Origin: Promethearchaeota archaeon Loki_b32
Lineage (GTDB): Archaea; Asgardarchaeota; Lokiarchaeia; Sigyniarchaeales; SOKP01
Direction of reading: 5' to 3'
Assembly (NCBI GenBank): GCA_005223125.1
Contig: NJBH01000008.1
Location: 1 to 64,000 of the forward strand
DNA length: 64,000 nt
Every line of letters begins with the position of its first letter. Positions within the stretch are counted from its first letter, which is position 1. A model generated the notes under the pieces. It was not told the origin of the DNA, made no database searches, and was given only the letters and a program-made list of their open reading frames with translations. Below are positions 1-64,000 of the stretch, in pieces. Both the position numbers and the translations under genes were made by a program.

Positions 1-85
1 TTTCTTTCGATGTAACGGATTTCTTTAATACGGTTAAATCGACTCTCACTTCTATGATTAATTCAATAATTTCATCGATGTTCAT
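1..85 (-). CDS. N-terminal part of an unknown protein, cut by window edge
   Basis: An open frame starts with ATG at 85 and runs off the left edge, giving at least 28 codons beginning MNIDEIIELIIEVRVDLTVL. It is charged and helix-prone, with no recognisable domain. A T/A-rich promoter-like stretch lies between it and the end of the next minus-strand gene. The segment IEVRVDLTVLKKS recurs as minus-strand coding potential at 2445-2520 and in degraded form near 3740, so this may be the intact parent of those fragments. The same DNA is also open on the plus strand for 37 codons, so strand choice is tentative. Confidence 0.4.
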   Translation of the reverse strand, partial: MNIDEIIELIIEVRVDLTVLKKSVTSKE

Positions 86-143
86 ATATTTTGGACTTTC
101 TTTTTCATTTTAATCTGATATAAAAATATTAAATAAAAAAATC

Positions 144-1553
144 TCATACAAAAAAACCAACAATTATGTTACCCCAATCAATTCCGTGATAATAAAGAAA
201 TCTCCAAGTTGCATCCCACATACTGTATTTAATCATATAAGATTCGTAAGGTTTTAGATCTCTTAAACTTTCGACACCAAATTTTTCTTCAAATGTCCCC
301 CAGCTAAAGAAATAAATTCTTTTTTTATTGAAATGGCTACATATTGTTATGTCGGTAATCATTTCATTCCATTCATATCCACTTTTAAAACTTCCTAACA
401 TTACTTCGCCATCATAATAACTAATTGTATCATACATTTCAAAATCGGTAAATCTTCTATATCCTCCACCGGCAGAAATTCTATAATGCATAAAGATTTC
501 CAAATCCCAATTTAATTTCAAATGATATATGTTACCAAAAGCCGTGTCTATATAACATCCAAATTCTAAATTTTTAACAATTCCTATGGTTTTATCGTCT
601 TTATGAACTTCATTGATTAATTTTTGATATCCAAGTGTCGCATTTTCAATCTCTTTGATAGAAGGAAACCTACTTACTAAAAATGGAATAACCTCATACC
701 ATTCTAATTCAAGGAATTTGTCTATCGTGCTCATATATGCCTCGGCGTCAATATAAAATCCTGACAAATTGTTAAAAAAATCCAATGTTCTTACATAATA
801 ATAGGTTTCAAGTACACTTTGATGGTTGTCAATATTAGGAAAATCCATATACCCAGCAAGACTAAGATAAATTTTGACTTCATTATCTATTAAATTTTGA
901 ATTTCATCCTTATGGGTTTGATTGAAATCATCTATGTTTACCGGAATTATAAGATCAATATCTAATTCATTAAATATATCAATAGTTTCTTGTTTTGAAG
1001 GTATATTGTCAACTTTACACCAAAAGGTATATTTTGGATTCGTTTTACTATTTATTTTGATTGAAAATTCGTAAAATAGAAACGGAACTCCTATAAATAA
1101 CCAAACAAGATAAAATCCGATGATCCTTTTTTTCCATTTTTTCTCTAGAAATGTACTAGATAAAGAAACTATAAAAGGAAGGCAATAGACAGGTTGGAGT
1201 AAAAAAGCCTCAGGATAGAAATGTTGGCTTAGAGTAAGAAAGAATAAATATTCCAAATAAATTAAAAGTAGAAAGTTGAATAAAAAACCTAATTTGAAAA
1301 ATTTTCTCTTTTTATTTTCTTTTACTGATTTTGTTGGAAGGCGGGAAACTCCCACCATAGTAATAAAAAGGAATCCCGTAGTAATAATGATGATTGGAGT
1401 GACAATGAATACGGGAATACCTGGAATAAAATTCAAGATTAAAGCAATAGTACAAAAACTCGAAAATAAAAGAAAAAACAATCTTGCAAATGCGATCTTT
1501 TTCCAATCTTTCTCTAAGTCATCATGTTTTGATTTAGTCAGGTTATTCGTCAT
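144..1553 (-). CDS. Membrane protein with large C-terminal domain of unknown function, possibly TIM-barrel-like
   Basis: A 469-residue protein. The first about 190 residues hold roughly five hydrophobic segments (first near residues 18-70 as a pair, then near 85-110, 120-140 and 145-165). The remaining about 280 residues are soluble in character, with alternating strand/helix stretches such as DIDLIIPVNIDDF, VKIYLSLAGYMD and SGFYIDAEAYM, which resemble successive strands of a TIM barrel of the glycoside-hydrolase-like type. I recognise no catalytic motif with certainty. I chose the ATG at 1553 because GAGGT lies 7 bases upstream; a longer frame opens at 1646 but runs into the structured element at 1612-1729. 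Topology suggests the C-terminal domain faces one side of the membrane. Function unknown. Confidence 0.8.
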   Translation of the reverse strand: MTNNLTKSKHDDLEKDWKKIAFARLFFLLFSSFCTIALILNFIPGIPVFIVTPIIIITTGFLFITMVGVSRLPTKSVKENKKRKFFKLGFLFNFLLLIYLEYLFFLTLSQHFYPEAFLLQPVYCLPFIVSLSSTFLEKKWKKRIIGFYLVWLFIGVPFLFYEFSIKINSKTNPKYTFWCKVDNIPSKQETIDIFNELDIDLIIPVNIDDFNQTHKDEIQNLIDNEVKIYLSLAGYMDFPNIDNHQSVLETYYYVRTLDFFNNLSGFYIDAEAYMSTIDKFLELEWYEVIPFLVSRFPSIKEIENATLGYQKLINEVHKDDKTIGIVKNLEFGCYIDTAFGNIYHLKLNWDLEIFMHYRISAGGGYRRFTDFEMYDTISYYDGEVMLGSFKSGYEWNEMITDITICSHFNKKRIYFFSWGTFEEKFGVESLRDLKPYESYMIKYSMWDATWRFLYYHGIDWGNIIVGFFV

Positions 1554-1611
1554 TTTTCGAACCTCTATAGTATTTCTCAAATAATACATGAATTTTAAAC
1601 TTTTATAATTT

Positions 1612-1729
1612 AAAAGGTGGCTCCTGCCAACGAGACCTAAGTACAAGGTCGTAAATACAATAGGGGGAGGAGTAAATTAGAGCGTACCTACGTACACTAC
1701 CAAAAGACAAAAATCCAGGGTATAAGCAA
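1612..1729 (+). ncRNA. Candidate structured RNA element, copy A
   Basis: This GC-richer island aligns with 56490-56616. Shared blocks are TAGGGGGAGGAG and ACTACCAAAAGACAAAAATC plus CAGGGT. Hairpin P2 pairs 1634-1638 (GACCT) with 1646-1650 (AGGTC); the other copy has GACGC/GCGTC, two compensatory base-pair changes. Hairpin P3 pairs 1682-1687 with 1692-1697, with one C-A mismatch. The outer stem seen in the other copy is mostly lost here, so this copy may be degenerate. Strand is unresolved: A-rich loops favour plus, but the C-A mismatch would be a U-G wobble on minus. I match it to no known RNA family. Confidence 0.5.
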
Positions 1730-1737
1730 TTTTGTCA

Positions 1738-1878
1738 TCAAGAAAATATTCTTCCACGCTTTTTCACCAATTCTTCCTTTCCATGAACTTTTTCATATGA
1801 CTGGTGTCCTCCCCCTTCAAAACCTGTTACAACAAGAGCTTCTAGCTCTTTATTCCTCTCCCACTCTGGATATTCGCT
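1738..1878 (-). pseudogene. Fragment resembling the C-terminal part of a nitronate monooxygenase-like enzyme
   Basis: A 46-codon minus-strand frame bounded by stops at both ends and lacking any start codon reads as protein: it includes KELEALVVTGFEGGGHQSYE. The GFEGGGHQ stretch resembles the flavin-binding (V/A)xGxEAGGH region of the nitronate monooxygenase / 2-nitropropane dioxygenase family. The fragment ends beside structured element copy A, suggesting the locus was disrupted. It is too short to be active; family identity is a tentative reading of one motif. Confidence 0.4.
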
Positions 1879-1958
1879 CTAGAAGGAAATATGAACTATG
1901 TTTTATAATTAAAAAAAAAAGGAATTTAATGAATTTTCAATCACAATAGTTAAGCAAA

Positions 1959-2285
1959 TTATTCTGGTACTTCGAGTCCTAAAACAGCCATTGCTTCGGG
2001 AAGTGAGGACATTACTTCGATCTGATATTTATACCCTTCAATACTTTCAGCGAAAAATATAAGTTGCTTATTTGAAAGGGCTATATATTCTTTGAGTTTT
2101 CCTTTTTTAATTTCATCTGCAATTATAATCTTGTATCCTTCTTTGGTTGCAACAACTGCATTATTTAAGAGATTTTTAGCGAGGGATCTATCATCTGGAA
2201 ATTTTTTTAGGGCTTCTAAGAATACTTTTCCTGCTTTAGAGGCTTTCGCATGGGGAAGCCATACAGTAGTCATTACTATTACCAT
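1959..2285 (-). CDS. Small protein of unknown function
   Basis: A 108-residue protein, cytosolic in character, with a basic N-terminal third (WLPHAKASKAGKVFLEALKKFPDD) and alternating helix/strand segments ending in acidic LGLEVPE. I recognise no catalytic motif. The ATG at 2285 has GAGGT 7 bases upstream; an in-frame ATG four codons later (2273) is the alternative. The gene stands alone, divergent from the Fe-S protein gene. The predicted compact alpha/beta pattern would suit a small binding domain, but no function can be assigned. Confidence 0.75.
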   Translation of the reverse strand: MVIVMTTVWLPHAKASKAGKVFLEALKKFPDDRSLAKNLLNNAVVATKEGYKIIIADEIKKGKLKEYIALSNKQLIFFAESIEGYKYQIEVMSSLPEAMAVLGLEVPE

Positions 2286-2592
2286 AATTATAACCTCATC
2301 TTACTTTTCTACTTTTTTTTTTGGAATCGCATTAAATTAGATTTGATAAAAAGGTCAAATTAAGTTTTTGATTTATCCATATAAAAACTTTTCGCCCAGA
2401 CTATATAAAATAAATATTACTTATTCCGTTGATTACCCATTTAGTTATTCCTTTATTTCTTTAAATGAGCCGGATTTCTTTAACACGGTTAAATCAACTC
2501 TCACTTCTATTTGGTGTATTGAATATAAAAGTATTAAAATAATAAATAATAGAATATTTCTGATTGAAATAATTAATATCGAGTTGAACTTA
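2286..2592. other. Intergenic region between divergent genes
   Basis: About 300 AT-rich bases. It holds the promoter of the minus-strand small protein gene and one copy of the short repeat at 2445-2520. The frame of the downstream Fe-S protein stays open back to 2368, but the extra residues do not resemble the family and overlap the repeat, so I treat this as noncoding on the plus strand. Confidence 0.5.
2445..2520 (-). repeat. Short dispersed repeat, copy 2 (fragment of the 1-85 coding sequence?)
   Basis: The block CGGATTTCTTTAACACGGTT and its continuation match positions 16-55 with two differences over about 40 bases. On the minus strand it reads IEVRVDLTVLKKSGSFKEIKE and then a stop at 2445-2447. 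Both differences from copy 1 fall at third codon positions and are silent (on either strand's open frame), consistent with former coding sequence. No start codon is evident. Most likely a gene fragment. Confidence 0.45.
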
Positions 2593-3657
2593 ATGATTGA
2601 TGATGCTTATATAAAATTGAGAGAGTTTTTGGATCAATTTCCTTTAGGTTACCCAAAAACCTCATCGGGGGTTGAATTAAGGATTTTAAAAAGACTTTTT
2701 TCAGAGGAGGAAGCCAAAATCGCAGTATATCTGACTCCAATCCCAGAGGAAACTGTTAAAATCGCTAGTAAAATTGGGATGGAGGAAAAAAAACTGGAAA
2801 AAACCTTAGAATCGATGTCTAAAAAAGGATTGATTTTTCGATCTCGACGAGATAATAAAACGACCTTTAATTCTGTGCCGTTCATGATTGGATTATACGA
2901 ATATTCTGTAAAGAAAATAGATAAGGAACTTGCTAAGTATTATAAAGAATATTATGATATCGCGTATCAAAAAGAAATGGGTTTAAGCAATGTTCCTGGA
3001 TTTAAAGTAATCCCTATCGAAGAAGCAATTGAACCAAACACTACACTTTTTCCATATCATAAATTGAAAGAGAGCATCAGAAAAGCAAGAGTGATTTCTG
3101 TAACAGATTGCATTTGCCGCAAAGAAGCCAAATTAAACGGAGAAGGATGTGATTATCCTATTGAAACTTGTCTTAGTTTTGGGGTTGCTGCTGAATATTA
3201 TATTGAAAACGGTATTGGACGGGAAATATCTGCTGATGAAGCGATAAAAATCATTGAGGAAGCAGACAAAGCTGGTTTGGTACACGCAGGAGCTAATTCT
3301 AAACATTTATCAAATATATGTAATTGTTGTCCTTGCTGCTGCGCTTCAATGAAAGGAATTACTAAAAAAGGACTTGATAAACATAAGTTTATGAACGCCA
3401 TGTTTGAATCAATTATAGATGAAGAAACCTGTATTAATTGTGGAACCTGTGTTGAACGTTGCCCTGTTGGAGCAATAGAAATGGATGATATCACTGTTGT
3501 ATCAAGAAAAAAATGTCTTGGATGTGGTTTATGCGCTACAGCTTGCCCTGAAGAAGCAATAACTTTAGTATTGAGAGAAGATGGAGAGGAACCTTTTAAC
3601 AGATTCATGGAAATGGGATTAGCGATACTTGAGGGTAAAAGAAAAAATCTGAGTTAA
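2593..3657 (+). CDS. 4Fe-4S ferredoxin-domain protein with N-terminal winged-helix-like region
   Basis: A 354-residue protein. The N-terminal third (FLDQFPLGYPKTSSGVELRI then EEEAKIAVYLTPIPEETVKI) matches a common archaeal/anaerobe module preceding Fe-S domains and has winged-helix character. The middle carries a conserved cysteine-rich region: CICRKEA, GCDYPIETC and SNICNCCPCCC. The C-terminus has two classical 4Fe-4S motifs, CINCGTCVERCP and CLGCGLCATACP, as in bacterial-type ferredoxins. The likely role is low-potential electron transfer in the cytosol; the partner is not evident. I start at the ATG at 2593, just before the conserved module; an in-frame ATG at 2368 adds 75 unlike residues overlapping a repeat. 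Confidence 0.85.
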   Translation: MIDDAYIKLREFLDQFPLGYPKTSSGVELRILKRLFSEEEAKIAVYLTPIPEETVKIASKIGMEEKKLEKTLESMSKKGLIFRSRRDNKTTFNSVPFMIGLYEYSVKKIDKELAKYYKEYYDIAYQKEMGLSNVPGFKVIPIEEAIEPNTTLFPYHKLKESIRKARVISVTDCICRKEAKLNGEGCDYPIETCLSFGVAAEYYIENGIGREISADEAIKIIEEADKAGLVHAGANSKHLSNICNCCPCCCASMKGITKKGLDKHKFMNAMFESIIDEETCINCGTCVERCPVGAIEMDDITVVSRKKCLGCGLCATACPEEAITLVLREDGEEPFNRFMEMGLAILEGKRKNLS

Positions 3658-3722
3658 TTTCGTTTGAAAATCAAAAAATACTTTGTTTTGAGATACATTT
3701 TAAAAATTGTAAGAAGTTGTTT

Positions 3723-3778
3723 TATTTCTTTAGAGGTGACGGATTTCTTTTAAATCTACTCTTAATTCTATAAGGATT
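3723..3778 (-). repeat. Short dispersed repeat, copy 3 (degenerate)
   Basis: The stretch TTTCTTTAGAGGTGACGGAT followed by TTCTTTT, an 8-9 base deletion and AAATCTACTCTTAATTCTAT aligns with copies at 1-55 and 2456-2510. On the minus strand it reads IELRVDLKEIRHL then stop. It lies in the promoter region of the cyclase-family gene. The copy is shortened and probably not functional. Confidence 0.35.
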
Positions 3779-3854
3779 TACAACCGGTCTTCCCTTCTTT
3801 CTTTGAGTTCTATATTTTAAAAGATTTATATAGTTTGGGTTTATAGATATTATT

Positions 3855-4658
3855 ATGAAATTTATTGATCTTTCAATTCCTATTATAAATACAGATGAGA
3901 TGTTATTTGACATCCCAAAAACTCAACCTAAAATCATATATTCAACACATGAGGAAGGCGCGATAGAAATGAGTGGTTTATTCATGAAACTTAATCCTGA
4001 AAAACATTTACCTGATGGAAAAGGATGGGTGACCGAAATGATAACTTTAAATACTCATAGTGGAACCCATATGGATGCCCCTTGGCATTTTGCACCTATA
4101 CAAGATAAAGAAATTGGAAAAAGGAAAGCAATGACGATTGATGAATTCCCGTTAGAATGGGGTATCGGACCTCTAATTGTTTTGGATTGTACTGATTTTG
4201 AAGATGGTCATGTAATGACAGTTGAAGATATCGATAAGAAATTAGAGGATATTAATCACAAATTACAAATCGGAGATATTTTATGTATTCATACAAATGC
4301 TTCTAAATATGCTGGGACTAAAGAATATACAAGTCGAGGAGCGGGGGTAGGAAGAGAAGCAACTTTACATATCATTAGACAAGGCGTCCACGTTGTAGGG
4401 ATTGATGCATGGAGTTGGGATGCTCCATTTGTATTTACTTCGAATAAATGGAAAAAAATGGTAAAAGCTAAAAAACCAAACCCATCTATTATTTGGGAGG
4501 GTCATTTTGCAGGTATTGAATTAGGTTATTTTCAAATGGAAAAATTAACTAATTTAGATAAAGTTCCGCCTGTGGGAGCTACAATTTATTGTTTCCCTGT
4601 GAAGATTGCCCGAGCTAGTGCTGGATGGGTTCGTGCAGTAGCTACTATTCCCGATTAA
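3855..4658 (+). CDS. Cyclase-family metal-dependent hydrolase (kynurenine formamidase-like)
   Basis: A 267-residue protein of the cyclase family (PF04199), which contains kynurenine formamidase, isatin hydrolase and related amide/lactam hydrolases. The family signature HxGTHxDxPxH is present as HSGTHMDAPWHF near residues 73-84, supplying the divalent-metal ligands. N-terminal FIDLSIPI and C-terminal ASAGWVRAVA are also typical. It is cytosolic, with no signal peptide. The exact substrate cannot be read from the sequence, and neighbours are not tryptophan-degradation genes, so kynB should not be assumed. Confidence 0.85.
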   Translation: MKFIDLSIPIINTDEMLFDIPKTQPKIIYSTHEEGAIEMSGLFMKLNPEKHLPDGKGWVTEMITLNTHSGTHMDAPWHFAPIQDKEIGKRKAMTIDEFPLEWGIGPLIVLDCTDFEDGHVMTVEDIDKKLEDINHKLQIGDILCIHTNASKYAGTKEYTSRGAGVGREATLHIIRQGVHVVGIDAWSWDAPFVFTSNKWKKMVKAKKPNPSIIWEGHFAGIELGYFQMEKLTNLDKVPPVGATIYCFPVKIARASAGWVRAVATIPD

Positions 4659-4790
4659 AGGAGAGATTTTTTCATAGAATATACATATATGAAAAACAAT
4701 TAATAATAAGATAATCAATAATTATTACTATAAAGTAAATTATTGAACTTAAACAGAGTTTAACACTCTGAATAAATTTAATTTTGAGAA

Positions 4791-5249
4791 ATGGCAGTTT
4801 TAGAAATTGGAATTAACCTTGGAATGAAAAACTTAGTTGAGATTAAGTATTATTCATCTTCAGATAAAGTATTAGATCCCAACATACGAGCGAAATTTCT
4901 AAACGGATTAGAGAATTTCATTAACGAGGTTTATGGCGATGAAATTAACGTTATCTCTCTTTCGAGCTTTGAAATTGTCATTTATTATGAGATGGTTCAA
5001 TTATCAAAGAATAAAACAAATAAAGCTAAACCATTATTATCATATGCCATCATCGAAAGAGATACAAATCATAAGTTTGTAACCAAACATTTACAGAAGA
5101 TAATCTCGAAATTTCTAAAAAAGTTTGATACTAATGACTTAATTTCGAAAGAACCTAAATATTTTAAGAAATTTGAGCCTAAAATTGATAAAATTCTTGG
5201 AGATCTAAGATTCAAAATAGAGGATCGTATTAAATCCATTTTCAGATAG
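4791..5249 (+). CDS. Longin/roadblock-like small protein
   Basis: A 152-residue protein whose C-terminal end (KKFEPKIDKILGDLRFKIED) aligns by eye with that of the protein at 28214-28675 (FKKFKQHLDIIFGTDTETVD), and the two share overall length and layout: strands, helix, strands, then basic helices. That pattern suggests a longin or roadblock-related fold, expanded in Asgard archaea and used in eukaryotes by GTPase regulators. No catalytic residues are expected. Fold assignment is inference; the paralogy is seen directly. Confidence 0.65.
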   Translation: MAVLEIGINLGMKNLVEIKYYSSSDKVLDPNIRAKFLNGLENFINEVYGDEINVISLSSFEIVIYYEMVQLSKNKTNKAKPLLSYAIIERDTNHKFVTKHLQKIISKFLKKFDTNDLISKEPKYFKKFEPKIDKILGDLRFKIEDRIKSIFR

Positions 5250-5286
5250 TAAATTTTCAAAAAAAATAAAATAAAAAAAATCAATT

Positions 5287-7491
5287 TTAATCTTCTTTGA
5301 AAATCTTTTCTATTAGTTTAGTGTTTTCTTCATCCTCAAAATGTTGGAGCGCACCCGTCCAATCTTTTAGCACATCTTTATATCTCTCTTCAAATTTTTG
5401 GACAAACTGTTTCAAAGGTGCTCTTACTTCTGAGCTCTGAGTTCCTTTTATGAATAATGCCCCAAAAATTTTGTCTCCATATTCAAGAAGTATAGAAATA
5501 TCTCCGTGGTCAATTTTTTTTAAAACCTCGGTAGATTTAGTCATTTCTTTAATAAACGAGGTGATTGCAGAGAACATTCCAGAAACTAAACCGGGATCTT
5601 GAATATCCTCACTTTTAAATGCATAATTGAAAACGCCTCTCCCATCATCATAAATGATATAGAGTCCTTGTTTTTCCACTTTCTCATATACATAACTCAA
5701 TTCAGGTTTCCAAATATCAACTAAATTTTTTAAAAATAGATATTTTAGTGTGAAGTAAAATCTTTTCTTTTCATTTTCATCTTTTGGTTTAATTTCTTGG
5801 AGTATCTTATCATTTTCGAGTGTTATTAACAGATTCTTTATTTCTTCTCGTTCTTTTTTAATATCGATGACAAGTTTACTTTTCTTTTTAGTTACTAAGT
5901 AAGAATCTCCTTCTTCAATATAATCTTCATATGATAAGAAATCACTAATGGTAGAAAATAGGGTTTTTTCTATGTACTTTTCGTCGATTGGAATATTTTT
6001 GCTTTTAAAATCCTTCTTTATATAATAGAAAATTAAACTCCAGAAAATAATGTTAAAAATGGCGCGTGTATATAAATAAGGATATGAAAGTATTTGTAGC
6101 AGACCAACCAAACTTGCGTCTATACCTGCGGTTCTTAATATAAAAAATTCAAATCCAAATACAGTGGTATAGGATAATTGGCCAGTTAACCAGTATTCTT
6201 CTATCCCAATTACGAAGAAAGAGATGATGATGGTGATTGGAAAATAGATTAAATAGCCAACTCTAAGATTCTTTACATATTTCAAAGTACGAGCGAGAAA
6301 TAAACCGACAATGAGAATTGACATTAAAATATTAATAAATCCTAAGATAATTAAAAATTCAAACAGAATAGCATTAGACAGAGTTGGATTTGTAGCTTCG
6401 AAATTTCCTTGATTAAGAATATTAGGATCACTAAGGAAATTTCCGTTAACAAAAATTGAGATTGCTCCAAATACTATGAGATATAATCCTATGGATAATA
6501 AAGCAAAAAAAATCAAATAACTAGAGTTTCTTAACTTGGATCTCCTTTTAAGATCTTTCTTTTTCCACCAATCAATTATTTTTACAAATATTAAGATTGA
6601 AAATGGCTCAAAAAGTTTAAGAAATAGTACAAAAATCACACTAGCCATGATAAAATATGCGAAAAAGTAGAAAATCACTAGTAATGTATCAAGTTGATTT
6701 CTGTATTGAATTATAAATAAAATGATTGATAAAATTGAAATTGGGGCTCCGACTGTATAAAGGCTTTTATATGATTGATCTCTGATATTTTCTCCAAAGT
6801 ATCTTCCTTTTAATGAAATTTGAGAACTATGTAATAATTCAATACTAAAAATAAATGTCGCAAGATAAACAAATAGAATCTCTAAAAACCATCCTAAAGA
6901 ACTCGTTAAAGAAACATTCTCAGTTCCTAAAAAATCACTAGAGATTTCAATTATTACTTGTAGTAGATAAAGAGATATTGGTAAGAGGACTATCATTAAC
7001 TTTAATATTTGTTTTTCTCTGGTCCAATCATTTCTGGTAAGATCGTCTCGAATTTTTCTATTTGGGCTGGTTTTTATTTGATATGTTGTTAATCTTAGAT
7101 TATCTTTTATAGAACCTTCATCTTTTCTTAAACGATTCCATGTTAGCAATATTGATATAAAAGGTGCTACGAAAAAGATAAACGGTAAAGTAACTAATGG
7201 ATAGGAGGCAAATTGGGTCAATAGTGAGCCAAAATGTGTGAAAAGGTATCCAATACCTAATAACATATTACCTTCTTCGCCTGGTTGTAATGCTAATTCT
7301 TTTGGGTCTTCACCAATTTGAAAAATAATAGGTAGAATCCAGTATACAATGTAAAAGATTAAGATTCCTAAATAGATTCGTAGATATAACCTTCCAATTA
7401 TTTTTTTTCGTATGAAGAAATATGGAATAACTAAAATCAATATGGGCAAAATATTCAGAAATATTGTAAGAAAAACTTCTATTACTTGCAT
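5287..7491 (-). CDS. Polytopic membrane protein with C-terminal cytosolic sensor-like domain
   Basis: A 734-residue protein. The first about 480 residues contain a dozen or so hydrophobic segments, with a charged loop near residues 135-165. The last about 250 residues are soluble: a helical linker, then a domain with YVYEKVEKQGLYIIYDDGRG, SGMFSAITSFIKEM, GDISILLEYGDKIFGALFIK and FEERYKDVLKDW. That order (strands, long helix, paired strands, final helix before a WxG-like end) is a module I know from archaeal membrane sensors, probably longin/roadblock-related. The ATG at 7491 has GTGA upstream; a GTG at 7500 is possible. Likely a signal or scaffold protein; ligand unknown. Confidence 0.8.
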   Translation of the reverse strand: MQVIEVFLTIFLNILPILILVIPYFFIRKKIIGRLYLRIYLGILIFYIVYWILPIIFQIGEDPKELALQPGEEGNMLLGIGYLFTHFGSLLTQFASYPLVTLPFIFFVAPFISILLTWNRLRKDEGSIKDNLRLTTYQIKTSPNRKIRDDLTRNDWTREKQILKLMIVLLPISLYLLQVIIEISSDFLGTENVSLTSSLGWFLEILFVYLATFIFSIELLHSSQISLKGRYFGENIRDQSYKSLYTVGAPISILSIILFIIQYRNQLDTLLVIFYFFAYFIMASVIFVLFLKLFEPFSILIFVKIIDWWKKKDLKRRSKLRNSSYLIFFALLSIGLYLIVFGAISIFVNGNFLSDPNILNQGNFEATNPTLSNAILFEFLIILGFINILMSILIVGLFLARTLKYVKNLRVGYLIYFPITIIISFFVIGIEEYWLTGQLSYTTVFGFEFFILRTAGIDASLVGLLQILSYPYLYTRAIFNIIFWSLIFYYIKKDFKSKNIPIDEKYIEKTLFSTISDFLSYEDYIEEGDSYLVTKKKSKLVIDIKKEREEIKNLLITLENDKILQEIKPKDENEKKRFYFTLKYLFLKNLVDIWKPELSYVYEKVEKQGLYIIYDDGRGVFNYAFKSEDIQDPGLVSGMFSAITSFIKEMTKSTEVLKKIDHGDISILLEYGDKIFGALFIKGTQSSEVRAPLKQFVQKFEERYKDVLKDWTGALQHFEDEENTKLIEKIFKED

Positions 7492-7590
7492 TATTTTCAC
7501 ATAAATGGGTTTTTTTAAATTAGTATTTAAGATAAAATTGCTATTTTACTTATAATAATTTAGGCATTTTTCAATATTTTTAATTTTAGT

Positions 7591-8688
7591 ATGACACTTG
7601 AAAACAAAATTGGATTAATTGTAGATGACGATTTTGCTTTAAAGCATAAGCCACCTTATCCACATCCTATCTTTTTTTCTTATGAAACTCCCTTAAGAAT
7701 TCAATCTATTATAGCTTATTTAGAAATAAAGAAAGTTTTTGAAGATAAGAGAGTTGATATAATGAGCCCTAAATCAATAGATGAGTCTGTTATTCAATTG
7801 GCCCATTCTAAATATTATATTGATTCTATTAAATATCTTTCAAGTCTAGAAAGTGCTCTATTAAATGAAGAGGTATTTCTTACAAAATATTCATTTGATT
7901 TAGCTAAAAAGGCAATAGGAGGATCGATCCGTGCAATTGAAGGGGTTATTAATAATAAAGTAAATCAATCATTCGCTCTTATAAGACCTCCAGGTCATCA
8001 TGCTTTACGAGAAAGTGGTTCTGGTCTCTGTATTTTTAATAATATAGCAACCTCCATTCTATACTTACGTGAAAGACTTAAATATAATAAAAAGATTGCC
8101 ATAATTGATATCGATAATCATTTTGGAGATGGTTTAGCACAGTATTTTTATGGAGATCCTAGTGTTCTTTATTTCTCTATTCATGAGTATGACTTTATTG
8201 AAGGAGATATTGGGTTTATTCATGAATTAGGAGAAGGGGAAGGTGTTGGCAAGAATATAAACTTTCCAATCCCAATGAATAGTGTTGATGATGATTTTTT
8301 AGAATTTATAGAAATTATTGAACCCATTTTGAAAGAATTTAATCCTAATATCATTATAATTGCTGCTGGTTTTGATATGTATTATACTGATCCTATAGGG
8401 AATTGCTTATTGACATCGATTTCATATTATAAATTTACTGAAAAAATATTGAAAATTGCTGAAGAAATATGTGAAGGTAAATTAAGTTTTATTCTTGAGG
8501 GGGGTTATAGCTTATTAGGTTTACCTGTTTGTGTTTATTCCGTTATTCAAGCTTTATTTAAAGAGAAATATGAAAGACCCCTTTTTGAATATCTAGACTT
8601 CTCACAGAATTCAAAAAAAAATGAAATAAAAAAAATTAGTTCTACTTTAAAAAATCTTTTAGCTAATTACTGGTCATCAATAGATTAA
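7591..8688 (+). CDS. Histone deacetylase family protein (zinc-dependent deacetylase)
   Basis: A 365-residue arginase/deacetylase-fold enzyme. The HDAC active-site elements are visible: the charge-relay pair HH at 136-137 in RPPGHHA, zinc ligands D175 and H177 in DIDNHFGDG, the third ligand D262 in AAGFDMYYTD, and the transition-state tyrosine Y306 in EGGYS. The residue after the zinc-binding His is Phe instead of the usual His. Family members in prokaryotes deacetylate acetylpolyamines, acetoin-type substrates or acetyl-lysine; the sequence alone does not choose. Divergent from the membrane protein at 5287-7491. Confidence 0.9.
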   Translation: MTLENKIGLIVDDDFALKHKPPYPHPIFFSYETPLRIQSIIAYLEIKKVFEDKRVDIMSPKSIDESVIQLAHSKYYIDSIKYLSSLESALLNEEVFLTKYSFDLAKKAIGGSIRAIEGVINNKVNQSFALIRPPGHHALRESGSGLCIFNNIATSILYLRERLKYNKKIAIIDIDNHFGDGLAQYFYGDPSVLYFSIHEYDFIEGDIGFIHELGEGEGVGKNINFPIPMNSVDDDFLEFIEIIEPILKEFNPNIIIIAAGFDMYYTDPIGNCLLTSISYYKFTEKILKIAEEICEGKLSFILEGGYSLLGLPVCVYSVIQALFKEKYERPLFEYLDFSQNSKKNEIKKISSTLKNLLANYWSSID

Positions 8689-8703
8689 CAAAATAGAAAA
8701 TAC

Positions 8704-9108
8704 TTACATTAAATCATTTAATTTTAGAGCAAACTCTTGAGTTGTGAAAAGAGCATCCCTAGGTCCTGCTTGAGGGTTAATATAACAAACTAGCGCACCA
8801 GTGCCTCCCATTGGGACCGGACATATAATGATATGGCCTTTTCCAGTAATATTAGTCCCTATTTTTCGCTCTTCTGTATTCTCCACAATCATGTATTTGA
8901 TTCCTTGAACCGTTAAACTACTAATTCCTTTTGCACCTAACTCTAGCTTCTGATTAAGCAATTCATTGATTAAATCTAAATCCGTTGCTATATTCCAATT
9001 TTCTGTTTGAGTTAATAAATTCCCATCTTTGCTTATTATAGCCACTCCAAAAATATTTTGTTCTTCATTTAATAAATCATCAATAATTGCTTCAATTTCG
9101 GCGGACAT
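8704..9108 (-). CDS. Profilin-like protein (Asgard profilin candidate)
   Basis: A 134-residue protein. N-terminal helix IEAIIDDLLNEEQNIFGVAI leads into VAIISKDGNLLTQTENWNI, matching the profilin pattern in which a helix is followed by a strand pair ending with a conserved W. The centre has VQGIKYMIVENTEERKIGTN, comparable to the GGxKYxVI...D/E segment, then the Gly-rich GKGHIIICPVPMGGTGALVC and a C-terminal helix. Profilins bind actin monomers and have been demonstrated biochemically in Asgard archaea. A roadblock-domain protein of similar fold layout is the main alternative. Start chosen at ATG 9108; GTG 9114 is two codons upstream. Confidence 0.7.
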   Translation of the reverse strand: MSAEIEAIIDDLLNEEQNIFGVAIISKDGNLLTQTENWNIATDLDLINELLNQKLELGAKGISSLTVQGIKYMIVENTEERKIGTNITGKGHIIICPVPMGGTGALVCYINPQAGPRDALFTTQEFALKLNDLM

Positions 9109-9215
9109 TTCCACATCAAATATTTATTATTAAATTGTTATAATAACATAAATAAAATCAATCATAAATTTAAATATAATTTAAACATAAATTGAAAAAA
9201 GCACGGTGAAATTAA

Positions 9216-9758
9216 TTGGCATTTAGAATGTGGAGAAAAGCAATTCTTCTATCATTACGTGAAAAGAGAGTATTTGTAGTGTTTACATTAATTTATACAA
9301 CTTTAATCTTTTTAACGTCCTTTTTCATTCATTTAGGAATAGATGGTACTTTTGGAGAATTGGCATGGAATTTTGTATTAATCTTTTTTGGAACATCTCT
9401 GTTTCTTTCTTTGCTTTACGCTTGGATTTTAGTTTCGAGAAAAAGACGAGTATGGGCTACATTTAAATGTATAGGATATACCAATAAAAATATTTTAGTT
9501 TTGGTATCAGGAATGATCTTATTTACAACACTCGTAGGTTTTTTTATAGTAATCGAGGCATTATTTCATTATGCTGCTATTGTTGCTTACATTAACCAAA
9601 CAGGTGCAAACATTACTCCATTGATTTTAGTTGACTTAGTTCCTGTGGTTTTTACAAGTTTGATTTTTATAGGAGTTCAAATAATTGCATTTATTCTAGC
9701 CTACAGAAAGGTACTCAAAGTACGGCCAATAATAGCACTAAAAAAAGTAAGTGAGTAA
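9216..9758 (+). CDS. FtsX/MacB-like ABC transporter permease, half-size
   Basis: A 180-residue membrane protein with four predicted transmembrane segments. The cytosolic loop VWATFKCIGYTNKNILVLVS matches the conserved loop of FtsX-like permease domains (IGxxKAIGxSxxxI), and RPIIALKKVSE matches their usual end. It lacks the large extracytosolic domain of MacB/LolC proteins. The TTG at 9216 is preceded by GGTG 7 bases upstream, better placed than for the ATG at 9228. The ATPase gene follows after 15 bases, so the two form an operon and probably one transporter or a mechanotransmission complex. Confidence 0.8.
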   Translation: MAFRMWRKAILLSLREKRVFVVFTLIYTTLIFLTSFFIHLGIDGTFGELAWNFVLIFFGTSLFLSLLYAWILVSRKRRVWATFKCIGYTNKNILVLVSGMILFTTLVGFFIVIEALFHYAAIVAYINQTGANITPLILVDLVPVVFTSLIFIGVQIIAFILAYRKVLKVRPIIALKKVSE

Positions 9759-9773
9759 GGAGGAAAGAGAAAA

Positions 9774-10460
9774 ATGTCAGAAAAAGATATCATGATTGAC
9801 GCTGTAGATGTTAATAAAGAATATAGAAGAGCTGGTGCTATAATACGAGCATTAGCCGATGTGAATTTAAAAATAAGATCTGGAGAATTTGTTATTATTC
9901 AAGGTCCTACAGGTTGTGGAAAATCTACACTACTTAACGTTCTCTCAGGATTAGATCTCCCAGATTCAGGGAGAATCATATTTGATGGAGAAAATATCGC
10001 CAGAGCAACCGAAGATAGATTAAGTAAACTCAGAAGACATAAAATTGGTTTTGTGTTCCAAGATTTTAATCTTGTTAATACATTAACAGGTATAGAAAAT
10101 GTAGAATCAGTTTTATGGCCAACAGTTTTACGCCAGAAAGAAATTGAAAATCGAGCAATAGCAGCATTAAGAGATGTTGATTTACTTGATCGTAAAGATC
10201 ATTTTCCTGTACAAATGTCAGGGGGAGAAAAACAAAGGTGTGCTATAGCTCGAGCAATAATCCATAGACCAAGAGTTATTTTAGCTGATGAGCCCACAGG
10301 TAACCTAGACCCTCAATCTGAAAAAGAAGTCATGGGTTTATTAAAGAAGATAAATAAAGAAATGGAAACTACTATTTTGGTAGTAACGCATAGAAATTTA
10401 TCTAGTTATGGAGATAAAACGATCAGGATGGATAGGGGTAAAATCGTTAAGATAACATAA
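9774..10460 (+). CDS. ABC transporter ATP-binding protein (LolD/MacB type)
   Basis: A 228-residue ATPase with Walker A GPTGCGKST (44-52), Q-loop FVFQDFN, ABC signature MSGGEKQRC, Walker B VILADEPTGNLD and H-switch VTHR. DEPTGNLDP is the hallmark of the MacB/LolD/FtsE branch that pairs with FtsX-like permeases. Strong ribosome-binding site AAGGAGGAAAG upstream of ATG. It partners with the half-size permease immediately upstream; the exported or released substrate is not evident but nearby membrane and surface proteins are candidates. Confidence 0.92.
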   Translation: MSEKDIMIDAVDVNKEYRRAGAIIRALADVNLKIRSGEFVIIQGPTGCGKSTLLNVLSGLDLPDSGRIIFDGENIARATEDRLSKLRRHKIGFVFQDFNLVNTLTGIENVESVLWPTVLRQKEIENRAIAALRDVDLLDRKDHFPVQMSGGEKQRCAIARAIIHRPRVILADEPTGNLDPQSEKEVMGLLKKINKEMETTILVVTHRNLSSYGDKTIRMDRGKIVKIT

Positions 10461-10468
10461 TATACACT

Positions 10469-10502
10469 TTATTTTTTATACCTTTTTTTAAATTTTTTTG
10501 AG
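10469..10502 (+). terminator. T-rich transcription terminator
   Basis: Several T runs directly follow the ATPase stop codon (TTTTTTATACCTTTTTTTAA then ATTTTTTTG), typical of archaeal intrinsic termination without a strong hairpin. It would separate the transporter operon from the next gene. Confidence 0.45.
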
Positions 10503-10665
10503 ATTATTAGATTACATATTATTTATTTATCAATTAAGATCTCAATATGAGTAATAGTAGTAAAGTTGGAGTTTGAAGTCAAAACAAAAGTATAAATATG
10601 CTATAGTTGTTGAATAGTAATATAGAAATTAAAATCATTTAATCATTTATGGTAAGGGGATAGAT

Positions 10666-11427
10666 ATGGGATGGGGTCGTGTAATTAAATCTGGAATAGT
10701 TGGAATGTTGCTTCTTATTCCAATGGCATATGTATCATTTAGGTTTCTGAACCTCACAGAGGGTGTCACAGGAGGATTAATCGCAAATATTGATGATGCT
10801 TTAGCTAGCTTAACTGAAGATCTTGGACCTTTGAGTTTATTAGTCAATTTTATCGCAGGAGCCGCAATTGGCGCACTACTAATATTCTTATTTCCCATAC
10901 ACTGGTGTTTATTTTATCGTCCAGACGATATAATGTTAATTATAGCAATTACTCTTCCTTGGATATTATGTTGTGTGATAACTAGTGCTATTTTTGCTCA
11001 TACTCCACGAGGAGGAGTACATACTAGTCTTGCCATAGGAATAGGATACGCTATTATTCTATCAGTTCTATATATTGTATTAGCTTTAGTATTGCCGCTT
11101 GGATCCACAATCTTGGATGGCTTATTAATGGGATTAACAGATATGCCGTACCTTTTAGCTGTTCTTACAGCTATCTTTGAAGGAACTTTAGTTGGAGCAG
11201 TTTTTGGCGCATTCGTAGGAAGTTTGAAATACAAGCCCAAGGGAGGTAAAAAAAAGAAAAAGAAAGTGAAGATCAAAGCTGAAACCACTGAAACTGGAGA
11301 ATTATTCCCTAGAGAAATTGCTGAGGAGAAAACGGTAAGTACTCCTACTTCTGATTTCTGTAAAAATTGTGGGGCTAGATTAACTGATGAAGATTTGTTT
11401 TGTATAAATTGTGGTGCTAAAAAATAG
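10666..11427 (+). CDS. Membrane protein with C-terminal zinc ribbon
   Basis: A 253-residue protein with about five hydrophobic segments (near residues 3-25, 60-85, 90-110, 125-150, 160-190), a strongly basic stretch KGGKKKKKKVKIK at the membrane boundary, and a C-terminal zinc ribbon FCKNCGARLTDEDLFCINCG with two CxxC pairs. Such double-CxxC tails are common on archaeal membrane proteins and face the cytosol. GGGGAT lies upstream of the ATG as a ribosome-binding site. No enzymatic motif is visible. Its position downstream of the ABC operon suggests but does not prove a related role. Confidence 0.85.
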   Translation: MGWGRVIKSGIVGMLLLIPMAYVSFRFLNLTEGVTGGLIANIDDALASLTEDLGPLSLLVNFIAGAAIGALLIFLFPIHWCLFYRPDDIMLIIAITLPWILCCVITSAIFAHTPRGGVHTSLAIGIGYAIILSVLYIVLALVLPLGSTILDGLLMGLTDMPYLLAVLTAIFEGTLVGAVFGAFVGSLKYKPKGGKKKKKKVKIKAETTETGELFPREIAEEKTVSTPTSDFCKNCGARLTDEDLFCINCGAKK

Positions 11428-11569
11428 TTATCAATTATTTTTAAATTAAAAATATTATTTATTCTAATTCTTTTTTGTGAGTCTGCTCATAATTTCGGTA
11501 GAAAATATATTAATTATTAAATCATAGTATTTTATAACAGTATTAAAAATTCAATGTAAAAGGATAATT

Positions 11570-12574
11570 ATGTCAAGAGAGATAAAAGGTATCATAGTAA
11601 GTCGTTTAATCGTTTTGGTATCAATAATTCTAGTTCCAATCGCTATTTTTGTGATATATAACTTAGTTGATTTTAATCTATGGTATTCAAATGATCTAGT
11701 ACTTAAATTAGTGGTAATTAAACTTTTATGTCCTTTTATATTTAGTGTTTCATGGTTATTTTTTTTACTATTATTTATTACTCGTTTTGCTAATACTCTC
11801 GATGATTTTGATAGAACGATTAGTGTTGTTCCTTCAAGATTGAAATTCTTCTATGGGATAAATGCTATTTACATATTGTTGATTTTCATTCTTCCTATAA
11901 TTACCCCAATAATTTCTATTCTAATTTTTGCTTCAATGGCATGGAGATTAACCACTTTTAGAAAAAAAAGATGGGAGGAAGATACAAAAGTCTCAAAAAC
12001 TACATGGATTATGATGGGAATTGCAGCAATTATTCCGATTTTCTGTTCAGCTAGTGTTTTACCAGAATTTTTCGTGTTAGCAGATTTCTTATGGAACGAT
12101 CTATGGCTTCCGTTGCTTCCATATTTATTTAGTATCTCATATTCGTTATTTACTGCATTAGCTATTGGATCTTTTATATTATTATTATTGAATTCTGGGA
12201 TTAGTGAATATGAACAATTTTGGGTTGATTCTTCAAAAGAGGAGAGATTCTGGAATATTAAAATTCTTGAAATACTACTCTTTGGATTTTTTTTATTTTT
12301 AGATATCGGACAATATAGTGTGATTGATTTATTCTATATAATAGGATTTATTTTAATAATAATCACATCAATTGTTAATTTCTTTAAGGGAAAATCAAAA
12401 ATAAAAAGTTTTAAGAGTCATTTAATTGGTTATCTAATCGCAGCTGTATTTATAGGGTCAAATGTCCTTTTTTCCACTGGTGAACTTTCTGAGTTCTTAA
12501 GAGTCTGGAGTTTATTAATTTCAGCAATATTATACATTATCGTGTTTTTTTATACTTTCTTCCAAGCAGAATAA
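11570..12574 (+). CDS. Polytopic membrane protein of unknown function
   Basis: A 334-residue protein, mostly hydrophobic, with about nine predicted membrane segments and short charged loops (for example FRKKRWEEDTKVSK and WVDSSKEERFW). The N-terminus MSREIKGIIVSR is not a cleavable signal. AAAGGA precedes the ATG. I recognise no transporter or enzyme signature. It lies between the zinc-ribbon membrane protein and the large surface protein and may belong to the same envelope-related set. Confidence 0.8.
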   Translation: MSREIKGIIVSRLIVLVSIILVPIAIFVIYNLVDFNLWYSNDLVLKLVVIKLLCPFIFSVSWLFFLLLFITRFANTLDDFDRTISVVPSRLKFFYGINAIYILLIFILPIITPIISILIFASMAWRLTTFRKKRWEEDTKVSKTTWIMMGIAAIIPIFCSASVLPEFFVLADFLWNDLWLPLLPYLFSISYSLFTALAIGSFILLLLNSGISEYEQFWVDSSKEERFWNIKILEILLFGFFLFLDIGQYSVIDLFYIIGFILIIITSIVNFFKGKSKIKSFKSHLIGYLIAAVFIGSNVLFSTGELSEFLRVWSLLISAILYIIVFFYTFFQAE

Positions 12575-12880
12575 ATTAAAAACTAAATATTATACCCAAT
12601 CAAGAAATAACGATTTCAATATCATTTTACAACCCAATTCTAAGATAATGATTCTTTTTTAATTGATATTATTAATGGAGAAAACTATTAGAAAATAGTG
12701 ATATTTAGTATTAAGATTTGAACATGTACATAATTTTAACTAATATAATTTTAGTTAACTATTGTAAAAGTGAAAATGTTTAAAGATTCTATTATATTAG
12801 AACAAAAATTATTAAAAAGTCAGATTTTGATTATAAGATTATACTCACTATAATAAGATTATAAAAAAAATGTGAGAAAT
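12575..12880 (+). other. Promoter region of the surface protein gene, with a spaced direct repeat
   Basis: About 300 AT-rich bases without a gene. An exact 11-base direct repeat ATAAGATTATA occurs at 12833-12843 and 12853-12863, 20 bases apart (two helical turns), just upstream of the start codon. It could be a regulator site or a TATA-box duplication. Nothing else stands out. Confidence 0.35.
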
Positions 12881-14971
12881 ATGAAAAATTTAAATACAAA
12901 AGCCATAATGGTCATTACAATTGTCCTTACTTCAGTATTTACTATGCCTATGATGGTTATGGGAGAGGAAAAGGATTACGATGATACAATTAATTTAGAC
13001 CAAGTAGAAGTTGGGATTTTTGATGGTTTTCGAGGAGGTTTTGGCGCAATTTTTGGTAATCATATGGGATATGGTGGTAAGATATTAGGAGCTATTTTTG
13101 AAACACTTTTTCTACAAGGATTAAATCTCACCAAACATGAGATGTTAGGTAATGTATTTGTCTTAAGTGCAAATCGAACTCATTATGAACGAGGAACATA
13201 TAACTTTGCTGATGAACATGATACTCAAGACATTTATTTTGCTCCTCATGAATATATGAATATGTCTGAGGTACAAGCATTTACTGGCATGACACCAATG
13301 GAGATGGGTCATGCATATTGTGTAGTGGAAAAAAATGGTGAATTTGAATATGAAATTGAGGTAGGAGCTGCAGTGACTCTAATTATATGGGATAATGACA
13401 AATCGTTTATTGAAGCTATAAATAAACTAATAAATTTTTTCAGAAAAATAATGATTCTTCAGTTTACTGGTGGACAAATTTCCCAAGAAATTATTAAAGA
13501 AGGAATTTCCTTACTTACTTGGTTTTTAATTCACATCAATGATATTTTTACGGGAGATGAATTATTCATTTTAAACCCAATTACATGGCAAAAGCTTAAT
13601 ATCAATCCTGGACCTGAGTTCAACATTACTAAGACATGGTATATTACTGGTAATGATATGAATTTAGATCCTAGTACTGATGAGGTTATTGAAACAGAAG
13701 TGTCAAATGGAGATTTGTTATTAGATTTTTGGAATGTTACAGCTCAGAATAGAAAAGATAATTATATGGAATGGCTTTTAACTCCAACTCAAGGAGAAGT
13801 TGCAGAAACATTATGGACTCAATTTTCCTTTGATTTAATTCAACTCTGGATTAAGAATTTTGAAATTCATATTGATGTTAACGCAATTCTTAGTGCAGCT
13901 ACTGGTGGCGATGATAGACCCTCAGAACTTATTATTGCAGATGCTTTTGACGGATGTAATATTGACTTCTTTTTATTTACACATCACTTAGCAGGAGCTT
14001 TCTTATATAATGATACAGATAATAATGATATTATTTCTGAAACTTATGACCCTATTCCGGTCGGTAATACTACTGTTGATGTTCCCCATAGTACTGAACT
14101 TACTCATAGGTTAATTTTAGGTACTGTGGATCAATTTCAATTCGAAAAACCGGAAATTAACCCTAGCAATAAAAGTATTTCATGGGGAATCAATATCTTA
14201 GATGTTAATATTTCAGCTGTTCCTTTAGGAGTTGATTTGAATTCTTATTTAGATGCCCCACAGGAAAGACTCGATTATATTCACTTTGGGTTTACTTTTG
14301 AACCAAAAGTCAATAAAACATTAGGTGCTGCACATGGATTAGTTAAATTAAATCAATTTTTTGCTCCTTGGAATGATCCTGATAATCCTTATGCAAATTC
14401 ACAAATTTCTGGCTTAGATCTCGCAATTATATATGTATCTACTGTTCTACACTTTCAGCTTGATGTTGGAACTCAGGGAGATATTCCTGATGCTCCAACA
14501 GCGCTTTTAAGCGAAGAACATTATAAAAGCACTAAGCACAAATTAATGGTTGGAGATTATATTGGTCGAGCTGCTCAAGATGAGCTCGAATTTGTTGATA
14601 TTGCTGGTCCTGACTATGAGTATGGTAATGAAACTGATAGAGAAACTGCTCCGGCTAGTACAAGCATTATTCCAACTGCGGTATGGGAAATGGAGCATGA
14701 AAGGCATGATACATATGAAATTGCTGGTGGTGAAGAAGTCAATACTTTTTCTTCAGATATCAGAGTACAAATTGAATTAAGCGTTATGGTATACGCGGTT
14801 TGTTACCCTCAATTTGAGGATGGCTCCGGCGTCTGGCATGACCCTACGTTCTCAGTTTTTATGACTTTTGAAGGAGAAGAATTTTGGGCAATAGTTGTCT
14901 TAATCGCTGGAGTTGGTTTAGTAGGTGTTGCTACTATTTTGATAAAGAGAAGAAAGGACAGAAGATTCTAA
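12881..14971 (+). CDS. Large secreted, membrane-anchored surface protein
   Basis: A 696-residue protein with an N-terminal signal peptide (MKNLNTKAIMVITIVLTSVF, cleavage plausible near MGEEKD), a long extracytosolic part rich in Asn, Asp and aromatic residues, and a C-terminal membrane anchor FWAIVVLIAGVGLVGVATIL followed by the basic stop-transfer KRRKDRR. Several N-x-S/T sequons are present, consistent with archaeal N-glycosylation. I recognise no named domain. ATG at 12881 has GTGAG upstream; a GTG at 12872 is three codons earlier. Downstream of the ABC/membrane gene group, it may be a substrate or a cell-surface component. Confidence 0.85.
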   Translation: MKNLNTKAIMVITIVLTSVFTMPMMVMGEEKDYDDTINLDQVEVGIFDGFRGGFGAIFGNHMGYGGKILGAIFETLFLQGLNLTKHEMLGNVFVLSANRTHYERGTYNFADEHDTQDIYFAPHEYMNMSEVQAFTGMTPMEMGHAYCVVEKNGEFEYEIEVGAAVTLIIWDNDKSFIEAINKLINFFRKIMILQFTGGQISQEIIKEGISLLTWFLIHINDIFTGDELFILNPITWQKLNINPGPEFNITKTWYITGNDMNLDPSTDEVIETEVSNGDLLLDFWNVTAQNRKDNYMEWLLTPTQGEVAETLWTQFSFDLIQLWIKNFEIHIDVNAILSAATGGDDRPSELIIADAFDGCNIDFFLFTHHLAGAFLYNDTDNNDIISETYDPIPVGNTTVDVPHSTELTHRLILGTVDQFQFEKPEINPSNKSISWGINILDVNISAVPLGVDLNSYLDAPQERLDYIHFGFTFEPKVNKTLGAAHGLVKLNQFFAPWNDPDNPYANSQISGLDLAIIYVSTVLHFQLDVGTQGDIPDAPTALLSEEHYKSTKHKLMVGDYIGRAAQDELEFVDIAGPDYEYGNETDRETAPASTSIIPTAVWEMEHERHDTYEIAGGEEVNTFSSDIRVQIELSVMVYAVCYPQFEDGSGVWHDPTFSVFMTFEGEEFWAIVVLIAGVGLVGVATILIKRRKDRRF

Positions 14972-14978
14972 ATTCAAA

Positions 14979-15008
14979 TTTTTTTTAATTTTTTTTTCAA
15001 TTTTTTTG
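14979..15008 (+). terminator. T-rich transcription terminator
   Basis: Three long T runs follow the surface protein gene almost without interruption, which fits archaeal intrinsic termination. No hairpin is evident. Confidence 0.5.
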
Positions 15009-15143
15009 ATTATCTATGACAAATTTAATTATTTTTAGCTAGAAACAAGGATTTTCAGTTACTAATTTTAACAAAGTTTTAAATTTTGATTAATCAAAGT
15101 GATATAAGGAAACAAAATTAATTTTACATTTTGTGAGAGAAAG

Positions 15144-16934
15144 ATGACATTAAAAATGCAAAAACCCTTCTACGTTGATGAGAATAAGCGATGGTTTAGT
15201 AAATGGTGGCCAGAAAACGTTCCTTATAACACTACATTCGAAGAAAAAACGTTAAATGAATTATTAGATGAACAGGTCGAGAAATTTGCTAATGATAACT
15301 TTATTTGGTTTTTAGATGCTTGGATTACATATAAACAATTTCAAGATTATGTGAAGTCATTTGCCACAGCATTAGCTAATTTAGGGATCAAAAAGGGTGA
15401 TGTTATAACATTATATCTTCCTAATTGTCCACAGTATATTGTTGCATATTATGCTATTACTAGAATTGGAGCAATTGCTAGTGGAATTAATCCTACTTAT
15501 CAGCCGGTAGAAGTTCTTCACCAATTTGATATAATTAAACCAAAAATGCTTATTGTGTTAGATGCTTTATATGAATCATCAATAAAACCAATTATTCAAG
15601 AATCAACAATAGAGATTGTTGTTTATACAAATCTTGTAGATTTAGCAGAAATTAAAGGGGTAAAAAAAGCTATTGGTAAATTCGTTAAAAAAATACCCAC
15701 AGGAAAAGTTGATTTTCAAGGTGCTCTTAAATTTAATGAACTTTTAAAAACAAAAGCGGAAGTTCCAAAAGTTACTTTTGATGTAAAAGAACATCCAGCA
15801 ACATATATTATGACTGGTGGAACAACAGGCTTACCTAAAGCAGCTGTATTAACTCATTTTAATGTAGTTTCTAATGCTAAGCAATGTAAGCTATGGCTAG
15901 GCGGCGAGAAACCCGGAATTGGAAACATAGGGATTTTACCTTTATTTCATAGTTTTGCACATACAATTGTAATGAATATTAGCTTAACTATTGGTGGTTG
16001 GATAATGCTTTTTCCAACTCCTCCATCTCAAGCGGAATTGTGTGAGCATATCGAGAGATTACCATGTAAAGAAGGATTAATTTACGCGGGGACTGAAATT
16101 TTATTTAAAAGGTTGGCAGTACTTAAAAATATTAAAAGAAGATTTCCTGGAGTTATGGGAAAATTAATTTTGTGTATTTCAAGTGCTGGTCCATTACATG
16201 AACCCGTTCGAGATACTTTTGTTAAAAATACAGGAGGGAGAATTGTTGAAGGTTATGGTTTATCAGAAGCAGGTCCTGCTGTAAGCGCAGGAAATTTATT
16301 TGGTGAGAGTCCAATTGGAAGTATTGGAATGCCATTTACTGGAACAGAATGGGGTATATGGCCTACTGATGATTTTAATAAGGGACCAATTTGTATGGGA
16401 AATCCTGAAGATAAAAATTTTGGAATTGAGCACACTGGTGAGATATGTGTCAGTGGGCCTCAAATAATGTTAGAATATTTAGATAAACCGGATGAAACAG
16501 AGACAACCATTATAGAATATGAGGGAAAATTATGGCTTTTAACTGGAGACATTGGTTTTATGAGTCAAGATGGAACTATAGAAATTAGAGATAGGAAAAA
16601 ACAACTTATAAAATGTAAGGGTTATTCAGTTTTTCCTAAGGAAGTTGAAGAATTATTAATGAAACATCCTGATATTGGAGAAGCCGCTGTTGCTGGCCTT
16701 CCCGATGAAGAGTGTGGAGAAATAATAAAAGCATGGGTTTCAATTGAGGAAGATTGCGATTGCTCTCCTCAAAAGATAAAAGAATGGGCACAGAATAACA
16801 TGGCACATTATAAAGTACCCCACAGCATTGCAATTATAGGTGAACTTCCAAAAAATTTAATTGGGAAAGTCCAACGGAGACTATTGCAGGAGGCAGATCC
16901 TATATGGAAAAAGAAGTATAGAAAAAGTAAATAA
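15144..16934 (+). CDS. Acyl-CoA synthetase (AMP-forming, long-chain fatty-acid-CoA ligase-like)
   Basis: A 596-residue adenylate-forming enzyme. The P-loop-like A3 motif YIMTGGTTGLPKAA lies near residues 223-236, A5 VEGYGLSEAGPAVS near 368, the A7 aspartate in LLTGDIGFMSQDG near 470, the hinge DRKKQLIKCKGYSVFP and the C-terminal catalytic lysine in NLIGKVQRR. It would activate a carboxylic acid with ATP and CoA to acyl-CoA, AMP and PPi. Length and motifs fit the long-chain ligase branch; chain-length preference cannot be read. Monocistronic by spacing, with GTGAGAG upstream of ATG. Confidence 0.92.
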   Translation: MTLKMQKPFYVDENKRWFSKWWPENVPYNTTFEEKTLNELLDEQVEKFANDNFIWFLDAWITYKQFQDYVKSFATALANLGIKKGDVITLYLPNCPQYIVAYYAITRIGAIASGINPTYQPVEVLHQFDIIKPKMLIVLDALYESSIKPIIQESTIEIVVYTNLVDLAEIKGVKKAIGKFVKKIPTGKVDFQGALKFNELLKTKAEVPKVTFDVKEHPATYIMTGGTTGLPKAAVLTHFNVVSNAKQCKLWLGGEKPGIGNIGILPLFHSFAHTIVMNISLTIGGWIMLFPTPPSQAELCEHIERLPCKEGLIYAGTEILFKRLAVLKNIKRRFPGVMGKLILCISSAGPLHEPVRDTFVKNTGGRIVEGYGLSEAGPAVSAGNLFGESPIGSIGMPFTGTEWGIWPTDDFNKGPICMGNPEDKNFGIEHTGEICVSGPQIMLEYLDKPDETETTIIEYEGKLWLLTGDIGFMSQDGTIEIRDRKKQLIKCKGYSVFPKEVEELLMKHPDIGEAAVAGLPDEECGEIIKAWVSIEEDCDCSPQKIKEWAQNNMAHYKVPHSIAIIGELPKNLIGKVQRRLLQEADPIWKKKYRKSK

Positions 16935-17213
16935 TAACTTTTTAAAACTTTTGATCTTTTAATCAGATTCGTAAGTTAATTATTTTCTATTTTATAAATG
17001 TAGAATATAGTTAAATTACTTGATACGACCTATTTTAAAGAAAGCGAAATTTAATAATTCAATATATCTCAAAATATCATAATTTTTGATAGAAAGTTAA
17101 ATAAAGCTAGTTATTCTATTATAGTAAAATAATAACTTTTATTAAGAAATCATTGATTTTTTAATATTATAATACTAGATAAAATTTAATATAAATAAAA
17201 GAGTATTTTAACA

Positions 17214-18155
17214 ATGTCTGAAAAATCTGAAATTGAAAAGCTATTAATAGAGGGTGCGAAATCAGAAGGTTCAGAAATTTCAGACTCCGAACTTAAATTA
17301 ATAGATAAGGTTATTCAAGACTATGCGCCCGAAATAGCTTATTTATATCAATTTCGAGAGGATGAATCAGAAGAGCAACAGATAAAAACAGGACGACTTC
17401 ATGAAAATCGTATCTTAGGTATTATCTTAAAATTTTATTTAGAAGGAAAGAAAAAAATAACAACTGGGGAAGTTGAGGAAGAATATAAACGATATTTCAA
17501 AGAAATAGCTCGTTCTACAATTTCCACATATTTAAATATGCTTAAGAACGAATCTACTTTATATAAGGAACGAGATGGGAGAGTTGTATATTACATTTTT
17601 TATAAAGATCCGCCAATAGGGATTAAACCATTTTGGTTTACTCGAATTTTTTGTATAGTCCCAGCTTATTTTGATAGAGCAATAATTTTTTCTAAATTAT
17701 ATATTAATGCGAAGAAATATGTACAGCAATATAATAGTATTTATGGTGACGGAAATAAAGAGCTCATATTTCGAAATTTCAAATTTATTATTGGGTTAAT
17801 AGTCTTAAATATATTTAAAAATCGAAGTTCAAAATGCGTACTTTGTCAATTTAGTAAGAGAGAAGTTTATAATAAATTAGAAGAATTAATTGGGGTTGCA
17901 GTTAAAGATAGATCAGATGTATTACCAGAAGAGCTTTTGGAAGATGTAATTAAAAAATACTCGGAAATTCCAACGTTTGATGGTATTGATATCAAAAGAG
18001 AAGAAATTGAAAATGACATCACAAGAGAAATTCTACGGTGCGCTGAGATGTATAAAAAAGATTTAGATTTTCAGATTATGGTTTCAATTAGAAGAAAAGA
18101 TTTGAGATTAAAACAAAAATTAGCTTTGGAAGATCAAGAAATAGATTCAATTTAA
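17214..18155 (+). CDS. Putative winged-helix protein of unknown function
   Basis: A 313-residue cytosolic protein. Residues about 65-125 (RILGIILKFYLEGKKKITTG ... RSTISTYLNMLKNESTLYKE then RDGRVVYYIFYKD) have the order helix, helix, recognition-like helix and hairpin wing of a winged-helix domain. The rest is helical, with one CVLC pair near residue 207 and an acidic N-terminus. It may be a DNA-binding regulator specific to this lineage. Long AT-rich flanks indicate its own promoter. No family name can be given. Confidence 0.75.
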   Translation: MSEKSEIEKLLIEGAKSEGSEISDSELKLIDKVIQDYAPEIAYLYQFREDESEEQQIKTGRLHENRILGIILKFYLEGKKKITTGEVEEEYKRYFKEIARSTISTYLNMLKNESTLYKERDGRVVYYIFYKDPPIGIKPFWFTRIFCIVPAYFDRAIIFSKLYINAKKYVQQYNSIYGDGNKELIFRNFKFIIGLIVLNIFKNRSSKCVLCQFSKREVYNKLEELIGVAVKDRSDVLPEELLEDVIKKYSEIPTFDGIDIKREEIENDITREILRCAEMYKKDLDFQIMVSIRRKDLRLKQKLALEDQEIDSI

Positions 18156-18225
18156 ACATTAATTAAAATCTTTCTTATTTAGTTTAAAATTAAATCTATT
18201 CTATTAAGATTAAAAATCTTCTTTT

Positions 18226-18756
18226 TTAAAGTAAGCTAGATTTTTGCATCATCAATCGAGCTAATGCTTCGAAAGTTTCTTCCACATTCTCACCTGTTTT
18301 CGCACTGCTTTCAATAAATCCATCCACAGGTCTTGATTTTGCGATATTAATACCTTCATCTCCTGTAACTTCACGTTCGTCAACAAGATCAGCCTTACCT
18401 CCAACAACAATAACGGGGAAATGATCCTCGGCCCTAAGTTCTTTTCTTATTACGACTAGCCAATCATCTATATGGGCGAGTGAACTATAGTTTGTAACAT
18501 CATACATGAATAAAGCTCCATTAGCCCCCCGAACATAGGTTGGTAATAAAAATCTAAACCGTTCTTCGCCACCAAAATCCCAAATTTGGAGTTTTATTTT
18601 TTTCCCATTGATTTCTAAGCTTTTAACTTCGAAATCAACACCAATAGTCATTTTAGAATCTGACTTAAATAAATTTGTTAAGAATCTCTGAGTTAGTGTA
18701 GTTTTACCGCAACCAGCATCTCCGAAAATCACAATTTTATACGTTGCATCATACAC
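18226..18756 (-). CDS. Ras-like small GTPase with altered G4 and catalytic positions
   Basis: A 176-residue Ras-superfamily GTPase. G1 is GDAGCGKT, G2 threonine lies in MTIGVDFEVK, G3 is WDFGGEERF and G5 is ESSAKTG. Two deviations are seen: the G4 motif NKxD reads GKAD (VVGGKADLVD), and the position of the catalytic glutamine (GQE in Ras/Rab) is Glu. These could reduce nucleotide specificity and intrinsic hydrolysis. No C-terminal cysteine for prenylation is present. It starts at GTG 18756 with a strong GGAGGT upstream. It stands alone, convergent with the winged-helix-like gene. Confidence 0.92.
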   Translation of the reverse strand: MYDATYKIVIFGDAGCGKTTLTQRFLTNLFKSDSKMTIGVDFEVKSLEINGKKIKLQIWDFGGEERFRFLLPTYVRGANGALFMYDVTNYSSLAHIDDWLVVIRKELRAEDHFPVIVVGGKADLVDEREVTGDEGINIAKSRPVDGFIESSAKTGENVEETFEALARLMMQKSSLL

Positions 18757-19047
18757 TTTACGTATTTACCTCCCTCTATTTAAGAATATTATGATTGGTA
18801 ATGTCTTTGCGTATTTTTGTTTCATTTAAAGAGATTTCTTGTTTTTTTGATTTAATCACTATTAAGATTTCTATAATTAATATCTTTTTCTATATATTTA
18901 AAATATTTTGAAGTGATATATTAAAAAGATTATAATATAGGTTTAAAATTTTATGTCATTATAATTTATAGATTTGTTAATGAAAATGATGTATTTAACC
19001 ATATTTAATATTTTTATTTTTATTTTTATTTAACTAATTTACATATT

Positions 19048-20346
19048 ATGGTAAGAAAATTGGATTGGTCGAAATATTTTAAAATTGAACAGCATAAGAT
19101 TGAAACATTTATTAAGACCTTTGGAGCTAAAAAAATTTATGCAATGGGATTAATGCCCATAAGAGGTCCAAAAGGCTTTAGAAAGTTAGACTATGAATTC
19201 GCTGAAAAGGGTTTAAATGTTGTTGAAATCATGAATAAACTTGAAGAAGCTCATTTTAATACTCTTGGAATTGTAATCAAAGATACAGATGGCGCTTGTA
19301 CTTGGGATACAAAAGTAGGCTGGAATCCAACGAATAGAGATATTTTGGGTGAATTCTGTGATGAAGGGAAAGATATGTCCATAAAAATAATGGTATCTTT
19401 TACAAGTATGAATGACGCATTCCAAGGTTATTTACACCCGAAAAGAGTGAGTGTCCATGGAAAGAATGGTGAAAATTTTGGGAAAAAATACGTGAAAGGA
19501 GATATTTCTACACATGAAGCTTATGAAATGAGAGTTGACTTACCTAATGGAATATCTTATAATGATTATAAAAGAAAAATCCCATTCTTAACTGAGAAAA
19601 AAGATGAAAAATTTGGTAAGGCCAGGGGTACAAGAGGAACTGGTTATATCCCAACAGAAAGTTTTATGTGTCCAAATAGTGCTCATATAAATTATTTAAT
19701 TGATCTTATTAAAGAAGTAGTAAAAAATTATCCTATAAAAGCTTTTACTGCAGATTATATTAGATACGATGGCCATTTTACAGATTTATGTGCATGTCAT
19801 CGCTGCCTAAAAAAATTTAAAGTAAAATATGGAGATAAAGCCAAAATTTTAAAAGGTAAAGATTGGATTGAATTTAAAACAGATACCATCGCAGAGTATG
19901 CTCAAAGAGTTCAAGAAACTGTTAAAAATATTGATAATAATTGTTTGACAGGTTGGTATAGTCAAGTAGGCCCAAAGAAACTTGTTACCCTAAAAAGACA
20001 TGGTCAGGATTGGACTAAATTATCCTCCATTTTAGATATTTCAGTTCCGATGGAATATCCATACTTGGCTGGAACAAGGGATGACGGAATTTATTGGGGT
20101 TTAATAGGTAATCTTTTTTACTGGTATTTTATTAGAAATATGAAAAGAAGGGCACACGAATATAGAAATCCAGTTTTGGGACTGACAAATTCTGTTGAAT
20201 GTAATGTAAAAGAAATGTTAAAACAAATGCGAGGTTTTGATTTTGGTTTAGGAATTGCTGTGTTTAAATACTTCGGAACTTCAAATGAACAATGGAAAGC
20301 ATTGAAAGAATACGCTGAAAAGGAAATCGGTTTAGAAAATTTATAA
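19048..20346 (+). CDS. Glycoside-hydrolase-like TIM-barrel protein
   Basis: A 432-residue cytosolic protein. Motifs such as AFTADYIRYDGHFTDLCACH followed by RCLKKFK, and FTSMNDAFQGY, resemble uncharacterised glycosyl-hydrolase-like TIM-barrel families in which a (D/E)xIRYP-type strand end precedes a Cys-x-x-Cys-x-x-F zinc-like motif (here CACHRCLKKF). I cannot assign a substrate. The gene heads a plus-strand group with a reductive-dehalogenase-like protein and a Gfo/Idh/MocA oxidoreductase, which may together modify a sugar or sugar-like compound; that link is inference. Confidence 0.75.
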   Translation: MVRKLDWSKYFKIEQHKIETFIKTFGAKKIYAMGLMPIRGPKGFRKLDYEFAEKGLNVVEIMNKLEEAHFNTLGIVIKDTDGACTWDTKVGWNPTNRDILGEFCDEGKDMSIKIMVSFTSMNDAFQGYLHPKRVSVHGKNGENFGKKYVKGDISTHEAYEMRVDLPNGISYNDYKRKIPFLTEKKDEKFGKARGTRGTGYIPTESFMCPNSAHINYLIDLIKEVVKNYPIKAFTADYIRYDGHFTDLCACHRCLKKFKVKYGDKAKILKGKDWIEFKTDTIAEYAQRVQETVKNIDNNCLTGWYSQVGPKKLVTLKRHGQDWTKLSSILDISVPMEYPYLAGTRDDGIYWGLIGNLFYWYFIRNMKRRAHEYRNPVLGLTNSVECNVKEMLKQMRGFDFGLGIAVFKYFGTSNEQWKALKEYAEKEIGLENL

Positions 20347-20359
20347 TTTAGTTAATTAT

Positions 20360-20470
20360 TCATTCAGGAACCTTTGCTGATACTGTTATCCCCGCCCCTA
20401 TCTCAACCAGAAAGCGTCTACTCATGTAATAAATCACTTTAGAAGATTTTTTAGGATGATATTTTCTCAT
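20360..20470 (-). CDS. Possible 36-residue small protein
   Basis: A short minus-strand frame from ATG 20470 to TGA 20360 reads MRKYHPKKSSKVIYYMSRRF and continues with LVEIGAGITVSAKVPE. It is a GC-richer island in AT-rich surroundings. A TATA-like TTATAATTTTAT lies about 25-35 bases upstream of the ATG with no ribosome-binding site, which fits a leaderless transcript. The protein is basic at the N-terminus with a hydrophobic C-terminal half. It could instead be the 3' remnant of a larger gene. No family recognised. Confidence 0.45.
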   Translation of the reverse strand: MRKYHPKKSSKVIYYMSRRFLVEIGAGITVSAKVPE

Positions 20471-20536
20471 CAAAAAGTTTTATTAATTGCTATAAAATTA
20501 TAATGTAACCTAAATATAAAGAATAAATTTGAAAAA

Positions 20537-21631
20537 ATGTATGAAATAGAGGAGACCGTTTACAAACGTTTTAAGCAGAAAAATAATATGTTATTTAGGA
20601 GATTGTGGGATAAGACTTTACCGACTTACCATCAAATGATTGATACAAATCTCGAGAAACATATTGAATCAAAAAAAGATGGTTATTCAAGGATAGATTT
20701 TGCTTTAGTAGCGGCAGGCTGGACTGTATATGAAAGATTTCCCTATGCTTTCACATGGGAAAGGAAAGATCTGATGGATATTGGTTATGGAGTAAATTGG
20801 ATGAAATCTAAACACGTAATAGAGAATAGACAAAAATTTACAAATTATATAAAGAAAGCAGCAAAATTCTATGGAACTTCTTTGGTAGGAATCGCAGGTA
20901 TTAATGAAAAATGGATTTATAAAACAGGATTTATGAGACCTGATGATGTTAGTGAAGCTGAAGCAAAACAAGACGTTCGTGGAGGAACAGCTGCAGATTC
21001 GATTTATGATCAACCAATAGAATTACCCGATGGAATAAATAAAGTGATAGTGATGGGAGTAGAAATGGATGAAGAAGCAATTTCGACAGCTCCAGCTCAA
21101 CCAGCAGCTGCAGCTTCAGCAATTGCATATTCAAAAATGGCATTCATTATCTCTTGTTTAGGTGAATTTATTAGAAATTTAGGATATAGGGCTATTCAAT
21201 GCGGTAATGATACAGCCCTTAGTATACCATTAGCAATTGATGCTGGACTAGGTGCTTTAGGTAGGAATGGACTACTCCTTACTCCTGAATTAGGCCCAAG
21301 AGTACGAATATGTAAGATCTTTACTGATTTACCATTAATTTCGGACAAACCAAATCGGAGATTTATTGAAAAAATTAAAAATTATTGTAAGAGCTGTTCT
21401 AGATGTGCTGAAGCCTGTGAAAATGATGCAATTACAAAAGATGAGAATCCCTCATTTAATCCAACTTCGATTTCTAATAATCCAGGAGTTAAGAAATATT
21501 ATGTTGATGTGGAAAAATGTTTTGAGTTTTGGATTGAAAATTCCAGTGATTGTGGAAATTGTATTATGGCATGTCCTTTTTCTAAAATTAAAGATATTTT
21601 ATCTCCATTAGAATTTTGGAACAAAACTTAA
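20537..21631 (+). CDS. Reductive dehalogenase-like / QueG-like corrinoid Fe-S protein
   Basis: A 364-residue protein. The central region (AIPLAIDAGLGALGRNGLLL in family terms; here LSIPLAIDAGLGALGRNGLL) and ELGPRVRICKIFTDLPL match the catalytic domain shared by reductive dehalogenases and epoxyqueuosine reductase. C-terminal Fe-S ligands follow as CKSCSRCAEACEN and CFEFWIENSSDCGNCIMACP. The family binds a corrinoid and two 4Fe-4S clusters. No TAT signal peptide is present, so the protein is probably cytosolic. Whether it acts on an organohalide is not shown; with sugar-like neighbours another reductive reaction is possible. Confidence 0.82.
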   Translation: MYEIEETVYKRFKQKNNMLFRRLWDKTLPTYHQMIDTNLEKHIESKKDGYSRIDFALVAAGWTVYERFPYAFTWERKDLMDIGYGVNWMKSKHVIENRQKFTNYIKKAAKFYGTSLVGIAGINEKWIYKTGFMRPDDVSEAEAKQDVRGGTAADSIYDQPIELPDGINKVIVMGVEMDEEAISTAPAQPAAAASAIAYSKMAFIISCLGEFIRNLGYRAIQCGNDTALSIPLAIDAGLGALGRNGLLLTPELGPRVRICKIFTDLPLISDKPNRRFIEKIKNYCKSCSRCAEACENDAITKDENPSFNPTSISNNPGVKKYYVDVEKCFEFWIENSSDCGNCIMACPFSKIKDILSPLEFWNKT

Positions 21632-21693
21632 ACATCAAGTTAAATTATTAGAAATTCAAGTATAAATCAATTAATTTAGAATGATGTTTTATA

Positions 21694-22737
21694 ATGGAGA
21701 AAATTAAAGTAGGTATAATTGGCTCTGGCTTTATTGCTGAATATCATTATTATGCGTATAAATTATTACCGAATGTAGAAATTGTCGGAATAGCAGCTTC
21801 TTCTGTAGAGAAGGCAAGAAGTTTTATGAAAAGGTTTGATATTCCGGGGAAACCTTATGGAAATTATAAAGATTTATTGAAGATGGAATGCGATGCCATA
21901 TCTGTATGTCTTCCTAATTTTTTGCATAAAGATGTCACTATTGATACTTTGAATTCTGGATCTCATGCTCTCGTCGAAAAACCATTGGCTAGAAATGTAG
22001 AAGAGGGAAAGGAAATGTTAGATGCTGAAAAGTCATCTAACCGAAAAATCTTTTATTGTGAAAATACCATGTATGCTCCATCATTTAGCAAGGTGAAAGA
22101 AATTGTTGATGAGGGTGCTCTTGGTAAGATATATATGGGGAGAGGAAGGGAACAACATTCTGGTCCTCATTCTGAGTGGTTTTATAAGAAAGATAAAGCT
22201 GGAGGGGGTGCTTTAATTGATTTAGGGATTCACGATATAGCATGTCTTGTATGGTATCTCGGATGTGATGTTTCAGAAGTATTTTGTCAAACAAAGACAA
22301 GTATTCCTAAGAGGGAAAAGTTTGGTAAGTGTGAAGTTGAAGATAACGCAGTTGGGATATTATATTTTGAAAATGATGCTCAGGTCGTTATTGAGGAATC
22401 TTGGACTGCTCCGGGAGGGCATGATATGAGGTTCGAACTATTTGGTACTGAGGGGCAAATTAAGGCAGCACCAACATTTAGTAATTTAATTAGTGTTTAT
22501 AGTGAAAAAGGTTATGGATATGCAGTTGAGAAAGCATCAACAACTAAAGGATGGACATTTCCTGTCCCAGAAGAATCATGGTCATTCGGATATCCTCAAG
22601 AAATAAATCATTTTATTGATTGTATAATTAACAATAAAGCTTCATTAACTGATGGTAATTATGGTCAAAAAATTCTTCAAATAGTAGAAGCAATGTATAA
22701 AAGTGCTGAAACTAAAAAAATCGAAGAAGTATCTTAA
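21694..22737 (+). CDS. Gfo/Idh/MocA family NAD(P)-dependent oxidoreductase
   Basis: A 347-residue enzyme with the N-terminal Rossmann nucleotide-binding motif KVGIIGSGFIAEYH, the dinucleotide-domain signature ISVCLPNFLHKD and the catalytic-lysine motif HALVEKPLAR near residue 96. The C-terminal half has the predicted family fold and GGGALIDLGIHDIACLVWYL, where DLGxHxxD/L is characteristic. Members oxidise or reduce sugars, inositols and related polyols. It follows the dehalogenase-like gene by 62 bases and may act in the same conversion. Substrate unknown. Confidence 0.92.
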   Translation: MEKIKVGIIGSGFIAEYHYYAYKLLPNVEIVGIAASSVEKARSFMKRFDIPGKPYGNYKDLLKMECDAISVCLPNFLHKDVTIDTLNSGSHALVEKPLARNVEEGKEMLDAEKSSNRKIFYCENTMYAPSFSKVKEIVDEGALGKIYMGRGREQHSGPHSEWFYKKDKAGGGALIDLGIHDIACLVWYLGCDVSEVFCQTKTSIPKREKFGKCEVEDNAVGILYFENDAQVVIEESWTAPGGHDMRFELFGTEGQIKAAPTFSNLISVYSEKGYGYAVEKASTTKGWTFPVPEESWSFGYPQEINHFIDCIINNKASLTDGNYGQKILQIVEAMYKSAETKKIEEVS

Positions 22738-22803
22738 TAATCAAACCTAAAGTGCTATTTTTTTTTAAAAGAAGAAAGGAAAAGAAAACTAAGATCAGGC
22801 TAT

Positions 22804-23148
22804 TTAATATTGTTTATATTCGCCTTTATACCAAGAACGTTGAGTTTTTCTAAGGTTATCGGGCATATCCTCATATGGTGATATGTCTTCTACAAGTTCA
22901 CATTCAACACCATAGCGTATGTTTGTTTTAAGGTGAACATACCCTGTTTTTGATATACCATTAGCCGTCCTAAGTGCCGTACGACGAGCTATTAATGATG
23001 CGCCTTTTATGTAAAAATATCTCCATTTATCTTCATTAACTAGTTCAATGAAAATTCCTTCATTCATATCTGCGTCAGACTTGATTGGTACAAATTGGCC
23101 AGAATCATCATTCCATTTCAACATAAAATTGTCTTTTTTTTCTGTCAT
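22804..23148 (-). CDS. Small protein of unknown function
   Basis: A 114-residue soluble protein, rich in charged and aromatic residues, with several short predicted strands (GIFIELVNEDKWRYFYIKG, YVHLKTNIRYGVECELVE) and a basic, aromatic C-terminus QRSWYKGEYKQY. The strand-rich pattern would suit a small beta-barrel, but I recognise no motif. It is monocistronic on the minus strand next to the DegT aminotransferase. Confidence 0.65.
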   Translation of the reverse strand: MTEKKDNFMLKWNDDSGQFVPIKSDADMNEGIFIELVNEDKWRYFYIKGASLIARRTALRTANGISKTGYVHLKTNIRYGVECELVEDISPYEDMPDNLRKTQRSWYKGEYKQY

Positions 23149-23255
23149 TGTTTTCCCAATGTCCGATTTTTAGGTATTAAGAAATTAAATTAAATTCTTT
23201 CTTAAAAAATTTTAACATTTTTATGAATTTAATATAAAATTAATATTATTTAATC

Positions 23256-24461
23256 TTATTTTAATGATTTAATATATTCTACTATCGAATCAAGTTTATT
23301 TTTAGAAGCTAAAAGTAGTTCATGGGGAAATTCTACACTTCTAGAATATATATCAGAGACTACTGGAAAACAATTATCATTACTTTTCTCTCCCCCCCAA
23401 TTTGCATTAGAATAATCAATTCCTTTCCTTAGTACAATATTTTTAAAACAATCTAACCTATGCAAAGGGGGATAACAATCGTCTGTTGGTATTTTTTTTT
23501 TATTTAACTTACTATAAAATTCTTTTTTAGTTATCCCAGCAAATTTATTTGGATTAAAAACAATTGGATATACATAATAACCACATTCTTCAGTTCCGGG
23601 TGTTAATTTCATAACTTGAATACCATCAATTTCATTTAATTTATTCCCAAAATATTGAGCATTTTTATTCCTTAAATTATGTTGTTCAGGGAACTTTTCT
23701 AATTGTTTTCGAAGCAATGCTGCATGAAGTTCACCCAATCTGTAATTAGATCCATATGAATAATGAGCATAAGAATATGCATTCTTTTTTCTCCCGCAAT
23801 CAATATAAGAATAAATTATATCAGCTAAATCATTAGAATTACAAATAATCGCACCACCTTCACCACTTGTTATAACTTTGGAAGCCTGGAAGCTAAAAGC
23901 TCCAGCATCTCCCCAATTGCCTACTCGTTTCCCTTTATATCTTGAACCATGAGCGTGAGCACAATCTTCAATAATATACAGATCATTATCAATAGCAATT
24001 TCTTTTAATTTATCTAATTCAACGGGATTTCCACCTAAATGCACTGGGATGATTGCTTTAGTTCTTTCTGTTATTAGCGATTCAATTTTATTCACATCCA
24101 TCACAAGAGTTTCTGGGTCAATATCACAAAAGATTGGTACAGCATTAGTTGCGATAACTGCAGAAGCCGATGCTACAAATGTATAATCTGAGACAATTAC
24201 TTCATCACCTAATCCGATCTCTAAAGCCATTAATGCTGATTCAATAGCTACGGTTCCATTACATACAGCAATACAATATTTTGCTTCCTGAAGCTTAGCG
24301 AATTCTTTTTGGAATTTCCAAAGGTTTTCACCATGATGGCCTCCTGGAAAACCACACCACCAATTACCTGATTTTATCACATCTGATAAAGCGTTTATTT
24401 CATTATTATCATAAATAGGCCATTGGGGAAAATTGTTTTTTGTATTTTGTTTAAATGACAT
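23256..24461 (-). CDS. DegT/DnrJ/EryC1 family PLP-dependent aminotransferase
   Basis: A 401-residue sugar aminotransferase-type protein. The N-terminal glycine-rich GNWWCGFPGGHHG, the PLP-contacting CIAVCNGTVAIESALMALE, the DCAHAHG motif and the Schiff-base lysine in FSFQASKVITSGEGGA are all present, as expected for the DegT/StrS family. These enzymes aminate keto-sugars for surface polysaccharides or act on inosose-type substrates. Its neighbour on the other strand is a Gfo/Idh/MocA oxidoreductase, a frequent partner in keto-sugar amination, but they are not co-transcribed. Confidence 0.92.
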   Translation of the reverse strand: MSFKQNTKNNFPQWPIYDNNEINALSDVIKSGNWWCGFPGGHHGENLWKFQKEFAKLQEAKYCIAVCNGTVAIESALMALEIGLGDEVIVSDYTFVASASAVIATNAVPIFCDIDPETLVMDVNKIESLITERTKAIIPVHLGGNPVELDKLKEIAIDNDLYIIEDCAHAHGSRYKGKRVGNWGDAGAFSFQASKVITSGEGGAIICNSNDLADIIYSYIDCGRKKNAYSYAHYSYGSNYRLGELHAALLRKQLEKFPEQHNLRNKNAQYFGNKLNEIDGIQVMKLTPGTEECGYYVYPIVFNPNKFAGITKKEFYSKLNKKKIPTDDCYPPLHRLDCFKNIVLRKGIDYSNANWGGEKSNDNCFPVVSDIYSRSVEFPHELLLASKNKLDSIVEYIKSLK

Positions 24462-24586
24462 AATTCAATAAAACCCTAATTCATATACATAAATTTTATG
24501 AGTTATTTTAGATATATTTATCAAAACAGATAAAAGTATCATTCAACTTAGAAATAAAAGGATTAGAATTTAATCTGATTTTGAAA

Positions 24587-26296
24587 ATGAAAGTTATAGA
24601 TAAAAGGTCATTAGCGGAGATTCTAGAGGATTACATTTCAGAACTTACCTTAGAAGAATTAGAATCATTAATAGAAATACCTCCTCCTGAGTTTAATTAT
24701 ACTTATGCGTTTCCTTGTTTTAAACTTTCGAAATTTCAAAAAAAAGCACCAAATTTAATAGCTCAAGAATTAAAAGATAAAATTAAGATCCCCGAGTTTA
24801 TCGAGAGCCTTACTGTAGATGGTCCATATTTAAACTTTATAATTAATTCAAAAACAATTCTCCAAAATATTTTTGAATTAAAAAATGATTACGGAAGGTC
24901 AAGAGAAATCTCGGGAAATCCTAACAAATTAAGAATAGTAATAGAATATCCCTCTCCTAATACTAACAAACCACTTCATTTTGGACATGTAAGGAATATG
25001 GTATTGGGTAAATCTCTATCAAATTTATTAGAATATAAAAAACACGACGTATTTCAAGTTAACTTAAATAATAATCGTGGAATTCATATATGTAAAAGTA
25101 TGCTTGCATATAAGAAGTGGGGACATAATAAAAAACCAGACAAGAAAAGTGATCATTTTGTTGGGGATTACTATGTTCTTTACGGTGAAAAAGCTAAGGA
25201 TAATGACGATTTAGATAAAGAAGCTCATGAATTATTAAAATTATGGGAAAAAGGGGATCAAGATACTAGAGATTTATGGAATAAAATGAATAAATGGGCA
25301 ATCGAGGGATTTAAAATAACTTATAATAAGTTTGGAATTAAATTTCATGAAGAGTACTTTGAATCTGAATTATATTTAAAAGGAAAAAAGAAAATTTTTG
25401 AGGGATTAAAAAAGGGACTATTTGAAGAAACAGAGGATGGGGCTATTATAGCAAGATTAAAAGGGAAATATAATCTTGAGGATAAAATTTTGATCAGAAG
25501 TGATGGAACATCTATTTACATAACTCAAGACATATATTTAGCATATAAAAAGAAAGAAGATTTTAACTATGATAGATCGATTTATATTGTAGGAGATCCA
25601 CAGATTCAGCATTTTAAATGGCTCTTTGCTATATTGGATATGTTGGGTTTCAAAGAAGATAATTATCACCTCTCATATGGAATGATTAGTTTACCTAGTG
25701 GTAAAATGAAAAGTAGAGAAGGTATTGTTGTTGATGCTGATGATGTAATTGAAGAAGTTGAAAATCTTGCACATAAGGAGGTAAATAAAAGGTATCCTGA
25801 ATTGGATAATGAGGAAAAGAAAAAAAGAGCAGAAATAATAGGTTTGGCTGCTGTGATATTTTACCTTCTAAAATATAATCCCGTAAAAGGTTTTGTATTT
25901 AAACCTGATGAGAGTATATCTTTTGAGGGTGAAACAGGTCCTTACATTCAATATTGTTATGCAAGGATTGTGTCAATCATTTCAAAGTCAGAAAAAAAAA
26001 TAACCAAAGATATCAATTGGGATTTACTTTCTCATGAAAAAGAGAAATTTTTAATAAAACAATTAGTTTATTTTCCTGAAATTATTGATGCATCCGAAAA
26101 GACATATAATATCCATTTAATCCCACAATATCTTCTTAATTTATGTCAAGCCTTCAATTCATTTTATACATTTTGTCAGGTAATATCTGATAATAAAGAT
26201 TTGGAAAAAGCAAGATTATTACTAATACATTGTGTACAAATCGTCATTAAAACGGGATTAAATATCTTAGGAATTGAAACATTAGATAAAATGTAA
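24587..26296 (+). CDS. argS: Arginyl-tRNA synthetase
   Basis: A 569-residue class I synthetase. N-terminal tRNA-binding region, then EYPSPNTNKPLHFGHVRNMV, the ArgRS form of the HIGH motif (HFGH near residue 130), and SLPSGKMKSREG in place of KMSKS, which is typical for this enzyme. The C-terminal DALR anticodon-binding domain ends LNILGIETLDKM, close to the canonical ArgRS end. It charges tRNA-Arg in the cytosol. Start chosen at ATG 24587; TTG 24581 is two codons upstream. Two genes of arginine-related polyamine/hypusine metabolism follow in the same direction. Confidence 0.96.
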   Translation: MKVIDKRSLAEILEDYISELTLEELESLIEIPPPEFNYTYAFPCFKLSKFQKKAPNLIAQELKDKIKIPEFIESLTVDGPYLNFIINSKTILQNIFELKNDYGRSREISGNPNKLRIVIEYPSPNTNKPLHFGHVRNMVLGKSLSNLLEYKKHDVFQVNLNNNRGIHICKSMLAYKKWGHNKKPDKKSDHFVGDYYVLYGEKAKDNDDLDKEAHELLKLWEKGDQDTRDLWNKMNKWAIEGFKITYNKFGIKFHEEYFESELYLKGKKKIFEGLKKGLFEETEDGAIIARLKGKYNLEDKILIRSDGTSIYITQDIYLAYKKKEDFNYDRSIYIVGDPQIQHFKWLFAILDMLGFKEDNYHLSYGMISLPSGKMKSREGIVVDADDVIEEVENLAHKEVNKRYPELDNEEKKKRAEIIGLAAVIFYLLKYNPVKGFVFKPDESISFEGETGPYIQYCYARIVSIISKSEKKITKDINWDLLSHEKEKFLIKQLVYFPEIIDASEKTYNIHLIPQYLLNLCQAFNSFYTFCQVISDNKDLEKARLLLIHCVQIVIKTGLNILGIETLDKM

Positions 26297-26326
26297 GATA
26301 TTTAATTAAAAAGGAGAAAGCAAGAA

Positions 26327-27232
26327 ATGAAATTTTTCGATTTTGGTGAAAAAATTGAACAAGATACTCAATTCGTAATTTTTGGTATACCTTGGGATTA
26401 TTTAACTTCAATTGACTTACCCAATTCATCGATCGCTCCTGAGAAAATTAGAAATGTGACAAATGATATTGGATGGACAACAGAATTAGGAGACCATATC
26501 ACAAAATTTAAAGTTGTTGATGTTGGAGATGTTCCAATTGAAAAGGCTAATATCGAAACAAACATCAGAACCATCAAAAAATTTATTAATGATTTTTATA
26601 AAAAAAATCAAAATATAATTCCAATAATGATAGGTGGAGATCATTTCTGCTCCTATCCAGTCATAAAAGCTATTGGAGACAATTTTGAAAAGAAAAATGA
26701 ATTTGGTATACTTATATTTGATTCTCATTTAGATTTTTATCAAGAATTGGATAAAAGTGTTTATTCACATGCGACAGTTTCTCATAGAATTTATGATTTT
26801 GAATATATAAATAATAAAAATCTTCTTGTTGTCGGAACAAGAGATGTAGATATCCCAGAATTAGAATTAGCAGAATCCGAAAATATTGAATATATTAGTG
26901 CTTATCATTTAATTGAAGGATTAGAAAATTATATAGAAAAGATTATAGGTTTTTTTAAAAAGTCAAGCATCAAATATCTTTACGTTTCTATCGATATCGA
27001 TGCTTTAGATCCTTCTATTGCTCCAGGTACTGGTTTTGCGATTCCAGGAGGTTTTTCTTATAGAGAATTATGGAAAATTTTAAAGGAAATATCTAAAAAT
27101 TTTGAAATAATTGGGTTTGATTTGGTTGAAGTTGCACCTAATTTAGATTTAGATAACAAAATGACATGTAATTTAGCAGCAAAAGTGATTATAGAACTTA
27201 TTTCATTTATTTCAAATAGAAAAATTCAATGA
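26327..27232 (+). CDS. speB: Agmatinase/arginase family ureohydrolase
   Basis: A 301-residue binuclear-manganese hydrolase. All metal ligand motifs are present: GGDHFCSYP, FDSHLDF (DxHxD) and VSIDIDALDPS (DxD), plus GTGFAIPGGFSYRE, which corresponds to the GTGTPxPGGL loop. The family splits agmatine or arginine into urea and putrescine or ornithine; agmatinase is the usual archaeal role. A strong AAGGAG precedes the ATG. The deoxyhypusine synthase gene follows after 5 bases, which supports supply of polyamine for spermidine and hypusine formation. Proclavaminate-type or guanidinobutyrase specificity cannot be excluded. Confidence 0.88.
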   Translation: MKFFDFGEKIEQDTQFVIFGIPWDYLTSIDLPNSSIAPEKIRNVTNDIGWTTELGDHITKFKVVDVGDVPIEKANIETNIRTIKKFINDFYKKNQNIIPIMIGGDHFCSYPVIKAIGDNFEKKNEFGILIFDSHLDFYQELDKSVYSHATVSHRIYDFEYINNKNLLVVGTRDVDIPELELAESENIEYISAYHLIEGLENYIEKIIGFFKKSSIKYLYVSIDIDALDPSIAPGTGFAIPGGFSYRELWKILKEISKNFEIIGFDLVEVAPNLDLDNKMTCNLAAKVIIELISFISNRKIQ

Positions 27233-27237
27233 TTTAA

Positions 27238-28185
27238 ATGCCAGAAAAAGATTTTAAAGAAATATTAAGAAACGTAGAACAATTCAAAATCAGTAATAAT
27301 ACAGATATTATTGAATTGATCAATTCTTTAAAAAATACGGGATTTAATGCAAAAAGATTAGCAGTAGCATGTGAAATTTATAATGAAATGATAAACAATA
27401 AGGATTGTGTAAAATTCTTTGGATTGGCGGGAGCTCTTGTTCCAGTAGGATTACAAAGAATTATCCACGATTTTTTAAAGGAGGGTTTCATTGATGTTTT
27501 AGTAACTACAGGAGCTAATTTAACACATGATCTCGCAGAAGCTTTAGGATATCATCATCTACAAGGAAATATTGAGATTGATGATAAAGATTTACATAGT
27601 GAGGATATTAATAGGATTTATGACGTATTCATGCCAAATAAGGTATATGAGGGAATTGAAGATTTTATTTCAAAATTAGAAATATCAGATTATCAAATGC
27701 CCGTAAGTTCTTTTCTAAATTGTCTTGGAAATAGTCTTCCTCAAAATTCTCATTCCATTCTTAGAGTATGTGCTGAGAAAGAGATACCAATTTTCTGTCC
27801 TGCCTTTACTGATTCAGGCTTAGCAATGCAGCTTGGTTTTCATCACCAAAATTTGAACCTGAATCATTTTAAAGATATGTTAGAAATGATAAATTTAGCA
27901 TGGGATACTAAAAATGCAGGTATATGTATTGTAGGAGGAGGAGTTCCTAAAAATTTTATAATGCAATCATTACAATTTTGCCCAAATTCTGCGACTTATG
28001 CCATACAAATTACTATGGATCGCCCAGAACCCGGAGGATTAAGTGGAGCTAGCTTGAAAGAGGCAATTTCATGGGGTAAAATAAATGAAAGAGCAAAATA
28101 TTCTACGGTAATCTCTGATGCAACTATTGCTTTACCTTTAATTTTTTGGTATTTAAAGAAAATGCAAGAAAAAAAAAAAAATTAA
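27238..28185 (+). CDS. dys: Deoxyhypusine synthase
   Basis: A 315-residue enzyme of normal archaeal length. Seen are FFGLAGALVPVGLQRIIHDF, VLVTTGANLTHDLAEALG, PIFCPAFTDSGLAMQL, the NAD-binding GGGVPKNFI and SWGKI, which holds the catalytic lysine. It transfers the butylamine group of spermidine to a lysine of translation factor aIF5A. It sits in an apparent operon with the agmatinase-family gene and argS. A homospermidine-synthase-like activity is the main alternative in this family, but the motifs fit true deoxyhypusine synthase well. Confidence 0.92.
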   Translation: MPEKDFKEILRNVEQFKISNNTDIIELINSLKNTGFNAKRLAVACEIYNEMINNKDCVKFFGLAGALVPVGLQRIIHDFLKEGFIDVLVTTGANLTHDLAEALGYHHLQGNIEIDDKDLHSEDINRIYDVFMPNKVYEGIEDFISKLEISDYQMPVSSFLNCLGNSLPQNSHSILRVCAEKEIPIFCPAFTDSGLAMQLGFHHQNLNLNHFKDMLEMINLAWDTKNAGICIVGGGVPKNFIMQSLQFCPNSATYAIQITMDRPEPGGLSGASLKEAISWGKINERAKYSTVISDATIALPLIFWYLKKMQEKKKN

Positions 28186-28213
28186 AAAAATTTTCATAAG
28201 GATCCTCAATTTT

Positions 28214-28675
28214 TTAAAATATTCTTTTTAATTTTTGGTCCACAGTTTCAGTATCAGTACCAAAAATTATATCAAGATGTTGCTTAAATTTTTTAAATTG
28301 AGAAACTTCTGATAAATTTTTTCCGGTATTTAATGATTTAAATTCTTTAGACATTTGTTTCAATAAAGGTCGAATAATTTTGCGAATATATTTTTCAACT
28401 CTTTTTTCTCTATCTAAAATAACGTACGATATTAAAAGTTCTGGTTCAAAACTGTCTTCAGAATTAATTTTATCTTCAGTAAATGCTATAAGAAATTTCT
28501 TACCTTCAAAATATTCAACCAGGTCTTTTGAAAACGTAGATTGAGCAAAATTCAAAATTGCAGTAAGTAATCCACTTCTTAAATCAGTATCAATTTTTCC
28601 TTTTGTAGACTTATGGTAACTCTTCTTTACCAATGTAAATCCTCTGAATAATAAGCCAGCTTCTCGAACAACCAT
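28214..28675 (-). CDS. Longin/roadblock-like small protein
   Basis: A 153-residue protein, paralogous by eye to 4791-5249: an N-terminal strand (GLLFRGFTLV), a long helix (LRSGLLTAILNFAQSTFSKD), two strands (KKFLIAFTEDK, ELLISYVILDREK), helices and a similar C-terminus FKKFKQHLDIIFG. The order of elements suggests a longin or roadblock-type fold. It is convergent with dys and transcribed alone. GTPase-regulatory function is inference from fold and organism. Confidence 0.65.
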   Translation of the reverse strand: MVVREAGLLFRGFTLVKKSYHKSTKGKIDTDLRSGLLTAILNFAQSTFSKDLVEYFEGKKFLIAFTEDKINSEDSFEPELLISYVILDREKRVEKYIRKIIRPLLKQMSKEFKSLNTGKNLSEVSQFKKFKQHLDIIFGTDTETVDQKLKRIF

Positions 28676-28850
28676 TATAAAGAATTTAACATAAAATTTT
28701 GAGATTTTGAGTATAATCTTCTAAAAATGCATCTAGTATTATATTTTAAATATACCAATTTTTAATAATAAATCCTTTGATTCTCTTACAAGTTTATTTT
28801 AATTTCGGATATTTAATTAAAAATATTATTTATCCAATATTTCTAAAGGT

Positions 28851-30038
28851 ATGATTCCCAAAGAAAAAATTAAATTATGCGCTGAAAATATTACGAAAAG
28901 TGTAAACATAAAAAAAGAAGGCGAATTTATTCTTATAAAAGGTGCTATCTACTCTCAAGAGCTCTTAGAGGAAATAGGTTTAAGTGTTCTTAGAAAGGGA
29001 GGAGTTCCACATATTACCTCCGTAAGTGATTATTATGAGGAGTCAATGTGGCAAGATGATCAAATTAAAGTGAAAACCTTACAAGAACCCCCTTTACATT
29101 ATCTAGAAATGATTAAAAAAATCGACGCTTACATAGTAATTGAGTACCCCGAAGATCCTTTAATTCGTAATAAAGCACCAGAAGAAAAACTTAAAGCTTA
29201 TCAAAAATCAGTTGCTCCCATACGAGAAATATTATATGGGTTCAAGAAAGAGTATGCCCCTGGAAAAAAATGGTGTTATGCTGCTTGGCCATCAAAGAAA
29301 GCAGCAGATTTCTATAATATTAATTATGATTTATTTGAAAAATTCATTGTTGATGGTATGAGCATTCCATCAGAAGAATTAACTAATATTACTAAGAATT
29401 TAGGAAAGTTTTTCGAAAATGCTAAAAAAGTATACGTGAAAGATAGTATTGGTACAGATTTTTGGGTTTCAATAGAAAATCGAGCTAAATTTCTTGATGA
29501 TGGATTACTTTCTGAAGAACAAATTGCGTTAGGAGACTTAGGATGTAATTTACCTGCTGGTGAGGTGTATTTTCCTCCGAATGAAAAACAAGGCGAAGGC
29601 AAGATTTTTTGTCCAATAACAGTTGAGAGATATTCGAATAAAATCTTGAAAAATATAGAACTTAGTTTTCAGGATGGTAAATTATTGATGGATAAGGTAT
29701 CGGCTGATAATGATTTAGATATCTTAATCGAGGCTTTTAAACAAAGTGAAAAAATAGATAGAGAAAATAATGTACCAGAATTAAGAACTTATAACGTTTG
29801 TGAACTAGGTATTGGGTGTAATCCTTTAATAACTAAATCAATTGGATACATTCTTACAGATGAAAAAATTAATGGAAGTGTTCACCTTGCCTTTGGATTT
29901 AATATATCTTTTGGAGGAACCTCAACATCTCAAATGCATTGGGATTTTGTTACTGAACCAAAGGCTAACATAACAGTAGAATATATGGATGGCACTAAAA
30001 AAGAGATAATGGAGAATGGAAAATTAATTGATGAATAA
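28851..30038 (+). CDS. M29 family aminopeptidase (thermophilic metalloprotease family)
   Basis: A 395-residue protein with the features of the AmpS/AmpT/PepS family (M29, PF02073): an N-terminal domain with EGEFILIKGAIYSQELLEEI, then the metal-site region of the C-terminal half, CELGIGCNP, GSVHLAFGFNISFGGTSTSQ and MHWDFV, which provide Glu, His and Asp ligands. It removes N-terminal residues from peptides in the cytosol. The gene is convergent with pncC (6-base gap). Family assignment is strong; peptide preference is unknown. Confidence 0.88.
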   Translation: MIPKEKIKLCAENITKSVNIKKEGEFILIKGAIYSQELLEEIGLSVLRKGGVPHITSVSDYYEESMWQDDQIKVKTLQEPPLHYLEMIKKIDAYIVIEYPEDPLIRNKAPEEKLKAYQKSVAPIREILYGFKKEYAPGKKWCYAAWPSKKAADFYNINYDLFEKFIVDGMSIPSEELTNITKNLGKFFENAKKVYVKDSIGTDFWVSIENRAKFLDDGLLSEEQIALGDLGCNLPAGEVYFPPNEKQGEGKIFCPITVERYSNKILKNIELSFQDGKLLMDKVSADNDLDILIEAFKQSEKIDRENNVPELRTYNVCELGIGCNPLITKSIGYILTDEKINGSVHLAFGFNISFGGTSTSQMHWDFVTEPKANITVEYMDGTKKEIMENGKLIDE

Positions 30039-30044
30039 CTAGCA

Positions 30045-30545
30045 TTATTTTCTTACTTTATGATTTCTGTCTGAAAAAAATTCTTCTAGAAATTGAATAA
30101 TTTTATCTAAAACTCTTTTTTTAAATGTAATACGATCTGTTTTAAAATTGTATTCGAGAATAGAGGTCTCCTTTTCAGTTGAGATGCATATGAATACAAG
30201 TCCTACTGGTTTTTCTGGCGTCCCTCCAGTTGGACCAGCAATACCGCTAATTGCAATTCCTATATCAACATTAGAAAGAACTCTTATATTGCTAGCTAGT
30301 TCTTTAACAACATTTTCTGATACTGCACCAAATTTCTCAATAGTTATCGGATCTACATTTAGTAGATCTATTTTTGCTTGATTGCTATAACAAACAATTC
30401 CTCTTTCGAAGACTTTTGATGCTCCAGAAATATTAGTAAACATATGCGATATAAAACCACCTGTACAGCTTTCAGCAATAGAAATCTTTAAATTTTGCTC
30501 AGAAAAATCCTTAATTAGTTTTTCTATTCTTTTTAAAATATCCAT
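30045..30545 (-). CDS. pncC: CinA C-terminal domain protein (nicotinamide-nucleotide amidase)
   Basis: A 166-residue stand-alone CinA C-terminal domain. Conserved segments: KISIAESCTGGFISHMFTNI, SKVFERGIVCYSNQAKIDLL, FGAVSENVVKELA and ISGIAGPTGGTPEKPVGLV. The enzyme deamidates nicotinamide mononucleotide for NAD recycling. AAGGT precedes the ATG. It is 8 bases downstream of the zinc-ribbon membrane protein gene and probably co-transcribed with it. The N-terminal molybdopterin-like domain of full CinA is absent, as usual for this short form. Confidence 0.93.
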   Translation of the reverse strand: MDILKRIEKLIKDFSEQNLKISIAESCTGGFISHMFTNISGASKVFERGIVCYSNQAKIDLLNVDPITIEKFGAVSENVVKELASNIRVLSNVDIGIAISGIAGPTGGTPEKPVGLVFICISTEKETSILEYNFKTDRITFKKRVLDKIIQFLEEFFSDRNHKVRK

Positions 30546-30553
30546 GATTTCAA

Positions 30554-31000
30554 TTACCTTTGAATTTCAAATTTTTTCCCACATGATCCACAAAATACTG
30601 CTCCCTCATTTAAAGTATTACCGCAATGGGGACAATGCCATTTTATTGTAGATTTTTCAGATGGAGCTAATTCTTTATAAATTTCTGGTTCTTTATCTCC
30701 AAATGGTTTATATTCTAAGTTCTTTTCGATAGTTTTTTTAAAACATCTAGGGCAACATTGCTTTTTCTGTAATCCAAAATAGAGAAGATATGGATTAATT
30801 ATCATAAAACCCCACATGAAATAGATAAAAAGAAAAATCTCTGAATAAATTGAGAAAGATATGATTGTGATTACCGTGAATGCAGCCATCATTATTATAG
30901 CGAAAATTCCAAATATTTTAATATTGAATTTAGGTCTTGAGGGATACACATTCATTTTGCAGTTTTTACAAAAATTCATATCATTTGGATCTTGAACCAT
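30554..31000 (-). CDS. Membrane protein with N- and C-terminal zinc-binding motifs
   Basis: A 148-residue protein. An N-terminal NFCKNCKMNV pair is followed by two transmembrane segments (IFGIFAIIMMAAFTVITIIS and IFLFIYFMWGFMIINPYLLY), a CCPRC motif, and a C-terminal zinc ribbon WHCPHCGNTLNEGAVFCGSC. All Cys clusters can lie on the cytosolic side with a two-helix hairpin. Start chosen at ATG 31000; a TTG lies three codons upstream. Probably co-transcribed with pncC; function unknown. Confidence 0.78.
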   Translation of the reverse strand: MVQDPNDMNFCKNCKMNVYPSRPKFNIKIFGIFAIIMMAAFTVITIISFSIYSEIFLFIYFMWGFMIINPYLLYFGLQKKQCCPRCFKKTIEKNLEYKPFGDKEPEIYKELAPSEKSTIKWHCPHCGNTLNEGAVFCGSCGKKFEIQR

Positions 31001-31150
31001 ATTTATCAATGTAAATATTTAATACCGGATGTTATTATTAATATAAAATAATAATAAATAAAAACAAATAAAAAAAATAATATTGTATACTTTTGATAAA
31101 TAATACATCAATAACAGAATTTAACAAATAAATTTGATAGAGTGATTTAA

Positions 31151-31690
31151 ATGGGAAAAAAAGACGCGGCTAAAGGGTTCGTATTTAAAATAACAGTAAT
31201 AGGGAATGGAGCTGTTGGGAAGACCTCCTTAATCAAAAAATATACTCAAGGTAGTTTTCAAAAGGATTATATTAAAACATTAGGAGCCCAATTTTCAAAA
31301 TACGATGAAGAAATTGAGGGAGATAATTGTAAGTTGTTTTTTTGGGACATTGCAGGACAAGATGAGTTTAATTTTATGCGGCCTACTTTTTATAAAGGTA
31401 GCAAGGCTGCAATCATAGTATTCTCACATACTGATGAAGATAGTTTTAAGACTATATTAGATTGGCATGAAGATATTAAAAAGTATACTGGAGAACTCCC
31501 TATTGTTTTGTTTGGGAATAAAACCGATTTAGTTGATGAAAAAGATTTAGATGATGAGAAAATAAATGAAATTGTAGAAAATAGAAATTTTCTTGGCTAT
31601 TATAAAACATCAGCAAAAACAGGACAAGGAGTTTTCGAAGCATTTCAGGCAATTATTAAAGAATTATACAACAAATTTAAAGAAGAATAG
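31151..31690 (+). CDS. Ras-like small GTPase
   Basis: A 179-residue GTPase with canonical motifs: G1 GNGAVGKTS, effector-region threonine in YIKTLGAQF, G3 WDIAGQDEF with the catalytic Gln, G4 GNKTDL and G5 KTSAKTG. It resembles Rab/Ras-type proteins but has no C-terminal cysteine, so membrane attachment by prenylation is not expected. The thioredoxin-like gene starts 3 bases after its stop, then a V4R-domain gene and another GTPase follow, forming a cluster. Confidence 0.95.
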   Translation: MGKKDAAKGFVFKITVIGNGAVGKTSLIKKYTQGSFQKDYIKTLGAQFSKYDEEIEGDNCKLFFWDIAGQDEFNFMRPTFYKGSKAAIIVFSHTDEDSFKTILDWHEDIKKYTGELPIVLFGNKTDLVDEKDLDDEKINEIVENRNFLGYYKTSAKTGQGVFEAFQAIIKELYNKFKEE

Positions 31691-31693
31691 AAA

Positions 31694-31993
31694 ATGTATG
31701 ATGATATCAATCAAGGATATCCAAAAATTTTATATTTCTCTTCAAATCATTGTGCGCCATGCAAACCAGTTGAAGAAATGTTAAAAAAAATAAATATTTC
31801 TTTGTTTGGAAAGAAATTAAGAATTGAAAAAATATCAATTGACTTAGAAGAAAATCGACAATTTACTCTAGAACATCGTGTCACTTCAGTTCCCACATTA
31901 ATTATAGCAGATAAAAGACTATCAGTAAATATAGAGGAAGAAGAAATTATAGATGCGATTCTTTATGCGTTTATATCTTCAGTTAAAATATAA
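31694..31993 (+). CDS. Thioredoxin-like protein
   Basis: A 99-residue thioredoxin-fold protein with the redox motif CAPC in ILYFSSNHCAPCKPVEEML and the cis-proline segment HRVTSVPTLII. The active-site context SNHCAPC matches the WCGPC region of thioredoxin with Trp and Gly replaced. It likely performs cytosolic dithiol-disulfide exchange. It is directly downstream of a small GTPase gene (3-base gap), an unusual pairing that may mean redox control or only co-expression. Confidence 0.88.
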   Translation: MYDDINQGYPKILYFSSNHCAPCKPVEEMLKKINISLFGKKLRIEKISIDLEENRQFTLEHRVTSVPTLIIADKRLSVNIEEEEIIDAILYAFISSVKI

Positions 31994-32046
31994 TTATTAA
32001 GTAAAGATAAAAAAAAAGATAAAAAAACAAAAATAAGTGAAATTTA

Positions 32047-32526
32047 ATGGATAGGCAATTACTCTCTAAAATTCTCGCCCAGATGAGAAGAAATTTAAAG
32101 GAAGGTAAAGATATTGGAGATATGAAAGTTGGCGCTCTATTAGCTTTAGGTCACCAACTAGAAGCAATTTTTTACTATTTAGGCCATGAGTTAGGATCTA
32201 CCTTAAAAGTAAAGCCAGTTAAAGATATATCTCAAGTTCCAGATGAACTAAAACGAATTATTGCTGAATTCAATCTTGGATCAGCTGAGATAACTGAAAG
32301 TACAGAAGAAATAATACAACTTAAACTTAAAGATCATTCTTCTATAAAAGATTTAATTAAAAAAGGAATTAAAACATCAGGAAGCTTTTGTTCATTTGAA
32401 GCAGGACTATTGGCAGGTGTACTTGAAAAATTGAGTGATCGTCATTGCTTTGCTCAAGAACTCGGATGTAGTTTACAAACAGGGCAGAATTACTGCGAAT
32501 TTATGCTCGTATTCCAAAAAGATTAA
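32047..32526 (+). CDS. V4R (4-vinyl reductase) domain protein, TRAPP Bet3-related
   Basis: A 159-residue single-domain protein. The pattern LGHQLEAIFYYLGHELGSTL, then IIQLKLKDHSS, SGSFCSFEAGLLAGVLEKL and FAQELGCSLQTGQNYCEFML matches the V4R fold, with the conserved Cys, (F/Y)E-x-G and C-terminal E-x-x-C...G-x-x-C-x-F. V4R domains bind small hydrophobic ligands and are homologous to Bet3 of the TRAPP complex, a Rab exchange factor. Its place between two small GTPase genes makes a regulatory link plausible but unproven. Confidence 0.8.
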   Translation: MDRQLLSKILAQMRRNLKEGKDIGDMKVGALLALGHQLEAIFYYLGHELGSTLKVKPVKDISQVPDELKRIIAEFNLGSAEITESTEEIIQLKLKDHSSIKDLIKKGIKTSGSFCSFEAGLLAGVLEKLSDRHCFAQELGCSLQTGQNYCEFMLVFQKD

Positions 32527-32757
32527 TTACATTTATTATTTTTTGTTAATACTTTTTTTAGGAAAATTTTTTACTCTAATCAAAGTTTAATTTTTAATTA
32601 TAAAGTGTTATTAGAAAATTATTAATAAGTATAAATTATATTTTGAATATAAAAAAATTGTAAGTTTTTTATTACTATTTTTTATATTAAAAACTATTGA
32701 TTTAAATTTAATTTTAATTGCTTAATTGAACTGAATATTTAAAAAGGGTTTAATAGG

Positions 32758-33285
32758 ATGGAACCAAAGTATATTATTAAAATCTGCCTCCTTGGAGATG
32801 CCAATGTTGGGAAGACCTCACTAGTTTATAGATTTATTGAGAATAAATTTAGAGAAAATTATAAAAGTACGCTTGGTGTAAACCTTCTAAAGAAGGATAT
32901 GGATATAGCACAATATGGTGAAGTTTCTGCTCAAATCTGGGATCTTGGAGGACAAGAATCATTTAAATCTCTCAGGAAGTTATATTTAGAAGGAGCAAAT
33001 GGAGCATTATTGGTTTATGATATGACTAGCAAAAAGACTTTTGAAAAACTTGATGATTGGGTACAAGATTTCAAGGAAGCTAGAGTTGAAGCTCCAATAA
33101 TCTTAATAGGAAACAAATCTGATTTGAAAAAACAAATTAAGATAACTGAAAGTGATTCAAAAGAGTATGCAAATTCAAATAATTTAGGAATGATTATTAC
33201 TTCTGCTAAAACTGGTCAAAATGTTGAAGAAGCATTTATAGAATTGACGAAAAGAATCCTAGATCAGATTTCAGATAAGTCCTAA
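32758..33285 (+). CDS. Ras-like small GTPase
   Basis: A 175-residue GTPase: G1 GDANVGKTS, G2 region YKSTLGVNL, G3 WDLGGQESF, G4 GNKSDL, G5 TSAKTGQ. All key residues are intact, including the Gln after DxxGG. The C-terminus ISDKS has no prenylation cysteine. A TATA-like TATTTAAAAAG lies about 15-25 bases before the ATG and no ribosome-binding site is seen, so the mRNA may be nearly leaderless. It follows the V4R gene after 231 AT-rich bases that hold nothing else evident. Confidence 0.94.
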   Translation: MEPKYIIKICLLGDANVGKTSLVYRFIENKFRENYKSTLGVNLLKKDMDIAQYGEVSAQIWDLGGQESFKSLRKLYLEGANGALLVYDMTSKKTFEKLDDWVQDFKEARVEAPIILIGNKSDLKKQIKITESDSKEYANSNNLGMIITSAKTGQNVEEAFIELTKRILDQISDKS

Positions 33286-33401
33286 AAAAAAATAGGTAAA
33301 TTCTTTTCTTTCATTAATTTTTAAGAGTCAATTATTATCAACTGATTTTAATAACTATCAAAATTTGGGGATTTAAGCGTTATTCTTTTTTAAATCTACC
33401 A

Positions 33402-33413
33402 CCTTTATAAAGG
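33402..33413 (+). promoter_or_regulatory. Symmetric TATA-like element upstream of tbp
   Basis: CCTTTATAAAGG is a perfect 12-base palindrome centred on a TATA core, 95 bases before the tbp start codon. It could be the tbp TATA box with a long leader, or a symmetric site allowing TBP binding in both directions. A second A/T stretch (ATTTATTTAAATAAA) immediately follows and may be the true box. Confidence 0.35.
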
Positions 33414-33507
33414 AAGATTTATTTAAATAAAAATAACAAAAAAACGTAGTTATTAAGAATATTATAATTTTACAAATTTCAAATCATAATTATCACATAA
33501 TAAAATC

Positions 33508-34182
33508 ATGCCAGAAAAAGAATTTGATGACGAATTAGATGAACGGGATGAAGAGGAAGAAGAGGGGAAAGAAGGGGAATATGATTATGAAACAGATTTA
33601 GATTATAAAATTGAAAACGTAGTAGCAACAGTTGTAGTAGAGATAACAGAAAAAATTGATTTAAATATAATAGCAAGACGTCATGCAGAAGTTGAATATA
33701 ACCCCGAACGTTTTCCTGGTCTAGTAATGCGAATTGAAAAACCACGCGCTACAATATTGATATTTTCTACGGGAAAAATGGTAGTAACTGGTCTCAGACA
33801 TGCATCAGAAGCAGATCGAGTTGTTGATAAAGTAGTAAAAAATATTAAAAAGGCTGGAATAAAAGTCTCTAATCCCGAAATTACAATTCAAAATATTGTT
33901 GCCTCAGGTGATCTCCACACAAATATAGATCTTAATATGGCCGCCATCGTGATGGAATATGCTATGTATGAACCCGAAGTATTTCCTGGACTTATATATA
34001 GAATGCAAGAACCTAAGACAGTTTTCTTAATATTTAGTACAGGACGTATTGTTTGTACTGGAGCTAAAAGAAAAGAAATTGTACGAGAGGCTGTCTTAAA
34101 TTTAAACAAGCAAGTTCGAGAGTTGGGTGTAGCCAAAAAAGATATGGCAGATTCAGATTACCAAGATATAACTTTTATCTAA
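33508..34182 (+). CDS. tbp: TATA-box binding protein
   Basis: A 224-residue TBP. Two direct repeats of the saddle domain are clear: IENVVATVVVEITEKIDLNI ... FPGLVMRIEKPRATILIFST GK, and IQNIVASGDLHTNIDL ... FPGLIYRMQEPKTVFLIFST GR. It binds promoter TATA boxes and recruits TFB and RNA polymerase. An unusual N-terminal extension of about 33 residues is very acidic (DELDERDEEEEEGKEGEYD); many archaeal TBPs instead carry a short acidic C-terminal tail. The ATG at 33508 is the only reasonable start, and the acidic stretch is in-frame and uninterrupted. Confidence 0.95.
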   Translation: MPEKEFDDELDERDEEEEEGKEGEYDYETDLDYKIENVVATVVVEITEKIDLNIIARRHAEVEYNPERFPGLVMRIEKPRATILIFSTGKMVVTGLRHASEADRVVDKVVKNIKKAGIKVSNPEITIQNIVASGDLHTNIDLNMAAIVMEYAMYEPEVFPGLIYRMQEPKTVFLIFSTGRIVCTGAKRKEIVREAVLNLNKQVRELGVAKKDMADSDYQDITFI

Positions 34183-34252
34183 ACTAATTCTTATCTTTTT
34201 ATATTTTGTCAATCACTTAGCCTTAAAAGAAAAGAATCTTTGAAAAATAGTT

Positions 34253-34591
34253 TTAAATTGTTCTCTTCTCGTTTATTGCATCAATAGAATTAATATATTC
34301 CTTATATAACACATCTATTAATTGGTATTCTTTAGCTTTGTTAAACGCTAATAGAAACAATTGATTGAGGGTTATAGTGTTATTTATTTCATAGATATCA
34401 TCACTTAGGCCTATTTTATCACTATGTTGATCAAGAAAATTGCATAAGATATATCGATTTTCATTTCTCAAGTTGATTTTATTCAATGCACCAAACATTC
34501 TTAGAATTAATGGCGTTTGAAATCTAATTTTATTATGATGCAATGATTGAAACATCCTTAAATATTTATTTCGTTTTAAGGAAACCGACAT
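34253..34591 (-). CDS. Small protein of unknown function
   Basis: A 112-residue protein, basic at the N-terminus (SLKRNKYLRMFQSLHHNK) and helical throughout, with LTLNQLFLLAFNKAKEYQLI-like helices in its C-terminal half. No motif is recognised. The frame fits the space between tbp and the acylphosphatase gene, and its composition is protein-like, but support is moderate. Confidence 0.5.
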   Translation of the reverse strand: MSVSLKRNKYLRMFQSLHHNKIRFQTPLILRMFGALNKINLRNENRYILCNFLDQHSDKIGLSDDIYEINNTITLNQLFLLAFNKAKEYQLIDVLYKEYINSIDAINEKRTI

Positions 34592-34646
34592 AAATATAGA
34601 ATTTAATCAATCATTATTCAAAGAAAGTGTTACTGAGGTATTACAC

Positions 34647-34931
34647 TTAGTATTCAAACATGTAATCAAATCCTTTAAATTTATATGTGGGTTGTGTAAA
34701 TTCATGTTCAACCTTTTCAACCTGAGCATGCTTAGGTCCATGTTTAGAAAAGCCTAAAAGTTCTAGTAATTTATCTTGAGATCCTTCTGCCTCGATGTAA
34801 ACAGATCCATCGGGCATATTCTTAACATATCCTGTTAAACCTAATCTTCTCGCAACTTTTCGTGTAGTATAGCGAAAAAAAACTCCTTGTACGATTCCAT
34901 AAACTTTAATTTTTATGTTAGCGTCTTTCAT
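34647..34931 (-). CDS. acyP: Acylphosphatase
   Basis: A 94-residue enzyme of normal length. The phosphate-binding loop with catalytic arginine is VYGIVQGVFFRYTTRK and the catalytic asparagine lies in GYVKNMPDGSVYIEAEG. It hydrolyses acyl phosphates such as acetyl phosphate or carbamoyl phosphate in the cytosol. Its ATG overlaps the stop of the upstream longin-like gene (4 bases), so they are translationally coupled. Confidence 0.95.
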   Translation of the reverse strand: MKDANIKIKVYGIVQGVFFRYTTRKVARRLGLTGYVKNMPDGSVYIEAEGSQDKLLELLGFSKHGPKHAQVEKVEHEFTQPTYKFKGFDYMFEY

Positions 34932-35563
34932 ACTCTCAAAAAATAAAAATCTTTCTTAGAGTCGTATCCAACAACTTCATTTCTTATAAGTGTTTCAAGT
35001 ACACTAAAAAACCATCGCTTACTTGTTTTTATTACTTTTTCAAAATCTTCGATGGTTGCAGTATCTTTTATCGCTAATAAGAATAAGAATTTACTTTTCA
35101 CTGATAGATGATTTGATTTAGTTATAAAATCGAATTTTACTTCAAAATCATATTCTCTTGTCTTTAAATATACCACTTCGTTACTCAATTTTGTTATAAC
35201 TTGTTCTGTTGTTCGGAAAGCATCGAGACTGATATGAAACATGGCTTCTAAATTTTCTTTTAGTTTCTCTTCATCTGATAATTTATCAATTTCTTTATTA
35301 AATTTTTCAAGAATTTCTAAATAATCATTACCATCATCAAATCTGTTTAAACCTAAAACAATTATTATTTCTTTATTTTCGTTATAATAAGAAACCGAGT
35401 TCCAATTTTTTTCTTTTGTAATAATATAAGATTCGGTAAAATTATGTGATATTGTAATTTGTTGAACTACTGGATTTGGGATTTCCAGATCTTCCGGGTA
35501 TTTTAAATAAATCATACCTCCTTCAACCTCATCCCAACGAATTAAAAAAATCCCATTTGGCAT
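34928..35563 (-). CDS. Unknown protein, longin-like N-terminus and winged-helix-like C-terminus
   Basis: A 211-residue protein. The N-terminal about 110 residues (GIFLIRWDEVEGGMIYLKYP, then strands SYIITKEKNWNSVSYYNE and IIIVLGLNRF, then a helix) resemble a longin/roadblock-type arrangement. The C-terminal 55 residues (KSKFLFLLAIKDTATIEDFE ... FSVLETLIRNEVVGYDSKKD) look like a small winged helix. Translationally coupled to acyP. I know no specific function; a sensor or regulator is plausible. Confidence 0.7.
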   Translation of the reverse strand: MPNGIFLIRWDEVEGGMIYLKYPEDLEIPNPVVQQITISHNFTESYIITKEKNWNSVSYYNENKEIIIVLGLNRFDDGNDYLEILEKFNKEIDKLSDEEKLKENLEAMFHISLDAFRTTEQVITKLSNEVVYLKTREYDFEVKFDFITKSNHLSVKSKFLFLLAIKDTATIEDFEKVIKTSKRWFFSVLETLIRNEVVGYDSKKDFYFLRV

Positions 35564-35617
35564 TGGATCTAAATCAGTATCTAATTTGAATCTTAATAAT
35601 AAAATAACTGTTAATTA

Positions 35618-35704
35618 TTAAAAATTTAATTCTTCTTTACTTAATTGATCAATTATGATATCGTAATATATATATTTGACCGCAAGCTGATAAATTTCAA
35701 CCAT
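35618..35704 (-). CDS. Possible 28-residue small protein
   Basis: A short frame from ATG 35704 to a stop at 35618 reads MVEIYQLAVKYIYYDIIIDQ and ends LSKEELNF. Its residue mix looks protein-like, including Cys-free amphipathic helix character, and it precedes the 34928-35563 gene on the same strand by 54 bases. No ribosome-binding site is seen. It may be a chance frame. Confidence 0.25.
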   Translation of the reverse strand: MVEIYQLAVKYIYYDIIIDQLSKEELNF

Positions 35705-35769
35705 ATTTACAGAGATTTAACTAAAAAAATAAATAATACAATATTGATCTATCACATAGAGGATTTGAT

Positions 35770-36045
35770 ATGGTTGTTTATTATGTATACATTTTAGAAG
35801 TTCTCACAAAAAATGGAAGAAAAATGTATTACACGGGATATACTAACAACCTCTATAGGAGATGGCATGAACACCGAAATGGAACAGGTGCTAAATTTTG
35901 TCGAGGTAAAAAGGATATTAAGCTAAAATATTTTGAAACTTATCAAAATAGAAAAGAAGCAATGAGGAGAGAATTGCAAATAAAGTCTTTTTCAAGGCAA
36001 CAGAAGAGAGAATTAATAAAGAGTATAACAATTGACGTAAACTAG
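35770..36045 (+). CDS. GIY-YIG nuclease domain protein (YhbQ/UPF0213-like)
   Basis: A 91-residue stand-alone GIY-YIG domain. YYVYILEVL and MYYTGYTNNLYRRWHEHRNG give the GIY/YIG pair (here VYI and YTG), the catalytic arginine (RRW) and histidine; RGKKDIKLKYFETYQNRKEA followed by MRRELQIKSFSR is typical of the YhbQ subgroup with its E and K residues. Probable function is cleavage of branched or damaged DNA. The next gene starts directly after the stop codon. Confidence 0.9.
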   Translation: MVVYYVYILEVLTKNGRKMYYTGYTNNLYRRWHEHRNGTGAKFCRGKKDIKLKYFETYQNRKEAMRRELQIKSFSRQQKRELIKSITIDVN

Positions 36046-36867
36046 TTGATACTATTATTGGTTAACCAAAATTTTTTAATTTGTTTAGTAGGACTACCGG
36101 CTTCAGGGAAAAGCACTTTTGCCAATATATTAAAAAATGATCTCGAAAAAAGATTTAATAATTTGGAGGTAAAAATCATTGATCCAGATAAAATAAGACA
36201 GGATTTGACTCCAAATCAATTTAATCATAAAAAAGAACACATCATAAAAAAAGAAAATCTAAAAAAAATAAGGAGAGAATTAGAAAAAGGACATATTGTA
36301 ATTAGTGATGATTTAAATTACTACTCTAGTATGAGACATAGTTTAAAAGATATTACAGATAGTCTTAATTTATACTTTTTTATTGTTCATATAGCGACCC
36401 CTATTGAAATATGTCTGAAATGGAATGAAATTCGAGGTAAACCAATCCCAAATTTAGTTATAAACAAAGTTAAAGAGAGATTTGATGAGTTTAATAAGTA
36501 TAATTGGGATATAGCGGACGTTGTATACGACCTCTCACAAATAGCAGATTTACATGAGGTAATTGAGGAATTTTTAGTATATATTCAAAAAAAAATTGAT
36601 AATTTTAAATATAAATTAAAATTGGGAGATAGGAAAACTAACCTTTCAAACTTAGACAATGAAAATCTAGATAAAATTACAAGGATCTATGTAAGCACCC
36701 TTTTACACAATTCCTCATTTTTACCCTTGAAAAAGAGAATTATAAGATTAAGAAAAATTTATGTGAAAGAAAATAAAAATAAAGCACTTAAAGAATCAGA
36801 AATCTCAAATTCATTTAAAAATTATTTAGAAACAAATTTAAACATAAAAATTACTGAAAATCTTTAA
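36046..36867 (+). CDS. pstK: L-seryl-tRNA(Sec) kinase (PSTK)
   Basis: A 273-residue P-loop kinase. Walker A is GLPASGKST near residue 16; IDPDKIRQDL follows; the motif VISDDLNYYSSMRHSLKDI and the segment KWNEIRGKPIPNLVINKVKE with YNWDIADVVYDL match the PSTK signature (DDxxYYxSMR, RNxxRGxxIPxxVI). PSTK phosphorylates Ser-tRNA(Sec), which SepSecS then converts to selenocysteinyl-tRNA; its presence indicates selenocysteine coding in this archaeon. A Kti12-like protein is the closest alternative. It starts at TTG 36046 immediately after the GIY-YIG stop. Confidence 0.85.
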   Translation: MILLLVNQNFLICLVGLPASGKSTFANILKNDLEKRFNNLEVKIIDPDKIRQDLTPNQFNHKKEHIIKKENLKKIRRELEKGHIVISDDLNYYSSMRHSLKDITDSLNLYFFIVHIATPIEICLKWNEIRGKPIPNLVINKVKERFDEFNKYNWDIADVVYDLSQIADLHEVIEEFLVYIQKKIDNFKYKLKLGDRKTNLSNLDNENLDKITRIYVSTLLHNSSFLPLKKRIIRLRKIYVKENKNKALKESEISNSFKNYLETNLNIKITENL

Positions 36868-36943
36868 TAATCAATTTATTATAAAAATTAAAGAAAAAGA
36901 AAATAAACCATTATTACTTTTTTTAATAATAATCTTCTCATAA

Positions 36944-39229
<2,286 letters not shown>

Positions 39230-39237
39230 CTATAATC

Positions 39238-39252
39238 TTTTTTTAGTTTTTT
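39238..39252 (+). terminator. T-rich transcription terminator
   Basis: Two T runs (TTTTTTT and TTTTTT) directly follow the Cdc48 stop codon, as expected for archaeal intrinsic termination. Confidence 0.4.
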
Positions 39253-39347
39253 ATATGTATTTTACTTATATATTTTTAGATTAATTTTGTAAAATTTTAT
39301 TAAAAACATTACCTAATTATCATTATTCACACAATTAAAGAGTATAT

Positions 39348-40553
39348 ATGATGATTGAAATTAAAATTGATTGGGATGGTCACATAAGGAAATATCAAGC
39401 AGCGATGGAAGATTTAAATTTAGATTTCTGTGTTCTTACTCGAGTAAAGTCTATAACCTATCTGACAGGATGTTTTGTTCCGTGGAAAAGCTATTTTTTT
39501 CTCCCAAAAGAGGGAATGGGAGAACCAGAATTATTTACGGTGCTCTTAGATGTGGAAAGAATCAGAGCAGAAGGCCATATGAAAAATATTAGTGGATGGG
39601 GTCCTCTCAAGGGATTCTATATAGAAAAGAAACTACAAAAAGCAGCTAAAAAAGCAGGGGTATATAATCCTAAAGGGTCTGCTCCCAAAATAGGGGTAGA
39701 ATTGGGATTAGATATTTGCGTAACTGGTCAGATGCTCTCATATACTGAAGCAGAATTGTTAAAGAACGTGTTTCCAGGATGTGAACTTGTTGATTTTAAT
39801 GATAAAACTGAAAGAATACAATTTATTAAAGAACCAGAAGAGATTGCTATGCTACGTAAAGCCAGTGAAATTACTGATATTGGACAACAGGTAGTGAAAA
39901 ATTCACTCTCGGAACGTCCCCAAGGAAAAGTATTCACAGAAAATGAAATAGCAGGAATTGGTACTTTAGCTATGAGAATAGCAGGCAGCAATTATGAATG
40001 GACTTTCACAGGAAATCAAGAAATCGGTTCAGGTTATCGAGCAAGCTGGACATTTAATGGATGCACACCAGCTACAAATAAAAAGGTAAAAGAAGGAGAA
40101 TCTTTACTTGTAGACTTGCATGCCGAATATGGATGTTATCTTGGAGATTTAAGTCATAATTATATTCTTGGAACATGTCCGTCTGAGCTTAAGAAATTCA
40201 ATGAAGTATATGAGCAATTATGCTATGCTCTAATTGACAATATGTATTTAGGAAATACATTCGATAATTGTTATCAAGAAGTACATAAAGTAGCTGAAAA
40301 AGCAGGATATCCTAATGATCTTTTTTTCGGTTTGGGACACGCTATAGGCATCATAGGAAATGAATCTTCGCCAGTTGTAGTCCCTGGTAAGGATTGGGGT
40401 CATTTAACATTCGAGGAAAATATGGTGGAAATTGCAGCAATAGTATTTAATCGCCCAGGACTTGGAGGACTTCGACTTGAGTCACCTACTCTTGTTACAA
40501 GTAAAGGTGCTGAAGTACTTCCCAAAACACCATTTGAAGTTGATTATTTATAG
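39348..40553 (+). CDS. M24 family peptidase (Xaa-Pro aminopeptidase-like)
   Basis: A 401-residue protein with a creatinase-like N-terminal domain (DFCVLTRVKSITYLTGCFVP) and a pita-bread C-terminal domain. The five metal ligands can be read: two Asp in LLVDLHAEYGCYLGDLSHNY, His in FGLGHAIGI, Glu in MVEIAAIVF and Glu in RLESPTLV. It probably cleaves Xaa-Pro dipeptides or proline-containing peptide ends. The gene precedes an M20 peptidase gene by 65 bases, so the two may act together in peptide use. Confidence 0.92.
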   Translation: MMIEIKIDWDGHIRKYQAAMEDLNLDFCVLTRVKSITYLTGCFVPWKSYFFLPKEGMGEPELFTVLLDVERIRAEGHMKNISGWGPLKGFYIEKKLQKAAKKAGVYNPKGSAPKIGVELGLDICVTGQMLSYTEAELLKNVFPGCELVDFNDKTERIQFIKEPEEIAMLRKASEITDIGQQVVKNSLSERPQGKVFTENEIAGIGTLAMRIAGSNYEWTFTGNQEIGSGYRASWTFNGCTPATNKKVKEGESLLVDLHAEYGCYLGDLSHNYILGTCPSELKKFNEVYEQLCYALIDNMYLGNTFDNCYQEVHKVAEKAGYPNDLFFGLGHAIGIIGNESSPVVVPGKDWGHLTFEENMVEIAAIVFNRPGLGGLRLESPTLVTSKGAEVLPKTPFEVDYL

Positions 40554-40618
40554 ATTTGTTAACTATATCATTGGAATAATTATATTTAATTTATTTTAAC
40601 AAAAAATTTCTATTTACT

Positions 40619-41761
40619 ATGGAAATCTCCAATTATCAAAAAGAAAGATTAACCAATATTTTAAAGAAATTAATTCAAATCCCTACTGAGAATCCCCCTG
40701 GAAAGACTGAAGAAGTGGTTAACTTCTTAATAAATGAAGTTTTCAGAGAAGAAGAGGGTTTTCATAATGAAGTTATTACTCATATGAAGGACGGTGTAGA
40801 ACTACATAATTTAGTAACTAAAATTGGATCTGGAAAGAAGAAAATAGTGTTATCAGGACATTTTGATGTGGTACCTGTTGGTGATCAAACTAAATGGAAT
40901 CATCCACCTTTTTCTGCTAAAATGGTAGATGGAAAAATATACGGACGAGGTTCTGCCGATATGAAAGGAGGGATAACCTCTCTAATAGGAGTAATGAAAG
41001 TATTGAACTCAGATCCCTATTTTAAGGAAAATTATGAATTAATTTTTCTTGGTACTGCCGATGAAGAAGCAGGTATGACTGGTTCTGAATTACTATCGAA
41101 GATGGGGTTTATTAACAATGCTGATTTAATAATTATAGCTGAACCAACTAATTTAAACATTGGAGTTGCTGGAAAGGGTTTATTATGGGCGACTATACAG
41201 GTTACTGGGAAATCAGCTCATGGATCTATGCCTGATAAGGGACATAATGCTATTGAGGGAGTACTTAAAATTATTCCTCAAATATATAATTGCTTAGAAG
41301 ATAAATCTAATAAAACTTTAGGAAGATCTACTATAAATATAGGTAAAATCTATGGAGGTACTAAAATAAATATCGTCCCTGATTATGCTGAATTAGAAAT
41401 AGATTTTAGATTAATCCCAGAACAAGAACATGAAAAGGTAATAAGCAATTTAAGAAAAATTGAATTAAATCCTTATTCTATTAATGTTAAAATTACAAAC
41501 TCATTGCAATCTTTATTAACTGATGTAAATCATCCTTTCATCCAAAATTTAACAAATATAACTAATTCAGAATTTATTGGTGTATCTTATGCAACTGATG
41601 CATGCAAATATGTTAATCCAACAAATTTTATTCCCTTTGTTATATTTGGTCCTGGAGATCCAAATATTGTTCATAAACCAAATGAGTGGATTCAATTAGA
41701 ACAGGTTTTTCACGCAACAGAGTTCTTAATTGATGCCCTAACAAAGACTTATCTAAAATAG
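40619..41761 (+). CDS. M20 family metallohydrolase (ArgE/DapE-like)
   Basis: A 380-residue co-catalytic zinc enzyme. LSGHFDVVPVGDQTKWNHPP supplies the first His/Asp, GRGSADMKGG the bridging Asp, and TADEEAGMTGS the catalytic Glu pair. A dimerisation lid domain (GKGLLWATIQVTGKSAHGSM) is inserted as usual. Members are deacylases, desuccinylases or di/tripeptidases; substrate cannot be read with confidence. It follows an M24 peptidase and is convergent with an aminotransferase. Confidence 0.92.
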   Translation: MEISNYQKERLTNILKKLIQIPTENPPGKTEEVVNFLINEVFREEEGFHNEVITHMKDGVELHNLVTKIGSGKKKIVLSGHFDVVPVGDQTKWNHPPFSAKMVDGKIYGRGSADMKGGITSLIGVMKVLNSDPYFKENYELIFLGTADEEAGMTGSELLSKMGFINNADLIIIAEPTNLNIGVAGKGLLWATIQVTGKSAHGSMPDKGHNAIEGVLKIIPQIYNCLEDKSNKTLGRSTINIGKIYGGTKINIVPDYAELEIDFRLIPEQEHEKVISNLRKIELNPYSINVKITNSLQSLLTDVNHPFIQNLTNITNSEFIGVSYATDACKYVNPTNFIPFVIFGPGDPNIVHKPNEWIQLEQVFHATEFLIDALTKTYLK

Positions 41762-41771
41762 AATTATCTTT

Positions 41772-42923
41772 TTATATTTTATGAATAAATTTTTCAATCC
41801 TATTCATAGCTTCTTTAATTTTTTCAATTTCAGTTGCATAGGATATCCTTATCATATGATCAGAAAATGAACCAAAAACTCCGCCAGGAACGACAGCAAC
41901 TGCTTGTTCTTTCATAAGTTTTTGTGAAAATTCTTTACCAGTTAAATTAAAATTTTTTGTTGAAGGCATAACATAAAAAGCACCATGTGGTTTTACTAGA
42001 TCAAAACCAATCTCCTTTAACCTAATGTAAACTAAATTTCGTCTTTTATCAAAACTCTGATAAATTTCTTCGAAAAAATTAATACCCATTTTTAATGCTT
42101 CAATAAATCCATATTGGGCAGCATGATTTGTTCCTGCAACTGTGTATTGATGAAATTTTTCCATTAAGTCTATGATTTCTTTTGAAGCAACTGCATAACC
42201 AATTCTAAATCCAGTAGCAGAAAATGACTTTGACATAGCATTCACAGTTATAGTTCTTTCAAACATACCATTTAACGAAGCTGGACTTACATGTTTTAAT
42301 CCATCGTAAATATAATTTTCATAAACTTCATCAGTGATTAAGTATAGATCATTTTCAATAATGATTTCAACAATCTTTTTCAATTCAGTTTGATTTAGAA
42401 CATGACCAGTTGGATTATTTGGAGAATTAATTAAAATTGCCTTAGTCTTACTTGTAATAGAATTTCTAATTTTTTCAATATTGGGGCTAAAATTTTTGTT
42501 TCTTTCAACTTCTACTACCTTTACTCCAAAAAATAATGCACAATAGAAGTAAGACAGAAAATTTGGTGAAGAAATTATTAGTTCATCTCCAGGATTAAAA
42601 ATTGTTGCAAATGCTAGAGTAATTGCCTGACTACCTCCATTAGTCACAATAATATTATCTCTCCAATTGGCATTAATCTTATTAAAAGTGTTGACTTTTT
42701 TCTCTAACAATTCTAATAACTCTGGAACCCCTCTAGTAGGAGCGTACATAGTAATTTTGTTTTTTAATGCGTTAATATTTCCTTGTATTGCCGGTTCAGG
42801 AGTTGTAAAATCTGGTTGGCCAATCCCTAGGCTAATAACATCTGAACGACCTAAGGCAAGATCAAATAACTCTCTAATAGCTGATTTTGGAGCTTTAGAT
42901 ACTCTTTGAGAAGGTTCCCTCAT
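41772..42923 (-). CDS. Class I/II PLP-dependent aminotransferase (aspartate aminotransferase-like)
   Basis: A 383-residue fold-type I enzyme. N-terminal SLGIGQPDFTTPEP, cofactor-contact NSPNNPTGHVL, DEVYENYIYDG and the Schiff-base lysine in VNAMSKSFSATGFRIGYAVA are typical of the AspC/aminotransferase I-gamma subgroup; the C-terminal arginine lies in MIRISYA. It transfers amino groups between amino acids and keto acids. Its specificity (aspartate, alanine, aromatic) is uncertain. Beside two peptidase genes, it may take part in amino acid degradation. Confidence 0.93.
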   Translation of the reverse strand: MREPSQRVSKAPKSAIRELFDLALGRSDVISLGIGQPDFTTPEPAIQGNINALKNKITMYAPTRGVPELLELLEKKVNTFNKINANWRDNIIVTNGGSQAITLAFATIFNPGDELIISSPNFLSYFYCALFFGVKVVEVERNKNFSPNIEKIRNSITSKTKAILINSPNNPTGHVLNQTELKKIVEIIIENDLYLITDEVYENYIYDGLKHVSPASLNGMFERTITVNAMSKSFSATGFRIGYAVASKEIIDLMEKFHQYTVAGTNHAAQYGFIEALKMGINFFEEIYQSFDKRRNLVYIRLKEIGFDLVKPHGAFYVMPSTKNFNLTGKEFSQKLMKEQAVAVVPGGVFGSFSDHMIRISYATEIEKIKEAMNRIEKFIHKI

Positions 42924-43011
42924 GATTTATTCTCTTAATTTAAATATTTAAAAAAATCAGTTGGTTTATATTATGATACAAAAGAGAGTTATTTCAGACT
43001 ATTAAAATTTT

Positions 43012-43569
43012 TTAAATATTTACACCATGATTACTTAGGATTTGATTTACTAAAAGAGAAAAAGCTTCTTCAATATTTTCTCCTAGTCTTGCGCTCGTCT
43101 CAATAAAATCGCTGGCCTTAATTTTCGTAGCCAATTCTTTTCCCCTTTCTGTAGGTACTGCTATTTGATCTTTTAAATCAGTTTTATTGCCAATTAATAT
43201 ATATGCGCATTTCTTTTTTACATGTTTTTTATAATCTTTTAACCACTTATTATTGATACTTTCTAAGGTATTATACCGAGTGACATCATAAACTAGAAGA
43301 GCTCCTTGGCACCCCTGAAAGTACATACTCCTAACTACCCGATATTTCTCTTGACCAGCAAGATCCCACATGATTAATCTAACTCTTGCATTATCTAAGT
43401 TAACATCTTTACGTACTATATTAGCTCCTAATGTAGGTTTATAGTCTTCTTGAAATGAACCTTCTACAAATTGATTTATTAATGATGTTTTGCCTACTGC
43501 GGCATCTCCAATAATCACAATCTTAAAAACAAATTCTCGTAATTCTCTAGCTTTTTCTTCTATTGTCAT
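43012..43569 (-). CDS. Ras-like small GTPase
   Basis: A 185-residue GTPase with full motifs: G1 GDAAVGKTS, G2 YKPTLGANI, G3 WDLAGQEKY, G4 GNKTDL, G5 ETSARLG (SAR replaces SAK). It shares with the GTPases at 44295 and 45339 the pattern TLGxNIVxKD and the MYFQG/MFFQG-C/V-GALLVYD segment, so the three are recent paralogs. No C-terminal cysteine. It is the last gene of a minus-strand block containing three GTPases, a V4R-like gene and a PPC-domain gene. Confidence 0.95.
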   Translation of the reverse strand: MTIEEKARELREFVFKIVIIGDAAVGKTSLINQFVEGSFQEDYKPTLGANIVRKDVNLDNARVRLIMWDLAGQEKYRVVRSMYFQGCQGALLVYDVTRYNTLESINNKWLKDYKKHVKKKCAYILIGNKTDLKDQIAVPTERGKELATKIKASDFIETSARLGENIEEAFSLLVNQILSNHGVNI

Positions 43570-43678
43570 TCTGCAATTTATTATTTTGTTGTATGTCTAT
43601 TTAAAACTTTATTCTAGTTTTTATAAGATCTTCTTTTGTTATTATGGAAGGATTTCTATTATTATCTTCGTTGTTATA

Positions 43679-44245
43679 TTATTTAAAACTTCTTTTAATT
43701 CTTAATTTAACAACAAAATTATTATGTTCAGGGTTATTTACATCTATTTTTTTCATTTCATAAATAACCATATCTTCTGATGGCAATGATTTCTGTAATG
43801 AATGAACTAAGAACCCTTCAAATAAATCACAGGGAACTCCAATTTCAGAACAAAATATGCATTTGTTTATGCGAACCACTATTTCATTTTCATTATTTTC
43901 TATAATTTCGACCTTCCAATCTGTACTAATTGAAGCATTAATTTCATCAATTATTTCTTCAAAACTTATTCCAAATGGAAATAAGTAAAAGGAAAATTTT
44001 TTTCCGATCTCAAAAAGAAGGATAGAAGAATCATATAACAAACAATTTTGAGCAGAAATGATTTTCTTAAAAGAAAAGAAATCTATGGAGTCATTAGGAT
44101 TTTCATCTCTTATATCCTTTATAGACATCATTTCTGCTTCTCTTAAAATAGATTTCATACCATCATAATCAAGGATATCATGGTATGCTTGGAGAAGTGC
44201 AACAACAACCTTATTTTTTACAGTTCCTTTATAATCTCCAATCAT
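43679..44245 (-). CDS. V4R-like domain protein
   Basis: A 188-residue protein. After a helical N-terminus (GTVKNKVVVALLQAYHDILD), the C-terminal part has the V4R/heme-NO-like signature order: LFEIGKKFSFYLFPFGISFE, INASISTDWKVEIIENNENE, the Cys motif NKCIFCSEIGVPCDLFEGFL and a final strand VVKLRIKRS. V4R is related to Bet3 of TRAPP. Like the V4R gene at 32047 it lies between small GTPase genes. Ligand and partner are unknown; domain call is by eye. Confidence 0.65.
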   Translation of the reverse strand: MIGDYKGTVKNKVVVALLQAYHDILDYDGMKSILREAEMMSIKDIRDENPNDSIDFFSFKKIISAQNCLLYDSSILLFEIGKKFSFYLFPFGISFEEIIDEINASISTDWKVEIIENNENEIVVRINKCIFCSEIGVPCDLFEGFLVHSLQKSLPSEDMVIYEMKKIDVNNPEHNNFVVKLRIKRSFK

Positions 44246-44294
44246 TTCTGTTGAATTTGATAACTTACTTTTCTAATTTATTTAATTTTTTTTA

Positions 44295-44855
44295 TTAATC
44301 TAATACGAATTTAACTCCACTTTTTTTTAATATATGCAAAACCAACTTTTTAAATGCCATTTCAACATTTTCTCCATATTTAGCACTTGTTTCAATAAAC
44401 TCAGTTGCGTTAATCTTTTGAGATAATAATTTCCCTTCTTCGGATGATACTTTGATTGAATCTTTTAAATCTAGTTTGTTACCAATCAAAATATAGACTC
44501 CATCGGGTTTACCAAATTTTATAAAATCCTCAAGCCATTTTGATGTTATATTCTCAAATGTTGAATAACGCGTTTTATCGTAAATAAATAATGCACCTGA
44601 GCAACCCTGAAAAAACATCTTGCGTGTTAACTCATATTTAGCTTGACCGGCGATATCCCACAAAAGTAGACGAATATCAGAATTTATCTCTTCCAATTTT
44701 ATATCCTTTGTGACAATATTAACTCCAAGTGTTGGTTGGTAATTCTCATTAAATGAATCAGTGATATATTTATCAATTAAGGAGGTTTTCCCTACTGCGG
44801 GATCTCCTAATAATGCTAACTTTAATGCCCATTGTCTCTTCTTATCATCTCCCAT
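44295..44855 (-). CDS. Ras-like small GTPase
   Basis: A 186-residue GTPase: G1 GDPAVGKTS, G2 YQPTLGVNIV, G3 WDIAGQAKY, G4 GNKLDL, G5 ETSAKYG. Catalytic Gln is present. It is a close paralog of the proteins at 43012 and 45339. C-terminus GVKFVLD has no prenylation site. It lies 49 bases upstream (in transcription) of the V4R-like gene, and 17 bases follow the PPC-domain gene, so an operon is likely. Confidence 0.95.
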   Translation of the reverse strand: MGDDKKRQWALKLALLGDPAVGKTSLIDKYITDSFNENYQPTLGVNIVTKDIKLEEINSDIRLLLWDIAGQAKYELTRKMFFQGCSGALFIYDKTRYSTFENITSKWLEDFIKFGKPDGVYILIGNKLDLKDSIKVSSEEGKLLSQKINATEFIETSAKYGENVEMAFKKLVLHILKKSGVKFVLD

Positions 44856-44872
44856 CTATGATCAACCCATTC

Positions 44873-45301
44873 TTATATGTTTAAAAGTGATAAATTAAAT
44901 TGAGGATCGTTAGCACGATATAATTTTTGATCAATCTCATAAATGCTTACTTCTCCAGTTACAGAGACTATAGTTGGTTTGCTTAAATGTCCTCCAATCA
45001 GGCTATAATCACCTCTTCCTAAGGAAACATGCAAGTGAATTATTGGTTCTCCATCTTTATAAGCAATATTCCCTATACATGAAATCAATTCTACGTTTTC
45101 ATTAAACGTTTTCATTTTGTATTTGTTAGAATCAATCATATAAAAACCAATTGTAAATGTCTTTAGTGCCCCAATACATTTGATAAATCCAGACTTAATG
45201 TTATATTTTTTTATCATTTCGATGATAGAATCTACTAAATCCTCATTAGGTTCAACTTTTCCAACAATAACTCGTGAAATTTTAGTTTCAAGACTTTTCA
45301 A
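44873..45301 (-). CDS. PPC domain (DUF296) protein
   Basis: A 142-residue protein of the PPC/DUF296 family, with RVIVGKVEPNEDLVDSIIEM, GFIKCIGALKTFTIGFY and the signature PIIHLHVSLGRGDYSLIGGH L, where the His residues could bind metal. In plants the domain follows AT-hooks; in prokaryotes it stands alone as a trimer of unclear function. The TTG start at 45301 is supported by GGTGAT just upstream; no ATG is suitably placed. It is embedded between small GTPase genes. Confidence 0.9.
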   Translation of the reverse strand: MKSLETKISRVIVGKVEPNEDLVDSIIEMIKKYNIKSGFIKCIGALKTFTIGFYMIDSNKYKMKTFNENVELISCIGNIAYKDGEPIIHLHVSLGRGDYSLIGGHLSKPTIVSVTGEVSIYEIDQKLYRANDPQFNLSLLNI

Positions 45302-45338
45302 TTAATCACCATACTTACTCCTATTAACTTAAGTAATA

Positions 45339-45890
45339 TTATAATATAATCTCTGATTTCCTTAATACACTATATACTAATTTTTTAAACGCATCTTCCA
45401 CATTTTCTCCGTATTTTGCGCTCGTCTCAAGAAAATCGCTCGCATTTATTCTCTCAGCAAATTCTCGTCCTTTCTCAGTCGATACAACTCTTGATTCATT
45501 TAAATCAATTTTATTTCCAATCAAAATACAAGAAAGTTCTTCTTCTGAATACTCTTTTAAATCTTTTAACCATTTAGATTCAATATTGGTAAATGTGTCA
45601 TCTCTGGTCGTATCATATACAAGTAGGGCCCCTACAACTCCTTGAAAGAACATTTTTCTGGAAAGATCATATTTTTCTTGACCCGCAATATCCCAAAGAA
45701 CCAACCGAATTTGAGCATTTATTTCTTCAATCTCTAATTCTTTAACAACAATGTTTACACCTAAAGTAGGCTTGTAATCCTCCTTAAAACGGTGGTGGGT
45801 ATATATGTCAACAAGAGAAGTTTTTCCGACAGCTGCGTCGCCTAATAAAACAAGCTTAAAAACGATAAATTTTTCTTTTTCCCCAGACAT
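45339..45890 (-). CDS. Ras-like small GTPase
   Basis: A 183-residue GTPase: G1 GDAAVGKTS, G2 YKPTLGVNIV, G3 WDIAGQEKY, G4 GNKIDL, G5 ETSAKYG. All conserved residues for nucleotide binding and hydrolysis are intact. It is the first gene of the minus-strand block; upstream, two tandem palindromes lie in the region shared with the divergent MoxR gene. No lipidation motif is present at the C-terminus SEIIL. Confidence 0.95.
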   Translation of the reverse strand: MSGEKEKFIVFKLVLLGDAAVGKTSLVDIYTHHRFKEDYKPTLGVNIVVKELEIEEINAQIRLVLWDIAGQEKYDLSRKMFFQGVVGALLVYDTTRDDTFTNIESKWLKDLKEYSEEELSCILIGNKIDLNESRVVSTEKGREFAERINASDFLETSAKYGENVEDAFKKLVYSVLRKSEIIL

Positions 45891-45984
45891 TGTTGTTTTT
45901 ATAATCCTTTTTAGTTTTTTATAGATAAGATAATTTCATATTTTTTATAGTTGAGCTAAAGAATCTATTTTTATGAGTGTGCTA

Positions 45985-46014
45985 CAAATTATAATTTCAC
46001 AAATTATAATTTCA
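45985..46014. promoter_or_regulatory. Tandem 15-base repeat of a palindrome between divergent genes
   Basis: The 15-base unit CAAATTATAATTTCA occurs twice in perfect tandem (45985-45999 and 46000-46014). Each contains the 12-base perfect palindrome AAATTATAATTT. The site lies 95 bases from the GTPase start and 71 bases from the MoxR start, so it could be an operator acting on both or a pair of bidirectional TATA elements. Confidence 0.4.
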
Positions 46015-46084
46015 TCTTAAATTCGAAAAATTATTTATAGTGAACTTTTATAACCATTATTAGTAGATTAGAATAAGAAATATT

Positions 46085-47044
46085 ATGCCAGAGAAAGTTA
46101 TAATATCAGGAGTAGAATTATTATTATCTGAACCAGCTCAAGTAGATATGAAATGGGTTGGAAATGATGATTTAATTAATCAATTAAAAGCTTCATGGAT
46201 GCTTGTTGATAAGGATGATCTTCCCCTAAATCCTCGTATTCTAGGAAAGCCTGGAGTTGGCAAAACAACACTTGCTTATGCTACTGGAAGACGATTAGAA
46301 AAAGACGTATACATCTTTCAGTGCACTATGGATACTCGCCCAGAAGATCTTCTTATTAGTCCTGTGATTGCCTCAAACAATAAAATAGCCTATGTTGCGA
46401 GCTCTTTGGTGTCAGCCATGATAAAAGGAGGAGTATGTCTATTAGATGAGGGAAATAGAATGAGTGAAAAAAGTTGGGCTTCTTTAGCACCATTAATGGA
46501 TAAAAGGCGTTATGTTGAGAGTATTATTACGGGTATTAGGATATACGCTCATCCTGAATTTCGGTTATGTGTAACAATGAATGCAGATAGTAGTACATAT
46601 GAAATTCCAGAATATATACAATCTCGTTTACAACCTAAAATTTATATAGACTTTCCAAATAAAGTTGATGAATTAAAGATTTTAAACTACAATTTACCAT
46701 TTGCTTCAGATGAAATATTAGAATATTGTGTAGATTTCCTCCAGAATGCTCATATTTATGACGAACCTTATACTGTGAGAGATGGGATTAATATTTTAAG
46801 ATATTATACAAAATCAAGGTTGATGAAGAAAGAAGATCAAGATAAAATAGAAAAGAAAACGTTTGAGAATATGGTTATTCAAGTATTAGAAGAAGCTGCT
46901 TTAAAATATTTACCTGGAAATTACGAAGAGTTTTTGAAAAAACAGAATGATTCAATCTCTTTGAAAATATTTAAAGATTTTGATGAAGTGAATGATTATT
47001 ATGATAAATTTGTGAAAAAAGATGAACAAGACTCAAATGGATGA
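46085..47044 (+). CDS. MoxR-family AAA+ ATPase
   Basis: A 319-residue ATPase: Walker A GKPGVGKTT near residue 58, a MoxR-like Walker B GGVCLLDEGNRMSEKSWASL followed by a sensor-1 CVTMNAD and arginine-finger region SRLQPKIYIDFP. MoxR proteins act as chaperone-like remodelers, usually with a VWA-domain partner. Here the partner gene overlaps its stop and encodes a TraB/ChaN-like protein; no VWA gene is seen within the window near it. The EGN Walker B and the STxExP sensor stretch match the subgroup linked to such partners. Confidence 0.9.
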   Translation: MPEKVIISGVELLLSEPAQVDMKWVGNDDLINQLKASWMLVDKDDLPLNPRILGKPGVGKTTLAYATGRRLEKDVYIFQCTMDTRPEDLLISPVIASNNKIAYVASSLVSAMIKGGVCLLDEGNRMSEKSWASLAPLMDKRRYVESIITGIRIYAHPEFRLCVTMNADSSTYEIPEYIQSRLQPKIYIDFPNKVDELKILNYNLPFASDEILEYCVDFLQNAHIYDEPYTVRDGINILRYYTKSRLMKKEDQDKIEKKTFENMVIQVLEEAALKYLPGNYEEFLKKQNDSISLKIFKDFDEVNDYYDKFVKKDEQDSNG

Positions 47045-49028
47045 TAATCCCTTTATAAAATTTGAAAATTTATATGTTATTCCTACTTTTCATTCGCGTA
47101 TAGAATTTGCAAAATTGGTTCGTACAGCTTTATTTAAAGTTTTTCCTGATGTAATTGCTGTAGAATTACCAAATAACATACAAGATGAAGTTATAGAAGC
47201 TATTGGGAGATTACCTTTTTTATCTTTAATTGGATATGCTGATACATTAAATCCAAAAAAGTTAAATTTTATACCTGTAGATCCAGGTGATTCTATAATG
47301 GAAAGTATAAGAATTGGGCTTGAGTACGATATTCCAATCGAATTTATTGATCTATCTGTTTCTGAATATTTGCCTCCAAGCTTCAAACTTCCAGATGATT
47401 ATGCTATTAATCAAATTGGGCTTCATAAGTTTTATAAACAGATTTCAAAATACTTTAAAAACGAGTTTAAAGATAATAAAGCTAAACTTAAGGATAAGGT
47501 TAATTTGGAGGATTTTCTTAAAAATCAAGAAAATGTAGATAATAAATATAATTTCATTGAAAAAGATATTCTTAGAGAGAAATACATGGCAGCTCACCTA
47601 TTAAAATTAATGTCATTATATCATAGAGTTTTACTAATTATCGGCATGGCTCATTGGGAAAACGTGAAATATTATATAGAAAATCCAGAAAAAATTGAAG
47701 AAGTAGAATTGGAGTTAATTCCTCATAAATATGTAAAAATTTACAACATAAGAGGTTCTGATGCTAGATTTATTTTAAGAGAGTTACCATATCATACATA
47801 TAAATGGTTAAGATTTAGAAATGAGTTTTCAAAAGGAAAATTAGAAAGCATAGAAACTCCAGAAGAGCTTTATGATATTTTAAATTCATACAACAAGATT
47901 GAACATATTAGAAAGATCTTAATCAATGCCAAATACGATTATGAAGAGGAATTTAAAGAATTTGTAGATCTCCATAAATTAAAAACTTTATTTCAATATT
48001 CAAGAAACCTCTCATTATCAGACCGGAGATTATTGCCAAACTTATATCAACTATTAATTGCCTCAAAAAATATTGTTGATGATGATTATGCTTGGAAAGT
48101 TATGGAAAAAGCTACCAAATATCCCTATGATGATGAGAGCGATAATTATGAAACGTTGAAAATGGGCTTAGAAGGCGGTTATGATCCAAGTGGTCGCTAT
48201 ATAAAACTACGTAGACATCATCCTTATACCTATGGAAAAGAAAAAGAGGTTCCATTAAAAGAGAAGCCTGAAGAAAAATACCCTGGAGAGTGGAGAGATA
48301 AATGGGAAGAAGGTAAAGATTATACAGTTTCCTGGCCTCCTGAAGATATTCTAGAAGAAGACTACTTTGCCTTTATAAGAAAAAAAACTATTAAGAATTT
48401 AAAAAACCAGAGAATTAAAATAGAGGAATTCAAGTCCAGCTTAATGGATGGGATCGCGATTAAAGAAACTATTAGGAATTGGGCGTTCAAGAAAAAGATT
48501 TACGTACAAAATATTCAACAAATTCAAGGTAAAATCGATACTATTGTTGTAATATTTGATACCGATGAGGGAGAAGTTGAAAAGTATCCTTATAAATTAA
48601 CTTGGTGGGCAGAACATGACAGAGAAAGTGATATGGCTTTCTATTCAACCAATCCTGGCGATTATATTATTGGACCAGGTATTACACACGTAGAAGTTGG
48701 GGGATTACTATCTATCTTTCCAGCATTATTCTTACGATCTATTTTCGATCCCTATATGGAATACGAATTTAAAGATACTAATAATAAGGCGGAGCGTCTT
48801 CTCAAGGCAGCCATTATTTATTCAAAAGAACGATATATAGCATATGTAGCATCAAAACCCCCTCGTAAGTATTTTTATTCACGGGCGGCTATAAAGAATC
48901 GCGAATTAATATATATTCCAATAGATAATTTTAGTAAAGAATCTCTGAAAACAATTAAACATATTCATATCCTAGCAGGTAGGGATAAAAGAAAAATTGC
49001 TCATAACTATATCTTCTTAAATGAATAG
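47022..49028 (+). CDS. TraB/ChaN-like domain protein with unknown C-terminal region, MoxR partner
   Basis: A 668-residue protein. Residues about 10-225 have the layout of the EreA/ChaN/TraB superfamily: an opening VIPTFHSRIEFAKL, a VIAVELPNNIQDEV strand with Glu, DIPIEFIDLSVSEYL, and RVLLIIGMAHWENVKYY with a GxxH motif. DUF5682-type bacterial proteins of this class are known to neighbour MoxR ATPases. The rest (from about residue 380) is unfamiliar, rich in aromatic and basic residues, with GGYDPSGRYIKLRRHHPY. It overlaps the MoxR stop by 23 bases from ATG 47022 (8 bases from ATG 47037), so translation is coupled. Confidence 0.75.
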   Translation: MNKTQMDDNPFIKFENLYVIPTFHSRIEFAKLVRTALFKVFPDVIAVELPNNIQDEVIEAIGRLPFLSLIGYADTLNPKKLNFIPVDPGDSIMESIRIGLEYDIPIEFIDLSVSEYLPPSFKLPDDYAINQIGLHKFYKQISKYFKNEFKDNKAKLKDKVNLEDFLKNQENVDNKYNFIEKDILREKYMAAHLLKLMSLYHRVLLIIGMAHWENVKYYIENPEKIEEVELELIPHKYVKIYNIRGSDARFILRELPYHTYKWLRFRNEFSKGKLESIETPEELYDILNSYNKIEHIRKILINAKYDYEEEFKEFVDLHKLKTLFQYSRNLSLSDRRLLPNLYQLLIASKNIVDDDYAWKVMEKATKYPYDDESDNYETLKMGLEGGYDPSGRYIKLRRHHPYTYGKEKEVPLKEKPEEKYPGEWRDKWEEGKDYTVSWPPEDILEEDYFAFIRKKTIKNLKNQRIKIEEFKSSLMDGIAIKETIRNWAFKKKIYVQNIQQIQGKIDTIVVIFDTDEGEVEKYPYKLTWWAEHDRESDMAFYSTNPGDYIIGPGITHVEVGGLLSIFPALFLRSIFDPYMEYEFKDTNNKAERLLKAAIIYSKERYIAYVASKPPRKYFYSRAAIKNRELIYIPIDNFSKESLKTIKHIHILAGRDKRKIAHNYIFLNE

Positions 49029-49082
49029 CAAATGAAAATACCGTTAAATTTTTAAAATCTTTTTACTATAATTTAAATATAA

Positions 49083-49227
49083 CGTGGATGTGGATGCTAT
49101 GAATAAAAATACTAAATTCTTAGGTTTTACACAAAATATGATTAAGATCATATCCACGATTATTATTATCTAAATTCATTTATTTGTGAAGTGAATTCTC
49201 GTAGCTTTTACTCCACATCCTACTTCA
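49083..49227 (+). promoter_or_regulatory. Competing RNA helices in the ileS upstream region
   Basis: Segment 1 (49083-49094, CGTGGATGTGGA) can pair with 49152-49158 (ATCCACG, 7 pairs), which lies inside the leader-peptide frame just before its four final Ile codons, or with 49212-49220 (TCCACATCC, 9 pairs). The two pairings share 49086-49089 and exclude each other. A further helix 49187-49192/49222-49227 (TGAAGT/ACTTCA) encloses the last segment. This is a layout like attenuators, but whether segment 1 is within the transcript depends on the unmapped start site. Confidence 0.4.
49099..49173 (+). CDS. Putative isoleucine-rich leader peptide of ileS
   Basis: A 24-codon frame from ATG 49099 to TAA 49173 begins MNKNTKFLGF and ends IISTIIII. 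Seven of 24 codons are Ile (ATT, ATC and ATA all used), and the last four before the stop are Ile. It lies 161 bases before the ileS start, in the same direction, with TATA-like TTTAAATATA about 20-28 bases upstream. Leader peptides rich in the cognate amino acid are a bacterial attenuation device; in archaea I know no established example. In AT-rich DNA a chance run of ATT codons is possible. Confidence 0.4.
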   Translation: MNKNTKFLGFTQNMIKIISTIIII

Positions 49228-49334
49228 TGAATAAATTAACTGAAATTGCGATATAAACTAATTGTGTTAAATAATTTTATTTTTAACATTTTTAAGTTAA
49301 ATAATTTAATGAACATAAAAAAATCTCAAGTAAG

Positions 49335-52196
49335 GTGTTAAATATTTCATATATTGAAAAAGAAAAAGAACTTATACAATTTTGGAAATATAATAATATA
49401 TTTGAAAAAAGTGTAGAGCAAAGACCAAAGAATAATCCATATATATTTTATGATGGACCACCTTTTGCAACGGGATTGCCCCATTACGGTCATATATTAA
49501 GTTTTGTAACAAAGGATGTATTTCCGAGATATTGGACAATGAAAAATCACCGTTGTGAGAGAAGATGGGGTTGGGATTGTCATGGTTTGCCAATCGAAAG
49601 TATCTGTGAAAGAGAACTAAATTTAAAGCAGAAAAATGAAATATACGAAATGGGTATTGCTGATTTCAATGAATTTTGTCGATCAAAAGTGCTTTGGTAT
49701 ACAACTGAATGGAAAAAAACTGTTGAACGAATGGGTAAGTGGATAGAGTTTGATAATTCTTATAAAACCATGGATAATACATATATGGAAACTGTGTGGT
49801 ATATTTTTAAGAAAATATACACCAAGGGGTTCGTGTATAGGGGAAAAAAAATACTGTTCTATTGTCCACGATGTGAAACTCCACTTTCTAATTTCGAGAT
49901 TTCGATGGATAATAGCTATAAAGATATTAGTGAACATTCTATAACAGCAAAATTCAAATTGATAGAAGAGCCAATGACATTTTTTCTTGCTTGGACCACA
50001 ACGCCTTGGACGTTAATTGGAAATGTAGCTTTAGCTGTAGATAGCGAGCGAGATTATGTTAAAATAAAATTTGATGATGAATATTTAATATTGATAAAAA
50101 ATCAATTAGATACAATCAAAAAAGACTATGAAATTGTTGATGAATTTAAAGGAAATGACCTAATTAATAAAGAATATGAACCATTATATCACATTTCTCC
50201 TGATACCACTAAAAAAGGGCACTTTGTTATTGATGGGGGTGATGAGGTATTATCTGATGAAGGAACAGGAATAATACACATAGCAATTTATGGGGAATTT
50301 GATTATGAAATGATAAAGAAACATGATTTAACTATAATTCAACATATTGATGAACATGGCAATCTGGCTCAGGGTCCGAGAGATTGGATTGGATTGTGGT
50401 TTAAAGATGTAAATGAAAAAGTCTTAGAGGATTTGCACCAACGGAACCTTTTATTTAGTTCAGAAGATTACACTCATTCTTATCCATTCTGTTATAGATG
50501 TGATACTCCCTTAATTTATAATGCTCTTGATGCTTGGTTTATAGATATTCAACGAATAAAACCAATGCTTCTGGAAACTAATGAAAGAATCAACTGGTAT
50601 CCTAAAGAGATTTCAAGAAGATATGAAAGTATAGTTAATACCGCTCCTGATTGGTGTATTTCAAGAAATAGATTTTGGGCTACTGCTATGCCTATTTGGG
50701 AATGTGAAGAATGTAAAAAAATTAAAGTCATTGGATCTATTAAAGAATTACAGGAAAATGCGGTTGAAGAGGTTCCTGATGATTTAGATCTTCATAGACA
50801 TATTGTTGATAAGATATATCTTAAATGTTCTAATTGCAGCAAAGTAATGAAGCGTGTACCTGAAGTATTTGACTGCTGGTTGGAATCAGGATCAATGCCT
50901 TATGCGGCAAAACATTACCCATTTGAAAATGTGGAATGGTTTAAGCATAATTTTCCAAGTGATTTTGTGTCTGAGTATGTCCCACAAGTTAGGGCGTGGT
51001 TTTACTACATGCATGCAATAGCCGTCCTGCTATTTAATGAAATCCCATTTAAAAATGTCGTTGTAAATGGCAATATACTCGCTGAAGATGGAACTAAGAT
51101 GTCAAAGTCTAAAAGAAATTTCCCCGATCCAAACCTAATGATTGAGAAATATGGAGCTGATGCTTTAAGAATATATCTTTTATCATCCCAATTGATGAGG
51201 GCACAAGATTTAAATTTTAAAGAGGAAATTGTAAAACAAGTTTACCGACGATTCAATTTATTGCTAATTAATGTTCTAAAATTCTATTCATTGAATGATA
51301 TTGATAACGTTATTATGGATATAACGCGTTCAGATAATATTTTAGATAAATGGATTGTCAGTTTATTGAATAGCCTTATACAGGACATTACGCAACTTAT
51401 GGATGATTATGACACAGCAGAAGTAAGTAGATTATTCTTCAACTTCATCGAGGATCTCTCCACATGGTATATTAAAAACAGCAGGAATCGATTTAAAAGT
51501 GAGAATATAAATGAAAAATTATCAGCGATGAACACATTGTCCTATATACTTTATAATTTATCAAAACTCTTAGCTCCTTTAACTCCATTTATATCAGAAA
51601 TAATATACCAGAAATTGATAGAGAAAGGGATTGCAAATTTTAAATCCGTCCATTTAGAGTTTTGGCCCGAGTTTGATGAGAAGTTGATTGATAGCGAAGT
51701 TCTAAAAAATATGGAACTAACAAGAGAAGTAGTAAAAAGATCCTTAGAATTAAGAGAGAATTCTAAAATTCCAGTTAGGCAGGTTCTAAATAAGGTTACA
51801 ATAAAAGGAGTAAATCTTGAAAAGAAATATTTAGATGTTATAGCAGAAGCTATAAATGTGAGAAATGTAAATATTGAAAAGGGAGAAGAGGTTGAATTTC
51901 TAGTAGAATTAGACACAATTATTACGCCAGAGTTGAAGTTAGAAGGAATTGCTAGAAACTTAATAAGACATCTGAATAATTATCGAAAAAAACTGAATCT
52001 ATCAACGAAAAATCGAATTAATTTATATTTAAAAACAAATGATAAAGATATTTCAGAAGCCCTTGAAAAACATAAGGAGAAAATAAAGAAGATGATACAA
52101 GCTGAAACAATCATTCAAAATATGGAAGGGAAGGAACATATAAAGAAGTTCAAAATTGAAAATAAAGTCGTTGAGGCATATATTGAGGTAAAATAA
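49335..52196 (+). CDS. ileS: Isoleucyl-tRNA synthetase
   Basis: A 953-residue class I synthetase. The HIGH motif appears as GLPHYGHILSFVTKD near residue 50, the KMSKS motif as GTKMSKSKRNFPDP near 588, and WGWDCHGLPIESICEREL and WFYYMHAIAVLLF are characteristic of IleRS. The editing domain contains AWTTTPWTLIGNVALAV and GTGIIHIAIYGEFDYEM. A CPRC and later CxxC pairs could bind zinc. It begins at GTG 49335, since no ATG is in frame upstream. It is followed by cysS after 80 bases. Confidence 0.96.
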   Translation: MLNISYIEKEKELIQFWKYNNIFEKSVEQRPKNNPYIFYDGPPFATGLPHYGHILSFVTKDVFPRYWTMKNHRCERRWGWDCHGLPIESICERELNLKQKNEIYEMGIADFNEFCRSKVLWYTTEWKKTVERMGKWIEFDNSYKTMDNTYMETVWYIFKKIYTKGFVYRGKKILFYCPRCETPLSNFEISMDNSYKDISEHSITAKFKLIEEPMTFFLAWTTTPWTLIGNVALAVDSERDYVKIKFDDEYLILIKNQLDTIKKDYEIVDEFKGNDLINKEYEPLYHISPDTTKKGHFVIDGGDEVLSDEGTGIIHIAIYGEFDYEMIKKHDLTIIQHIDEHGNLAQGPRDWIGLWFKDVNEKVLEDLHQRNLLFSSEDYTHSYPFCYRCDTPLIYNALDAWFIDIQRIKPMLLETNERINWYPKEISRRYESIVNTAPDWCISRNRFWATAMPIWECEECKKIKVIGSIKELQENAVEEVPDDLDLHRHIVDKIYLKCSNCSKVMKRVPEVFDCWLESGSMPYAAKHYPFENVEWFKHNFPSDFVSEYVPQVRAWFYYMHAIAVLLFNEIPFKNVVVNGNILAEDGTKMSKSKRNFPDPNLMIEKYGADALRIYLLSSQLMRAQDLNFKEEIVKQVYRRFNLLLINVLKFYSLNDIDNVIMDITRSDNILDKWIVSLLNSLIQDITQLMDDYDTAEVSRLFFNFIEDLSTWYIKNSRNRFKSENINEKLSAMNTLSYILYNLSKLLAPLTPFISEIIYQKLIEKGIANFKSVHLEFWPEFDEKLIDSEVLKNMELTREVVKRSLELRENSKIPVRQVLNKVTIKGVNLEKKYLDVIAEAINVRNVNIEKGEEVEFLVELDTIITPELKLEGIARNLIRHLNNYRKKLNLSTKNRINLYLKTNDKDISEALEKHKEKIKKMIQAETIIQNMEGKEHIKKFKIENKVVEAYIEVK

Positions 52197-52220
52197 TTGA
52201 CTTATAATTAAAAAAAAGAA

Positions 52221-52258
52221 GGAAGATCCTAAAATCTTCCGTAAAATTCTTATTTTTA
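52221..52258 (+). terminator. Hairpin plus T-rich tail after ileS
   Basis: A perfect 7-base-pair hairpin (GGAAGAT, loop CCTAAA, ATCTTCC; 52221-52240) is followed by GTAAAATTCTTATTTTT. It lies between ileS and cysS and may terminate ileS transcription or sit in the cysS leader. No Cys codons are clustered in this gap. Confidence 0.5.
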
Positions 52259-52276
52259 CTTAGTATTTATTATTTT

Positions 52277-53704
52277 ATGCTTAAAATCTATAACACTATG
52301 ACTCGGCAAAAGGAAGTTTTTAAGACTATAGAAGAAGGTCGAGTTAGAATTTATACCTGTGGGCAGACAGTATATGATGATGTGCATATCGGTAATGCAA
52401 GAACTTATAGCTCATGGGACGTAGTTATTAGATACTTACGATACAAAGGTTATAACGTATTTCATGTTCAAAATTTCACGGATGTGGGTCATTTAACAGA
52501 TGATGCAGATCAAGGAGAAGATAAAATCGAAAAAAGAGCAAGAGAACAAAAAGTTAATCCTTGGGAACTAGTTGATAGACAAATTCAAGAATATTGGCAA
52601 GTTATTGATGATTTAAATATTCAAAGACCGAACATATCTCCAAGAGCAACAGCGCTTATTCCAGACATGATTGAGATTATTCAAATTTTGGTAGAAAAAG
52701 GCTATGCTTATGAAGTAGAAGGTAATGTGTATTATGATACTAGTAAATTTAAGGACTATGGAAAACTTGCTAAGTTAAAACTCGATGAAGAAAAAGCACA
52801 AGCACGCGTGGCTCAAGATCCCTTAAAAAAGAATTATTTTGATTTTGCTTTATGGTTAAACGCACGGAAAGGAGATCAGATCCATACTATGAGATGGAAT
52901 TCTCCGTGGGGTGAAGGATATCCTGGATGGCATCTTGAATGTTCGGTCATGGGCATGAAATATTTAGGAGAGACATTAGATATTCATTGTGGAGGAATCG
53001 ATCATATTCCTACTCACCATCCAAATGAAATTGCTCAATCTGAAGCGGCTACTGGAAAAAAGTTTGTTAATTGGTGGATGCATGCTGAATTTATAACTCT
53101 AAATGGTATGAAAATGAGTAAGAGCCTTGGTAACTATGTTACTGCCCGTGAATTAATTGATGAACATGGAGGTCTTGTTATGAGGATGGGCTTAGTTTCT
53201 GGACATTATCGATCTGCTGTAGATTGGAATCCACAAGTTATTGAAAATGCCAAGAGTAATATCGAAAAAATTAGAAATTGTTTAAATGCAATTGACCAAA
53301 CCTCTGGAGGAAGCGAAGAAACACTTAAAGGGTCAATAAAAAATGTGAAAAATGATTTTGAGGAAGCTATGGATGATGATTTTAATACTCCAAAAGCTTT
53401 TGGAACAATTCATGAATTCATTAAAAAAATAAATAGTTCATTAGATAATAAACAAGAAATATTCTTAGAAGCAAAAGAAACTTTACTCGAACTTCTTGGA
53501 ATTCTGGGTCTTGACTTCACCAAGAAAGAAGAAAGTGGGGAAATTAAATTAAATGAATTGATGGATCTTATTATAAATATCCGTAACAAGGCAAGAAAAG
53601 AGAAAAATTACGAGATAAGTGATGAAATAAGAGAAAAATTAACAAAAGCGGGAATTCAACTTGAAGATACCCCCAATGGAACACGATGGAACATTACTTC
53701 ATAA
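52277..53704 (+). CDS. cysS: Cysteinyl-tRNA synthetase
   Basis: A 475-residue class I synthetase. IYTCGQTVYDDVHIGNARTY carries the zinc-binding Cys and HIGN motif near residue 36; HLECSVMGMKYLGETLDIHC and HPNEIAQSE give the other zinc ligands, and GMKMSKSLGNYV the KMSKS loop near 278. The C-terminus has the helical-bundle anticodon-binding domain. It charges tRNA-Cys directly, so this organism need not depend on the SepRS/SepCysS route. Follows ileS in the same direction. Confidence 0.96.
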   Translation: MLKIYNTMTRQKEVFKTIEEGRVRIYTCGQTVYDDVHIGNARTYSSWDVVIRYLRYKGYNVFHVQNFTDVGHLTDDADQGEDKIEKRAREQKVNPWELVDRQIQEYWQVIDDLNIQRPNISPRATALIPDMIEIIQILVEKGYAYEVEGNVYYDTSKFKDYGKLAKLKLDEEKAQARVAQDPLKKNYFDFALWLNARKGDQIHTMRWNSPWGEGYPGWHLECSVMGMKYLGETLDIHCGGIDHIPTHHPNEIAQSEAATGKKFVNWWMHAEFITLNGMKMSKSLGNYVTARELIDEHGGLVMRMGLVSGHYRSAVDWNPQVIENAKSNIEKIRNCLNAIDQTSGGSEETLKGSIKNVKNDFEEAMDDDFNTPKAFGTIHEFIKKINSSLDNKQEIFLEAKETLLELLGILGLDFTKKEESGEIKLNELMDLIINIRNKARKEKNYEISDEIREKLTKAGIQLEDTPNGTRWNITS

Positions 53705-53754
53705 ATTTTATTTTTAGAAAATAAAGTCTTCTCAAAACTAAAAAAAAAAAGGAT

Positions 53755-54183
53755 TTAAGTAGGAGGTAAAAACTCCCATTTATTATAATGGTCAGAATTA
53801 CCTCCCTTCTCAAGAAATTCAATATACCTTTTTAGCCCCACCAATAGTAAATCAGAACTTTTTTTAAATATTTTAAAGAGTTCTTTATCATTAAATTCAG
53901 TCCATAAAGTAACTACTGTTGCTTTTTTTTTAGGAATTAAAACATACCCCATTGAATTCATATTACTCTTTTCCATAAACCAGGTAGTACTTTTATTTTT
54001 GTCATATTTAGCGTTAACAATTTTCATGGCTCCAAAATCAGTCTCTAATAGTGTATTTTCATCTTCGAAGGTTATTGCACTCACAGTTGGATTCCATTTT
54101 GGAGTAATAACTCCATCTTTTATGATATTATAAATCTTTTCGGGAGAAGATTCAATTTCGATTTTTTTTTCTAATTTTTGCAA
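53755..54183 (-). CDS. SRPBCC (START-like) domain protein
   Basis: A 142-residue single-domain protein with the START/Bet-v-1 helix-grip layout: EKKIEIESSPEKIYNIIKD at the N-terminus, TPKWNPTVSAITFE, strands in the middle and a long C-terminal helix LFKIFKKSSDLLLVGLKRYI. Such proteins bind hydrophobic ligands in a cavity. TTG start at 54183 is supported by GAGGTGA 5 bases upstream. Convergent with cysS. No catalytic role is evident. Confidence 0.85.
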   Translation of the reverse strand: MQKLEKKIEIESSPEKIYNIIKDGVITPKWNPTVSAITFEDENTLLETDFGAMKIVNAKYDKNKSTTWFMEKSNMNSMGYVLIPKKKATVVTLWTEFNDKELFKIFKKSSDLLLVGLKRYIEFLEKGGNSDHYNKWEFLPPT

Positions 54184-54367
54184 AAATTCACCTCATTCTG
54201 AAAATTTACATTTTAATATTATGATAATCTCTTATATATACGTTTGTGTGTTTGTCAAAATTTAGGATTCAGACCTTATTAAAACTCAAAAGCAATTAGA
54301 TGGACAAGTCTGGTTTCTTAAAAAAAAACTAAAGAAAAAAATAAGCTAAAAATAATAAAAAAATGAA

Positions 54368-56098
54368 TTATTCGATTGTTTTTAGCAATTCTTCGATTTC
54401 TGCCTGAATTTCTTCAGGTTTCCTTGCTGTTTGACCCGCAATAGCAAGCTGCCTTTCTATAATAGGTCTGTGAAGTGTGTTCATAGCGCAGAACGGAATC
54501 TCTCTTACTTTGCTGGGGTCTTCCGGATCGATGACTCCGTAGTGGACAAGACAGCGACACACTCTTTCGAGGTCGAAGTTGTAAGCATCTTGAAAATGCA
54601 TGCTAGATATCATTAAATTGCGATCATTAAAAAATTTCCCCGCAGATTTTAAGTTTGGAGCCATTACTAAACGAGCAAATGCTTGATATGTTTTACTTGT
54701 AAGAATTTTTTGTGGACTTTTAATATATCTTGCTGCTCCAGCAAAGAAATATGCCTTCATAATTTGCCGATAACCAAAACTGGTAATATCATCAACAAAG
54801 TTTCCAATTTTGGAAGCAAGCTGCCCAAAATCATCTAGGTTGATGCCTTTCAATAATCCAGTAGGTTTTGGGACTTCTTGTTTTTCAACCATATCCCAAG
54901 TTTGATTAGACCATCGAATCAATCCTTCAGCGTCAAAAAAGTTTTCGATGGGCTCCCACTCATCCTTATCATTAATAACGCATATCGTGGCGAATCCACA
55001 ATCTGCGTGGCTCGTCATACTGAAGGGTGGCATATCGTCAAACCAGGCTAGCAATTTTGTAAACTTCGCTGTGAATGCAATAGGGTAAAACTTGGTAACT
55101 GAACCATTTGTATATTTATTAATTGCGTCTTTTAAATCAGAAGTAGTATATCTAATATCCATTAATTCTTCGAAGCTAATACGTCCGGTTAATGAAACTG
55201 GTTGGAAGATAACACCTGATACGACATCACAATTATTTTTAGCAAAATTCAAAATGTTTCCAATTTCATGATCATTTACACCTTTAGCGATAACTGGGAC
55301 TAGCATAATGCCATAAAATCCAATCTTTCGAGCATTTTCAATAACTTTCTTTTTAAGAGGCCATAAGTTAACTCCTCTGATCTTTTTCCATGCTTCTGGG
55401 TCATCAGTAGCATCAAATTGCAGGTATAACGCATCCATTCCAGCATCTATGCATTTTTTCATAAATTCTTGTGATTTCCCAAATCGAACACCGTTGGTGG
55501 TTACCATGATTTCTGTAAAACCCAATTCATGTCCTTTTCGAATAATTTCTGGGAGATCATCTCTAACTGTAGGTTCTCCTCCAGATAGCTGGAGTAAAAC
55601 TGCGGGAATAGGTTCCATGGATCTGAAATGTTCCATAATTCGGATGAGTTCTTCGAATGTAGGTTCTACTACATAACCTTTTGCGCTTGCATTGGCAAAA
55701 CAAATAGGGCAAGCCAGATTACAGCGATTTGTGATATCAATTAAACAAATATTTGGAGCGCTTTTATGATTGGAGCATAAACCACAGTCATATGGACACC
55801 CCTTATTTACTTCTTTAATACCAGAAGATGTATATTCGGGTTGAGTAGAATTATTTACTGTTGAACCAATGTCGTCTGTAATAGTCTGTTGCCATTTATA
55901 TTCTTCGGGATTGATTGATAGTTTATCTTTGAATTCTCCATGGGCCTTACAGGTTTTTCGCATCATCACGCAATTAGTTTCAGGGTCTACGTAAATTTCA
56001 GCCGCGAGATGTTTCATACATTCAGGACAAATACTCGTAGTTGTTCGAATAATCTCAACATCTTTCCTTTGAGCAGATTGTGTTTCAAGTTCTGTCAT
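54368..56098 (-). CDS. Radical SAM enzyme, tetraether lipid synthase (Tes)-like
   Basis: A 576-residue radical SAM protein. The SAM-cluster motif CNLACPICFANA (CxxxCxxC) near residue 125 is preceded by two further Cys motifs, SICPECMKH and GCPYDCGLCSNHKS. LQLSGGEPTVRDDLPEIIRK, MVTTNGVRFGKS, LYLQFDATDDPE and VSGVIFQPVSLTGRI follow the sequence order of the archaeal family that includes the GDGT/macrocyclic lipid synthase Tes, which couples phytanyl chains into membrane-spanning tetraethers. A related family member with another substrate is possible. Start chosen at ATG 56098; a TTG lies three codons upstream. Confidence 0.85.
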   Translation of the reverse strand: MTELETQSAQRKDVEIIRTTTSICPECMKHLAAEIYVDPETNCVMMRKTCKAHGEFKDKLSINPEEYKWQQTITDDIGSTVNNSTQPEYTSSGIKEVNKGCPYDCGLCSNHKSAPNICLIDITNRCNLACPICFANASAKGYVVEPTFEELIRIMEHFRSMEPIPAVLLQLSGGEPTVRDDLPEIIRKGHELGFTEIMVTTNGVRFGKSQEFMKKCIDAGMDALYLQFDATDDPEAWKKIRGVNLWPLKKKVIENARKIGFYGIMLVPVIAKGVNDHEIGNILNFAKNNCDVVSGVIFQPVSLTGRISFEELMDIRYTTSDLKDAINKYTNGSVTKFYPIAFTAKFTKLLAWFDDMPPFSMTSHADCGFATICVINDKDEWEPIENFFDAEGLIRWSNQTWDMVEKQEVPKPTGLLKGINLDDFGQLASKIGNFVDDITSFGYRQIMKAYFFAGAARYIKSPQKILTSKTYQAFARLVMAPNLKSAGKFFNDRNLMISSMHFQDAYNFDLERVCRCLVHYGVIDPEDPSKVREIPFCAMNTLHRPIIERQLAIAGQTARKPEEIQAEIEELLKTIE

Positions 56099-56107
56099 AT
56101 GAATCAA

Positions 56108-56489
56108 TATCTTTTATCAATTTTTTAATTAGATAAATGTTTTATTGAATAATTATTTTGCTAATTAACCTTTCAAATCATTTAAATATTTTAATAATAT
56201 CTATAGTATTATCGATATTATTAAAAAAAACTCCTTATTTTAATAAAAATGATAATAATTTTTCTTATTTAATATAATTAAATAAATAAGATTACCATTA
56301 ACTTTAAATATGAAATTCTAATCAGCACTAAGAATGATTTTTGCATTAATATTTTATTTTTAACAAATCATCTTAATGAAATTTCAACGAAATAATTAAT
56401 TGAACCTTTTAATTATTTTACTAACTTTTTCAGGTTTTGATCTCTTGAATTTCTATACTAAAAATTGAAAATCTCAGAGCTAAGGACAT
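56108..56489. other. Long AT-rich intergenic region
   Basis: About 380 bases without a supported gene, extremely A/T-rich, holding the promoter of the radical SAM gene near 56110-56150 and a plausible TATA stretch (CTATACTAAAAATTG) about 30 bases before the structured element. I see no other structure in it. Confidence 0.5.
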
Positions 56490-56616
56490 AAAAGGTGACT
56501 CCTGCCCTACGAGACGCAAAAAAGCGTCAAAACAAAATAGGGGGAGGAGGGCGAAATCAGAGTGTAAAAATTTACACTACCAAAAGACAAAAATCCAGGG
56601 TGTAGGCAGGAGTCTT
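56490..56616 (+). ncRNA. Candidate structured RNA element, copy B
   Basis: The intact copy of the element at 1612-1729. An outer stem pairs GACTCCTGCCCTAC (56497-56510) with GTAGGCAGGAGTC (56602-56614) with one bulged base. Inside are hairpin P2, GACGC/GCGTC with an A6 loop (56513-56528), a conserved purine stretch TAGGGGGAGGAGG, hairpin P3 GTGTAAA/TTTACAC (56562-56577) and the conserved ACTACCAAAAGACAAAAATC. T-rich sequence follows on the plus strand, and A-rich loops also favour plus. No homology to rRNA, RNase P, SRP RNA or a riboswitch class is apparent to me. Confidence 0.6.
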
Positions 56617-56868
56617 GTTATTTTTAGTTAATCTCCTTCGGTTTTTCTCTATTTTGTTTTATTTTTTATTTAATTAATTTTAGATTTTAAATATTTTGTG
56701 TGTTTCTTTATTGGTTTATCAGATTTAAATTCTTATCTTAACATTATTATATCATTAAGAGTTTATAAATAAAATCATTATAGTATGTAGGCATTGATAT
56801 GTATCTTTTATAGTTAAAAGAAAAGCTAAGATAAAAAAGATAATGATTATTCAATTAATGTAAATAGA
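56617..56868. other. AT-rich intergenic region with T-rich stretch
   Basis: T-rich sequence (TTCGGTTTTTCTCTATTTTG and onward to about 56680) directly follows the structured element and may be its terminator. The remainder is AT-rich promoter sequence for the next gene; no coding frame is supported. Confidence 0.4.
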
Positions 56869-57282
56869 ATGCATGGATCAATCATGTCGAGTAAAATTAA
56901 GGAACAAGCTGTAGGAAGACTGGAACCAGAATTTAAAATTGATGTTGGAACAATAATTTGGGTTGTTATAGGTTTTATTATATCCTGGGTAAACATGAAG
57001 ATCATTCTGGATTCTATGGAGATCTGGTCTTATCTTACCATAATTTTTACTACAATCATTCCTACAGTGATTATTGCATTAAAGAATAGATTTTGGGGGT
57101 ACGGTTATTTGATTGGATTTATGATTGCAGGAATTCCATTCTCTTTTTTTGATCCTCCTTATGGTGATTTATTTATTGGATGGTACACATTTGCTACTTC
57201 TTTTTTTATTTTCATTATTTTATGGCTTATCTTCTGGAAGACTTGGAGATCACTCTCATCAATTAAACAAGTGAATGTATAA
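56869..57282 (+). CDS. Small membrane protein of unknown function
   Basis: A 137-residue protein with about four hydrophobic segments (IGTIIWVVIGFIISW-type first segment near residue 27, then SYLTIIFTTIIPTVIIALK, YGYLIGFMIAGIPFSF and FATSFFIFIILWLIFW) and basic ends. No functional motif. Alternative start at ATG 56884 gives MSSKIKEQAVGRLE. It lies downstream of structured element copy B on the same strand, separated by about 250 bases. Confidence 0.75.
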   Translation: MHGSIMSSKIKEQAVGRLEPEFKIDVGTIIWVVIGFIISWVNMKIILDSMEIWSYLTIIFTTIIPTVIIALKNRFWGYGYLIGFMIAGIPFSFFDPPYGDLFIGWYTFATSFFIFIILWLIFWKTWRSLSSIKQVNV

Positions 57283-57323
57283 AAAAAGGATTAATGTAAA
57301 AAATCTAATTTGTTAGTATTTTC

Positions 57324-57530
57324 CTATGCTATCACTAATTGTTTGCACTTAATACAAAGTTTTCCTTCAAGTTTAGCCTTTTTTGCACATTCTAAACAAT
57401 AAGGTGTTTTGCATGTGGGGCATGTATAAGTTTCACCTTGAATTGGTCCTTTATGAAAAAGACAAAAGTTATCTCTTATATTAAAGGATGGAGGCAATAC
57501 TGGTGGAGGAGGTACTTTTTTATCATTCAT
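57324..57530 (-). CDS. Small zinc-binding protein
   Basis: A 68-residue protein: a proline-rich N-terminus (VPPPPVLPPSF) followed by a treble-cysteine array CLFHKG, CPTCKTPYCLEC and CIKC that should bind two zinc ions in a B-box- or RING-like manner. It is similar to Asgard and bacterial B-box-type mini-proteins that sit beside membrane genes. Function could be protein interaction; no enzyme residues. Convergent with the small membrane protein gene. Confidence 0.8.
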   Translation of the reverse strand: MNDKKVPPPPVLPPSFNIRDNFCLFHKGPIQGETYTCPTCKTPYCLECAKKAKLEGKLCIKCKQLVIA

Positions 57531-57614
57531 AAGCTCATAAAAATTACTATTATCTTAAATGTGTTTAATTCTTTTATAGAAATAAAAAACAAGTTATTAA
57601 TTGAAGAGTTTATT

Positions 57615-58079
57615 TTATTCCTTTAGAGTAGGGATATCTTCGATTACAACACTAATGACATTTGCAACAGAGAGGAATTTATCCTTAATTTTTTCTACTG
57701 TTAATTCACCAGAATCAACCAGATCTCCAATAAGGTAAGTCTCATAGAAGCATTTTTCCATTTCATAACATAATCCCGTAGTATGTAATATCTCTTTGCT
57801 TAAATTTAGTTCATTTAATACGTTAGATATCCCTTTGACCAGATCTGGAGAAAATTCTTTTAATTTTACAAGAATTTTTTTGATATTTTCCTTTTTAGTT
57901 GGAAAACAGCTTATTTTAACAACATCTTCACGAGAAATGAAAATTAATAAATAATAAGGCGAATTCAATATTTCTTCCTTAATTTCTGAAGGAAAAATGG
58001 GATTTTTATTAAGTTCATTATTGTCTATAATAAGTCCTATAGAAATTTTATTTTTTTGAGCAATATTGTCTGTTTCCAT
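57615..58079 (-). CDS. Small protein of unknown function, possibly roadblock/longin-like
   Basis: A 154-residue soluble protein: KISIGLIIDNNELNKNPIFP, YYLLIFISREDVVKISCFPT, a central helix LVKLKEFSPDLVKGISNVLN and a C-terminal ISVVIEDIP strand. The alternation of strands and helices might be a roadblock/longin or ACT-like fold, but the match is weak. ATG 58079 is chosen over a TTG three codons upstream. It is adjacent and divergent to the longin-like gene at 58341. Confidence 0.65.
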   Translation of the reverse strand: METDNIAQKNKISIGLIIDNNELNKNPIFPSEIKEEILNSPYYLLIFISREDVVKISCFPTKKENIKKILVKLKEFSPDLVKGISNVLNELNLSKEILHTTGLCYEMEKCFYETYLIGDLVDSGELTVEKIKDKFLSVANVISVVIEDIPTLKE

Positions 58080-58340
58080 AATAATCAAAAACCTTAAGGT
58101 AATTAAAGGTTATATTTGAGTAAGGATATATAAAGTTTTTTGCTTTTTTATTTTTTTTCTTTTTCACTCTTTATTTAGTTTGATTTTTATGAACATATGA
58201 ATTCATTTCTTTTGTTTATTTCTAATGACAATATAATAATTAACTATCATTTTCCCATAATACGAAGATATTATTTGTATTTTATATTTAAATCTAATTT
58301 TCATTACTTAATCTCCACTCAAATAATCAAAATTGATAAA

Positions 58341-58826
58341 ATGGATTTTCAAGAATTTGGGAAAAAATTTGGATTCGAAATTGAAAAATATAGTTCTCAA
58401 GAATGTAGGTTTCATGCAATTTATTTCATTGATTATGAAACAGGTGCGTTATTTGTAAGTAATAGATATTCTAATGATTTAAGTTTTTTAAGAGAAGATC
58501 TAATCTGTAGTTTTCTGAATGCAATTAATCTGTTCATTAATGAAGTAAATGACGGAGCCAACGAGGAGATTCAAGAGATTAATTTTAAAGGAACCCGAAT
58601 TTTATATGAACGAGAAGGAAGGCTTTTAGCGATTGGAATTACTAAAAAAACAAATTTACAAATGGAACGAGGAATTCTTCGTGAAATTGTAGAAGATTTT
58701 TATATCAGATTTAAGAATTTTATAAATAATTTTAACGGAGAAGTAGATCCCTCAGTACTAAATTATAAAAAAAGATTGGAAAGTATGAATTTAAACTCTT
58801 TGTTCAAATTTAATATTCGAATTTAA
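58341..58826 (+). CDS. Longin/roadblock-like small protein
   Basis: A 161-residue protein beginning MDFQEFGKKFGFEIEKYSSQ. FHAIYFIDYETGALFVSNRY, a long helix LREDLICSFLNAINLFINEV, strands INFKGTRILYEREGRLLAIG and a C-terminal helix RGILREIVEDFYIRFKNFIN reproduce the strand-helix-strand-helix order of the other longin-like proteins in this window. The frame extends upstream to 58197, but those 48 residues are AT-driven and lack similarity, so I start at ATG 58341. GTPase-related role is inference. Confidence 0.65.
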   Translation: MDFQEFGKKFGFEIEKYSSQECRFHAIYFIDYETGALFVSNRYSNDLSFLREDLICSFLNAINLFINEVNDGANEEIQEINFKGTRILYEREGRLLAIGITKKTNLQMERGILREIVEDFYIRFKNFINNFNGEVDPSVLNYKKRLESMNLNSLFKFNIRI

Positions 58827-58831
58827 AATAG

Positions 58832-60208
58832 TTAAGTAGAATCTTTGTTATTATCTTCTTTTTTGATTTTTTCAACTTTAGATTCGAATTTTTTAACAAT
58901 AGTTTTTGCTTCAGTTTTAATATCGATTCGATGAGCATCAATTTCGCCTTGTTCTTCAATTTTTTTTGCTTGTTTTTCTACAGTACTTAATATTTTTTCG
59001 CTAGTTCCTTCAATATCAGGATGTAATTCCTTTCTTTGAGCAGCACTTTCCTTTTGTCTATCGATCATGAAAGCTTTTTCCCCTACAGATTTTTCTATTT
59101 TTTCCGCTGTACCCTCAATGTCGGGATGTAATCCAACTCGTTGAGCTATGCTTTCTTTTTGCTTATCAATCAAAAAAGCTTTTTCACTTACAGATTTTTC
59201 TATTTTTTCCGCTGTACTCTCAATATCAGGATGTAATCCAACTCGTTGAGCGGTAATTTCTTTTTGACGATCAATCAAGAAAGCTTTTTCTCCCAAAGAT
59301 TTCTCTATCTTTTCTCCTGTGCTTTCAATGTCTGGGTGTATTTCTAATCGTTGTGCCTCCTTTTCTTTTTGCCGATCAATCATAAAAGCTTTCTCTCCCA
59401 CAGATTTTTCAATTTTATCACTTACTCCTTCTATATCAGGTTGCATGCTAAATCTTTGTTCATCAATCTCTCTTTGTTTTTCAACCCGAAATGCCTTTTC
59501 TCCGACTGATTTTTCTATTTTCTCTCCAACGCCTTCTAAATCAGGATGAATTCCAGTTCGTTGTTCATCGAGTTCTCGTAATTTTTCAACCCGAAAGGCT
59601 TTTTCTCCAATAGATTTTTCTATTTTCTCTCCAACGCCTTCTAAATCAGGATGAATAGCAGTACGTTGTTCATCGAGTTCTCGTAATTTTTCAACCCGAA
59701 AGGCTTTTTCTCCAATATATTTTTCTATTTTCTCTCCAACACCTTCTAAATCAGGATGAATTTCAATTCTTTGTTCATCTAATTCCCTTCTCTTTTCTAT
59801 GTGGAAAGCTTTCTCTTCTACAGATTTTTCTATTTTTTCTGCTGTACTCTCAATATCAGGATGTAATCCAACTCGTTGCTCGTCAAGTTCTCGTTGTTTT
59901 TCTATTCTAAAAGCTTTTTCCCCAACAGATTTTTCTATCTTTTCAGCAGTACCTTCAATATCAGGAATTAAATCTTTTAATTGAGCTATAGTTTCTTTCT
60001 GACGATCAACCATGAATGCTTTTTCATCAATCAAATCTGATATTTTTTCTTTTCCCTCTTCGAATGATTTTCTCCTATCATCTTCAATGCTTTTTAAATA
60101 AGCTTCTCTTTCTTCTTTTTCTTTCTTATAGAGATCGTCAACTAGTCTCTTTTGTTGTTCAATTTCTTCACGAGATAAAGGTTTTTCATTTTCACCCAAA
60201 ATTCTCAC
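58832..60208 (-). CDS. Helical repeat protein with ten 35-residue units
   Basis: A 458-residue charged, helical protein. Residues 81-430 are ten uninterrupted 35-residue repeats with consensus HPDIEGTAEKIEKSVGEKAF followed by xIxKQRExxxQRxxx. The unit equals five heptads, so the hydrophobic phase is kept across repeats and an extended rod or coiled coil is expected. An N-terminal about 80-residue segment and a basic/acidic C-terminal tail (KIKKEDNNKDST) flank it. There is no signal peptide or membrane segment. It starts at GTG 60208. Scaffold, spacer or cytoskeleton-like use is conceivable but not shown. Confidence 0.88.
   Translation of the reverse strand: MRILGENEKPLSREEIEQQKRLVDDLYKKEKEEREAYLKSIEDDRRKSFEEGKEKISDLIDEKAFMVDRQKETIAQLKDLIPDIEGTAEKIEKSVGEKAFRIEKQRELDEQRVGLHPDIESTAEKIEKSVEEKAFHIEKRRELDEQRIEIHPDLEGVGEKIEKYIGEKAFRVEKLRELDEQRTAIHPDLEGVGEKIEKSIGEKAFRVEKLRELDEQRTGIHPDLEGVGEKIEKSVGEKAFRVEKQREIDEQRFSMQPDIEGVSDKIEKSVGEKAFMIDRQKEKEAQRLEIHPDIESTGEKIEKSLGEKAFLIDRQKEITAQRVGLHPDIESTAEKIEKSVSEKAFLIDKQKESIAQRVGLHPDIEGTAEKIEKSVGEKAFMIDRQKESAAQRKELHPDIEGTSEKILSTVEKQAKKIEEQGEIDAHRIDIKTEAKTIVKKFESKVEKIKKEDNNKDST
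58919..59968 (-). repeat. Ten tandem 105-base repeats inside the helical repeat gene
   Basis: Ten units of exactly 105 bases encode the 35-residue repeats. Units 3 and 4 (59549-59758) are nearly identical over most of their length, indicating recent duplication, whereas the first and last units are more diverged. Copy number is likely to vary between strains. Confidence 0.9.
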
Positions 60209-60345
60209 TTTCTAATATTATTGAAATTTTTTTAAATATAATAACATACTTCGTATTTAATAATTTTTATGTTTACCCTATAAAAAAGTTTTTAACTAAA
60301 AGGAATACCAGATGATTCAACACAAAAAATTAGATATTTCAGAAT

Positions 60346-61095
60346 TTATTTAATAGGAATGGGCTTTAAAGAATCATCGGGGATGTGTTCCATGAGGGAT
60401 AACATTGCTAATTTCATTGTAAGCATTTCCATAACTTCCAATTCCAGTTTCTTTGATTTTTCAGAATCTAATGTTAAGTTATACTTAGTAATTGAATTTT
60501 CAAATTCCTTCTTTAAATCTTCTCTTAACTCATCTTGATTTTCTAAATTAATATTGTTTGTATTGAGCCATATGTCTATCTCTTGTTTAATTTTGATATC
60601 AACATCATTAGAAGAATTATATATTACTTCTATTTCTTTGAGATTTTCTTGATTACTGATATACGCTTGATCTTGGTACATTGGTTTGAGTAATAGTCCA
60701 AGGTTTACGATTAAAGGTTGAATTTGAAGTTTTTCTAGTGAATCTGCTAAAAACTGAAAAACTTGATCTTTTTGTATTATTTTGGAATAGTTAATATATT
60801 CTTGGACAAAATGCATGATTGAATTTCTTACTAATAAATCATCAAAATCAAAGATAGATTCAGGTTTAATCTCCAGAGTTTTATTAATACAAGTGTATAA
60901 TGAGTTCATAAATGGTGTTATATCTTTGAACATTGCAAATTTATTTACAAAGCTTAAGATATCACCTAAGATTTCGAGTTTATTCTCGTCTGGTTCTGTG
61001 TTATAATAATGATTAATATCCCTTTCCAAATTGAAATTCTCATCTGGAATTGACAAGAGTTCCTTTAACTCAGAATATAAAGAACTTAAATCCAC
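60346..61095 (-). CDS. Helical protein of unknown function
   Basis: A 249-residue, mostly helical, acidic protein with no membrane segment. Segments such as LSSLYSELKELLSIPDENFN, NSLYTCINKTLEIKPESIFD and a C-terminal SKKLELEVMEMLTMKLAMLS suggest a helical bundle. A GTG start at 61095 is used. It neighbours the repeat protein on the same strand (about 140 bases apart) and could be functionally linked, but there is no direct evidence. Confidence 0.65.
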   Translation of the reverse strand: MDLSSLYSELKELLSIPDENFNLERDINHYYNTEPDENKLEILGDILSFVNKFAMFKDITPFMNSLYTCINKTLEIKPESIFDFDDLLVRNSIMHFVQEYINYSKIIQKDQVFQFLADSLEKLQIQPLIVNLGLLLKPMYQDQAYISNQENLKEIEVIYNSSNDVDIKIKQEIDIWLNTNNINLENQDELREDLKKEFENSITKYNLTLDSEKSKKLELEVMEMLTMKLAMLSLMEHIPDDSLKPIPIK

Positions 61096-61165
61096 AATAA
61101 TTTATTTGTTAAATATCTTTAAAAAAATTTATTTAATTTAAGAAATAGACACAAAAATTCTTTTT

Positions 61166-62503
61166 TTAAAATGCTGTAGTAATCAATGCCTTTGTGCCAT
61201 GTCTTTGAGCTTCTTGGAGAATTTTCATTGCTTCCTCAAATGATAAAGGTGTTAAATCAATTGCACTAATACCACTTAATTTAAGTTGAGCAGTAATAGT
61301 TTCAGCTAGATTATTGCAAGCACCTGAAAAATATACGTTTCTCCTACCAAATTCATTTCTAAGTCCTTTTCCAACTTCGTCTATAGCGCAATAACCTGCT
61401 ACTAAACCTTTAGTAAAACCTTCTGATTTCAATTGATTGATGAGATCATCATCATGTCCCTTTCCCATAACTATAAACCACCCCCCTTTAAACTTTTCCG
61501 GATAATCAAAAGCTAACATTTGTAAAATTGTTAATGGATTGTTTTGACATCCTTCTCTACACAATAAATCTTTCCCTTTCACAATTTTAACATTTTCAGG
61601 AAATTTTTGAAGCAAATCCCAATCATATACTTCTTTAAACTCTTCTAAATCCTTTCCAATGACTTTTATTTTACTTAAATCTCCTTCTCCAAGCCCTCGT
61701 TCATACGCTATTTTTAAATGGGGTATTTTATCAATTTTTAAGCCAAATATTCTTGCTCCTACTACGTCAACTGCTAAAGTATCTCTCCCGCCAATTAAAA
61801 TATTAAAAGGAATCACTAGTTTATCTTCCCATGCTGTAGGAGGATAATGTCCATGAATAGTTCCTTCAGTCCCATCAATAAGAGTAATATCTGGTTTTAT
61901 TACTTCATAAACATCTACTAATTTTGAATGCAAGTTAAAATTATGGTCTTTTCCACGATCAGCATGTTGAGGAAAACCCCATTGATTTTTAATACCTAAT
62001 GTAACCACTGCCATGGAATGAGTTTTTAGTTTTGGGATATTAATATATGTTATCGAATCTCTGTTTTCCATTATCTTTACCACCGTTTTGGGCAATCTGT
62101 AAGTCATCAAATTATATCCCTTCGGATCTTCTTTAGCTGAAAGTTTACTTTTAAATTCAAAGGTTTCTGTATCTTCTTCGTCTAAGTATATAATTTTTGC
62201 TCCAGTCTTTTCACATACATCTTTATAACCATTTAAAGTAAAAACCATCCGAGTAAAATTCGCTTGTGTAGAATTTTCCATAACACTTATATCCGCACCG
62301 ATTGATTTGAGATATTTAATTACCGCTTCTAACACGATTGGAGATGTATATGTATGTTTCTTGAAATCGATGCCATTTACTTTTATATATACTTCATTAG
62401 AACTTTTAAGAATTGGTAGTCCTGTTTTTTCAAGGTAATTAAAAAACTCTTTAACTGCTTTATCTATCGATTCTGTGGTATCTGTAATAAAAACTTTTGA
62501 CAT
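61166..62503 (-). CDS. DUF362 domain protein
   Basis: A 445-residue protein of the DUF362 family. Typical segments: YIKVNGIDFKKHTYTSPIVL, ISVMENSTQANFTRMVFTLN, ITYINIPKLKTHSMAVVTLG, IKNQWGFP and DITLIDGTEGTIHGHYPPTA, then NILIGGRDTLAVDVVGARIF. Many family members carry a C-terminal ferredoxin domain; here it is replaced by a region with CREGCQNN and a GYCAID motif. No biochemical function is established. GGTGAT lies 6 bases before the ATG. Confidence 0.9.
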   Translation of the reverse strand: MSKVFITDTTESIDKAVKEFFNYLEKTGLPILKSSNEVYIKVNGIDFKKHTYTSPIVLEAVIKYLKSIGADISVMENSTQANFTRMVFTLNGYKDVCEKTGAKIIYLDEEDTETFEFKSKLSAKEDPKGYNLMTYRLPKTVVKIMENRDSITYINIPKLKTHSMAVVTLGIKNQWGFPQHADRGKDHNFNLHSKLVDVYEVIKPDITLIDGTEGTIHGHYPPTAWEDKLVIPFNILIGGRDTLAVDVVGARIFGLKIDKIPHLKIAYERGLGEGDLSKIKVIGKDLEEFKEVYDWDLLQKFPENVKIVKGKDLLCREGCQNNPLTILQMLAFDYPEKFKGGWFIVMGKGHDDDLINQLKSEGFTKGLVAGYCAIDEVGKGLRNEFGRRNVYFSGACNNLAETITAQLKLSGISAIDLTPLSFEEAMKILQEAQRHGTKALITTAF

Positions 62504-62637
62504 AAAATATCACCAATTTTTATTAATAGTGAGAAGTAGAAAAAGATTATGAAACTTTCTTTTGGTCTTTATATTTTGAAATAAAAAGGTTTTTAAGTCT
62601 TGACATATATCAAATAAAATATATATCGAAGTATGAG

Positions 62638-62661
62638 ATATTCCAAAAAATAAGGGAATAT
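62638..62661 (+). promoter_or_regulatory. Inverted repeat overlapping the padR start region
   Basis: ATATTCC (62638-62644) and GGAATAT (62655-62661) form a perfect inverted repeat with a 10-base spacer, ending two bases before the PadR ATG and following a TATA-like stretch (AATAAAATATATAT). PadR-type regulators often bind palindromes at their own promoter, so this is a candidate autoregulatory operator controlling the regulator and the ABC ATPase behind it. Confidence 0.4.
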
Positions 62662-62663
62662 AG

Positions 62664-63227
62664 ATGGCAGAAAAAATTGCTGAGAAATTTGAAAATGCTA
62701 TGAAAGCAGGATTTATTAGTTCCCTTATATTAATTGTTCTTGAAAAAAATCCTTCTTACGGTTATAAAATTGGTAAAGAAATTGAAAAACGTACTTTAGG
62801 GATATGGGATCCACCATCATCGACTATTTATACAGTACTAAAAGGTATGACGAAAAAGCAATTGATAACATTTAAAGAACAGCAAATTGAAGAAGGAAGG
62901 AATAGGAAAATTTATGAAATTACTCAAAAAGGTAAAGCAACCTTGAAGTTAATGCTTGAAAAGCATAAAGTTATTGAAGAATCATTTGAAACACTAAAAA
63001 CTGCAATGTTAGGTGATGAAAAGGGAGTTTTACCAAAGGGGTATCATAAAATCAGTCCATTAAGACTTATATTAACTAGACTAGATGAAAAATCAGTTGA
63101 AGAACAATTAGAATTTCTCGAACTCCAAAAATTGATAATTTCTCGAGATAGGAAGAAATTAGGAGAGCAATTTCAAAGAATTGAAGAAAGAATAGACAAA
63201 TTAAAAGAAAAATTAAAAAGTAAATAA
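62664..63227 (+). CDS. PadR family transcriptional regulator
   Basis: A 187-residue regulator. The PadR winged helix is clear: LILIVLEKNPSYGYKIGKEI, then DPPSSTIYTVLKGMTKKQLI (recognition helix) and GRNRKIYEITQKGKATLKLM (wing). The C-terminal helices VEEQLEFLELQKLIISRDRK and IEERIDKLKEKLKS would serve in dimerisation. It is followed after 3 bases by an ABC transporter ATPase, the usual drug-efflux-type arrangement in which the regulator represses the exporter. Confidence 0.92.
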   Translation: MAEKIAEKFENAMKAGFISSLILIVLEKNPSYGYKIGKEIEKRTLGIWDPPSSTIYTVLKGMTKKQLITFKEQQIEEGRNRKIYEITQKGKATLKLMLEKHKVIEESFETLKTAMLGDEKGVLPKGYHKISPLRLILTRLDEKSVEEQLEFLELQKLIISRDRKKLGEQFQRIEERIDKLKEKLKSK

Positions 63228-63230
63228 AAA

Positions 63231-64000
63231 ATGAGCCATAATATAATTGAAGTACAAAATCTCACTAAAATTTATGAACAAGGGAATGTATTAGCCGTTG
63301 ATGATGTGAGTTTTAATATAAAGAAAGGTGAGATATTTGCTTTATTAGGTCCAAATGGTGCTGGCAAAACTACGACTATAAGTGTACTTGCTACATTATT
63401 ATCTTCTACAAAGGGTAAAGCATTTGTAAATGATTACGATGTTAATAAAGATCCTGATAAAGTTAGAAAAAGCATAGGTATTGTTTTTCAAGAACCCTCC
63501 TTAGATGGTGAGATGAAAGGATGGGAGAATTTAGAATTACATTCAATTCTTTATGGGATGCCTAAAAAAGAGAGACAAGCTAAAATACAAGAAGTATTAA
63601 AATTAGTTGATCTTGATGATAGGGCAAATACCTTTGTAAAGAATTTTTCAGGTGGGATGAAAAGGCGTTTAGAAATCGCTCGTGGATTAATCCATGAACC
63701 AAAAGTTCTATTTTTAGATGAGCCTACTTTGGGATTAGATCCTCAAACACGCAGAAAGATATGGGATAAGATTAAAGAATTGAATAAAGGAAACTCAAAA
63801 ATTACAATCTTAATTACTACACATTACATGGAGGAGGCAGATGAGCTCGCAGATAGAATTTGTATTATGGACCATGGCAAAATTATTGCTATGGATACAT
63901 CTGAAAATCTTAAAAAGCAATTATCTGGAGATGTTATTGATATTCTATTTGAAAATGTTGAGGAAAGGTTTAGAGTTCCAATAATTATTAACCAAATAAA
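63231..64000 (+). CDS. ABC transporter ATP-binding protein (DrrA/CcmA type), cut by window edge
   Basis: The frame from ATG 63231 to the right edge gives at least 256 residues. Walker A GPNGAGKTT near residue 40, Q-loop VFQEPSLDGEMKGWENLELH, signature FSGGMKRRLEIARGLIHEPK, Walker B VLFLDEPTLGLDPQ and switch THYMEEADELADRI are typical of DrrA-like ATPases of drug or lipid exporters. The permease gene presumably lies beyond the window. It is in an operon with padR (3-base gap). Confidence 0.93.
   Translation, partial: MSHNIIEVQNLTKIYEQGNVLAVDDVSFNIKKGEIFALLGPNGAGKTTTISVLATLLSSTKGKAFVNDYDVNKDPDKVRKSIGIVFQEPSLDGEMKGWENLELHSILYGMPKKERQAKIQEVLKLVDLDDRANTFVKNFSGGMKRRLEIARGLIHEPKVLFLDEPTLGLDPQTRRKIWDKIKELNKGNSKITILITTHYMEEADELADRICIMDHGKIIAMDTSENLKKQLSGDVIDILFENVEERFRVPIIINQI

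Follow-up and report, generated by a model that had tools for sequence, protein, structure and literature searches.

The isoleucyl-tRNA synthetase gene (ileS) of the lokiarchaeal DNA analyzed here, a stretch of 64,000 nucleotides referred to as the window, is preceded by a conserved element that quite probably acts as a cis-acting leader-peptide attenuator, in which the ribosome is the sensor and ileS expression follows the availability of Ile-tRNA(Ile). Genome comparison established its components, i.e., a short leader ORF, a run of Ile codons and a set of RNA helices, as well as the tie of this element to one ileS lineage and the existence of Leu and Phe counterparts. On this comparative basis, sensing by the ribosome appears well supported.

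The isoleucine-rich leader frame

The ileS gene (49335..52196, plus strand; TIGR00392, 817 bits) begins with a GTG located 161 nt downstream of a leader ORF of 24 codons (49099..49173, plus strand; MNKNTKFLGFTQNMIKIISTIIII*), which contains seven Ile and ends in ATT ATT ATT ATC followed by TAA. The frame, its four terminal Ile codons and its distance to ileS are thereby exactly as described in the first-pass annotation. Immediately 5' of the leader start and overlapping it lies a mini-ORF (ATG TGG ATG CTA TGA, MWML*; window 49088-49102), present in most, not all, relatives. At the beginning of ileS (window 49335-49346), an ATT (49344 here) in nine genomes of the host genus aligns with the ATG of relatives and is preceded by GGTG at a distance of six nt; in G012, GTG TAA replaces the upstream GTG TTA. 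Since the ATT aligns with this ATG and G012 carries GTG TAA, an AUU start codon of ileS is possible.

A ten-row covariance model (R1) was applied to 228 genomes of the phylum and matched 18 of them with E values from 1e-33 to 7e-13, twelve in the host genus (g1) and six in a second genus of the same family (g13). Two weak additional matches in G044 and G171 (E 0.01-0.04), with no ileS there and no such ORF, were judged to be chance. An independent protein search found IleRS relatives of at least 69% identity in exactly the same genomes (partial in G004), the next relative being at 44%. As G004 is a one-contig assembly, contamination is unlikely. The element is thus present in every lokiarchaeal genome in which this ileS was found together with an intact upstream region (18 in total), a count that leaves aside G010, where the 3' end of ileS alone lies at a contig edge and the leader is not visible. 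The same 953-aa IleRS occurs in seven genomes of the host genus at 76-89% identity, and promoter, leader and helices form an island of conservation between diverging flanks. G002, G003 and G006 carry a different gene upstream, yet the leader remains with ileS, showing that the two stay together.

The leader ORFs of all 18 genomes are 20-24 codons long, and their terminal III or IIII is followed by at most one residue. The run of consecutive Ile codons, the presumed sensor, occupies 49159..49170 (plus strand) with four codons here and consists of three to four codons throughout, being preserved in 18/18 although neighboring codons vary. Most genomes of the host genus share the terminus Thr/Ala-Ile-Ile-Ile-Ile-stop; in G003 and G006 it reads Ile-Ile-Ile-Ile-Arg-stop, the four-Ile block being shifted by one codon and retained, and in g13 Ile-Ile-Ile is followed by Arg, Lys, Glu or stop. 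The aligned ORF body contains a single gap, which measures 12 nt. A strict test for the Ile run was passed by 17 of the 18 loci in comparison to 6% of shuffled sequences, and the same test applied to each of nine other amino acids was passed by none (0/18).

The first-pass annotation had raised the concern that AT-rich DNA yields ATT runs by chance. The genome is indeed A+T-rich; however, recovery by the R1 model in 18/18 loci, the 6% rate of shuffled controls and the match between leader amino acid and downstream gene in three genes answer this concern, and we rejected a chance ATT-rich ORF as hardly credible. The corresponding Leu leaders of leuS and Phe leaders of pheST described below render amino-acid attenuation far likelier than a chance run. 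A conserved small-protein gene with a function of its own, merely located upstream of ileS, would explain the conserved frame and length. Against it, large parts of the peptide vary, in contrast to the constant Ile run and RNA helices, and the frame occurs only with this ileS lineage, where it stays despite the different upstream gene in three genomes; we consider this reading very improbable.

Competing helices and the proposed switch

Both helices claimed in the first-pass annotation, 49083-49089/49152-49158 and 49086-49094/49212-49220 (9 bp), are present exactly, and the former can be extended to 49083-49093/49148-49158, partly by G-U pairs. Aligning the relatives revealed a third conserved hairpin (49180-49193/49221-49234) absent from that list. 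On the plus strand, the arrangement comprises segment 1 (49083..49096), the 5' strand common to both mutually exclusive helices and at the same time the region where translation of the leader ORF would initiate; segment 2 (49148..49158), located within the ORF directly 5' of the Ile codons and pairing with segment 1 (helix 1:2); segments 3 (49180..49193) and 4 (49221..49234), the two arms of the downstream hairpin 3:4; and segment 4' (TCCACATCC, 49212..49220), which can pair with segment 1 instead (helix 1:4').

Covariation was scored on an alignment of the 18 genomes built without structure. For helices 1:2 and 3:4, which RNAalifold recovered unprompted, 92.8% of the cells were paired and eight pairs had changed on both sides, whereas shifting the partners by one to three columns left 36-48% paired. 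Individually, helix 1:2 showed 95% paired cells with three pairs changed on both sides, and hairpin 3:4 showed 91% with five. Helix 1:4', paired in 99.4% of cells, varies little, with one double change and two changes from G-C to G-U, so that covariation argues strongly for 1:2 and 3:4 and thinly for 1:4'. In G136, all three strands are altered together (A replaces G in segment 1, and T replaces C in both segment 2 and segment 4'), which is suggestive of one strand having to pair with both others, although it is a single event. The comparison of relatives proposed in the first-pass annotation thus found frame, Ile run and helices conserved with covariation in 18 genomes of two genera.

A promoter-like block (ACCGTTAAATTTTTAAAAT, 49040..49058, plus strand) has a similar counterpart in 17 of the 18 genomes and is less clear in G136. 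This inferred promoter would place the transcription start near 49079, just 5' of segment 1. A second TATA-like stretch (AATTTAAATATAA, 49070..49082, plus strand), conserved as an A+T-rich motif, offers a rival promoter reading and, if used, would move the start to near 49103, within the leader ORF. A transcription start downstream of 49173 is argued against by the conserved promoter-like block and the covarying 5' segment.

The first-pass annotation had further proposed that a ribosome paused on the Ile codons blocks one of the helices, and this was reproduced by computation: with a simulated ribosome placed on either the first or the last Ile codon, helix 1:2 fell to zero and 1:4' reached 83-100% in all 18 genomes. 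A simulated ribosome initiating on segment 1 allowed hairpin 3:4 to form (mean 0.87 in g1 and 0.55 in g13). Unoccupied RNA at equilibrium prefers 1:4' (mean 0.60 in g1 and 0.82 in g13, in a program that cannot draw 1:4' and 3:4 together, a pseudoknot being possible); consequently, the off state presumably needs co-transcriptional folding in which 1:2 forms first. In the host genus, a ribosome at the stop codon resembles one on the Ile codons, as the footprint is nearly the same. With the Ile codons abutting the stop codon, the readout would be the dwell time of the ribosome rather than its position.

Leader translation, the response to starvation, the direction of control and the output step, as we infer them, would proceed as follows. 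With charged tRNA plentiful, the ribosome would complete the short leader and depart, whereupon segment 1 would pair with segment 2, the partner made first, hairpin 3:4 would form and ileS expression would fall. With charged tRNA scarce, the ribosome would wait on the Ile codons and cover segment 2; segment 1 would then pair with segment 4', hairpin 3:4 would be prevented or remodeled, and ileS would be expressed.

As for the output of this switch, premature transcription termination is the likeliest candidate. Hairpin 3:4 sits ~70-110 nt 5' of ileS, and the stretch between them is A+T-rich and poorly conserved. Within it, a T-rich tract (49275..49295, plus strand) represents a weak candidate termination site. 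A U run directly after hairpin 3:4, as in a bacterial terminator, was not found. The longest T run between hairpin and ileS measures 4-9 in g1 and 3-6 in g13; since the runs are shorter in g13, we dismissed a conserved U-tract terminator as weakly supported and place premature termination slightly above an even chance. FttA (aCPSF1) is possibly the termination factor, an orthologue being encoded in the host genome (876 bits). FttA prefers U-rich RNA, and its steric exclusion by a coupled ribosome has been hypothesized (PMC11616081).

The same sensor might instead act on the ileS mRNA itself, the stalled ribosome altering how it is translated or how stable it is. The lack of a conserved hairpin-plus-U-run terminator just before ileS and the weak T tracts of g13 speak for this output, and the distance of hairpin 3:4 from ileS is compatible with control of RNA decay. 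On the other hand, the intervening stretch shows little conservation, inspection by eye gave no conserved sequence complementary to the ileS ribosome-binding site, and the place of the element at the transcript 5' end fits early termination, so that we hold this alternative to be possible but rather unlikely. Masking of this site by segment 4' was considered and dropped, the two looking complementary to the eye in no more than a part of the g13 genomes.

Leucine and phenylalanine counterparts and the origin of ileS

A family-wide search revealed a Leu-rich leader (..LLAVLLLS*) before one leuS type (leuS-a) in 27/27 loci (L195-L221, e.g., G000:C37:41848, minus strand), starting at approximately -219 to -294; downstream of it lies a covarying hairpin with a conserved CTTTTTCTTTT tract in its loop. 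The gaps within the leuS ORF body measure 3, 6 or 9 nt, all multiples of three; being shared among relatives, they are not independent events. A Phe-rich leader (...SFFFKFFILPRE*) precedes pheST (L165-L194, e.g., G000:C71:7485, minus strand), where the upstream sequence sufficed at 27 loci and 20 of these passed a four-in-eight screen; among the remaining loci, one is masked and several carry a weakened version of the leader. A stricter five-in-eight test was passed by 26/27 leuS and 6/27 pheS loci. The Phe leader is followed by a nearly invariant GCCAAGGG/CCCTTGGC hairpin with little covariation, and a promoter-like CGAAAGATTTAAATA between this leader and the pheS start counts against the attenuation reading. 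A simulated ribosome on the last cognate codon abolished the hairpin in both systems (from 1.00 to 0.03 for Phe and from 0.34 to 0.00 for Leu). RNA models of the leuS and pheS elements matched 45 and 46 of the 228 genomes, respectively, all of the same family, with the strong matches at leuS and pheS.

No conserved cognate leader was found before valS, leuS-b, serS, proS, thrS, glyS, hisS, trpS, tyrS or the other ileS type (3-9 loci each, with gene names taken from profile matches and sequence rather than from a separate annotation per locus). Two further conserved ORFs were seen at synthetase-like genes, a 32-codon ORF (MKNTRAIPKHRKNKLKNNQY..) that is not Gly-rich, ~320 nt 5' of a glyS-like gene (L136-L138, L152), and a 45-codon ORF (MAEEGLKGKARRIKIMKIIDMVGYD..) 5' of a serS-like gene (L127-L129, L150).

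Weaker matches of the leuS model follow two further kinds of ORF. Branched-chain-rich ORFs (..LSIIILAVLII*) stand before an FrhB-like gene (L282-L285, L289, L300), which lies near methylmalonyl-CoA-mutase-type genes; in L289, the leader lies between mcmB-like and meaB-like genes. Val/Leu-rich ORFs (..GVVVLVVVL*) are found in L286-L288, L290, L291 and L301, with probable relatives in L292-L299, and precede a conserved ORF of 41-60 aa, which has a strong Shine-Dalgarno sequence and converges with an aminotransferase gene. In a search bearing on auxotrophy, genes of the leuA type (PF00682) were absent in G000, G002 and G128 and present in G006 and G007.

Leader RNA could also be bound directly by protein or tRNA, as in autoregulation by IleRS or in a T-box-like manner, with the ORF being incidental. 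Some synthetase genes elsewhere are autoregulated, and a conserved hairpin together with a long-range helix would suit such binding. We nonetheless regard it as improbable, because the Ile run is kept by a one-codon slide in G003 and G006, the leuS ORF gains and loses whole codons (gaps in multiples of three nt), the leader amino acid matches the gene in three systems, and five leader loci gave no Rfam match at E<=1 and the window none at the gathering threshold. Membership in the T-box or another Rfam family was likewise rejected, with no match in the window or the five leader loci, nor near the bacterial IleRS relatives examined.

In a tree calculated with FastTree only and containing long branches, the leader-bearing IleRS group together as a single clade within the Patescibacteria-type IleRS of bacteria, apart from the ~1048-aa IleRS type of the same order. 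The enzyme is thus apparently of bacterial (Patescibacteria-like) descent. A second IleRS is also encoded in G002, G003, G007, G126, G129 and G131. Neither an R1 match nor an Ile-rich ORF was found at the bacterial IleRS relatives or at other Asgard IleRS genes. Inheritance of the leader along with the bacterial ileS was therefore rejected; more likely, it was gained once the gene had been transferred.

We lean towards a Lokiarchaeia attenuation regulon in which Ile, Leu, Phe and probably Val/branched-chain leaders control ileS, leuS, pheST and a few metabolic genes by ribosome-dependent RNA switching coupled to archaeal termination. This regulon would have arisen apart from the bacterial systems and been fitted to a horizontally acquired ileS.

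Relation to known attenuation systems

Lokiarchaeia are relatives of the eukaryote ancestor and, if true, the proposed mechanism would imply that transcription and translation are functionally coupled in the lineage closest to eukaryotes. The leaders would offer a natural reporter for whether the ribosome shields RNA from FttA, and the ileS leader would exemplify a bacterial gene gaining regulation after its transfer. T-box riboswitches act at bacterial ileS, leuS and pheS, i.e., at the same aminoacyl-tRNA synthetase genes, where they respond to tRNA charging. They differ in binding tRNA without translation, and no match to the T-box family (RF00230) was obtained in the window, the leader loci or the bacterial IleRS relatives examined.

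In 2021, mechanisms of attenuation or antitermination were described as unknown in archaea (PMC8448881). This gap would be closed by a set of Asgard leaders cognate to three amino acids, and our search of the open-licence literature found no archaeal leader-peptide attenuation, although a report elsewhere may exist. Archaeal FttA/aCPSF1-dependent termination (PMC11616081, PMC8716108) could supply the output step, with leader-peptide control not being known for this process and its link to leader elements being our own suggestion.

The closest parallel is bacterial leader-peptide attenuation of the trp, his, leu, ilv and pheST type, and the likeness to it suggested in the first-pass annotation gains support from the conserved frame, the Ile run, the covarying helices and the Leu and Phe counterparts. 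Leader-regulated pheST is known in E. coli. Common to both are a short cognate-rich ORF before a gene for that amino acid and mutually exclusive helices of which a paused ribosome occludes one strand, here by computation. In contrast to the bacterial attenuators, the ileS element resides in an archaeal host, its Ile codons adjoin the stop codon, segment 1 precedes the leader start codon, and a sequence relation, judged by Rfam, is absent. Because a hairpin-plus-U-run terminator immediately 5' of ileS was tested for and not found, we do not file it as a bacterial-type attenuator and describe it as an archaeal element that appears to work like bacterial leader-peptide attenuation.
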